From: Rhizobium sp. Q54
GTDB lineage: Bacteria > Pseudomonadota > Alphaproteobacteria > Rhizobiales > Xanthobacteraceae
NCBI GenBank assembly: GCA_945861895.1
Contig: CAMAWF010000022.1
Coordinates: 1 to 42,145, forward strand
Length of the DNA: 42,145 bases
Direction: 5' to 3'
Shown here: positions 1-42,145 of the stretch, piece after piece
Position numbering within the stretch: position 1 is the stretch's first letter
Layout: each line of letters begins with the position of its first letter
Translations under genes and position numbers: made by a program
The notes under the pieces: generated by a model
What the model was told of the DNA's origin: nothing
Databases searched by the model: none
Seen by the model: the letters and a program-made list of their open reading frames with translations, nothing else

Positions 1-1
1 C

Positions 2-133
2 AAGCACCTGCTGCGCAAGGCCGCAGCGCGCACCGTCGAAACCGTCTGCGCCGCAATCGGTGAACTTCTCGTCGCCTTCACTCAGCAGGAATGCGCCAGC
101 TACTTCAAAAACGCAGGATACGCGCCGACCTGA
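2..133 (+). CDS. IS630-family transposase, C-terminal fragment (cut by window edge)
   Basis: The frame open from the left edge encodes 43 residues, beginning KHLLRKAAARTVETVC and ending ECASYFKNAGYAPT before TGA at 131-133. This is the typical C-terminal tail of IS630-family (DDE) transposases common in Bradyrhizobium and relatives. The catalytic domain would lie upstream, outside the window, so intactness cannot be judged. The sequence just after the stop (about 135-148, ATCATCCCGCTCTA) probably contains the right terminal inverted repeat, but the partner end is not visible. Confidence 0.8.
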   Translation, partial: KHLLRKAAARTVETVCAAIGELLVAFTQQECASYFKNAGYAPT

Positions 134-150
134 TATCATCCCGCTCTAGG
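134..150. mobile_element. Probable right end of the IS630-type element
   Basis: Immediately after the transposase stop the sequence reads ATCATCCCGCTCTAG. Read on the other strand this is CTAGAGCGGGATGAT, which resembles ends of IS630-type elements in this group from memory. IS630 elements insert at TA dinucleotides, and a TA is present at 147-148. The other end is outside the window, so this is inference. Confidence 0.4.
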
Positions 151-164
151 CAAAATTCCCAAAC

Positions 165-207
165 GGTAACCGGTTGGTAACCAAAACATGGTTACCGATT
201 GGTGAAC
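165..207. repeat. Imperfect direct repeats with a GGTAACC/GGTTACC inverted repeat
   Basis: GGTAACCGGTTGGTAA at 165-180 recurs 25 nt later as GGTTACCGATTGGTGA at 190-205, with 13 of 16 bases the same. GGTAACC at 176-182 and GGTTACC at 190-196 also form a perfect inverted repeat. The block lies just before the ATG at 227 and could be an operator. The first unit reads GTAA-N7-GTAACC, which resembles a degenerate CtrA box (consensus TTAA-N7-TTAAC). No regulator is proven. Confidence 0.5.
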
Positions 208-226
208 GCCATTTGGGGATAGTGTC

Positions 227-1027
227 ATGTCCGAGCGCAAAGACACCGAGCCGGCAAGCAGCGGCGTGCCGGCGAGCGATCCGGCCGCGGTCAACATCAA
301 GAGCGAAATGGCGCATGTGGAGTCGCCGCCGCTCGCGCCGCAGATCGAGAGCCCGCAACGCGAGCCGGCCGCGGACATTCCCGCGCCCGCGCCGGATACT
401 GCGGCCGCTCCGGCGGCGCGCAAATCGGCAATGAGCATACCGGTCATTCCGGCGCTCGCGCTCTCGCGCCGCGCCAAGCGGCGCAGCCTGCTGGCGGCAA
501 CCGTGCTGCTCGCCACCGGCATCGGCGCGGTCATCGGCTCATTCGCCGGCAATAATTTCGGCTCGCCGCCTGCCGCCAAGCCGGACGGCGCGGCCATCGC
601 CGAGCAGCAGGCCACGAAAAAACAGATCGCGCAGTTGACGGCGCAGATCGCGACGCTGAAGACGAATATCGAGAGCGCGAACCGCAACGCCAGCACGCAG
701 ATCGCCAAGATCACCGACCGGTTCGAGCGTGCCGCGCGCCCTGCGTCCGCGCCGTCCGACACCACCGGTTCGATTCCGCTGCCGCGCCCGGCGCCGGGAG
801 AAACCGCGGAGCCGGCAAAACCCGCCATCGTGCAAGGATGGATCGTGCGCGAAGCGCGCGACGGAATTGTCCTGGTCGAAGGCCACGGCGAGATTTACCA
901 GGTGGTTCCCGGCGCGCCGCTGCCGGGGCTTGGGCGGGTTGAATCCATCAAGCGCCAGGACGGCCGCTGGATCGTGGTCACCCCGAAGGGCATCATCACC
1001 TCGATGCGCATGCGGCCGGTCTATTAA
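227..1027 (+). CDS. Conserved hypothetical single-pass membrane protein
   Basis: The product has 266 residues and I cannot assign a function. Residues 1-80 are Pro/Ala/Glu-rich and probably disordered. A basic stretch (RRAKRR, about 81-86) precedes one hydrophobic segment at about 87-107. Residues 124-170 are rich in Lys, Gln and Ala in a pattern suggesting a short coiled coil. The C-terminal 60 residues (about 203-262, beginning GWIVREARDGIVLVEG) look like a small beta-rich domain. The predicted topology is cytoplasmic N-terminus, one membrane pass and an outer C-terminal domain. The ATG follows GGGGA at 215-219 with good spacing. It follows the repeat block at 165-207, which may regulate it. 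Similar proteins occur widely in Rhizobiales as far as I recall. Confidence 0.75.
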   Translation: MSERKDTEPASSGVPASDPAAVNIKSEMAHVESPPLAPQIESPQREPAADIPAPAPDTAAAPAARKSAMSIPVIPALALSRRAKRRSLLAATVLLATGIGAVIGSFAGNNFGSPPAAKPDGAAIAEQQATKKQIAQLTAQIATLKTNIESANRNASTQIAKITDRFERAARPASAPSDTTGSIPLPRPAPGETAEPAKPAIVQGWIVREARDGIVLVEGHGEIYQVVPGAPLPGLGRVESIKRQDGRWIVVTPKGIITSMRMRPVY

Positions 1028-1164
1028 CGCCGGTATTTCGGCCGCAACCGCTTCAGAGGCCGATAACAGCGACGCCTGCGGGCGCCGTTTGCCGTTTCGC
1101 GCAGCCCAGTGGTTTGCCGCTCAAAACCGTGGCAGATTCGCTCCCGGTCCGCACGGGAGGCGAC

Positions 1165-2013
1165 ATGGCGAAGCCCGGTTATTTTTTGAAAATCGCAATT
1201 GTGTGCGTGGCGGCTGCGGCGGGCACGGACGGCGCGCTGGCGCAACGCGCAGCTCCCTCGCCGGCAAAGCCGGAAATGATGGAAAACTGCCCCGGCCTGG
1301 TGGCATCGCGCACGCCGCGCGCCATTCCTGTAGCCTTGCGGCTCGCGGCACTTGCCGCCGATCAGGTCCGCATCACCTATGCCGGCCATTCGACCTTTCT
1401 GATCGAGAGCCCGAAGCTGGTGCGCATCGCCACCGACTACAACGATTATGTCAAGCCGGCGGTGGTGCCCGACATCGTCACCATGAATCACGCCCATAGC
1501 TCGCATTTCACCGACCGGCCCGATCCCGGCATCAAGCATGTGCTGCGCGGCTGGTCCGAGAATCAGCAGCCGGCGCGGCATGACCTGCAGGTACAGGACG
1601 TGCGCGTGCGCAATGTGCCGACCAATATTCGCGATTGGGGCGGCGGCGGCACCGAGCGGCACGGCAATTCCATCTTCATCTACGAGATCGCCAATCTCTG
1701 CATCGCCCATCTCGGCCATCTGCATCACACCTTGACGCAGGCGCAGCTCAACGAGATCGGCCGCATCGATGTGGTGATGGTGCCGGTGGATGGCGGCGCG
1801 ACGCTCGATCTCGAAGGCATGATCGAGGTGCTGCAAGGGCTCAAGGCGCCGCTGATGATCCCGATGCATTATTTCAGCGCCTACACGCTCGATCGCTTCT
1901 TGCAGCGGTTGAGCAAGGACTGGGAGGTGGAGATGGCCGAGGTCCCTTCGGTCCTCATCTCCAAGACCAGTCTGCCGTCCAAGCCGAAGGTGCTGGTGAT
2001 GCCGGGACGCTAG
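1165..2013 (+). CDS. Secreted metallo-beta-lactamase-fold hydrolase (UlaG-like)
   Basis: The product has 282 residues. I chose the ATG at 1165 because GGGAGG lies at 1155-1160, although the frame opens earlier at a TTG (1114). Residues 1-26 form a signal peptide ending ALA before Q27, so the protein is probably periplasmic. The fold is shown by YAGHSTFLIE (about 72-81), the HAHSSH motif at 109-114, HLGHLHH, PVDGG and a late MHYF histidine, an order typical of UlaG-type metallo-beta-lactamase-fold proteins. The usual motif is HxHxDH; here the aspartate that normally binds the second metal is Ser113, so the metal site may be mononuclear or altered. The substrate is unknown. It is followed by about 210 nt without a gene. 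Confidence 0.8.
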   Translation: MAKPGYFLKIAIVCVAAAAGTDGALAQRAAPSPAKPEMMENCPGLVASRTPRAIPVALRLAALAADQVRITYAGHSTFLIESPKLVRIATDYNDYVKPAVVPDIVTMNHAHSSHFTDRPDPGIKHVLRGWSENQQPARHDLQVQDVRVRNVPTNIRDWGGGGTERHGNSIFIYEIANLCIAHLGHLHHTLTQAQLNEIGRIDVVMVPVDGGATLDLEGMIEVLQGLKAPLMIPMHYFSAYTLDRFLQRLSKDWEVEMAEVPSVLISKTSLPSKPKVLVMPGR

Positions 2014-2225
2014 ACACACAACCGCAAATTGGCGGTGATGGCCGACTTTAGTAAAAATCGATCGATAGCCGCTTGCTCTTAACGGAATCTGTGGATAGCT
2101 CGGGAACAGGCCGCCATATATTGCGTTGCGCCGCGTTGAGTTGGCTATTCACCCGATTGTCACTGTCCTGGCGCCGTGTTTTTCATGCAAAATCGTTCGC
2201 GACCGCGCCGATTGAAGGTTCTGCG

Positions 2226-2594
2226 ATGGTAAAGTCCTGGAGCAGCTGGAAGCGTTTTCCCAACGCGCAGAGCGGCGACCATATCGAGGCGCCGATCGGT
2301 CCGGGCGTCTACGAAGTCCGCCACACTGACACCGGCAGCCTGATCGCCTTTGGCCATTCGGCCAACGTCGCCAATGCCATTTGCGAATTGAAGCTCGACA
2401 GTGGCGCCGGATCCTGGGCGCGCCTGTTCCGCCGCGATACCGCCACCCCGCGCGTCGGCGAACTGGAATATCGCACCTGCGCCGCGGCGAGCCGGGCGGA
2501 GGCAAAGACGACGGCGCGGCGGCTGATGGGCTTGCGGCAGAATTTCTGGCGCCGGCGCACGGCGGCGGATTGGGCGAGCGGCAACCCCAGCTAA
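2226..2594 (+). CDS. Small hypothetical protein, possibly GIY-YIG-like
   Basis: The product has 122 residues starting MVKSWSSWKRFPNA. The frame is open from 2073, but the upstream part lacks a convincing ribosome binding site, whereas the ATG at 2226 has GAAGG at 2214-2218. Residues 25-50 (PGVYEVRHTDTGSLIAFGHS) recall the start of GIY-YIG domains, with a GVYEVR strand followed by a second strand and a G-x-S turn. The C-terminal half contains many Arg residues. I cannot identify the catalytic Arg and Glu expected of a GIY-YIG nuclease, so the family link is tentative. A TGTGGATAG, close to a DnaA box, lies upstream near 2090. Confidence 0.6.
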   Translation: MVKSWSSWKRFPNAQSGDHIEAPIGPGVYEVRHTDTGSLIAFGHSANVANAICELKLDSGAGSWARLFRRDTATPRVGELEYRTCAAASRAEAKTTARRLMGLRQNFWRRRTAADWASGNPS

Positions 2595-2636
2595 GTCCAT
2601 TTCCGGCGACGGATCGGCCGATGTGGCGCCATTTGG

Positions 2637-2654
2637 CATCATCATCATCATCAT
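2637..2654. repeat. Trinucleotide repeat (CAT)6
   Basis: Six perfect CAT units lie in the gap between the small hypothetical gene and the Rieske oxygenase gene, about 95 nt before the latter's start. A TATAAA resembling a -10 element follows at 2705-2710, without a good -35. Slippage would change promoter spacing by multiples of three. Confidence 0.9.
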
Positions 2655-2748
2655 ATTGGCCGGACGGCAGAAACAAGCCGCGCGTGCCAGAGCGTCGATT
2701 ATCCTATAAAAGCTGTTCCAACGCGGAAGCTTGAGGGACTGCCGGATC

Positions 2749-4062
2749 ATGTTGAGCCAGGAACAGAACGATCTGATCACGCGGGTAGGGCCCGGAACGC
2801 CGGCCGGAAAATTGATGCGGTGCTATTGGCAGCCGGCCGCGCTGGTGGATGAGCTTTCCGGCAACCGGCCGATCAAGCCGGTGCGCCTGCTCGGTGAGGA
2901 CCTCGTCATCTTCAAGGACGATAAGGGCCGCTACGGGCTATTGGGCCGCAGCTGCCCGCATCGCGGCACGGATTTGGCTTATGGCCGGCTGGAAGACGGC
3001 GGCTTGCGCTGCGCTTTCCACGGCTGGCTGTTCGACACCAAAGGCCAATGTTTGCAGACGCCGGCGGAGCCGGACGGCAGCAAGCTCTGCGCCAACATCA
3101 GGCAGAAGGCCTATCCGGTGGTGGAGCGCAGCGGAATCCTGTTCGCTTATATGGGCTCGGGCGAACCGCCGGAGTTTCCGCATTTCGATTGTTTCGTCGC
3201 GCCTGGCACGCACACATTCGCGTTCAAGGGCATGATCGATTGCAACTGGCTGCAATCGCTCGAAGTCGGCATCGATCCGGTGCACACTTCGTTTCTGCAT
3301 CGCTTTTTTCACGACGAGGACCCGAACCAGGGCTACGGCAAATTGTTCCGCGACACTTCGATCGACTCCGACATGCCGATGACCAGGATCATGCGCGAGC
3401 ACGCCCGGCCGCGCATCGAAGTTGAGCCGACCGATTACGGCATGCGCGTCATCACGCTGCGCGAGATCAGCGACACGAACACCCACGTGCGCGTCACGAA
3501 TTTGATGTTCCCCAACGCGTTCATCATCCCGATGAGCCGCGAGATGACGATCACGCAGTGGCACGTGCCGGTCGACGACGGCAAGCATTACTGGTACGCG
3601 ATTTTCACCAGCTTCGGTGCGCCCGTGAACAAGGACGAGATGCGGCGCCAGCGGCTTGAACTTTACGAATTGCCGGACTACGTGCCGCGCAAAAACAAAA
3701 GCAACAATTACGGCTTCGATCCGCACGAGCAGGAGCACGAGACCTATACCGGCATGGGCGCCGACATCAACGTGCACGACCAGTGGGCCTGCGAATCGAT
3801 GGGCACGATCCAGGATCGCACGCGGGAACATCTCGGCCAGTCCGACAAGGCGATCAACACCTATCGCCGCCTGTTGCGCGAAGCCATCGCGCAGACCGGC
3901 AGCGGCGAGCGGCCGCTGATGGTGCTGGATGCAAAGTCCGCGCCGAAGATCACGGGGCCTGCCGCCATCGACGGCATCGGACCGACCGCGGATTGGCAGG
4001 GCTACTGGCAGAAAACCGACGCGAGCAAGCGCAAGGCCGCGGCCTGGGCCAATGGGCATTGA
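2749..4062 (+). CDS. Rieske-type aromatic ring-hydroxylating oxygenase, alpha subunit
   Basis: The product has 437 residues and is probably the catalytic subunit of a dioxygenase or demethylase that uses NAD(P)H through a separate reductase. The Rieske [2Fe-2S] motif is C69-x-H71 ... C88-x2-H91 (CPHRGTD and CAFHGW). The mononuclear iron motif is D176-x2-H179-x4-H184 (DPVHTSFLH), the spacing of the phthalate/phenoxybenzoate/vanillate oxygenase group. I chose ATG 2749, which has GAGGGA at 2733-2738; a TTG at 2731 is possible. No ferredoxin or reductase gene lies nearby, so electron partners must be elsewhere. A glutamine-synthetase-like gene follows on the same strand after a palindromic repeat. 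The substrate cannot be told from sequence. Confidence 0.9.
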   Translation: MLSQEQNDLITRVGPGTPAGKLMRCYWQPAALVDELSGNRPIKPVRLLGEDLVIFKDDKGRYGLLGRSCPHRGTDLAYGRLEDGGLRCAFHGWLFDTKGQCLQTPAEPDGSKLCANIRQKAYPVVERSGILFAYMGSGEPPEFPHFDCFVAPGTHTFAFKGMIDCNWLQSLEVGIDPVHTSFLHRFFHDEDPNQGYGKLFRDTSIDSDMPMTRIMREHARPRIEVEPTDYGMRVITLREISDTNTHVRVTNLMFPNAFIIPMSREMTITQWHVPVDDGKHYWYAIFTSFGAPVNKDEMRRQRLELYELPDYVPRKNKSNNYGFDPHEQEHETYTGMGADINVHDQWACESMGTIQDRTREHLGQSDKAINTYRRLLREAIAQTGSGERPLMVLDAKSAPKITGPAAIDGIGPTADWQGYWQKTDASKRKAAAWANGH

Positions 4063-4069
4063 GGGTCTT

Positions 4070-4168
4070 GTCATTCCGGGGCGCGCCGAAGGCGTGAACC
4101 CGGAATCCATAACCCCTGTCTGTGATTATGGATTCCGGGCTCGCCGCTTCGCGACGCCCCGGAATGAC
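4070..4168. repeat. Palindromic intergenic repeat (Bradyrhizobium type)
   Basis: The element begins GTCATTCCGGGG and ends CCCCGGAATGAC. It carries two inner complementary blocks, CCCGGAATCCATAA and TTATGGATTCCGGG, so the whole 99 nt can fold into one long imperfect hairpin. Such repeats are widespread between genes in Bradyrhizobium and Rhodopseudomonas. It occupies nearly all of the gap between the Rieske oxygenase and the glutamine-synthetase-like gene. Confidence 0.9.
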
Positions 4169-4180
4169 GGCGTCTGAATC

Positions 4181-5659
4181 ATGCCCCCGCGTTCGCGTAA
4201 ATCCGCCTTAAGCTTCGTCGCGCGCCACGGGTTGTGGAGCGCAGCGCAAGCCAAAGCGGCGGATGCGCTCGCCAAGTCGATCAAGCGGCAGAAGCTCGAA
4301 GTCGTGCGCTTTTCATTCGCCGACCAGCACGGCGTGTTGCGCGGCAAGACCTTGCTGGCGGACGACGCCATCGCGGCGCTGCGCGGCGGTGTGAACATGA
4401 CCACGACGCTGCTGGTCAAGGACACCGCGCACATCAGCGCCTTCCCGGTGTTCACCCCTGGCGGCGGCTTCGGCATGGCGGAAATGCAAGGCGGCGCCGA
4501 TTTTGTCATGGTCGCCGATCCCGCGACGTTCCGCGTGCTGCCCTGGGCGAGCAATACCGGCTGGCTGCTGTGCGATATTTATTTCAGCAACGGCAAGCCA
4601 GTGCCGTTTTCCACCCGCGCGATCTGCCGTCAGGCGCTCGCGCGGCTCGCCGCGGCCGGCTACGACTTTCTCGCCGGGCTGGAAGTCGAATTTCATCTGT
4701 TCAAGGTCGAAAACCCGCGGCTTGCCCCGGCCGACGCCACCTGGCCGCCGGCGGCGCCTGAAGTGAGCTTCATCAGCCAAGGCTATCAATATCTCACCGA
4801 ATCGCGCTTCGACCGCATCGATCCGATTCTCGAAATTCTGCGGCGCGGGATCGTCGCGCTCGGCCTGCCGCTGCGCTCGCTTGAAGTGGAACTGGGGCCG
4901 AGCCAGTGCGAATTCACCTTCCGGCCGCAAGCCGGATTGGCGGCGGCCGATAGCATGATCCTGTTTCGCTCAGGCGTGAAACAGATCGCGCGCCGGCATG
5001 GCTATCTCGCCAGCTTCATGTGCCGCCCCGCTTTTCCCAATGTGATGTCGAGCGGCTGGCATTTGCATCAATCGCTGGTGGAGCGAAAGTCGAGAAAGAA
5101 CGCGTTCGTCGCGAGCGGCAAGGACGCGCTCTCGCCGCTGGGTAAAGCCTATCTTGGCGGATTGCTAGCGCACGCGCGCGCGGCCGCGGCCTTCACCACG
5201 CCGACCGTCAACGGCTACAAGCGCTACCGGCCTTATACGCTGGCGCCTGACCGCGCGAACTGGTCGCGCGACAACCGCGGCGCGATGCTGCGGGTGATGG
5301 GACAGCCGGGTGACGCCGCGACGCATCTGGAAAACCGCGTCGGCGAGCCGGCGGCCAATCCCTATCTCTACTTCGCCTCGCAGATTTATGCCGGGCTCGA
5401 TGGTATCGCGCGCAGGCTCGATCCCGGACCTTCGGCCGATACGCCGTATGAAACCGACGCCGAATTGCTGCCGAAGAATTTGTCCGAAGCGCTGGCGGCG
5501 CTGCGCGCGGATGAATGCTTCCACGACGGTTTAGGTAAGGGCTTCATCGATTATTTCGCGCGCATCAAGGACGCCGAGATCGCGCGTTTCCGCGCCGAGG
5601 CGCCCGACCAGCCGGAAGCCACCGACTGGGAGCAGAAGGAATATCTCGATTTGTTTTGA
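4181..5659 (+). CDS. Glutamine synthetase family protein (gamma-glutamyl amide ligase)
   Basis: The product has 492 residues of the glutamine synthetase superfamily, which forms gamma-glutamyl amides from glutamate, ATP and an amine. Visible motifs are the N-terminal beta-grasp region with FADQHGVLRGK (about 45-56), GLEVEF (about 166-171, metal-binding glutamates), SGWHLHQS (about 291-298), DNRGAMLRV (about 364-372) and ENRVGEPAANPYLY (about 384-397). It is probably not the housekeeping GlnA; it looks more like the paralogues that act on amines such as polyamines, ethanolamine or anilines. Its place after a Rieske oxygenase recalls aniline-degradation clusters, where a GS-like enzyme (TdnQ/AtdA1) glutamylates aniline before oxygenation. 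No amidase-type partner is seen here, so that role is only a suggestion. No clear ribosome binding site precedes ATG 4181. Confidence 0.85.
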   Translation: MPPRSRKSALSFVARHGLWSAAQAKAADALAKSIKRQKLEVVRFSFADQHGVLRGKTLLADDAIAALRGGVNMTTTLLVKDTAHISAFPVFTPGGGFGMAEMQGGADFVMVADPATFRVLPWASNTGWLLCDIYFSNGKPVPFSTRAICRQALARLAAAGYDFLAGLEVEFHLFKVENPRLAPADATWPPAAPEVSFISQGYQYLTESRFDRIDPILEILRRGIVALGLPLRSLEVELGPSQCEFTFRPQAGLAAADSMILFRSGVKQIARRHGYLASFMCRPAFPNVMSSGWHLHQSLVERKSRKNAFVASGKDALSPLGKAYLGGLLAHARAAAAFTTPTVNGYKRYRPYTLAPDRANWSRDNRGAMLRVMGQPGDAATHLENRVGEPAANPYLYFASQIYAGLDGIARRLDPGPSADTPYETDAELLPKNLSEALAALRADECFHDGLGKGFIDYFARIKDAEIARFRAEAPDQPEATDWEQKEYLDLF

Positions 5660-5674
5660 AGCGTCGCCGGACGC

Positions 5675-8128
<2,454 letters not shown>

Positions 8129-8300
8129 TCAATGGACGGATGTGGCGCTGAAAAGCGGTTTGGTGTGACACGAAAAAACAGCGTCGTACAGCGCAAAGTG
8201 GCAAGGCTAATATGTTGATTTAGCGGTATTTTTCAAAGATATTGAGCTGGGAAAAACAGCCGGATTTTCATCTCCTGCCCGGCCACAATCGCACCCCGAA

Positions 8301-9452
8301 TCAGCCACCGGGCGAGGCGCGCCGTTCCACCCGCCCGGGGCTCACTTCGAACACCTGCGCGCGGCCGGCGATGTCGCCGAAGGCGGCGGGGTCGGCGCCG
8401 GTCATCCAGACCTGGCCGCCGAGCGCGGCGAGCGCGTCATAGAGCGCCGCGCGGCGTTCGGGATCGAGATGCGCCACCACCTCGTCGAGCAGCAGGATGG
8501 GCGCCGATCCGGTCATCTCCGCGAGCAGGCCGGCATGGGCGAGCACCAGCCGGATCAGCAGCGCCTTCTGCTCGCCGGTGGAGGCGTCCGCCGCCGCGAT
8601 GCCTTTGCCGGCGTGGCGCACCGCGAGATCGGACAGATGCGGTCCGTCGAGCGTGCGGCCGGCGGCGGCATCGCGCGCGCGGTTCTCGCGCAAGACGCCG
8701 CGATAGCGATCCTCGACTTCGACGGCGGCATGGTCGGGCAGGAATTTTTCCATCCAGCCTTCGAGCGCGATCTCGGCCAAGGGGAAGACCGTATTCGCGT
8801 TCCTGCCGGCCTCGAGCGCGCCTTGCAGCCGGCGCACCGTTTCGCTGCGCAAAGCGGCGACCGCGACCGCCAGTTCCGCCGTTTCGTGTTCGATGGCGTC
8901 GAGCCAATGGCTATCCGGCTGCGGGGTTTCCAACAGCCGGTTGCGCGAACGCAACGCGCGCTCCAGCGCCGACACCCGGCTGGAGTGTTCGGCATCCACC
9001 GCCAGCACCAGGCGGTCGAGAAAGCGGCGGCGCTCCGAGGCCGGTCCGTTGAACAGCGTGTCCATGGCGGGGGTGAGCCAGACCACGCGCAGATGATCGG
9101 CGAACGCCGCCGCCGAGCCGACGCTTTCGCGGTCGATCCGGCATTTGCGCGGCGAAGCGGCGTCCTCGCCCGCGGGCGGTTCGATGCCGGTGCCGAGCGT
9201 GGCGAGCCCCAGCATGCCTTCGACTTCGGCCGAGATTGCCCATGAGCCGTCGCCTTCGGCGAAGGCGACCTCCTCGAGCGTGGCGCGGCGCAATCCGCGT
9301 CCGGGCGCGAGAAATGAAATCGCCTCGATCAGATTGGTTTTGCCGGCGCCGTTTTGCCCGAGCAACACGACCGCACCGGCTTGCGGCACGTCGATCTGCG
9401 CCGCGTGGTAGCTGCGGAAAGTCGTCAGCGTCAGGCGGCGGATTTGGGTCAT
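8301..9452 (-). CDS. recF: DNA replication and repair protein RecF
   Basis: The product has 383 residues and is an SMC-like ABC ATPase that helps load RecA on gapped DNA with RecO and RecR. Walker A is GQNGAGKTN (about 33-41), the ABC signature region is STGEQKALLIRL, and Walker B is ILLLDEVVAHLD. It is preceded by dnaN with a 75-nt gap that carries an inverted repeat, and followed by gyrB. The order matches the classic dnaA-dnaN-recF-gyrB arrangement. Confidence 0.97.
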   Translation of the reverse strand: MTQIRRLTLTTFRSYHAAQIDVPQAGAVVLLGQNGAGKTNLIEAISFLAPGRGLRRATLEEVAFAEGDGSWAISAEVEGMLGLATLGTGIEPPAGEDAASPRKCRIDRESVGSAAAFADHLRVVWLTPAMDTLFNGPASERRRFLDRLVLAVDAEHSSRVSALERALRSRNRLLETPQPDSHWLDAIEHETAELAVAVAALRSETVRRLQGALEAGRNANTVFPLAEIALEGWMEKFLPDHAAVEVEDRYRGVLRENRARDAAAGRTLDGPHLSDLAVRHAGKGIAAADASTGEQKALLIRLVLAHAGLLAEMTGSAPILLLDEVVAHLDPERRAALYDALAALGGQVWMTGADPAAFGDIAGRAQVFEVSPGRVERRASPGG

Positions 9453-9461
9453 GCCCGGAAT

Positions 9462-9520
9462 CAGGTGTCAGTCGTCAGCGGCCGGAAAGCAGGTTTCTGA
9501 TGACTGATAACTGACTCCTG
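9462..9520 (-). repeat. Imperfect inverted repeat between dnaN and recF
   Basis: On the minus strand, CAGGAGTCAGT at 9520-9510 can pair with ACTGACACCTG at 9472-9462 with one mismatch. An inner part, TCATCAG at 9503-9497 against CTGACGA at 9478-9472, extends the stem with bulges. It fills most of the gap between the dnaN stop and the recF start, where a hairpin could act as an attenuator or mRNA processing site. There is no T-tract, so it is not a standard terminator. Confidence 0.6.
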
Positions 9521-9527
9521 CCGCCTG

Positions 9528-10646
9528 CTAAACCCGCATCGGCATCAGCACATAGAGCGCGCCCTTGGCGTCCTTGTCCTGGATCAGCGTCGGCGAGCCG
9601 GGATCGGCGAGCTTGAGCACCGCCACCTCGCCCTCGATCTGGGCCGCGATGTCGAGCAGATAGCGGGAATTAAAGCCGATATCGATCGGGTCGGAGGCGT
9701 ATTCGACTTCGAGTTCTTCCGTCGCGCTGCCGGAATCCGGATTGGTCACCGAGAGCACCAGCCGCCCGCCGGCAATCGCCAGCTTGACCGCTCGCCCGCG
9801 CTCGCTCGACACCGTCGAGACGCGGTCGACCGCCGCCTCGAAATCCTTCTTGTCGACGATCAGCTCCTTGTCGTTGCCGGCCGGGATCACGCGGCCATAG
9901 TCGGGGAAGGTGCCGTCGATCAGCTTGGAGGTGAGCACCACGCCGCCGAGCGTGAAACGTATTTTTCCCGCCGACACCTCGATCGCGACCTCGCCTTCGC
10001 TGTCCTCGATCAGACGCTGCACTTCGCCCACGGTCTTGCGCGGCACGATGATGCCCGGCATGCCGGCGGCGCCTTGCGGCACCGGCAGATCGACTTGCGC
10101 GAGCCGGTGGCCGTCGGTCGCGACCGCGCGCAGCGTGGCATTCTTGCCGGAGCCGGCGGTGTGCAAATAGATGCCGTTGAGATAGTAGCGCGTCTCTTCG
10201 GTGGAGATCGCAAACTGGGTCTTGTCGATCAGCCGCTTGAGGTCGGCGGAGGCGAGCTTGAACGAATGGCTCATCTCGCCGGCGGCCAAATCGGGGAAGT
10301 CGCTCTCCGGCAGCGTCTGCAAGGTAAAGCGCGAACGCCCGGCGCGGATCGAGAGCCCCGCGCGGTCGCCGGAGCCTTCGATCACGATCTGCGCGCCTTC
10401 CGGCAGTTTGCGCACGATCTCGTAGAACATGTGCGCGGGCACGGTGGTGGAGCCGCCGGACGAGACCTCCGCCGCGATGGTCTCGATCACTTCGAGGTCG
10501 AGATCGGTCGCCTTGAAGCTGAGCTTCGAGCGGTCGGCCTTGATCAGCACATTGGCGAGGATCGGAATGGTGTTGCGCCGCTCGACCACGCGATGCACGT
10601 GGCCCAGCGACTTCAACAATTCGGCGCGTTCGACGGTAATCTTCAT
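9528..10646 (-). CDS. dnaN: DNA polymerase III beta sliding clamp
   Basis: The product has 372 residues, the normal length for the beta clamp. It begins MKITVERAELLKSLGHVHRV and ends ALYVLMPMRV, the hydrophobic C-terminus conserved in DnaN. Internal landmarks include RNTIPILANVLI and LNGIYLH. It forms the ring-shaped homodimer that tethers DNA polymerase III and binds many repair proteins. It lies about 180 nt downstream of dnaA on the same strand. That gap contains CCATCCACA (10786-10794), which matches a DnaA box in 7 of 9 positions and is not convincing alone. Confidence 0.98.
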   Translation of the reverse strand: MKITVERAELLKSLGHVHRVVERRNTIPILANVLIKADRSKLSFKATDLDLEVIETIAAEVSSGGSTTVPAHMFYEIVRKLPEGAQIVIEGSGDRAGLSIRAGRSRFTLQTLPESDFPDLAAGEMSHSFKLASADLKRLIDKTQFAISTEETRYYLNGIYLHTAGSGKNATLRAVATDGHRLAQVDLPVPQGAAGMPGIIVPRKTVGEVQRLIEDSEGEVAIEVSAGKIRFTLGGVVLTSKLIDGTFPDYGRVIPAGNDKELIVDKKDFEAAVDRVSTVSSERGRAVKLAIAGGRLVLSVTNPDSGSATEELEVEYASDPIDIGFNSRYLLDIAAQIEGEVAVLKLADPGSPTLIQDKDAKGALYVLMPMRV

Positions 10647-10830
10647 CGGGAAGCTCGCTGCGGCCCCTCAAAAACCAGAGAGTGGCGCGATGGCAAGCCG
10701 GCCGGGACTTCGACCGGGCAAAGAAAGTGGCGCGGCTGCGGGATTTTCGCAAGGGCCGGGAGATACAAAGCCGCTTTCCTCCCGGCCATCCACAGCGCCG
10801 GTTTGACGTGAAAACCTTGCCTTTGCGCTT

Positions 10831-12261
10831 TCAATCCTGCAGCTGGCGCTTGAGAATTTCGATCTCCTCGGCGAGCGCAATGTCGTTGCCGACGAGGCCT
10901 TCGATCTTGCGCACGGCATGCAGCACGGTGGTGTGGTCGCGTCCGCCGAACCGCCGTCCGATCTCCGGCAGCGAGCGCAGAGTGAGCGTTTTCGCCAGAT
11001 ACATCGCCACCTGCCGCGGCCGCACCACATTGGCGGTCCGCCGCGAGGACAGCAGATCCGAGCGGCTGACATTATATTGCCGCGCCACCACCCGCTGGAT
11101 GTCCTCGATCTTGACCCGTTTGGGCTCCTGCGGGCGGATCAGGTCGCGCACTTCGCGCTCCGCCATTTCCATGGTCACCTGATGGCCGGTCAGCTTGTTG
11201 TGCGCGAGCAGGCGGTTGAGCGCGCCTTCGAGATCGCGGCCGTTATGGGTCACGGTCTTGGCGATGTAGTTGAGCACCGCCATCGGCACGTCGAAGCCGG
11301 GATGATGCAGCCTTGCCGCGGTGACGCGGGATTTGAGGATTTCGAGGCGAAGCTCCTCGCCGAGCGAACCCATCTCCACCACCAGTCCGCCGGCGAGCCG
11401 CGAGCGCACGCGGTCGTCGAGACTTTCGAGATCGGACGGCGGCCGGTCGGAGGCGATGACCACCTGCCGGCCGGCATCGATGAGCGCATTAAGGGTGTGG
11501 CAGAACTCGGCCTGCGTCGACTTGCCTTGCAGGAATTGCAGATCGTCGATCACCAGCACGCCGATGCCGCGCAACGCCTCCTTGAACGCCAAAGCGGTTT
11601 GCGTGCGCAATGCTGAGACGAAGCCGTACATGAACTTCTCGGCGGTGAGGTAAAGCACCTTGCGCTCGCCGATCGCATTGCCGGCCCAGGTGGTCGCTTG
11701 CAACAGGTGCGTTTTTCCCAAGCCCACGCCGGCGTGGATGTAGAGCGGATTGAACATCACCGGATCGCCGCGCTTGGCCGCCACGACCTGCCTGGCCGCC
11801 GCATGCGCCAGCGTGTTGGAGCGCCCGACGACGAAGCTCTCGAAGGTGAGGCGCGGATCGAGCGGGGAGCCGCCGAGGGCTTCGTGCCCGCCGGCGTCGC
11901 CGATCGTTATGTTGCCGCGCGCGTCGCCGCCGTTGAGCCGCGGCCCATGCCCGTCGCGCTGGTCGATGAGATCGGGCGCCTTCGGCTTGGCGATGGCCGA
12001 GCGCAGCACCGCGGTGCGCACGGTGAGTTCGATGCGGCCGACCTTGCTTTCCTCAGCCTGCCAGCAGGCGAGCACCTTCTCGGTGTAATGCGATTGAATC
12101 CAGCTCTTGAGGAAACGGGTGGGCACCGAGAGGCGGACGGTATCGGCCTCCAACGCTTCGAGTTCCATGCGGGCGAACCAGCTCGAGTAGACGTCGTCGC
12201 CGATTTCTGCGCGCAAGCGCCCCCTTACCCGTGACCAGCGGTCCTGATCGGTGGTTGTCAT
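10831..12261 (-). CDS. dnaA: Chromosomal replication initiator DnaA
   Basis: The product has 476 residues. The N-terminal domain begins [20 protein letters not shown]. The AAA+ domain has Walker [13 protein letters not shown] and Walker [14 protein letters not shown]. The C-terminal DNA-binding domain has the signature [20 protein letters not shown] chose ATG 12261; a GTG at 12315 would add 18 residues unlike the conserved N-terminus. AAGAGACG precedes the ATG as a modest ribosome binding site. GTTGAA and TTCAAC form an 11-nt-spaced inverted repeat at 12288-12310. The gene heads the replication block, and upstream lies a 1.1 kb gene-free gap. Confidence 0.98.
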
Positions 12262-13340
12262 TTTTTCGTCTCTTATCCGGGTCGTTGGTTGAAGCAGACT
12301 GGGGTTCAACGGCACGGCCGATCATGGCCGCCAACGCGCCGTGACTGACGCAACACCACTCACTCGAAGACGATGCGATTTGGCTGGATCACTCACACCG
12401 CGGAGCATCGGGGCCCGGCGGTCGCCGACATCGACAGGGATCAAGGATGGCGTGCTTCAGCCGCACGGGGGCGGCATGGCTCCTCGAATACCTGTCGTGA
12501 ACTTGGTCGCGAGACGGCAAGCGTTGTTTGGAGGGCGGTTCCGTATGAACCCGGCTGCGGCGCTGCGCGCCAACAGATGTCCCGCTTTAGTCATAGTGTT
12601 CCCCCGATCCATTACGGGCATGCGCCCGATGGCTTCATTTTTTTTTCGCATAGAAAAATTCCGCAGAGACAGCTCTCGCCGCCGGAACACGAACGTCAAC
12701 ACCGCCACTCAATCCACTCACCAACCGCTGCGACGGAAACGCGTCACATAAGCATCAGGCAATTCCAGGGACGGGCAGACAAAGGTTCCCCGCACTCATC
12801 TGGCGATGAGTTGCATATAGGCCTTTTACTGGAAGCCCCCGGAAATCCGGATAGAAATCAAAAATACACAAGCTTCATAGGGCTGCAATGACTTTCGCGC
12901 ATTCGCGGCACAGGCGCAGTGGCGCGTGCGCATGCGCGTGATGACGGCGCCGTTGAAAACTAATTAGCAAGACGTTGAATCAGAGCACGGATTTTCTGTT
13001 CTTGGGACAATTTTTACACGCGTGCCGCCGCGTGATTTTTTTGGACGCCGTACCTCCAGAAAGTGCCCATATTATATGGATTATCGGGTCCTCGCCCGCG
13101 CTATCCAGTTAAGTCGTTATTGGCGTAGATATTTTCATGAGCAAAAAGACAGGGTAACCCCCGGCGCGAAACGCGCGCGGATTTTCTCTGCGCGCGAAAG
13201 CCTCCGGCGGAGTTCTCGATGCCAAATTGTCGTGACGCCGCCGTGACGGAATTGCATCAAGCGCGCGTGCAATGCGGTCGCAATGACGATTCAAGGTAGC
13301 GAATGGATGAATTTTTTCGAATGTGTCGGCTATTCGCCAT
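12262..13340. other. Gene-free gap between dnaA and rpsT
   Basis: About 1.08 kb separate the dnaA start from the rpsT terminator. Short frames on both strands here have no recognisable motifs or convincing ribosome binding sites, so I call no gene. The region holds several A/T-rich runs, for example near 12637-12655, 12840-12870 and 13005-13075, set in GC-rich DNA, and two GANTC methylation sites (near 12976 and 13287). I see no perfect DnaA box (TTATCCACA), no IHF-type cluster and no AT-rich 13-mer array. It probably carries the dnaA promoter and regulatory sites. An origin function is not supported by what can be read. Confidence 0.5.
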
Positions 13341-13341
13341 G

Positions 13342-13368
13342 AAAAAGCCCGGCGCGAAGGCCGGGCCG
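13342..13368 (-). terminator. Rho-independent terminator of rpsT
   Basis: Read on the minus strand, GCCCGGCC, loop TTCGC and GCCGGGC are followed directly by TTTTTC. The perfect GC stem and U-tract lie 20 nt after the rpsT stop codon, a standard intrinsic terminator. Confidence 0.92.
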
Positions 13369-13388
13369 GCAGCGGGAAGCGCATCGCC

Positions 13389-13655
13389 TCACTTGCCGAG
13401 CTTGGCGACCCGGTGCGTGAGCCTGGAAACTTTGCGGCTGGCGTTGTTCCGATGCACCACGCCGTACTGTGCCGAGCGCATAATCACCGGTTCCGCGTCC
13501 TTGAGCGCGGCCAACGCCACTTTGCGGTCGCCGGTGGCGATCGCCTCCTCGACTTTGCGCACGGAGGAATGCAAGTGAGTGCGCCGCACCTTGTTCACGG
13601 CGGTCTTGCGCGCGATCTTGCGCGTGGCTTTTTTGGCGGAACTTGTGGTGGCCAT
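13389..13655 (-). CDS. rpsT: 30S ribosomal protein S20
   Basis: The product has 88 residues beginning [20 protein letters not shown], followed by a highly basic helical body that includes [20 protein letters not shown] at the end. S20 binds 16S rRNA near the body of the small subunit. The length and composition fit the family. A good sigma70 promoter lies at 13729-13757 and an intrinsic terminator follows, so it is probably monocistronic. rpsT next to dnaA is the usual alphaproteobacterial order. Confidence 0.97.
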
Positions 13656-13682
13656 GAGCCTCTCGTTCGCGGCAACGCCCGC

Positions 13683-13699
13683 AGGGGCCTAAGTCCCCT
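13683..13699 (-). other. Small hairpin in the rpsT leader
   Basis: AGGGG at 13683-13687 and CCCCT at 13695-13699 form a 5-bp stem with a 7-nt loop in the rpsT 5' leader, 28 nt before the start codon. It could take part in S20 autoregulation, but this is speculative. Confidence 0.35.
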
Positions 13700-13728
13700 A
13701 GAGCAGCCATCAGTGGAAAGAAGTGCGG

Positions 13729-13757
13729 CTTATAGTGAGGCTATAAGCACCCGTCAA
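13729..13757 (-). promoter_or_regulatory. Sigma70-type promoter of rpsT
   Basis: On the minus strand TTGACG (13757-13752), a 17-nt spacer and TATAAG (13734-13729) make a strong sigma70 promoter. Transcription would begin near 13722, giving a leader of about 65 nt. The -10 overlaps an 8-bp inverted repeat, GCTTATAG/CTATAAGC at 13728-13748. Confidence 0.8.
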
Positions 13758-13784
13758 CGCCAACACTCGGCCGCGCCTTGGCCT

Positions 13785-14681
13785 TTAAGCCACCCGCTTT
13801 GCCCGTACTGCGTCGTGGCCGGCGACGACCGAGGCTCGATCGGCAGCCGGGAACGGCGCAAGCGGCGGTTTGACCCGGGCAAGCTGCGCATCGTCGTGGA
13901 TATGGGCAAGCAATGCTTTCACTCCACTGACCAGCGCCTTGCCGTCGAACAGCTTGCGGATGGTGACGGCCGCATCGAGTGCCGCCGTATCGCCCTTGCG
14001 CCAGGCTAACGCGCACAGATCGGCATTGAGATTGGCGGTGGCCGAGATGCAGCCGGCGAAAGCGCCCTCTCGCGCCTCGATCAACGCCGCTTCGGTTGAG
14101 GGAAACACGTCGAAAGTGGGCGAAATCGCCGCCGCCGCGCGCGCATAGGCCATGTCGCCGGAGGAATCCTTCAAGCCCACGATGCGCTTACCGAATTTTT
14201 CCAGCAGGCGGCCGATCAGCGCCACATGCCACGGCAGCCCCGACATCGACGGGAAGTGATAAAGATAGATCGGGATCGTCCGCGCGTTCGTCGCTTCCAC
14301 CAGCGCGCCGATATAGGCGACCAACCCGTCATCCGGTACACCCTTGTAATAAAATGGCGGCAGCACCAGCGCGCCGGCAAAACCCAGCTCGGCCGCGTGC
14401 CGGGTCAAGGCGATGGCGTCGGCCAGCGCCGCAGCGCCGGTGCCCACCATCAGGCGATCGAGCGGCAGGCCGGCCGCCTTGTAGGCGCTCATCACCTCTT
14501 TGCGCTCGGCGAGCGAAAACGAAGTCGCCTCGCCGGTGGTGCCGAGCACGTTGAGGCCGTCGCAGCCGTTGTCGAGCAGATAGCGCGCGAGCTTGACGGC
14601 GCGCTTGCTGTCGGCTGCGCCATCCTCGCCGACCGGCGTCGCAACGGCGGCGATGACGCCGGAAAGTGCGCGTTTGCTCAT
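13785..14681 (-). CDS. DapA-family class I aldolase (dihydrodipicolinate synthase/N-acetylneuraminate lyase superfamily)
   Basis: The product has 298 residues with a TIM-barrel aldolase signature. The substrate carboxylate loop GTTGE is at about 47-51, the catalytic tyrosine is at 141 (YLYHFP) and the Schiff-base lysine is K171 (VGLKDSSGD). It condenses or cleaves pyruvate-type substrates. Whether it is the lysine-pathway DapA is doubtful: YHFP replaces the usual YNVP/YNIP and there is no lysine gene nearby, so a role in sugar-acid or hydroxyproline-type catabolism is possible. GGGAG precedes the ATG at good spacing. It starts 28 nt after the malic enzyme gene on the same strand, so the two are probably co-transcribed. 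Confidence 0.9.
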   Translation of the reverse strand: MSKRALSGVIAAVATPVGEDGAADSKRAVKLARYLLDNGCDGLNVLGTTGEATSFSLAERKEVMSAYKAAGLPLDRLMVGTGAAALADAIALTRHAAELGFAGALVLPPFYYKGVPDDGLVAYIGALVEATNARTIPIYLYHFPSMSGLPWHVALIGRLLEKFGKRIVGLKDSSGDMAYARAAAAISPTFDVFPSTEAALIEAREGAFAGCISATANLNADLCALAWRKGDTAALDAAVTIRKLFDGKALVSGVKALLAHIHDDAQLARVKPPLAPFPAADRASVVAGHDAVRAKRVA

Positions 14682-14709
14682 GATCAGCTCCCAAATCTAG
14701 GAAATGGTC

Positions 14710-16986
<2,277 letters not shown>

Positions 16987-17119
16987 TGATACTCCTGATA
17001 CTCGTCCGGTCGATCCCCGGCGCGGCGACGTTAGCGGAAGGCAAGGCGATAGCTCAAGGCAGGCCGCTTTGCCCGCCGAGGTTGAACGGCGGCCCGCCGC
17101 GGGGTAATCGGAGGCTGCC

Positions 17120-17146
17120 ATGACGCCAGAGCGATGTAGTCCATGA
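17120..17146 (+). CDS. Eight-codon leader ORF overlapping the next gene
   Basis: A strong GGAGG (17110-17114) lies 5 nt before ATG 17120. The frame reads MTPERCSP and stops at TGA 17144-17146, which overlaps the ATG (17143) of the 101-residue membrane protein as ATGA. The main gene has no ribosome binding site of its own at proper distance, so it is probably translated by coupling to this leader. The sequence is directly visible; the regulatory role is inference. Confidence 0.5.
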   Translation: MTPERCSP

Positions 17147-17448
17147 TCCGCTTTTTATTCCGCTTTCTCGGTCTGATGTGCCTGGCAGGGGCATTTATCC
17201 TGCTGATCTATGACGGCACCAAGTCGATTGCCGGCAATACGGTGTTCCTGACCACGGTCGAAAATCTTTGGAATGCTTTGTATTCGCCGGGCCTGGTGAC
17301 GCTCAAGCGCCATATCGCCGACTGGTCGTTGAGCCCGGTGGCGGCGCCTTTTTTCGCCGCGCCAAGCTGGCTGGCGCTGGCCATTTTCGGCGTATTGCTG
17401 ATCCTGCTCGGCCGCAAGAAAAAGCCGCTGATCGGTTACGCGCGCTAA
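17143..17448 (+). CDS. Small hypothetical membrane protein
   Basis: The product has 101 residues with two hydrophobic segments at about 4-24 and 73-92, joined by a loop of about 48 residues, and a basic C-terminus (RKKKP). No enzyme motif is seen and I do not recognise a named family, though small proteins of this type occur across Rhizobiales. Its start overlaps the stop of the eight-codon leader ORF. It is transcribed divergently from the malic enzyme gene, and msrA follows about 140 nt downstream. Confidence 0.7.
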   Translation: MIRFLFRFLGLMCLAGAFILLIYDGTKSIAGNTVFLTTVENLWNALYSPGLVTLKRHIADWSLSPVAAPFFAAPSWLALAIFGVLLILLGRKKKPLIGYAR

Positions 17449-17589
17449 CTTAAAGCTCCGCGCCGCGACAGTTTACTCGCGCCGGCGTGAGCCGGACTTG
17501 TGTCCGGCTGGCCGAGACGTGATCGCCTTGCCGGATGCATATGGCTTGCGGGGCGCATATATTGCGGCCAGCGATTGCAGGAGAACGTC

Positions 17590-18246
17590 ATGTTCATGTT
17601 CAAAAAATCCGCCGCGCTGCCGACGCAAGAGCAGGCGCTGCCCGGGCGCGCCAATGCGATACGCACGGCCAAGCATTTCCTCAATGGCCGCGACCTCAAG
17701 GGCCCCTATCTGCAAGGATTGGAGAGCGCGGTGTTCGGGCTCGGTTGCTTCTGGGGCGCCGAGCGCAAATTCTGGGAATTGGGCGAGGGCATTCACGTGA
17801 CCGCCGTGGGCTATGCCGGCGGGCGGACGCCGAACCCGACCTATGAGGAAGTGTGCTCGGGGCGCACCGGCCACAACGAAGTGGTGCTGGTGGTCTACGA
17901 CCAGAAGAAAATTTCCTATGCGGCGCTGCTCAAGACGTTCTGGGAGAGCCACGATCCGACGCAAGGCATGCGGCAGGGCAACGACGTCGGCACGCAGTAT
18001 CGCTCCGGCATCTACACTTATACCCCGGCGCAGCGCCAAGCCGCCGAGGCCTCGAAGGCGATGTATGAAAAGGCGCTCAAGGGCACAGGCTACGGCGCGG
18101 TGACGACGGAAATCGTCGAGGCGCCGGAATTCTACTTTGCCGAGGAATACCACCAGCAATATCTGGCCAAGAATCCGTCCGGCTATTGCGGCCTCGGCGG
18201 TACCGGGGTGTCGTGCCCGATCGGCATTCCGGCTGCCGCGCATTGA
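17590..18246 (+). CDS. msrA: Peptide methionine-(S)-S-oxide reductase MsrA
   Basis: The product has 218 residues. It reduces methionine-S-sulfoxide in proteins and free methionine sulfoxide. The catalytic motif GCFWG is at 52-56 with nucleophile C53. Two C-terminal cysteines, C200 and C209 in [12 protein letters not shown], would resolve the sulfenic acid through thioredoxin. AGGAGA (17579-17584) precedes ATG 17590. A 45-residue N-terminal extension before the catalytic domain is typical of longer MsrA forms. A 14-bp stem follows the stop. Confidence 0.97.
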
Positions 18247-18259
18247 GGCAAAAGCTAGA

Positions 18260-18298
18260 AGTCCGGTCGGCTCCGATTGAACCAGAGCTGGTCGGACT
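18260..18298 (+). other. 14-bp RNA stem downstream of msrA
   Basis: AGTCCGGTCGGCTC at 18260-18273 pairs with GAGCTGGTCGGACT at 18285-18298 over all 14 positions in RNA if three G-U pairs are allowed, with an 11-nt loop. It starts 14 nt after the msrA stop. No U-run follows, so it may be a 3'-end stability element or a factor-dependent terminator. Confidence 0.5.
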
Positions 18299-18366
18299 CT
18301 AAATAGCGGCGGAAAATCGTTGTTTCGGGCAGCCAGGGTCCTTCGCGGCCGCGCAGTCAGACTTTT

Positions 18367-18374
18367 TTAACCAT
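18367..18374 (+). promoter_or_regulatory. TTAACCAT CtrA-like half-site
   Basis: TTAACCAT occurs about 50 nt before the polysaccharide-export gene. It matches the CtrA half-site known in alphaproteobacteria. A second TTAA follows at 12-nt spacing, not the canonical 7, so binding is uncertain. Confidence 0.3.
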
Positions 18375-18425
18375 ATAAAGCGTTAATCGGGCTTGATTTT
18401 TGAGGCACCGGCCCGGATTCGCCCA

Positions 18426-19238
18426 ATGCGGGGACCCCGCTTTCTGATCGTCATACTCGCCGTCACGCTTGCGCTTGGCGGCTGCATGCGCCGCTCCGAG
18501 CCGCAATATGTGATGATCGATCCGGCTACCGGCCAGCAGGTCGCGGTGATGCCGCAGCAACCCGCGCCCATGATGCAGCCGTCGATGCCGCAAGGCCCGC
18601 GCGAGCGCGGCCTGTTCGGCCAGATTGCGCGGCGTGCACCGCCGATGCAGGCGCAAGCGCAGCTGGTGCAGGCGCCGCAGGTGATCCAGGTGCCGCGCAA
18701 TTACGCCGCTCCGCCGGTCGGCGGGCCTTACGCCCCCGCGCCGCCTTACGGCTATGCCGCCGCGCCGGCAAATTACCAGCCGGCCTATACGCTCGATGCC
18801 GGCGACCGCTTGCGCATCATCGTGTTCGGCCAGGACGGCATCAGCAATTCCTACATCGTCGATGCCGGCGGCAACGTCACATTGCCGCTGGTTGGCACGA
18901 TTCCCGCGCGCGGCTATAACACGCAACAACTGGCGCAAGCGGTTGCCGAGCGATTGCGCCACGGTTACGTGCGCGAGCCGAAGGTGACGGTCGAGGTCGA
19001 AGCCTATCGTCCGTTTTTCATTTTGGGCGAGGTCACCAATCCCGGACAATATCCGTATGTGCCGAACATGACGGTGGAGACCGCGGTCGCGGTCGCCGGC
19101 GGCTTTGGCCCGCGCGCCAGCAAGAGCAAAGTCAAGCTCACCCGCAACCTGCCGGGACAGCAGATGCGCGGCGACGTGCCGCTCTCGTTCCAGCTCAGTC
19201 CCGGCGATACCGTCGTCGTCGGCGAGCGCTGGTTTTAG
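18426..19238 (+). CDS. Polysaccharide export lipoprotein (Wza/ExoF-like)
   Basis: The product has 270 residues. Residues 1-20 are a lipoprotein signal ending LALGGC, so C20 would be lipidated. Residues about 25-125 are Pro/Gln/Ala-rich. The polysaccharide export domain runs from about 126 to 205 (YTLDAGDRLRIIVFGQDG, then GNVTLPLVGTIPA), followed by an SLBB-type segment at about 207-262 (FFILGEVTNPGQYPY). It is shorter than Wza (about 380), as in many rhizobial export proteins. No other polysaccharide genes are adjacent, so it is an orphan here. I chose ATG 18426 because it puts the signal at the exact N-terminus; a TTG at 18393 is also open. Confidence 0.88.
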   Translation: MRGPRFLIVILAVTLALGGCMRRSEPQYVMIDPATGQQVAVMPQQPAPMMQPSMPQGPRERGLFGQIARRAPPMQAQAQLVQAPQVIQVPRNYAAPPVGGPYAPAPPYGYAAAPANYQPAYTLDAGDRLRIIVFGQDGISNSYIVDAGGNVTLPLVGTIPARGYNTQQLAQAVAERLRHGYVREPKVTVEVEAYRPFFILGEVTNPGQYPYVPNMTVETAVAVAGGFGPRASKSKVKLTRNLPGQQMRGDVPLSFQLSPGDTVVVGERWF

Positions 19239-19246
19239 TTTTTCTG

Positions 19247-19272
19247 ATCCCTCCCCTGAAACGGGGAGGGAT
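19247..19272. repeat. Perfect 10-bp inverted repeat between convergent genes
   Basis: ATCCCTCCCC, loop TGAAAC and GGGGAGGGAT form a perfect hairpin between the convergent export lipoprotein and dienelactone hydrolase genes. T-runs are weak on both sides. It may stop transcription in both directions or be one of the common Rhizobiales intergenic repeats. Confidence 0.75.
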
Positions 19273-19280
19273 GAAGCAAG

Positions 19281-19955
19281 CTATTTCTTCATATGCTTGG
19301 CTAAAAAATCCTGCGTGCGCTTGCCCGCAATTTGCGCGCTTGGCTGATGATAGTTGGGGCGGTCGCTGTTTGAGAAAGCATGACCGGCGCCGTCGTAGAC
19401 ATGCACTTCGATCTCCGGCCGCTGCTGCTTGATCGTCTCGATATCGCCGAGCGGGATGCTGGGATCGGTTGCGCCGAAGTGCAGCATCACCGGACATTTG
19501 GGTTTCTCGCCGGCGTTCTTCGCGATCATGCCGCCGTAATAACCGATCGCGGCTTTCAGGCCGTTGAGCCGGGTGGCGGCAAGGAAGGCGATGCTGCCGC
19601 CCAGGCAGAAGCCGACAATGCCGACCGGACCGGCCGATTTCAGCTCATCGATCGCGGCCTGCGTATCGCGCAACATCGCGTCGAGGTCGGGACTGGCGAT
19701 GAACTTGCGCGCCTCGGCGACTTCTTCCGGCGAGTAACCGGATTCGAAATCCCTTTTCGTGCGGTCGAACAAGGCAGGCGCGATCGCGGCATAGCCTAGC
19801 GCGGCGAACTCGTCGGCGGTGCCACGGATATTCTTGTTGACCCCGAAAATTTCCTGGATGACGACCATGCCGCCCTTCGGCGCGCCTTGCGGATCGGCGC
19901 GATAGGCGCCTAGCTTGTGGTTGTCTTTGGCGGTGAGCGAAAACTGCTTGCCCAA
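19281..19955 (-). CDS. Dienelactone hydrolase family protein
   Basis: The product has 224 residues of the alpha/beta-hydrolase fold. The nucleophile elbow is GFCLGGS with Cys in place of Ser, as in carboxymethylenebutenolidase. The acid lies in GATDPSIPL and the histidine in GAGHAFSN. The start is a TTG at 19955: GGGAGG at 19966-19961 is 5 nt away, whereas the nearby ATG at 19968 is in another frame. The family hydrolyses dienelactones in chlorocatechol breakdown, but many members are general; no catechol-pathway gene is adjacent. The product begins MGKQFSLTAKDNHKLGAYRA and has no signal peptide. Confidence 0.9.
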   Translation of the reverse strand: MGKQFSLTAKDNHKLGAYRADPQGAPKGGMVVIQEIFGVNKNIRGTADEFAALGYAAIAPALFDRTKRDFESGYSPEEVAEARKFIASPDLDAMLRDTQAAIDELKSAGPVGIVGFCLGGSIAFLAATRLNGLKAAIGYYGGMIAKNAGEKPKCPVMLHFGATDPSIPLGDIETIKQQRPEIEVHVYDGAGHAFSNSDRPNYHQPSAQIAGKRTQDFLAKHMKK

Positions 19956-20000
19956 GTGAGCCTCCCATGAGTACGCAAAACCGGTTTCAGCTTAACCCAT

Positions 20001-21023
20001 TCATTCTTTGTTTTGGAAGCGCTCAAGCCCGAACGCCTCCGCCAGCAATTCGTAGGATCGCCGGCGCGCGGTGTGATTGTAGATCATGCTGGTGACCATT
20101 ACCTCATCGGCCTTGGTCGCTTCGATCATCGCCGACAAGCGTTCTTTGACCGTCGCCGGGCTGCCGACGAACAGCCGGGCGCGGCCCTGTTTGATGCGCT
20201 CGCGGTCGATGGGCGTGTAAGCGTAGGCGGCGGCATCTTCCGGTGAGGCCAGCGGCAGATATTCGCCCTTGGCGCGGCGCACGAAATTAAGATCGACGGT
20301 GGCCGCAAGTCGCTCGGCCTCGGCGTCGGTCTTAGCGCACACCACCGCAACGCCGAGAATGGCGTAGGGTTGTTTGCGCCAGTCCGAGGGGCGGAAATTG
20401 TCGCGGTAGAGCCGCATCGCCGCGACCGCGTCGAAGGTCGCGAAGTGATGCGCGAAGGCGAAGCCCGCGCCGATCTGCGCCGCAAGCTGCGCGCTGTAGT
20501 CGCTCGATCCCAGCAGCCAGATCGGCGGCAGCGGCACGCCCGACGGCATCGCGGTGATGTTGTGGAAAGGATGGCCCTGCGGGAATGCGCGCGTTTCCAG
20601 CAGCACGAGCTCCTGGAAGCGTTCGAGAAAATCGTCGTCCTCGCCGATCCCTTGCCGGCGCCGCAGCGCGTAGGATGTCGCCGGATCGGTGCCGGGCGCG
20701 CGACCGAGGCCGAGATCGATGCGGCCGGGATAAAGCGCTTCCAGCACCTTGAAACGTTCCGCCACCATCAACGGCGCGTGGTTCGGCAGCATCACGCCGC
20801 CGGAGCCGACGCGCATGTGCTTGGTGCGCGCCGCGATCTGCCCGATCATGATTTCCGGCGCGGAACTGGCGATCGCCGGCAGGTTATGATGCTCCGCCAC
20901 CCAATAGCGGGTGTAGCCGAGACCGTCGCAGAGCTGCGCGAGGTCGAGGCTGTTGTGCAAGGCCGCGGCGGCGGGGGTGCCTTCGCTGACCGGGGAAAGA
21001 TCGAGGACCGAAAGGGGCGGCAT
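20001..21023 (-). CDS. LLM-class flavin-dependent oxidoreductase (luciferase-like)
   Basis: The product has 340 residues of the bacterial luciferase-like TIM-barrel family, which use FMNH2 and oxygen. The start MPPLSVLDLSPVSEG and the stretches RYWVAEHHN, GSGGVMLPNHAPL and DLGLGRAPGTDP are typical of the MsnO8/YhbW group. The substrate is unknown. I chose ATG 21023 because the family commonly begins LSVLDLSP; a TTG at 21044 is in frame. Neither has a strong ribosome binding site. It is divergent from the degenerate protease gene. Confidence 0.9.
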   Translation of the reverse strand: MPPLSVLDLSPVSEGTPAAAALHNSLDLAQLCDGLGYTRYWVAEHHNLPAIASSAPEIMIGQIAARTKHMRVGSGGVMLPNHAPLMVAERFKVLEALYPGRIDLGLGRAPGTDPATSYALRRRQGIGEDDDFLERFQELVLLETRAFPQGHPFHNITAMPSGVPLPPIWLLGSSDYSAQLAAQIGAGFAFAHHFATFDAVAAMRLYRDNFRPSDWRKQPYAILGVAVVCAKTDAEAERLAATVDLNFVRRAKGEYLPLASPEDAAAYAYTPIDRERIKQGRARLFVGSPATVKERLSAMIEATKADEVMVTSMIYNHTARRRSYELLAEAFGLERFQNKE

Positions 21024-21127
21024 GGGTTTTAATGTAATGCGCAAGCCTGCCGCTGTCGCCGCTGCCTTAGTTCCGGCGCGGCCGGATTCCAGGTTATGCT
21101 AATACGCAAGCAGCAACGGAGTTTCGC

Positions 21128-22099
21128 ATGGCGTCGTTGAGCGAATGGAAAGTGCCGCCCGCGGTGCAGCCCAAGCCGGAGGATTATGCTTACGATCTCG
21201 ACCGCGCCTTGGCGTCGGTGGTGGGCTTGCGCTCGATCGTGCCGCCCGATGCCTTCACCGCCGATACGCTCGGCATCGAGCGCGCCGGCAATGGCGTGCT
21301 GATCCGCGACGGCCTGGTCCTGACCATCGGTTATCTCGTCACCGAGGCCGAAACGGTGTGGCTGCACTACGGCGACGGCCGGGTGGCGCAAGGCCATGCG
21401 CTCGGCTTCGACCAGGAAACCGGCTTCGGCCTGGTGCAGGCGCTCTCGAAGCTCGAACTGCCATCGCTGCCGCTGGGCAAATCCGCAGCGGCCCAGATCG
21501 GCGAGCGCGTGGTGCTGGCCGGCACCGGCGGGCGGCAGCGCGCGGTCGCAGCCCGCATCACCGCCAAGCAGGAATTTGCCGGCTATTGGGAATACGTGCT
21601 CGACGAGGCGATCTTCACCTATCCGGCGCATCCCAATTGGGGCGGCACGGCGCTCATCTCCTCGGCCGGCGAACTCATCGGCATCGGCTCGTTGCAGCTC
21701 GAGCGCGCGCGCGAGGGCAGAAACGAAAATCTCAACATGGTGGTGCCGATCGACCTGCTGCCGCCGATCCTCGACGACATTCTCAAATTCGGCCGCGCCA
21801 ACCGCCCGGTGCGGCCGTGGCTCGGGCTCTATGCCACCGAAATCGAGGACAAGGTCGTGGTGGTCGGCATCGCGGCCAAGGGACCGGCGGCGCGCGCGGA
21901 GATCAAGACCGGCGACGTCGTGCTGGAAGCGGCGGGCGAAAAGGTGACGACGCTGGCAGGTTTCTATCGCAAGGTGTGGTCGCTGGGCGAGAGCGGCGTC
22001 GACGTGCCGCTGCTGCTCTACCGCGACGGCAACAGTTTCGAGGCGCGGGTAAAATCGTCCGACCGCGCGAAATTCTTGAAGGCCCCGAGTTTGCATTGA
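21128..22099 (+). CDS. Trypsin-like/PDZ (DegP-type) protein lacking the catalytic triad
   Basis: The product has 323 residues in the order trypsin-like fold (about 28-225) then PDZ (about 232-318). All three catalytic positions are replaced. Where DegP has TNNHV, this has TIGYL, so Tyr69 replaces His. Where DegP has a D-L/I-A motif, this has ETGFGLVQ, so Gly99 replaces Asp. Where DegP has NSGG, this has NWGG, so Trp171 replaces Ser. The surrounding fold residues are kept, including GELIGIGSLQL and the NMVVPIDLL strand. No signal peptide is seen, so it should be cytoplasmic. It is probably a non-proteolytic peptide-binding or scaffold protein. GGAG (21118-21121) precedes the ATG. The frame is intact, which argues against a decaying pseudogene. 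Confidence 0.88.
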   Translation: MASLSEWKVPPAVQPKPEDYAYDLDRALASVVGLRSIVPPDAFTADTLGIERAGNGVLIRDGLVLTIGYLVTEAETVWLHYGDGRVAQGHALGFDQETGFGLVQALSKLELPSLPLGKSAAAQIGERVVLAGTGGRQRAVAARITAKQEFAGYWEYVLDEAIFTYPAHPNWGGTALISSAGELIGIGSLQLERAREGRNENLNMVVPIDLLPPILDDILKFGRANRPVRPWLGLYATEIEDKVVVVGIAAKGPAARAEIKTGDVVLEAAGEKVTTLAGFYRKVWSLGESGVDVPLLLYRDGNSFEARVKSSDRAKFLKAPSLH

Positions 22100-22143
22100 A
22101 GCAAATTTCAGCCGTCATTCCATCCAAATGCATTTCATTTGCT

Positions 22144-22233
22144 GTCATGCGCGGGCTTGACCCGCGCATCCCGCTTAGGAAGGCACGATCATGCGTCCCT
22201 GATCGGGATGGCCGGGACGAGCCCGGCCATGAC
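22144..22233. repeat. Composite palindromic intergenic repeat (two hairpins)
   Basis: ATGCGCGGG/CCCGCGCAT (22147-22169, loop CTTGA) and ATGGCCGGG/CCCGGCCAT (22208-22230, loop ACGAG) are two perfect 9-bp hairpins. GTCAT at the left edge and ATGAC at the right edge are complementary. Such elements are common between genes in Bradyrhizobium-like genomes. It lies between the convergent protease-like and TctC-type genes. Confidence 0.88.
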
Positions 22234-22250
22234 GGCCGAGCGGCTCTGCG

Positions 22251-23216
22251 CTAGTCGATCTTGATTCCGATTTCCTTCACAAGCTTCCCGTATTTCTCGT
22301 AATCCTTGCGGATCAAGGCGGAGAATTCCGCCGGCGAAAGCACCAGCGGCTCCATGCTGCCGGAGACGTTGATCTTTTCCAGGACATCCGCGCGTTCGAG
22401 CAAAGCGTGCACCTGCATGCGCAGCTTGCTGAGGATCGGCTCCGGCGTGCCGGCAGGCGCGAACAGGCCGAGCCAGATATCGACCTCATAGCCGGGATAG
22501 AGTTCGCCGATGGTCGGCAGATCGGGAAAGCGCTTGGAGCGATTTTTGCCGCTTGCCGCCAGCGCGCGCAACTGCCCGGCCTGGATGTTGGGCGCGTTCG
22601 ATGCGCCGGCGAACAGCACCTGCGTATCGCCCGCGATGGTCGCGGTGGTGGAGGGCGCGCCGCCGCGATAGGGCACATGTAAAAGCTTGATGCCGGCGCG
22701 CTGCTTGAGCATTTCCATCGCCAGTTGATGCTGGCTGCCGTTGCCGCCGGAGGCGTAGGCGAGCGGCGGGTCGGCCTTGCGCGCGTAGTCGATGAATTCC
22801 TTCAGCGTCGTGGCGGGAACCTTCGGATTGATCGCCATCATGAACTGGTTGGTGGCCACGCTCGCCACCGGCACCAGATCCTTGAGCGTGTCGAAACCGA
22901 GCTTGCTGTAGACATGCGCGTTGATGGTGATGTTGCTGTCGGCGCCGAGGAGGAGCGTGTAGCCGTCGGGCTCGGCATGGGCGACGGCATCCATAGCGAT
23001 GTTGCCGTTGGCGCCGGAGCGGTTCTCGATCACCACCGGCTGGCCGATCGATTCCGACAGAAAATGCCCGATCACCCGCGCCGCGATGTCGGGCGCGCCG
23101 CCGGGCGGGATCGGCACCACGATGCGGATCGGGCGGTTGGGGAAGGGCGCCTGCGCGGCGGCAGGGGCGGCGGCGAGCGCTACGAGAACGAGGACGGCGC
23201 AACGCAAAAGTTTCAT
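22251..23216 (-). CDS. Bug/TctC-family tripartite tricarboxylate transporter substrate-binding protein
   Basis: The product has 321 residues. A signal peptide of about 21 residues ends APAAA before [14 protein letters not shown], so it is periplasmic. The start of the mature chain ([16 protein letters not shown]) and [18 protein letters not shown] are typical of Bug/TctC solute-binding proteins, which bind carboxylates. GGGAG lies 9 nt before ATG 23216. No TctA or TctB membrane gene is adjacent, so it is one of the many orphan Bug proteins. The ligand cannot be told. Confidence 0.92.
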
Positions 23217-23258
23217 CGCAAGGGCTCCCTCGGCACGCACGGCGCGGAGACAAAAGCC

Positions 23259-23335
<77 letters not shown>

Positions 23336-23345
23336 GGATGAAACC

Positions 23346-23374
23346 TCAATAGCCGAACGGCCTCCGAGCGGCAA
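23346..23374 (-). promoter_or_regulatory. Promoter of tRNA-Arg
   Basis: On the minus strand TTGCCG (23374-23369), a 17-nt spacer and TATTGA (23351-23346) place a likely start site about 5 nt before the mature tRNA 5' end. Confidence 0.6.
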
Positions 23375-23488
23375 CGGCGCCATCCTTGGCCGGCTCTGCG
23401 CGCCATCCCGCCTTCCTGTGGTTAAACCCGCGCCGGCGCCCGAAATCGATTGCGCGCCAGCGCGAATCTCTTAGTGCTTTGGAGCACG

Positions 23489-23502
23489 GCGCAATTTTGC
23501 GC
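23489..23502. promoter_or_regulatory. Perfect palindrome before the HU gene
   Basis: GCGCAATTTTGCGC is a 6-bp perfect inverted repeat with a TT centre, ending 17 nt before the HU start codon and 3 nt before its ribosome binding site. It could be an operator or an mRNA hairpin that affects translation. Confidence 0.4.
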
Positions 23503-23519
23503 TCAGGGAGCTTACGTCA

Positions 23520-23825
23520 ATGGCAGCAACGTCCAAGCCGAAGGCCGCGCGGCCCATCACATCCAAGGACCTGTCGACCCGCCTGGCGGAAGACCATCAG
23601 CTCACCAAGCGCAAGGGCGCCGAGATGCTCGACGACCTGATCGGGATGATCACCAAGCATCTGAAAAAGGGCGAGCGGTTGAAGATCGCGGGGCTTGGAA
23701 TTTTGCAGGTGCGCAAGCGCGCCGCGCGCATGGGCCGCAATCCGGCGACCGGCGAGGCGATCAAGATCAAGGCAAGCCGCAAGGTCGCCTTCCGCGCCAC
23801 CAAGGAATTGAAGATGGCGATCTGA
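23520..23825 (+). CDS. HU-family DNA-binding protein
   Basis: The product has 101 residues. After an 11-residue basic N-terminal extension, the HU/IHF fold starts PITSKDLSTRLAEDHQLTKR. The beta-arm region contains GLGILQVRKRAARMGRNPATG, the signature of the family, followed by IKIKASRKVAFRATKELK. It should be a dimeric nucleoid protein. GGGAG (23506-23510) precedes the ATG at good spacing and an intrinsic terminator follows, so it is monocistronic. It diverges from the canonical HU, being longer and more basic, so it may be a second HU paralogue. Confidence 0.92.
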   Translation: MAATSKPKAARPITSKDLSTRLAEDHQLTKRKGAEMLDDLIGMITKHLKKGERLKIAGLGILQVRKRAARMGRNPATGEAIKIKASRKVAFRATKELKMAI

Positions 23826-23897
23826 TCGCTGCACGCGCCGCCACGCAGGGATGTAACGGCCGGAGCGACAATAAAAAGCGACGGATCGGCTGCGAGA

Positions 23898-23927
23898 AAC
23901 CCGCCGGGGAATGCCGGCGGGTTTTTT
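23898..23927 (+). terminator. Rho-independent terminator of the HU gene
   Basis: AACCCGCCGG, loop GGAATG and CCGGCGGGTT form a perfect 10-bp stem that runs into a T-tract, about 70 nt after the HU stop codon. Confidence 0.95.
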
Positions 23928-23955
23928 GTGTCCCGCCCGTGCGAAGGGCTATAAT
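23926..23955 (+). promoter_or_regulatory. Probable promoter of the glutaryl-CoA dehydrogenase gene
   Basis: A perfect -10 TATAAT (23950-23955) lies 18 nt after TTGTGT (23926-23931). The -35 overlaps the end of the HU terminator. The leader would be about 40 nt. Confidence 0.6.
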
Positions 23956-24000
23956 GCCGGCCCTGAAAACGGCCTGCCGGAAACGGCCACGGAGAGTTTC

Positions 24001-25221
24001 ATGTCGCAAGCAGCCGGGAAAGTGCCGAACAAGCCGGTCGCGCAATTGAAGGACGCCGACTTCCAGTGGGAAGACCCGCTCGATCTCGAAAGCGAGCTTA
24101 CGGAAGAAGAGCGCATGGTGCGCGACACCGCGCGCGGGTATGCGCAGGACAAACTGATGCCGCGCGTGCTCACCGCCTATCGCGACGAGCGCTTCGACCC
24201 GGAAATGTTCGCCGAGATGGGCGCGCTCGGCCTGCTCGGTCCGACGATCCCCGAGGAATATGGCGGCGCAGGGCTGGGCTACGTCGCCTATGGGTTGATC
24301 GCGCGCGAGCTTGAGCGCGTGGATTCCGGCTACCGCTCCACCATGTCGGTGCAATCCTCGCTGGTGATGCATCCGATCTACGCCTACGGGACGGAAGCGC
24401 AGCGGCGGAAATATCTGCCCAAGCTTGCCTCCGGCGAAATGATCGGCTGCTTCGGATTGACCGAGCCGGACTATGGTTCGGATCCGGGCGGCATGGTCAC
24501 GCGCGCCGAAAAAGTTTCCGGCGGCTACAAGCTGACCGGCGCGAAAACCTGGATCAGCAATTCGCCTTTGGCCCATGTCGCGGTGGTGTGGGCGAAGCTC
24601 GACGGCGTCATCCGCGGTTTTCTGGTCGAGCGGGCGACCCCGGGTTTTTCCACGCCGAAGATCGAGGGCAAACTGTCGTTGCGCGCCTCCGTCACCGGCG
24701 AAATCGTGCTGGAAGGCGCGCTGGTGCCGGAAGACAATCTGCTGCCCAACGTCAAGGGCCTCGCCGGCCCGTTCGGCTGCCTCAACAATGCGCGCTACGG
24801 CATCGCCTGGGGCGCGATGGGCGCCGCTGAATTCTGCTGGCACCGCGCGCGGCAATATGTGCTCGACCGCAAACAGTTCGGCCGTCCGCTCGCCGCCAAT
24901 CAATTGATCCAGAAAAAACTCGCCGACATGCAGACCGAAATTACGCTCGGGCTGCACGGCGCGCTGCGCCTCGGGCGCATGCTGGAGGCGGGCACCGCCG
25001 CGCCGCCGGCGATTTCGCTGATGAAGCGCAACAATTGCGGCAAGGCGCTGGACGTGGCGCGGCTGGCGCGCGACATGCACGGCGGCAACGGCATCTCGGA
25101 AGAATATCATGTGATGCGCGTGCTGGCGAACCTGGAGACGGTCAACACCTACGAAGGCACGCACGACATCCACGCGCTGATCCTGGGGCGCGCGCAAACC
25201 GGCATCCAGGCGTTTTTCTGA
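24001..25221 (+). CDS. gcdH: Glutaryl-CoA dehydrogenase
   Basis: The product has 406 residues of the acyl-CoA dehydrogenase family. It oxidises and decarboxylates glutaryl-CoA to crotonyl-CoA in lysine and tryptophan breakdown. The N-terminal [20 protein letters not shown], the flavin/substrate stretch [16 protein letters not shown] and the C-terminal [17 protein letters not shown] with catalytic base E385 are characteristic of GcdH. GGAGAG precedes ATG 24001. The frame is open 30 codons earlier but runs through the promoter and terminator. It is followed by a convergent KynB-like hydrolase. Confidence 0.95.
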
Positions 25222-25235
25222 ATTCTTTTCCCGCG

Positions 25236-25249
25236 CCCCGCTTGCGGGG
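25236..25249. repeat. Short GC-rich inverted repeat between convergent genes
   Basis: CCCCGC, TT and GCGGGG form a 6-bp hairpin between the convergent gcdH and hydrolase stops. It may act as a weak bidirectional transcription stop. Similar short sequences are common in Rhizobiales intergenic DNA. Confidence 0.6.
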
Positions 25250-25261
25250 AGAGGTAAGGTT

Positions 25262-26110
25262 TCAGAGCTTCGCCGCGTTGGCCTGCTTCGCCAGCTCCAC
25301 CACCCGCCCGGTCATCTTGCTATTCGCGTCGGTGAGCGCGTCGAGGATGGTGAAGTGGTTCATCCCCGCGATCTCTTCGTAACGGGTGTTGGCGCCTCCT
25401 TTGCGCCAGGCCTCCGCGACGATCTTGCTCTGGCGCAGGAATTCGCCCGACTCCGCCCCGCCGACGACCGCATCGAGCGTACGGCCCACGGGCGCTGGCC
25501 AATACAGCGGCGAGACCTTGCGCGCTTCCTTCGCGTCGAGCCGCAAATCCTGGTTCATCGTCACATGCACCAGCGGTTCGAGATCGAACACGCCGGAGAT
25601 CGCGTAGCCGGCGGGAACCAGATCGGCGGGAGCATCCGCGGCAAGCGCCTTCCAGCTGGTCGCCAGCATGCAGGCGGCAAGATGTCCGCCGGCGGAATGG
25701 CCGAACACCGTCATGCGCTTTTTGTGCCGGCGCCACAGCAGCAGGCAGGCCGCGCGGATTTGTTCGATGATGGTCGCGATCGTGACCTGCGGGCAGAGGT
25801 CATAGCCCGCGATTGCCACGCTCACGCCGCGCGCATTCAGGCCCGTGGCCATGTGGCTGAAACTCGATGGGTCGAGCGAGCGCCAGTAGCCGCCATGGAC
25901 GAAAACGGCAAGCGGCGCGCCGGCATCCTTCACCGGGAAAAAATCGACGATCTGCCGCGCGCTCGTCCCGTAGCTGATGCCCAGCGCAGCGTCGGCCTTG
26001 TGCGCCGCGCGGTAGGCGGCGGCATCGCGCGTCCAGCGCGCGAAAATCTCGCCGTGCTCCGGCACCCGCGCGCGATTGTTGTATTCAACCTCGTAGTCGA
26101 TAGCGGCCAT
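25262..26110 (-). CDS. Alpha/beta hydrolase, arylformamidase (KynB)-like
   Basis: The product has 282 residues. HGGYW at 72-76 forms the oxyanion-hole motif of N-formylkynurenine formamidase and BD-FAE-type hydrolases, the nucleophile is S139 in GHSAGGH, and the C-terminal histidine is in GMNHFTILD. The start ATG 26110 is supported by GGGAG (26145-26118 region), which lies inside a perfect hairpin. It could hydrolyse N-formylkynurenine in tryptophan breakdown, which would fit the adjacent glutaryl-CoA dehydrogenase, but other esterase or amidase substrates are equally possible. No kynureninase or dioxygenase gene is nearby. Confidence 0.85.
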   Translation of the reverse strand: MAAIDYEVEYNNRARVPEHGEIFARWTRDAAAYRAAHKADAALGISYGTSARQIVDFFPVKDAGAPLAVFVHGGYWRSLDPSSFSHMATGLNARGVSVAIAGYDLCPQVTIATIIEQIRAACLLLWRRHKKRMTVFGHSAGGHLAACMLATSWKALAADAPADLVPAGYAISGVFDLEPLVHVTMNQDLRLDAKEARKVSPLYWPAPVGRTLDAVVGGAESGEFLRQSKIVAEAWRKGGANTRYEEIAGMNHFTILDALTDANSKMTGRVVELAKQANAAKL

Positions 26111-26117
26111 CGCTTTT

Positions 26118-26145
26118 CTCCCGCCGGATTTTACGCCGGCGGGAG
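26118..26145 (-). promoter_or_regulatory. Perfect hairpin covering the hydrolase ribosome binding site
   Basis: On the minus strand CTCCCGCCGG (26145-26136) and CCGGCGGGAG (26127-26118) are perfectly complementary over 10 bp with an 8-nt loop. The 3' arm contains the GGGAG ribosome binding site, 7 nt before the ATG at 26110. The hairpin lies just after the vWA gene stop, so it could also mark that transcript's end. Confidence 0.65.
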
Positions 26146-26174
26146 ATTGCGGCAAAGCGCTGCGCGCAGCAAGA

Positions 26175-27317
26175 CTACCTTTTGATCTGCGCCCGCAATG
26201 TTTCCTCCACCGCGCGGTCGAAGCTGTCGCCCGGTTTTGCCGGCGACGCCTTGCGCCGGTCGGCGGCAAAGTGATCGCGCTTTTTGACCAGTTCGCTCAT
26301 CCGCGCATTGAGCAATTTGCGCTCCGCCATCTGCTTGTCGATGAAGCGTTGGCGCTCTTGCGTGCTCATGCTGCGCAAATTGTCGGGCAGTTCTTCGTCC
26401 TTGACGGCGGACAATTTCTGCTGCGACGACGAAACATCGGCGACCAGATCGCCGCGCCCGGTGATGGCTTGCGTGCCGCCCGCGCGTGCGTTTTGCCGGC
26501 TGAGATAGCCGGCCATCTCGGAGGCGACGGGCGCTGCGGCGACTTGCACCTGTTTGGTCTTCTGCTCGACGCTTGAGCGCTGCCGGTGCGGGCCATAGGG
26601 GATCACCGTACCGTTGATCTTGCCCTGTAATTCGATGATCTCGATGTCGTAAGGCGTCTCGATCACCACCAGATGGCCGCCGTCCTGCGGGATCGGGATG
26701 TAACGGCCGTTGCCGCGCTGCGCGATCTCGCGCCAGACGCGCTCGGTGTCGCGCGCGCCGCCGGCCTGCACCGCGTTGACGACGATGTCGCGCTCGCGCG
26801 CCATGCGCACCACGTCGGGATATTTCACGTCCTGCGCATAGTCCATGTGCGGCGGCGCATCGCCGACCAGAAACATGATGCGGCAAATCTCGCCGCCTTG
26901 CGTCCATGACAATTTCGTCACCGCCACATGCAGCGCCTCGTTGACGCTCTCCGGCCAGTCGCCGCCGCCGCGCGCCCGCAACTCCAGCAGATTGGCGTAA
27001 AGGTCCTGGATGTCGGCCGTCAGCTCGAATGTCTTGGTGACGAATTCGTCGCCGATGTCGCGGTAGGCGACGAGGCCGATGCGGATTTCGGCGTCGGGAT
27101 TGGCGTCGACAATCGCGGTGGCGATCGACCAGATTTTGCGCTTGGCGCCTTCGATCAGCGGCCCCATCGAGCCGGTGGTGTCGAGCACGAAGGCGACTTC
27201 GACCACCGGTTTGGCCGTAGCGCCTTTGGCCGCGGCCGCGCCGGACATGGCATAGGGCAGCAGAAAAAGAGCCAGAGCCGCGGCCCTGGCGCAATTGGCA
27301 AGGAAATTGGCAGGCAT
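26175..27317 (-). CDS. Secreted von Willebrand factor type A domain protein
   Basis: The product has 380 residues. A signal peptide of about 29 residues ends SGAAAA. The vWA domain spans about residues 36-225, with a metal-ion-dependent adhesion site beginning D46-T-T-G-S50. Further motifs are GLVAYRDIGDEF and LVGDAPPHMDY. A C-terminal region (about 280-380) is charged and helical, with a run of Lys, Arg and Gln. Secreted vWA proteins usually mediate protein contacts; no partner is evident. AGGGG lies about 9 nt before ATG 27317. The frame is open 29 codons earlier without support. It is followed by the KynB-like hydrolase on the same strand. Confidence 0.85.
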   Translation of the reverse strand: MPANFLANCARAAALALFLLPYAMSGAAAAKGATAKPVVEVAFVLDTTGSMGPLIEGAKRKIWSIATAIVDANPDAEIRIGLVAYRDIGDEFVTKTFELTADIQDLYANLLELRARGGGDWPESVNEALHVAVTKLSWTQGGEICRIMFLVGDAPPHMDYAQDVKYPDVVRMARERDIVVNAVQAGGARDTERVWREIAQRGNGRYIPIPQDGGHLVVIETPYDIEIIELQGKINGTVIPYGPHRQRSSVEQKTKQVQVAAAPVASEMAGYLSRQNARAGGTQAITGRGDLVADVSSSQQKLSAVKDEELPDNLRSMSTQERQRFIDKQMAERKLLNARMSELVKKRDHFAADRRKASPAKPGDSFDRAVEETLRAQIKR

Positions 27318-27530
27318 GTCATACACCCCTGTGATGGAATCTTCCGCGCGGAGAATGATGGCGGGCCTTCGCGACCGCCGCGGGCCGGAATTGCGGCGCA
27401 CCACCGGCGGATTTATGACCGTTTTTGCGCGGCGTAAGCGGTTTGTCCGCCGGCGCGAAGCGCGTTATGAAATGGGCATGAAGGTCGGCGGCAATGACGA
27501 TTGCTTTTGCGGCAGGCGGTGCCGGGGCGT

Positions 27531-28109
27531 TCAGCGCGGCGCGCGTTTGGCCAGAATGCGCTGCAACGTGCGCCGGTGCATGTTGAGGCGCCGCGCCGTT
27601 TCCGAGACATTGCGGCCGCATAGCTCGTAGATGCGCTGGATGTGTTCCCAGCGCACGCGGTCGGCCGACATCGGATTCTCCGGCGGTTCGATCTTGTTGT
27701 TGTCGAGCGTAAGCAATGCCGCCACCACGTCATCGGCATCCACCGGCTTGGCGAGATAATCGACGGCGCCGAGTTTCACCGCATTCACCGCCGTGGCGAT
27801 GTTGCCGTAACCGGTGAGGATGATGCCGCGCGCGTCCGGCCGGCGGCGCTTGAGCGCCGAGATCACGTCAAGCCCGTTGCCGTCGACCAGCCGCATGTCC
27901 ACCACCGCGTAAGCGGGCGCTACCTGCTCGACCTGCAGCAGTCCGCCGGCGACCGATTCCGCAATTGTGACGTCGAAGCCGCGCGCCTCCAAAGCCTGCG
28001 CCAGCCGCTGCAGGAACGATTTGTCGTCCTCAACGATCAACAGCGACCGCTCGCTCGGAATCTTGTCGCGCAACGCCGCGGCGGCGGCATCGTTCAAGGC
28101 TAGATCCAT
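27531..28109 (-). CDS. regA: Redox response regulator RegA/ActR/RegR
   Basis: The product has 192 residues. The receiver domain has acidic residues D28-D29 (IVEDD), phosphoacceptor D71 (VVDMRL) and a lysine in DYLAKPVD. The C-terminal Fis-type helix-turn-helix includes CGRNVSETARRLNMHRRTLQ, the highly conserved RegA/ActR motif. It controls respiration, nitrogen and carbon fixation genes in response to redox state. I chose ATG 28109, which gives the normal family start. It lies about 97 nt after regB on the same strand, so both may share a transcript, though a separate promoter is possible. Confidence 0.95.
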   Translation of the reverse strand: MDLALNDAAAAALRDKIPSERSLLIVEDDKSFLQRLAQALEARGFDVTIAESVAGGLLQVEQVAPAYAVVDMRLVDGNGLDVISALKRRRPDARGIILTGYGNIATAVNAVKLGAVDYLAKPVDADDVVAALLTLDNNKIEPPENPMSADRVRWEHIQRIYELCGRNVSETARRLNMHRRTLQRILAKRAPR

Positions 28110-28206
28110 GTTGTTACCCGCATTCTGGCTACACAAATGTTGTTCAATATAAACCGCGCGGCCGAGTTCTTGCTGCAACTACAAATAGCCATTCCGCGGC
28201 CTGTCC

Positions 28207-29523
28207 TCAAGTGGCCGGAAAACCGAGCGGCCGTTCAAAATCGGCGCGGCCCCAGCGCACCCTGATGATCGCGCCGTATTCCGGGAACGAGCGGTTCTCG
28301 AATGCAAGCGTGGCGCCGGACCGCTCCAGCAGCGTTTTGGCGATAAACAAGCCGAGGCCGAGGCCGGTCGCATGGATGTCGGCGTCCTTGCGGCGACGGC
28401 TGGTGACGTAAGGCTCGCCGATGCGGTCTATGATTTCCGCAGCGAAGCCGGGCCCGTCGTCGCTGATGGTGACGGCGACGTCGTACCCGCTCCAGATCGC
28501 GCCAACCTCGACGCGCGCCTGGGCAAAGTCCACCGCGTTCTCAAGCAGGTTGCCGAGACCGTAGAGGATGGCCGGGTTGCGTGCGCCGACCGGCTCGCTG
28601 CCGCGCTCTCCCGGCGGCAGCGCGACATCGATATTGACGCCGAAATTGCGGTGCGGCGCGACCACCTCCTCGATCAGCGTCGACAGCGGCATGCGGTCGA
28701 ACGGCTCGCCGCTCGCCGACAAGGCCGTCAGTTTGCCCAGGATATCGCGGCAGCGTTGCGCCTGTTCGCGCAACAGCCGCACATCGTCGCCATGCGGCGC
28801 ATCGGAGGCGATGGCGCGCTCCAATTCCTTGGCAATCACCGAGATGGTCGAGAGCGGCGTGCCGAGTTCGTGCGCGGCCGCGGCCGCCAACCCGTCGAGC
28901 TGGGAGAGATGCTGCTCGCGCGCCAGCACCAGTTCGGTCGCCGCCAATGCATCGACGAGCTGGCGGGCTTCCTCGGTGATCTGCCAAGCATAGACGCCGA
29001 TGTAGCCGATGGCGAGCAGGATCGAGAGCCAGACTCCGATCATGTAGATCGGCGGCAGTTCGAGCGGATCGCTGCTGTCCCACGGCAATGGATAATGCAC
29101 GAACACCAGCACGGTGGCGCACAGAATCGCAAAGCCGCCGAGCATCAAGGTATAGCGCGGCGGCAAGGCAGTCGCCGAAATCAGCACCGGGCCGAGGAAC
29201 AGGAAGGCGAACGGGTTCTGCAATCCGCCGGTGAGGAACAACAGCACGGAAAGCTCCGCGATGTCGAAGGCCAGCATCCAGGCGGCGCGGTCGGGCTCGA
29301 GCCGCTGGGTCATATGGAAGCGCAGGCGCAGCGCGATATTGAGCCAGGCCGAAAGCGCGATGACCGCAAGGCACGCCAGGATCGGTAATTTGAACTCGAA
29401 GCCGTAATACACCGCCAGCACCGCGGTGGTTTGGCCGACGATGGCCAGCCAGCGCAGGCGCACCAGCGTATCGAGACGCACATTGCGCCGCGGCGGGTCG
29501 AGTGCAAGATCGAGAGCCGGCAT
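28207..29523 (-). CDS. regB: Redox sensor histidine kinase RegB/ActS
   Basis: The product has 438 residues with six predicted membrane segments in the first about 185 residues. The quinone-sensing heptad GGxxNPF is present as GGLQNPF at 99-105. The phosphorylated histidine is H218 (AAAHELGTPLS). A cysteine at 258 (QAQRCRDIL) aligns with the redox-active Cys265 of Rhodobacter RegB. ATP-binding motifs NLLENAVDFAQ, DDGPGF and GLGLGLFIAKTLLERSGA follow. It phosphorylates RegA under reducing conditions. The gene is divergent from the ABC exporter. Confidence 0.95.
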   Translation of the reverse strand: MPALDLALDPPRRNVRLDTLVRLRWLAIVGQTTAVLAVYYGFEFKLPILACLAVIALSAWLNIALRLRFHMTQRLEPDRAAWMLAFDIAELSVLLFLTGGLQNPFAFLFLGPVLISATALPPRYTLMLGGFAILCATVLVFVHYPLPWDSSDPLELPPIYMIGVWLSILLAIGYIGVYAWQITEEARQLVDALAATELVLAREQHLSQLDGLAAAAAHELGTPLSTISVIAKELERAIASDAPHGDDVRLLREQAQRCRDILGKLTALSASGEPFDRMPLSTLIEEVVAPHRNFGVNIDVALPPGERGSEPVGARNPAILYGLGNLLENAVDFAQARVEVGAIWSGYDVAVTISDDGPGFAAEIIDRIGEPYVTSRRRKDADIHATGLGLGLFIAKTLLERSGATLAFENRSFPEYGAIIRVRWGRADFERPLGFPAT

Positions 29524-29565
29524 GAGGCCATTCTAGCGGCTGGCGCGCGCGTCCTCAAACCGAAA

Positions 29566-29613
29566 GGTCTTGCTCTGGGTCTTGTTCCGGGTCTTGCACT
29601 TGCCCTTGCGGCG
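29566..29613. repeat. 12-bp tandem repeats between regB and the ABC exporter
   Basis: GGTCTTGCTCTG, GGTCTTGTTCCG and GGTCTTGCACTT follow each other exactly, with a weaker fourth copy GCCCTTGCGGCG. The array fills part of the 120-nt divergent gap. A role in control of either gene is possible but unproven. Confidence 0.65.
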
Positions 29614-29643
29614 GGTCACATCTGCGGGACCATCGGACATCCC

Positions 29644-30402
29644 ATGCACGCAACGACCCCCGCCATTTCCGTCGAGCGCCTGGTGAAGATTTACAACGGC
29701 GCGACCGCGGTCGACGATATTTCATTCGGTCTGCCGCAGGGCTCGATCACCGGCCTGCTGGGAGGCAACGGCGCCGGCAAGACCACCACCATCGCCACCA
29801 TCATGGGACTGGTCACGCCCACCTCCGGCACGGTGAAGGTTCTCGGCCTCGACATGCCGCGCCAGCGCTACCAGGTGCTCCACCGCATGAATTTCGAGAG
29901 CCCTTATGTCGACATGCCGATGCGGCTCACGGTGCGGCAAAATCTCGTGGTGTTCGCGCGCATTTACGGCGTCGCGGATGTCGCCGGCCGCGTCGCGCAA
30001 CTGGCCGAGGACCTCGAACTCACCGCGCTGCTGGATCGCCCGACCGGAAAGCTTTCCGCCGGCCAGAAGACCCGCGTCTCGCTCGCCAAGTCGCTGCTCA
30101 ATTGGCCGGAAGTGCTGCTGCTCGACGAGCCGACCGCTTCGCTCGATCCCGACACCGCCGACTGGGTGCGCGGCCGGCTGCAACGATTTTGCCGTGAGCG
30201 CGGCGCTACCATGCTGCTGGCCTCGCACAACATGACGGAGGTCGAGCGATTGTGCGAGCGCGTCATCATGATGAAGCGCGGCGTCATCGTCGACGACGAC
30301 ACGCCCGCGCGGCTGCTCGCCCGCTATGGCCGGCAGACGCTGGAGGAAGTGTTTCTCGACATTGCGCGCGGCCGCGGCGAAGCGCGCGAGGCCGCGCAAT
30401 GA
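29644..30402 (+). CDS. ABC-2 type exporter, ATP-binding protein
   Basis: The product has 252 residues. Walker A is GGNGAGKTTT, the signature is LSAGQ, Walker B is LLLDEPTASLDP, and the switch histidine is in LLASHN. The family resembles CcmA/NodI-type ATPases of ABC-2 exporters. I chose ATG 29644; the open frame extends 71 codons upstream, including the tandem repeats, but lacks family similarity. Its stop overlaps the permease start as ATGA, so the two are translationally coupled. The substrate is unknown. Confidence 0.93.
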   Translation: MHATTPAISVERLVKIYNGATAVDDISFGLPQGSITGLLGGNGAGKTTTIATIMGLVTPTSGTVKVLGLDMPRQRYQVLHRMNFESPYVDMPMRLTVRQNLVVFARIYGVADVAGRVAQLAEDLELTALLDRPTGKLSAGQKTRVSLAKSLLNWPEVLLLDEPTASLDPDTADWVRGRLQRFCRERGATMLLASHNMTEVERLCERVIMMKRGVIVDDDTPARLLARYGRQTLEEVFLDIARGRGEAREAAQ

Positions 30403-31211
30403 GCGGCGCGAGCATGGCATTGTCGCGGCGGCGGATCGGCGCCATGGTCAGCCGCTATTGGTATTTGCTGCGCTCGTCGTGGCCGCGCATTCTCGATCTG
30501 ATCTACTGGCCGGCGGTGCAGATGCTGATGTGGGGGTTTCTGCAAACCTACATTTCGCAGAACGCCGGCTATTTCGCGCAAGCCGGCGGCGTATTCATCG
30601 GCGCGGTGCTGCTGTGGGATATTCTGTTTCGCGGCCAGCTCGGCTTTTCGATCTCGTTTCTCGAGGAGATGTATGCGCGCAACCTCGGCAACCTCATGAT
30701 GTCGCCGCTGCGCCCGGTCGAGTTCGTCGCGGCCTTGATGATCATGAGCCTGATCCGTCTCGCCATCGGCATGGTGCCGGTGTCGCTGCTGGCGATCGCG
30801 TTTTTCGGCTTCAACGTGTGGGGGCTTGGCCTCGCGCTGGCGGCGTTCTTCGTCAATCTCATTCTGACCAGCTGGGCGATCGGAATTTTCGTCTCGGGAC
30901 TGTTGCTGCGCAACGGCATGGGCGCCGAGAGCATGGCCTGGACCATCATGTTCCTGTTTCTGCCGCTCACCTGCGTCTACTATCCGGTGACGGTGCTGCC
31001 GGAGTGGCTGCAATGGTTGGCTTGGAGCTTGCCGCCGACCTATGTGTTCGAAGGCATGCGCGCGCTGCTGATCGGTCAAGTTTTCCGCGCCGATCTGATG
31101 CTGCAAGCCTTCGCGCTCAATGTGGTGCTGTTCGCCGCCGCCAGCGTCGCGTTCCTGAAATTGCTCGACAGCGCGCGCGTGCATGGCTCGTTGCTGCAAA
31201 GCAGCGAATAA
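30399..31211 (+). CDS. ABC-2 type exporter, permease
   Basis: The product has 270 residues with about six hydrophobic segments, the ABC-2 membrane pattern. Motifs include WLQWLAWSLPPTYVFEGMRAL near the C-terminus, typical of ABC-2 permeases. ATG 30399 overlaps the ATPase stop by 4 nt. A GC-rich hairpin with a T-run follows. With the upstream ATPase it makes a complete half-and-half exporter; no outer membrane or periplasmic partner is adjacent. Confidence 0.92.
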   Translation: MSGASMALSRRRIGAMVSRYWYLLRSSWPRILDLIYWPAVQMLMWGFLQTYISQNAGYFAQAGGVFIGAVLLWDILFRGQLGFSISFLEEMYARNLGNLMMSPLRPVEFVAALMIMSLIRLAIGMVPVSLLAIAFFGFNVWGLGLALAAFFVNLILTSWAIGIFVSGLLLRNGMGAESMAWTIMFLFLPLTCVYYPVTVLPEWLQWLAWSLPPTYVFEGMRALLIGQVFRADLMLQAFALNVVLFAAASVAFLKLLDSARVHGSLLQSSE

Positions 31212-31213
31212 GG

Positions 31214-31232
31214 CCGCCCGGGCGGATTTTTT
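31214..31232 (+). terminator. Possible terminator of the ABC exporter operon
   Basis: CCGCCCGGGCGG is self-complementary and is followed by ATTTTTT, starting 3 nt after the permease stop. The usable stem is only 4 bp with a 4-nt loop, so it is weaker than usual. Confidence 0.5.
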
Positions 31233-31381
31233 GAGCCACAGCAAAAAAATTCTGCGGCTTAAACCGGATGCGAACGGCTTTGGTTTAGCTTGCTGTTTGT
31301 CGCATTTTCTTCTTCGACGAAGCGGCATTCGCGTCGCCGGAAAATGCTTTGGGTTGACGATATGACAAAAACGCGACACTC

Positions 31382-31396
31382 TGCTGCAGTGCAGCA
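31382..31396. promoter_or_regulatory. Perfect TGC-rich palindrome, putative PhaR operator
   Basis: TGCTGCAGTGCAGCA is a perfect 7-bp inverted repeat around one base, 20 nt before the chosen phaZ start. It contains CTGC-N3-GCAG, the TGC-rich pattern reported for the PHB-responsive repressor PhaR in Paracoccus and Rhodobacter. The match and location are visible; the binding is inference. Confidence 0.55.
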
Positions 31397-31415
31397 AAAG
31401 ACCGGGGTTGAGCCA

Positions 31416-32744
31416 ATGGCGATCGGGGAATTCGACGGGGCGGCCGCGCTCCCGGGCGAAGGCGGCGTCATTTTGTCGACGCCGATGTATTGGCTCTATG
31501 AGATGGGCCATGCCGCGCTCAATCCCTCGCGCGCGCTCGCCGATGCCACGCGATTGTTTTTCAAGAATCCGGCCAACCCGCTTTCGCACACCAGCTACGG
31601 CAAATCGGTCGCCGCCGCCGCCGAACTGTTCGAGCGCTCGACGCGCCGCTACGGCCGGCCGGAATGGGGCATCAGTTCCGCACTGGTCGGCGGCGAACGC
31701 GTGCCGGTGCATATCAAGTCGATCTGGCAGCGGCCGTTCTGCCGCCTGCTTCACTTCGAGCGCGCCTTTGTGCATGTGCCGCGCCGGCCGCAGCCGAAAT
31801 TGCTGATCGTGGCGCCGATGTCGGGTCACTACGCGACCTTGCTGCGCGGCACGGTCGAAACCTTCCTGCCCAATCATGACGTCTATGTCACCGACTGGTC
31901 GGATGCGCGCATGGTGCCGGCGGCGGAAGGCCGCTTCGATCTCGACGACTACATCGACTATGTCATCTCCATGCTGCATGTGCTCAGCGGCGACACCCAT
32001 GTCGTCGCGGTCTGCCAGCCTTCGGTGCCGGTGCTGGCCGCCGTCGCGCTGATGGAGGCAGACGCCGATCCCTACGCGCCGCAATCCATGGTGCTGATGG
32101 GCGGGCCGATCGACACCCGCATCAATCCCAACGGCGTCAACAATCTCGCCGAGCAGCGCGGCATCGACTGGTTCCGCACCAACGTTATCAGCAAGGTGCC
32201 ATTTCCGCATCCCGGCTTCATGCGCGACGTCTATCCTGGATTTTTGCAGCTCACCGGCTTTGTGAGCATGAACCTCGACCGCCACATCGAAGCGCACCGG
32301 AACCTGTTCACGCATCTGGTGCAAGGCGACGGCGATTCGGCGGATAAGCATCGCGAGTTCTACGACGAGTATCTTGCGGTCATGGATCTCGCCGCCGAGT
32401 TTTATCTGCAAACGGTGGACACCGTGTTCGTGCGTCACGCGCTGCCGAAAGGCGAGATGACGCACCGCGGCCGGCCGGTCGATCCGGCGCAGATCAAGCA
32501 TACCGCGCTGCTCACCATCGAGGGCGAGCACGACGACATTTCCGGCATCGGCCAGACCGAGGCGGCGCACCGGCTGTGTCCGAACATTCCGGCCGAGCGC
32601 AAGGCGCATTATCTCCAGCCCGGCGTCGGACATTATGGCGTGTTCAACGGCTCGCGCTTTCGTTCCGAGATCGCGCCGCGCATTGCCGATTTCGTGCTCT
32701 CAAACAGCGCTCCCCGCGGGCGCAGTGCCGGCGCCGGGCACTAA
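31416..32744 (+). CDS. phaZ: Intracellular poly(3-hydroxybutyrate) depolymerase
   Basis: The product has 442 residues. It mobilises stored PHB granules. The sequence shows STPMYWLYEMGHAALNPSRA near the start, VAPMSGHYATLLRGTVETFLP, YVTDWSDAR, and the nucleophile motif VCQPSVPVLA with C200, matching the intracellular PhaZ family that uses cysteine rather than serine. It also has the late histidine GVGHYGVFNG. I chose ATG 31416 because it keeps the family-like start and leaves the TGC palindrome upstream; ATG 31362 is the main alternative and would place the palindrome inside the gene. Confidence 0.93.
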   Translation: MAIGEFDGAAALPGEGGVILSTPMYWLYEMGHAALNPSRALADATRLFFKNPANPLSHTSYGKSVAAAAELFERSTRRYGRPEWGISSALVGGERVPVHIKSIWQRPFCRLLHFERAFVHVPRRPQPKLLIVAPMSGHYATLLRGTVETFLPNHDVYVTDWSDARMVPAAEGRFDLDDYIDYVISMLHVLSGDTHVVAVCQPSVPVLAAVALMEADADPYAPQSMVLMGGPIDTRINPNGVNNLAEQRGIDWFRTNVISKVPFPHPGFMRDVYPGFLQLTGFVSMNLDRHIEAHRNLFTHLVQGDGDSADKHREFYDEYLAVMDLAAEFYLQTVDTVFVRHALPKGEMTHRGRPVDPAQIKHTALLTIEGEHDDISGIGQTEAAHRLCPNIPAERKAHYLQPGVGHYGVFNGSRFRSEIAPRIADFVLSNSAPRGRSAGAGH

Positions 32745-32824
32745 CGGCGTTGTTTTGTCCGCGTCCGGCCGCGGATATGCTAGTATTTCATCGCCGACTC
32801 GTTCCGCCATCCGGATCGCCTCCC

Positions 32825-33583
32825 ATGCCGTTGCGCGCCTTGCTCTATCGCCGGCCGAGCGAACCGCAGTCGATCAACGTCTTCTTCGACAAGGCGGTCT
32901 ATCCGGTGCGGGTGCGCCGCCACCGGCAGGCGCGCCGCTATACGCTGCGCATCCAGGCCGCCAAGCGCGAAGTGGTGCTCACCATGCCGCCGCGCGGCAG
33001 CCTGAAGGAGGCCAGAGACTTCGCGCAGAAGCACGGCGACTGGATCGCGGCGCGGCTCGACCGCTTGCCGGAGGCAACCCCGTTCGCGCATGGCGTCATC
33101 GTGCCGTTGCGCGGATACCCGCATCGCGTCGTGCATCAGCGCGGCATGCGCGGCACCGTCTGGGTCGAGACCGGCGACGACGGCGAACGCGCGCTCTGCG
33201 TGGCGGGCGATGCGCCGCATGTGGACCGGCGGGTTTGCGATTTTCTCAAGCGTGAAGCCAAGAGCGAACTCGAAACCGCCAGCCGGCGGGCGGCGGAACA
33301 GCTCGGCGTCAAGCTCAAGCGCGTGTCCATCCGCGACCAGTCGAGCCGCTGGGGCTCCTGCTCGACCACCGGCGTATTGTCTTATTCCTGGCGGCTGATT
33401 CTCGCGCCGGTCTTCGTGCTGGAATATCTCGCCGCCCATGAGGTCGCGCATCTCGTCGAGATGAACCACTCGCGGCGATTCTGGCGGCTGGTCGAGCGCA
33501 TCTGCCCCAACACCAAGCGTGCAAAAAACTGGCTCGACGCGCACGGTCCCGACCTGCACCGCTACGGTCTGCCGGATAACTGA
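32825..33583 (+). CDS. YgjP-like zinc metallopeptidase domain protein
   Basis: The product has 252 residues. The YgjP/DUF45 domain is in the C-terminal two thirds: RDQSSRWGSCSTTGVLSYSWRL (about 172-193) precedes the zinc motif H205-E-x-x-H209 (HEVAH) and H215. The WGSCS motif and the spacing are the family signature. Function in the cell is poorly known. I chose ATG 32825; an earlier in-frame ATG at 32777 is possible, and neither has a strong ribosome binding site. Confidence 0.85.
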   Translation: MPLRALLYRRPSEPQSINVFFDKAVYPVRVRRHRQARRYTLRIQAAKREVVLTMPPRGSLKEARDFAQKHGDWIAARLDRLPEATPFAHGVIVPLRGYPHRVVHQRGMRGTVWVETGDDGERALCVAGDAPHVDRRVCDFLKREAKSELETASRRAAEQLGVKLKRVSIRDQSSRWGSCSTTGVLSYSWRLILAPVFVLEYLAAHEVAHLVEMNHSRRFWRLVERICPNTKRAKNWLDAHGPDLHRYGLPDN

Positions 33584-33592
33584 TTTACGAGT

Positions 33593-35698
33593 TTAGCGGC
33601 GGCCGAACAATCGATCGACCAGCCAGCCGTCGAGGCTGCTTTTGTCCGGCGGCGCCGATGGCGCGGGCGGCGCGGACGTCGTCGATGGCGCAAACATCGC
33701 CGCAATCGGCGCGAACAGCGAGCCGCCGCTCTGCCCCGGCAGCGCCGCCACCGGCACGCCCTGATGCGCTCCCCGCATGAAGCGGCTCCATACATCGACC
33801 GGCATGCCGCCGCCCGTCACCTTGCGCGTCGGCGCACTGTCGTCGTTGCCGAGCCATACGCCGGTGACCAAGCGCGAGGTGTAGCCGATGAACCAGGCAT
33901 CGCGGAAATCCTGCGACGTGCCGGTCTTGCCGGCCGCCGGCCAGCCCGGCAATACCGCCTTTTGCGCGGTGCCCACGGTGAGCGTTTCGCGCATCATCGC
34001 GTTCATCATGCCGACATAGGTCGCCTCGACGATGCGGCCGAGCGGCTTGTGGTCGCGCACATAAAGAATTTTTCCGCCCGGCGTGCGCACGCGCTCGACC
34101 GCGTAGGGAGACACCGCCATGCCGCCATTGGCAAAGGTCGCGTAGGCGCTGGTGAGTTCGAGCACCGAGACTTCCGAGGTGCCGAGCGCGATCGAGGCAT
34201 TGGGCTCCAGCTTGGAGGCAATGCCGAGCCGGTGGGCGGTGCGCACCACCGCGGTCGGGCCGAACTCCATCGTCAGGCGCACCGACACCGTATTGAGCGA
34301 CATCGCCAAAGCCTTGCTCAGCGTGACCGGGCCGAAATATTCGCGCGAGTAATTCTCCGGTTGCCAGCCTTTGACCTTCACCGGCTTGTCGTCGCGCACG
34401 GTCTCGGGGTTAAGTCCGCGCTCGATTGCGGTGAGATAGACGAACGGCTTGAACGCCGAGCCGGGCTGGCGCTTGGCGGCGACCGCGCGGTTGAACTGGC
34501 TTTCGGCGTAATTGCGTCCGCCGACCAAAGCGCGCACCGCGCCGTCCGGCGTCATCGCGATGACGGCGCCCTGGCTGACGCCGCCTTTCTCGCCCTTTTG
34601 CGCAAGCTCGTCGACCAGCGCCTTTTCCGCATTGGCCTGCAACAGCGGATCGATCGAGGTTTCCACCACGATGTCTTCCTCGACATGGCCGATGAGATCT
34701 TCGAGCGCATCCATGATCCAGTCGGCGGCGTAATTGACCGAGCCTTGACCCGGCGGCGCCACGATGCGCGGCCGTTTGGCGATAGCGATGCTCGCGGCGG
34801 CGTCGGTGACAAATCCCATCTCCGCCATGGCTGCGAGCACGACATGCGCGCGGCGTTCGGCGGCGTCGAAGTTTCGCGTCGGCGCCAGCCGCGACGGCGA
34901 TTTCACCAGCCCGGCGAGCAGCGCCGCCTCCGCCAGCGTGACCTGCCGCGCCGATTTGCCGAAGTAGCGCTGCGCCGCCTGCTCGACGCCCCAGGCGCCG
35001 GAGCCGAAATAGACGCGGTTGAGATAAAGCTCGAGAATTTCCGTCTTGGTGAATTTGCGCTCCAGCCACAAGGCCAGCCCAAGCTCCTGCAGCTTGCGCT
35101 GGATGGTGCGCTCCTGGGTCAAGAAAAGATTCTTGGCGAGCTGCTGGGTGATGGTGGAGCCGCCCTGCGCCACGCTGCGGTGAAGCACATTGGCCACCAG
35201 CGCGCGCGCCACGCCCATCGGATCGACGCCGAAATGCGAATAGAAGCGGCGGTCCTCGATGGCGATGACGGCTTTCGGCATATAGGCCGGCAGCTCCTTG
35301 AGCGTAAGCACGCCGCCGCCGGCGTCCCCGCGCGTGACCAGCAAGCGCGCATCGATGCCGACGATCTGAATCGAGGGCGGACGTTTGGGGATTTCGAGCG
35401 CTTGAATCGGCGGCAGATGCGCGCCGACCCACACCACGGTGCCGACGCCGCCGATCACGAGCCAGAGCGCGAGCACTGCGCCCCAATAAAGCAAGCGTCC
35501 GATGCGCGAGCGGCGGCGCCCGCCGCCATTGCCGCCGCTACGCTTGCGCAGCCGCATGGTCTTGCGCTGCGGCGTTGCGCGCGCATCTCCAATGGAATTT
35601 TCCGGGCGATCCGCCGGACGCAAGCTCAGGTCACGACCTGGATTTGCGTCGAACAGCGGCTCCCGATGTCCGCTTCCCCTTTGCCGTCCCAAAGCCAT
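33593..35698 (-). CDS. Penicillin-binding protein 1A (bifunctional transglycosylase/transpeptidase)
   Basis: The product has 701 residues. A basic cytoplasmic N-terminus leads to a membrane anchor at about 68-90. The glycosyltransferase 51 domain has EDRRFYSHFGVDP and GGSTITQQLAKNLF. The transpeptidase domain has the SxxK motif in QPGSAFKPF, the SxN motif in MSLNT and KTG in GKTGTSQDF. It polymerises and cross-links peptidoglycan. The length is normal for the short alphaproteobacterial PBP1A forms. ATG 35698 has no strong ribosome binding site; an ATG at 35557 would shorten the disordered tail. A CtrA-type box lies about 72 nt upstream. Confidence 0.95.
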   Translation of the reverse strand: MALGRQRGSGHREPLFDANPGRDLSLRPADRPENSIGDARATPQRKTMRLRKRSGGNGGGRRRSRIGRLLYWGAVLALWLVIGGVGTVVWVGAHLPPIQALEIPKRPPSIQIVGIDARLLVTRGDAGGGVLTLKELPAYMPKAVIAIEDRRFYSHFGVDPMGVARALVANVLHRSVAQGGSTITQQLAKNLFLTQERTIQRKLQELGLALWLERKFTKTEILELYLNRVYFGSGAWGVEQAAQRYFGKSARQVTLAEAALLAGLVKSPSRLAPTRNFDAAERRAHVVLAAMAEMGFVTDAAASIAIAKRPRIVAPPGQGSVNYAADWIMDALEDLIGHVEEDIVVETSIDPLLQANAEKALVDELAQKGEKGGVSQGAVIAMTPDGAVRALVGGRNYAESQFNRAVAAKRQPGSAFKPFVYLTAIERGLNPETVRDDKPVKVKGWQPENYSREYFGPVTLSKALAMSLNTVSVRLTMEFGPTAVVRTAHRLGIASKLEPNASIALGTSEVSVLELTSAYATFANGGMAVSPYAVERVRTPGGKILYVRDHKPLGRIVEATYVGMMNAMMRETLTVGTAQKAVLPGWPAAGKTGTSQDFRDAWFIGYTSRLVTGVWLGNDDSAPTRKVTGGGMPVDVWSRFMRGAHQGVPVAALPGQSGGSLFAPIAAMFAPSTTSAPPAPSAPPDKSSLDGWLVDRLFGRR

Positions 35699-35769
35699 GC
35701 CACAATCTCGCGGGCGAACTGCCGGCTGCCGCGTAAACCTGACCCCGGGGGAACGCTAACGGCGGCGGT

Positions 35770-35784
35770 TTAAGGGCTCGTTAA
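35770..35784. promoter_or_regulatory. CtrA-type box (TTAA-N7-TTAA) before the PBP1A gene
   Basis: TTAA, a 7-nt spacer and TTAA match the core of the CtrA consensus TTAA-N7-TTAAC. The site is in the divergent gap, 72 nt before the PBP1A start and about 215 nt before the small secreted protein. CtrA is the alphaproteobacterial cell-cycle regulator. Confidence 0.5.
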
Positions 35785-35997
35785 GCGCTCAGTTACGCCT
35801 GCGCGACGCCGCTTGCGCGCCGGCGGGAGCCGAAAATGAATCCCAAAATGAACCGATGTTTAGGCTGCGCGATTTTAAGACGGCTTTTTGCAAACTCGGC
35901 TGTTAACGATCGCAACTGCATATTTGCAACAGCGTGAATTCCTGCATAATGCCGGCTGTCCGGATCCGCCGGTCACAACAAAAATGTGGGGATACCA

Positions 35998-36243
35998 ATG
36001 CGAAAGAGCGCTCTGTTCCTTGCGGCTTTGATCGCCGTTTCCATGCCGTCACTCGCCCACGCCGCCAAGAAGGGCAAGAAGATGAAGAGCTCCGCGATGG
36101 CGGCGCAGACCGATCCGAACGCCAATAGCAGGAAATTTTTGCGCGACGGACTGCGTCAGATCGTCGTGCCGTTCAAGACGCTGGCAGGCACGGCAGACGC
36201 GCCGGCGAAGAAAGGCAAGAAGAGCAAAAAGAAAAAGATGTAA
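35998..36243 (+). CDS. Small lysine-rich secreted protein
   Basis: The product has 81 residues. A signal peptide of about 22 residues ends SLAHA. The mature chain contains two Lys-rich blocks (AKKGKKMK and AKKGKKSKKKKM) and a middle stretch SRKFLRDGLRQIVVPFKT. I do not recognise a family. The cationic composition suggests binding to lipopolysaccharide, peptidoglycan or nucleic acid. GGGGA lies 6 nt before ATG 35998, and a strong terminator follows, so it is monocistronic. Confidence 0.75.
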   Translation: MRKSALFLAALIAVSMPSLAHAAKKGKKMKSSAMAAQTDPNANSRKFLRDGLRQIVVPFKTLAGTADAPAKKGKKSKKKKM

Positions 36244-36282
36244 TCGTGCGTTTCTTTGTCTGCTTCCGCACGATCGTTTTTT
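36243..36282 (+). terminator. Rho-independent terminator of the small secreted protein gene
   Basis: ATCGTGCG and CGCACGAT form a perfect 8-bp stem with a 16-nt loop, followed by CGTTTTTT. It starts at the stop codon. Confidence 0.85.
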
Positions 36283-36412
36283 CGCCGGTGATATAAAATT
36301 CTGCACCGATTGACGTTGGGATGCTATGCGCGTCCCAACGTCAGTGCCGCTTGCGGCCAAAATTTTTAGATCAAAATCGCCAAAATTGTGGCCAAAACGG
36401 CGGCCTGAGCAC

Positions 36413-39220
36413 TCAGGTCGCGGCCGCTTCCTTCGCCAATCTGGGTTCGGCTTTCGCGGGCGCAAACAGCGCGATCAACGCGCGTTTGATGGCGGCTTGC
36501 CGCGTCGGCGAGGTGATCTGCGCGCCCATCAGATCGGTGACGTAAAACACGTCGACGACGCGTTCGCCGAACGTGGCGACATGGGCGGAAGCGATGTTGA
36601 GGTTGAGTTTCGACAGCGTCGCGGTCAATTCGTAGAGCAATCCGGTGCGGTCGAGCCCGGTGACCTCGACCATGGTGTAGCGGTGGGACCACTGGTTGTT
36701 GATCGCGACCGAGGGCTCGACCGCGAAAGCCTTCAGGCGGCTTTTCGAGGCCGAGCGCTTCGCCACCACCTCGGGCAGCCGCAAAGTGCCGCGCAGCGCC
36801 TTCTCGATCGAGTCGGCGATGCGCGCGGCGCGGCGCGCCTCGTCGTCGTCGAGATCGAACTCGCGCGAGACTGCGATGGTGTCGAGCGCAAGTCCGTCGG
36901 TGGTGGTGTAGATCTGCGCATCGACGATGTTGGCGCCCGCCATCGCACAAGCCCCGGCGATGATCGAGAGCAGCCAGGGATGATCCGGCGCCAGCACGGT
37001 GAGTTCGGTTACGCCGCGCGCGGCGTCGAATCCGACCGCGGTTGAGAGCGTCTTGCCGGATTGTTCGGCCGCGCGGACAAAGTGTGCGTGCTGGAGCTTG
37101 CGCGGCAGATCGACCTTGAGCCAGTAGGCCGGGTAGAGCCGCGCGGCATAGGCTGCAAGCGTCTCGCCCGGCCAATCCTTGAGCGCCTCCTTGAACTCGG
37201 CCTGCGCCATCGCCACGCGCTGCGCGCGATTGACCTCGGAGAAGCCGCCCGTGAGCACCGGCTCGGTCTCGTAATAAAGCGTACGCAATAGTTGCGCCTT
37301 CCAGCCGTTCCACACGCCGGGGCCGACCGCGCGGATGTCGGCGGTGGTCAGAATCGTGAGCAGCTTGAGCCGGTCGAGCGATTGCACCAAAGCTGCAAAG
37401 TTCTCGATGGTCTTGCGGTCGGAGAGATCGCGCGACTGCGCCACGCTCGACATCACCAGATGCTGCTCGATCAGCCAGGCGACGGTGTCGGTCTCGCCGG
37501 GGGAAAATCCGAAACGCGGGCAGAAGCGGCGGGCAATGCGCGCGCCGGCAATCGAATGATCCTCGATCTGGCCTTTGGCGATGTCGTGCAGGAACATCGC
37601 GACGTAAAGAATATTGCGCTGGCTCGGCGATATTTTTCCCATCAATTCGGTGGCGAGCGGAAATTCGTCGTGCCGGCCGCTCTCGATTTCCGCCAGCACG
37701 CCGATGCAACGCAACAGATGCTCGTCCACGGTGTAGTGGTGATACAGGTTGAACTGCATCATCGCGACGACATGCCCGAATGCGGGCACGAATTTTCCCA
37801 GGACGCCGGCCTCGTTCATCCGCCGCAGCACGGTTTCCGGATCGTTCTTCGAGGTCAGAATGTCGAGGAACAGCCGGTTGGCTTCCTCATGCTTGCGCAA
37901 ATCGGCGTCGACCAGCTTGAGCGAACGCGTGATCGCGCGCATGGCGTCGGGGTGGAACGCCAGATTGTGCTTCTGCGCGAGATGAAAGACGCGGATCAGG
38001 TTGACCGGGTCGCGACGGAAGACATCCGCGCGGGCAATGTTGATGCGGTTGTTGTCGACGACAAAATCGCTGGTCTCGGCGAGCGCGCGCTTGCGCGCCG
38101 GGCGAAACTTCGCCATCACGCGGCTGAGCACCGGCACGCTCTTGGCCTGGCGGTCTTCCAGCTCGGCGCACAGGATGGCGGTGAGGTCGCCGACGTCCTT
38201 GGCGACCAGAAAATAATGCTTCATGAAGCGTTCGACGTCCTGCTGGCCGGGATGCTCGGTATAGCCAAGCCGCACCGCGATCTCGCGCTGGATATCGAAC
38301 GACAGCCGCTCCTCGGCGCGGCCGGTGACGAAATGCATGTGGCAGCGCACCGCCCAGAGAAAATCCTCGCAGCGGCGGAATAATTTATATTCCTGCCGGT
38401 CGAACACGCCGCGCTTGATCAACTCGTCGGGCTCGCGCACGCGATAGACATATTTTGCGATCCAGAACAAAGTATGCAGGTCGCGCAGGCCGCCTTTGCC
38501 GTCTTTGACGTTGGGCTCGACCAGATAGCGCGACTGGCCGGCGCGGCGGTGGCGTTCCTCGCGCTCGGCGAGCTTGGCGGCGACGAATTCGCTCGCGCTG
38601 CCCTGCGTCACCTGCTTGTCGAATCGCGTCACCAATTCGTCGAACAGTTTGCGGTCGCCGAGCAGAAACCGCGCCTCCAGGATCGCGGTGCGGATGGTCA
38701 TGTCGGCCTTGGCCTGGCGGATGCATTCGTCGACCGAACGGGTGGCGTGGCCGACCTTGAGCCCGGTGTCCCACAGGCAATAGAGGATCGCCTCGGCGAT
38801 CGATTCTCCCCAGGCGGTCTGCTTGTAGGGCAGCAGAAACAGCAGATCGATGTCGGAGTCGGGCGCCTGTAGCCCGCGGCCGTAGCCGCCGGTGGCGACC
38901 ACCGCCATGTGCTCGGCCTGGGAAGGATTTTGCGACGGATACAAATGCTTGCAGGCGAATTCGAAAACGACGCGGATGATCTCGTCTTCCATGCGGCACA
39001 GCCGCTCGGCGCAGCGGCGGCCGTGACGATCCTTGAGCAGCAATTGCTCGGCTTTGGCGCGCCCGCCGGCGAGCGCCGCCTTGAGCTGCTGTGCCACCGC
39101 CGCACGCAGCTCGCGCTGGTTGCCGGAATGCCGCGCGGCGAGTTTCTCCAACTCGGCGGCGACCGCGCGCATGTCGATCAGTTCCGTGGCGGGGCGGGCG
39201 GCGTGATCGGCGGCAGGCAT
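36413..39220 (-). CDS. glnD: PII uridylyltransferase/uridylyl-removing enzyme
   Basis: The product has 935 residues. It uridylylates and deuridylylates PII proteins in response to glutamine. The nucleotidyltransferase motif GGYGRGLQAPDSDIDLLF is at about 110-128, the HD motif is HDIAKGQIEDH at about 510, and two C-terminal ACT domains begin near LAPDHPWLLSIIAG and VTGLDRTGLLYELTA. Length and domain order are normal for alphaproteobacteria. I chose ATG 39220; a GTG at 39256 is also in frame and neither has a strong ribosome binding site. Confidence 0.96.
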   Translation of the reverse strand: MPAADHAARPATELIDMRAVAAELEKLAARHSGNQRELRAAVAQQLKAALAGGRAKAEQLLLKDRHGRRCAERLCRMEDEIIRVVFEFACKHLYPSQNPSQAEHMAVVATGGYGRGLQAPDSDIDLLFLLPYKQTAWGESIAEAILYCLWDTGLKVGHATRSVDECIRQAKADMTIRTAILEARFLLGDRKLFDELVTRFDKQVTQGSASEFVAAKLAEREERHRRAGQSRYLVEPNVKDGKGGLRDLHTLFWIAKYVYRVREPDELIKRGVFDRQEYKLFRRCEDFLWAVRCHMHFVTGRAEERLSFDIQREIAVRLGYTEHPGQQDVERFMKHYFLVAKDVGDLTAILCAELEDRQAKSVPVLSRVMAKFRPARKRALAETSDFVVDNNRINIARADVFRRDPVNLIRVFHLAQKHNLAFHPDAMRAITRSLKLVDADLRKHEEANRLFLDILTSKNDPETVLRRMNEAGVLGKFVPAFGHVVAMMQFNLYHHYTVDEHLLRCIGVLAEIESGRHDEFPLATELMGKISPSQRNILYVAMFLHDIAKGQIEDHSIAGARIARRFCPRFGFSPGETDTVAWLIEQHLVMSSVAQSRDLSDRKTIENFAALVQSLDRLKLLTILTTADIRAVGPGVWNGWKAQLLRTLYYETEPVLTGGFSEVNRAQRVAMAQAEFKEALKDWPGETLAAYAARLYPAYWLKVDLPRKLQHAHFVRAAEQSGKTLSTAVGFDAARGVTELTVLAPDHPWLLSIIAGACAMAGANIVDAQIYTTTDGLALDTIAVSREFDLDDDEARRAARIADSIEKALRGTLRLPEVVAKRSASKSRLKAFAVEPSVAINNQWSHRYTMVEVTGLDRTGLLYELTATLSKLNLNIASAHVATFGERVVDVFYVTDLMGAQITSPTRQAAIKRALIALFAPAKAEPRLAKEAAAT

Positions 39221-39348
39221 ATGGCATCCGATAGCGGAGCCGCACCGTTGTGTCACCGCCGGCGGGTGAGGAAAACGCCGGAACCGGCATTTGGCCGGTT
39301 ACAGAAAGAAATTTTCTAAAACGAGGAATAAAAGATTATATTATGCGT

Positions 39349-39377
39349 TTGACCGGCCATGATTGCCATCTTATAGA
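39349..39377 (+). promoter_or_regulatory. Sigma70-type promoter of the ABC importer operon
   Basis: TTGACC (39349-39354), exactly 17 nt, and TATAGA (39372-39377) make a good promoter. The predicted start site, about 39383-39385, falls just before the SAM-II aptamer at 39386, as expected for a riboswitch-bearing transcript. Confidence 0.8.
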
Positions 39378-39385
39378 ATAATCAT

Positions 39386-39438
39386 AGCGCCGATTTGAGC
39401 TTGCAGCTTGCGGGCGCTTAAAAAATGCAGCTAAAGCG
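39386..39438 (+). ncRNA. SAM-II (metA) riboswitch
   Basis: The sequence matches the SAM-II aptamer in order and spacing. Stem P1 is AGCGCC (39386-39391) with GGCGCT (39413-39418). The conserved loop start GATTTGAG follows P1, then GCTTGCAGC. After P1 comes TTAAAAAA and then the conserved GCTAAAG (39430-39436). The H-type pseudoknot can form: AGC and TGCA in the loop (39398-39400 and 39402-39405) pair with TGCAGCT (39426-39432), leaving one bulged base. SAM-II binds S-adenosylmethionine and turns down sulfur/methionine genes in alphaproteobacteria. A good promoter lies just upstream. The start codon of the downstream gene is about 115 nt away, which is far for this class. Confidence 0.85.
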
Positions 39439-39552
39439 TGGGGTCTGTCCCCCTCGCAAGGCTGATGGCGGGCCGCAAAAACCCGTCCCCATCAACACGG
39501 TTTTCGCGCGCGCAAGAACGCGAAACAGCCGTCAAAGCGTGTGGAGTAAAAC
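39439..39552 (+). other. Leader between the riboswitch and the ABC binding-protein gene
   Basis: This 114-nt stretch has GGGG-TCTGT-CCCC (39440-39452), then GTTTTCGCG and CGCGAAAC (about 39499-39528), which can form hairpins, and a GGAG ribosome binding site at 39542-39545. A GTG at 39438 opens a frame that overlaps the main gene out of frame; there is no evidence that it is translated. None of the hairpins has a following T-tract. Confidence 0.5.
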
Positions 39553-40530
39553 ATGAGCTTGTTTTCCCGACGTTCGCTGCTGGCGTCCGCGCTGCTTGTC
39601 GGCCTGACGCCGAGCGCAACCTTGTTTGCCGCCGACAATCCGAAAGAAATCCGCATCGATTGGGCGACCTACAATCCGGTCTCCATGCTGCTCAAGGAGA
39701 AGGGCCTGCTGGAAAAGGAATTCGCCAAAGATGGAATCTCCGTCCGCTGGGTGCAGTCGCTCGGCTCCAACAAGGCGCTGGAATTCCTCAACGCCTCCTC
39801 GATCGATTTCGGCTCGACAGCCGGTTCCGCGGCACTGGTCGCCAAGATCAACGGCAACCCGATCAAGGCGATCTATGTCTATTCGCGGCCCGAATGGACT
39901 GCGCTCGTCACCGGCAAGGATTCCAAGATTGCCAAGATCGCCGACCTCAAGGGCAAGCGCGTGGCGGTGACGCGCGGCACCGATCCGCACATCTTCCTGG
40001 TGCGCGCGCTGCAAAGCGTGGGCCTGACCGAAAAAGACATCACGCCGGTGCTGCTCCAGCATCCCGACGGCAAGACCGCGCTCATTCGCGGCGACGTCGA
40101 TGCCTGGGCCGGCCTCGATCCGATGATGGCGGCGGCCGAGGTGCAGGACGGCGCCAGGCTGTTCTATCGCGACAAGCAGGCCAACACCTGGGGCATCCTC
40201 AATGTGCGCGAGGCGTTCCTCAAGGATCATCCCGAATTGGTCAAGCGCGTGCTCGCGGTCTACGAAGAGGCGCGCAAATATTCGCTGAGCCATTACGAGG
40301 AAGAAAAGCGCGTGTTCATCGCCGTCACCAAGCTGCCCGAGGCGGTGGCCGACAAGCAGCTGAAAGAACGCACCGAGTTGACGCATAGCCGCATCGGCGC
40401 AGCGCAACGCGAGTCGATCCTGCAGGCCGGTCTTGCCTTGCAGCAGGCCGGCGTGATCGCCGCCGATGTCAATGTCAAAAAAGTGCTCGACGATCTCATC
40501 GACGACCGCTTCGTGGCGGTGACGCACTAG
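39553..40530 (+). CDS. ABC importer substrate-binding protein (SsuA/TauA/NrtA-like), SAM-II controlled
   Basis: The product has 325 residues. An export signal of about 26 residues contains FSRRSLLAS, which resembles a Tat motif. The mature chain begins ADNPKEIRIDWATYNPVSML and contains GSTAGSAALVA, DLKGKRVAVTRGTDPHIFL and DAWAGLDPMMAAAE, the pattern of the sulfonate/taurine/nitrate binding-protein family. GGAG precedes ATG 39553. The SAM-II riboswitch upstream suggests that the ligand is a sulfur source or methionine precursor rather than nitrate. Permease and ATPase genes follow. Confidence 0.9.
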   Translation: MSLFSRRSLLASALLVGLTPSATLFAADNPKEIRIDWATYNPVSMLLKEKGLLEKEFAKDGISVRWVQSLGSNKALEFLNASSIDFGSTAGSAALVAKINGNPIKAIYVYSRPEWTALVTGKDSKIAKIADLKGKRVAVTRGTDPHIFLVRALQSVGLTEKDITPVLLQHPDGKTALIRGDVDAWAGLDPMMAAAEVQDGARLFYRDKQANTWGILNVREAFLKDHPELVKRVLAVYEEARKYSLSHYEEEKRVFIAVTKLPEAVADKQLKERTELTHSRIGAAQRESILQAGLALQQAGVIAADVNVKKVLDDLIDDRFVAVTH

Positions 40531-40593
40531 CGCTTGATGCCGGACCTGCGCGCGCGTTGCGTGCAGGCGGCCGGTCTGTACCGGGTTAGCGTC

Positions 40594-41442
40594 ATGTCCA
40601 TTGTCGAAATGACCGTCGCCGCCCAAGCCCGCACGGCGGATAGGCCAACGCAGGGCAAGCGCTTGGTGCGTCATGCGCGGCCGGCGCTCGGACTGCTGCT
40701 TCCCGTCAGCCTCGCGGTGGCCTGGGAAATCGCGGTGCGTATTGGAATCTCCGACGGGCGTCTGGTGCCGCCGCCGTCGGTCATTTTCGCCACCTTCGCC
40801 GATCTCGCGCGCACCGGCGAATTGCAGCGCCATGCGCTCGCCACGCTCGCGCGCGTTGCCGCCGGTTTCGGCATCGGCGTTGCGATCGGCACGCTCGCCG
40901 GCGCAATCACCGGCTATTCGGTCTTCATCCACCGCCTGCTCGATCCGAGCTTGCAGGCGTTGCGCGCGATTCCCTCGATCGCCTGGGTGCCGCTGTTTAT
41001 CCTTTGGCTCGGAATTTTCGAGGCCTCGAAAGTCACGCTGATCGCGGTCGGCGTGTTCTTTCCGGTCTATCTCGGCGTCATGGGCGCGGTGATGTCGGTG
41101 GACCGCAAGATCGTCGAGGTCGGGCGCGCGTTCCGTCTTTCCGGCGCCGCCATGGTGCGGCGGATTTTGCTGCCCGCGGTGCTGCCGGCCTATGTCATCG
41201 CGCTGCGCTCGGGCTTGGGGCTGGGCTGGATGTTCGTCGTCGCCGCGGAATTCATGGGCGCCTCCGAGGGCCTCGGCTATCTGCTGGTCGATGGCCAGCA
41301 GCTCGGCAAGCCGGCGCAGATCGTTGCCGCGATCGTTGCGTTTGCCGTGATCGGCAAGACCACCGACTGGATGATTGCCGCGGCGGCGGCGCCGTTGCTG
41401 CGCTGGGAAGATCGCTTCAGCGCGCAAGGCGAGGAGAGCTGA
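40594..41442 (+). CDS. ABC importer permease (SsuC/TauC-like)
   Basis: The product has 282 residues with about six hydrophobic segments. The cytoplasmic loop has SLQALRAIPSIAWVPLFI and later MGASEGLGYLLVDGQQ, the SsuC/TauC/NrtB signature. The start is uncertain: ATG 40594 gives the family-like N-terminus, but the frame is open from 40534 and ATG 40537 or 40609 are possible. It lies about 60 nt after the binding-protein stop and ends 2 nt before the ATPase start. Confidence 0.9.
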   Translation: MSIVEMTVAAQARTADRPTQGKRLVRHARPALGLLLPVSLAVAWEIAVRIGISDGRLVPPPSVIFATFADLARTGELQRHALATLARVAAGFGIGVAIGTLAGAITGYSVFIHRLLDPSLQALRAIPSIAWVPLFILWLGIFEASKVTLIAVGVFFPVYLGVMGAVMSVDRKIVEVGRAFRLSGAAMVRRILLPAVLPAYVIALRSGLGLGWMFVVAAEFMGASEGLGYLLVDGQQLGKPAQIVAAIVAFAVIGKTTDWMIAAAAAPLLRWEDRFSAQGEES

Positions 41443-41444
41443 GC

Positions 41445-42145
41445 ATGCTGGCGCTCGAGCGGGTCGGCAAAACTTACGCCAACGGCGTGCGCGCGGTCGA
41501 TGGCGTCTCGCTTGAAGTGGGCCCGGGCGAAATTCTCGCCATCGTCGGCGGCTCCGGCTGCGGCAAGTCGACGTTGCTGCGGGCGATTTCCGGGCTCGAT
41601 ACGCCGAGCCAGGGCCGCGTCGTGCTCGATGACATTGCGATTGCCGCGCCGCATGAAAAGATCGGCATTATTTTCCAGGAGCCGCGGCTGCTGCCGTGGC
41701 TCAGCGTCGCCGGCAATGTCGGTTTCGGCTTGGAGCGGCGGCGCAAGGCGGAGCGTGACGAACTTGTCGCCAATGCGCTCGCCCGCGTCGGCCTTACCGA
41801 AAAGGCGGGCATGTGGCCGCGCGAACTTTCCGGCGGGCAGGCCCAGCGCGTGGCGATCGCGCGCGCGCTGGTGCCGCGGCCGCAAGTGCTGCTGCTCGAC
41901 GAGCCGTTCTCCGCGCTCGATGCCTTCACCCGCGCCGATTTGCAGGACCATCTGCTCGATCTGTGGGCGGATTCGCGGCCGACGCTTGTTTTGGTCACCC
42001 ACGATGTCGACGAAGCGGTCGTGCTCGCCGACCGCGTCATGGTGATGCGCTCGCGCCCCGGCCGCATCTTCGACGAGATCGCCTGCGAATTGCCGCGCCC
42101 GCGCGACCGCCAATCGGCGAGCTTCGATTTCGCCAAACGGCGCGT
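41445..42145 (+). CDS. ABC importer ATP-binding protein (SsuB/TauB-like), cut by window edge
   Basis: 233 residues are present before the window ends with the frame still open. Walker A is GGSGCGKST, the signature LSGGQAQRVAIARAL, Walker B LLLDEPFSALD, and the switch histidine is in VTHDVDEAV. GAGGAGA at 41431-41437 precedes ATG 41445. It completes the binding protein-permease-ATPase set typical of SsuABC-like importers. Only the last residues are missing, judging from the family length of about 240-260. Confidence 0.93.
   Translation, partial: MLALERVGKTYANGVRAVDGVSLEVGPGEILAIVGGSGCGKSTLLRAISGLDTPSQGRVVLDDIAIAAPHEKIGIIFQEPRLLPWLSVAGNVGFGLERRRKAERDELVANALARVGLTEKAGMWPRELSGGQAQRVAIARALVPRPQVLLLDEPFSALDAFTRADLQDHLLDLWADSRPTLVLVTHDVDEAVVLADRVMVMRSRPGRIFDEIACELPRPRDRQSASFDFAKRR

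Follow-up and report, generated by a model that had tools for sequence, protein, structure and literature searches.

SAM-II riboswitches are known mainly from genes that make methionine. As targets of SAM_alpha, the main text of PMC4239095 gives metY, hom, metA, metX, metC, and metW. The window analyzed here (the whole 42,145 nucleotides of contig CAMAWF010000022.1 from Rhizobium sp. Q54, with features on the forward strand unless stated otherwise) carries a motif of this class ahead of genes for an ABC importer of the SsuABC type, which raises the question of whether this is a real SAM-II element and what it could tell us about the importer. Our preferred answer, to which we give a probability of roughly 80%, is that it belongs to a distinct "ssu" subclass of SAM-II riboswitches, located in the 5' leader of the ssuA-ssuC-ssuB importer operon and acting as a translational SAM OFF switch in methionine or organosulfur supply. 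With SAM plentiful, the pseudoknot would form and the importer would be turned down; with SAM scarce, the importer would be made. The OFF direction is expected by analogy with known SAM-II riboswitches. Translation would be controlled through a CCUCC-containing segment that follows the aptamer and hides the Shine-Dalgarno (SD) sequence, and the imported compound would feed methionine or organosulfur supply.

The aptamer and its pocket

The window was queried with cmscan, and a match to the Rfam SAM-II model (RF00521, SAM_alpha) was obtained at 39377-39454 with 38.2 bits (E 3.2e-5), above the gathering score of 36. Within the whole genome (G000; 3.77 Mb, 99.77% complete) the E value of this aptamer is 6.8e-7, and the one other RF00521 match at E <= 1 scores 81.2 bits and lies upstream of metZ. 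No match to SAM-V (RF01826) was found in the window. The motifs that the first-pass annotation had named are all in place: the 5' strand of P1 (AGCGCC, 39386-39391), the L1 loop with the pocket nucleotides U10-U12 of 2QWY (GATTTGA, 39392-39398), the 5' strand of P2b (TTGC, 39408-39411), the 3' strand of P1 (GGCGCT, 39413-39418, placed by sequence and leader alignment), and the 3' strand of P2b (GCTAA) together with the A47 equivalent (GCTAAA, 39430-39435). The pseudoknot proposed along with them (TGCA with TGCA plus AGC with GCT) is not that of the solved SAM-II, for which a passage of PMC3764141 gives a pocket helix of UUGC with GC(U)AA; that helix is present here. From the end of the aptamer core (39438) to the ssuA ATG there are 114 nt. 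A promoter-like pair, TTGACC...TAGAAT (39349..39379), ends 6 nt 5' of P1, and a pair in this place, just 5' of P1, is described for SAM-II in a passage of PMC1273637. The window pair was not among the results of a consensus scan with spacers of 16-18 nt. The stability of the window leader is ordinary (z -1.04).

Pocket nucleotides of 2QWY listed in PMC3764141 include U10-12, U20, U21, G22, C23, G42, C43, U44, and A45-47. All the SAM-contacting nucleotides listed there are present in the window aptamer, which suggests that the window RNA binds SAM. They are also kept in all 47 ssu copies recovered from related genomes, except for the A47 equivalent (A in 46, C in G210), an invariance that is partly by construction since the 47 were selected by a pattern that fixes most core positions (GATTT, TTGC, and GCTAA). 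Across the 17 genera represented among these core-pattern-selected copies, the spacer bases drift and the pocket sequence is constant. Both the conserved loop sequence and the target are peculiar to the subclass, as might be expected if the pocket had been re-tuned to another ligand such as SAH, methionine, or the imported compound. However, neither the window nor the aligned copies show a change in any listed SAM contact, apart from A47 in a single copy, and we find such a change of ligand hardly plausible.

The sequence of P1 differs from group to group, being AGCGCC/GGCGCT in the ssu copies (as in the window), CGTGGT/GCCACG in copies ahead of met genes, and CCGCGG/CCGCGT in a further group. 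Several pair types occur at each of its six positions between subclasses (counted among matches retained for at least five of the six pairs), and P1 is therefore supported by paired changes between groups. Inside the ssu subclass, by contrast with this, the helices are almost invariant among the 44 aligned leaders (alignment A2, from which G071, G076, and G210 were excluded), so that covariation is uninformative there: P2b is paired in 44/44 and does not vary at all, and two pairs of P2a hold in 95.5% of cells and show no paired changes. The ssu P2a appears short beside that of the met copies, which together with different flanks may explain the low Rfam scores of the subclass. The RF00521 cut-off is passed by four of 11 ssu copies in the genus (window included) and by 9/19 ssu-class loci submitted to cmscan; many copies of the subclass are thus missed by it. 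With R1, a covariance model made from 36 orthologous ssu-leader elements, the window copy, itself one of the 36 training elements, scores 84.1 bits.

Distribution of the aptamer ahead of ssuA

A search of 43 genomes of the genus with RF00521 separated a strong group (63.9-85.6 bits) from weaker matches. The strong matches that were read precede metZ or metX, as judged by resemblance. Eleven weaker matches (27.7-44.1 bits), namely the window and ten others that were all confirmed, lie upstream of ssuA-ssuC-ssuB orthologues, and one match of 27.8 bits in G216 falls in the same score range without being upstream of them. SsuA is present in 22 of the 43 genomes; half of the ssuA leaders (11/22) carry the aptamer, and the other 11 are short and have none. 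The promoter-like pattern occurs in all 11 aptamer-bearing leaders and in five of the 11 aptamer-free ones, the remaining six having TTTTGAC or TTTGAC with a different second hexamer. Orthologous loci are marked by the divergent neighbor glnD (36413..39256, reverse strand; NF003467, 1494.9 bits against a cut-off of 959), which adjoins ssuA in 9/10 loci of the genus and 89/102 other loci of the family.

Of 248 family genomes searched at a threshold of 1e-100, 130 have SsuA. It is present in 120 family genomes outside the genus, and 102 of these were read, giving with the 22 in the genus a total of 124 orthologous loci. The aptamer lies within 300 nt of the ssuA start codon in 47 of the 124, distributed over 17 genera. 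It is carried by all loci read in g38 (8), g12 (7), g9 (4), g13 (3), and g11 (2), by part of them in g1 (11/22), g3 (2/10), and g10 (1/5), and by the one locus in each of nine further genera. The core-pattern search found none in g25 (0/8), g26 (0/9), g27, g29, g40, and g24 (0/5 each), among others. The 77 orthologues without aptamer, which include the eight read in g25, count against our preferred reading. As the selection pattern fixes GATTT, TTGC, and GCTAA, R1 was used as a check on these 77 loci (233,755 bases), where it detected no altered copy of the aptamer. Its best matches were two half elements (L193, 25.5 bits, and L198, 14 bits), and three further matches of 12-14 bits were at chance level. 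Among 80 named loci retained, R1 recovered 23 elements (72-88 bits) directly ahead of the ssuA match, partly from genomes already counted. The linkage of aptamer and ssuA, which the first-pass annotation had proposed to look for upstream of related binding-protein genes, is therefore conserved and not a one-off. Chance is a poor explanation for 47/124 loci with the aptamer when the other 77 hold just half elements or chance-level matches. The covariance model, the pocket sequence, and the linkage in 17 genera and two other families together bear out the earlier claim of a SAM-II-type aptamer ahead of an SsuA/C/B-type importer, and as far as sequence can tell the window element is confirmed as a real one.

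On the SsuA tree (FastTree only; g1_G223 was too short and was removed, and three sequences from other families were included) the aptamer state changes at least 13 times, 10 of these changes being forced by starred branches. The two half elements (L193:1134-1156 and L198:1109-1136, both on the reverse strand) lie upstream of ssuA on the ssuA strand; they are apparently riboswitches in decay and point to loss of the aptamer. Losses of this kind, the 11/22 genus orthologues without aptamer, the C at the A47 position in G210, and the gap in Rfam score between ssu and met copies would all fit an aptamer that has decayed or does not bind SAM and is retained by shared descent. Yet the pocket stays constant while the spacers drift over 17 genera (in copies picked by core pattern), the R1 scan gave no altered copy among the aptamer-free loci, and the short P2a and different flanks can account for the low scores. 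We consider a decayed aptamer quite improbable. Near relatives with and without the aptamer make its gain, loss, and function testable.

Outside the family, R1 matched at seven places (65-77 bits) in 397 genomes of the order. In G633, G622, and G560 the element is followed by SsuA (61-69% identity), and the aptamer precedes ssuA in two other families, f42 and f35. In G562, and at the second place in G622, what follows the element is a degenerate ABC ATPase, and in G647 the locus stops at the contig edge. Compared with Rfam, L225 alone among the outside-family loci L223, L225, L226, and L227 is above the cut-off. Weaker R1 matches in the order, where read, lie upstream of metZ, metX, metA, MetN-like and MetQ-like genes, and some unsettled genes.

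Several further elements were observed in these searches. G622 has two SAM-II aptamers (L251:3480 and 6255), before and after the ssuACB genes. The second lies ahead of an ABC ATPase-like gene that is degenerate and of an OsmC gene; for G562 (L253:3638), only this second type of position was seen. In G594, from another family, a 65-bit element (L260:3629, reverse-strand numbering) has no ssu or met gene recognized behind it, and a nearby frame of 118 aa has no Pfam or NCBIfam match. Sub-threshold SAM-II matches with an intact core at L073:4001-4075 (reverse strand, 22.9 bits) and L072:2958-3031 (forward strand, 27.8 bits) lie upstream of a conserved frame of about 70 aa without Pfam match, near a second ssu-like cluster; L073 also has a sulfate-assimilation-type GTPase, named by eye, nearby.

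The expression platform

In the ssu leaders the aptamer is followed first by hairpin H2 and then by a conserved AGCTG and hairpin H3; after these comes a CCTCCAT segment, the complement of the ATGGAGG ribosome site. The corresponding parts of the window are H2 (GCG.GGGG/CCCC.CGC, 39436..39457) and GCTG with H3 (GATGG CGGG / CCCG..CCATC, 39461..39493), both placed by folding and alignment, followed by the SD sequence GTGGAG (39541..39546). The 3' arm of H3 is the anti-SD segment in the class, and in the window it has a degenerate form, TCCCCAT (39486-39492). Over the 44 aligned leaders, 87.2% of H2 cells are paired, and one pair shows paired changes.

Many known SAM-II leaders have putative terminators according to a passage of PMC1273637, and the ssu switch could likewise terminate transcription, like the switches of methionine genes. 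Indeed, all 28 met-gene SAM-II leaders tested in the genus have a stem with T5 or more behind it. These are 28 of the 30 strong loci L001 and L033-L061, with L046 and L060 left out for being near contig ends; the gene was identified by family scan in L001 and read as metX or metZ by resemblance in the rest. In contrast, none of the 47 ssu leaders has such a stem, and no terminator was found in the window leader. A laxer scan, limited to short loops, returned 4/47 ssu leaders and 4/28 met leaders, and because it recovers so few of the latter the stem-plus-T5 scan is the better test. Termination was rejected for the ssu subclass on the 0/47 count, and we regard a terminating switch at this locus as improbable.

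The sequences downstream of the aptamer favor translational control instead. A 7-nt complement of the SD sequence (G-U allowed) occurs in 24/44 ssu leaders (G071, G076, and G017 excluded from the 47) versus 223/2200 base shuffles, with the reservation that the 24 are not independent because the leaders are related. In 21 of the 24 it coincides with the conserved CCUCCAU-type segment. The two partners have changed together in G003 (TTGGAGG/CCTCCAA), and G204 and G226, which have lost the usual anti-SD segment, have an altered ribosome site whose complement lies in H2. Given the excess over shuffled sequences, control in the ssu leaders is probably translational, and it may proceed by hiding of the SD sequence. 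In the window itself, where the anti-SD segment is degenerate, the longest complement is a run of 6 located elsewhere. Two-state folding with the aptamer region blocked, a crude method, gave no clear switch: the SD sequence was more closed in the "bound" state in 31/47 leaders and more open in 16/47, with a mean openness of 0.14 free and 0.11 bound. An anti-aptamer pairing of CAGCU with AGCUG, paired in 94.2% of cells without paired changes, is a possibility.

The importer and its known counterparts

The operon begins with a substrate-binding protein of 325 aa (39553..40530), which scores 232.9 bits with the SsuA_fam model TIGR01728 against a cut-off of 163.5 and is far below the cut-offs of the narrower SsuA, TauA, and SaoX models. 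It is followed by an SsuC-type permease (40594..41442; PF00528, best NCBIfam model SsuC with 171.2 against a cut-off of 347) and an SsuB-type ATPase cut by the contig end (41445..42145; PF00005, best NCBIfam model SsuB with 223.2 against 395). In relatives, an OsmC-like gene lies downstream in 10 of the 11 loci read that hold the ssu operon or a remnant of it, preceded in five of them by a zinc alcohol dehydrogenase-like gene. It was read downstream of ssuB in L251, L252, L254-L259, L263, and L264, with Pfam run on L251 and L264; our own contig of 42145 bases ends in ssuB, and the OsmC context comes from these relatives.

An ordinary alkanesulfonate importer that is merely under SAM control is quite possible, although we do not favor it. 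On the one hand, the SsuA_fam cut-off is passed and the nearest solved folds to the AlphaFold model of the binding protein (pLDDT 86.6) are SsuA proteins (3ksx, TM 0.80 by query, 0.90 by target). On the other hand, Xanthomonas citri SsuA binds the sulfonate through the side chains of Gln36 and Ser141, as described in a passage of PMC3839906, and in their place stand Ala38 (125/126) and Asp144 (126/126), an equivalence based on sequence alignment; in the AlphaFold model a helix starts with Asp144. TauA, according to a passage of PMC6906117, relies on the side chain of Gln30 and on main-chain groups, Thr132 among them. SsuD, the desulfonating enzyme searched for, is over cut-off in just 2/47 aptamer-bearing genomes, and in the genome of Rhizobium sp. 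Q54 (99.77% complete) there is none over cut-off, with one partial match of 138.9 bits against 518.2. Of the "sulfonate-like" class given in the first-pass annotation, the family assignment holds, whereas these replacements and the scarcity of SsuD make "sulfonate importer" a doubtful label.

SsuD over cut-off (2/47 aptamer-bearing versus 32/77 aptamer-free ssuA genomes; Fisher 2.3e-6) and MetQ (3/47 versus 32/77; Fisher 1.1e-5) are both rarer where the aptamer is present, presuming that the SsuA, MetQ, and SsuD searches covered the same 248 family genomes, for which the totals agree. When independent pairs on the tree are compared, neither the lack of MetQ nor that of SsuD goes significantly with the aptamer, and a clade effect may lie behind both counts. 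No MetQ-type protein (PF03180) was found in our genome at 1e-20. One tentative reading, less likely than not, is that the operon encodes an unrecognized importer of methionine or a methionine precursor, not of sulfonate, under a translational SAM-II switch with its own platform in lineages mostly without a MetQ-type importer. A candidate substrate would then be an amino- or sulfonium-bearing organosulfur compound, suiting the Asp at the old sulfonate site. More broadly, the retention of a SAM switch in many relatives points to a part for the importer in the supply of sulfur or methionine, and the supply role put forward in the first-pass annotation is strengthened as an inference; the substrate need not be a sulfonate.

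In the open-licence PMC literature we found no report of SAM-II with an ssu-type or sulfonate importer as target, and the main texts of PMC4239095 and PMC3766115 contain neither "sulfonate" nor "ssu". With this operon, SAM-II control would extend from methionine synthesis to import, and the riboswitch offers a handle on the SsuA-like importer beside glnD, whose product should tie to the SAM or methionine pool.

Compared with MetNIQ, the importer has an unrelated binding protein (PF09084, as opposed to PF03180), but elsewhere in the order SAM-II-like elements also precede MetN-like or MetQ-like genes. This group, mostly with a P1 of CGCGG/CCGCG type and with the motif at about 1508 on the match strand, comprises L229, L233, and L239, which are below the Rfam cut-off and whose genes were assigned in a family scan with MetN and MetQ as the best models, under their cut-offs, and L234, L235, and L249, assigned by resemblance. 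SAM-V of SAR11 (targets osmC, bhmT, mmuM, and metY) belongs to another Rfam family, RF01826, but resembles the ssu switch in the translational control proposed for the latter and in the OsmC-like gene that follows the importer in relatives; PMC5069961 describes, in the passages concerned, SAM-V hiding the ribosome-binding site with osmC as a target, and a tandem arrangement of SAM-II and SAM-V in SAR11. A similar tandem was seen in a 1.0-Mb genome of the order, where at L236:1393-1457 (reverse strand) a SAM-V match adjoins a SAM-II match upstream of a homocysteine-methyltransferase-like gene named by eye. The SsuABC alkanesulfonate importer shares the gene set, fold, and SsuA_fam score, but here its sulfonate side-chain ligands are replaced and SsuD over cut-off is missing from the genome. 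Finally, the ssu subclass resembles SAM-II of the metX type (RF00521; 2QWY) in P1, the GATTTG loop, the UUGC x GC(U)AA pocket helix, and the promoter-like pair just upstream, and differs in that P2a is short, P1 and the loop have sequences of their own, a terminator is lacking, and the target is an importer. It is, in sum, SAM-II control with a new target and a new expression platform in a known riboswitch class.
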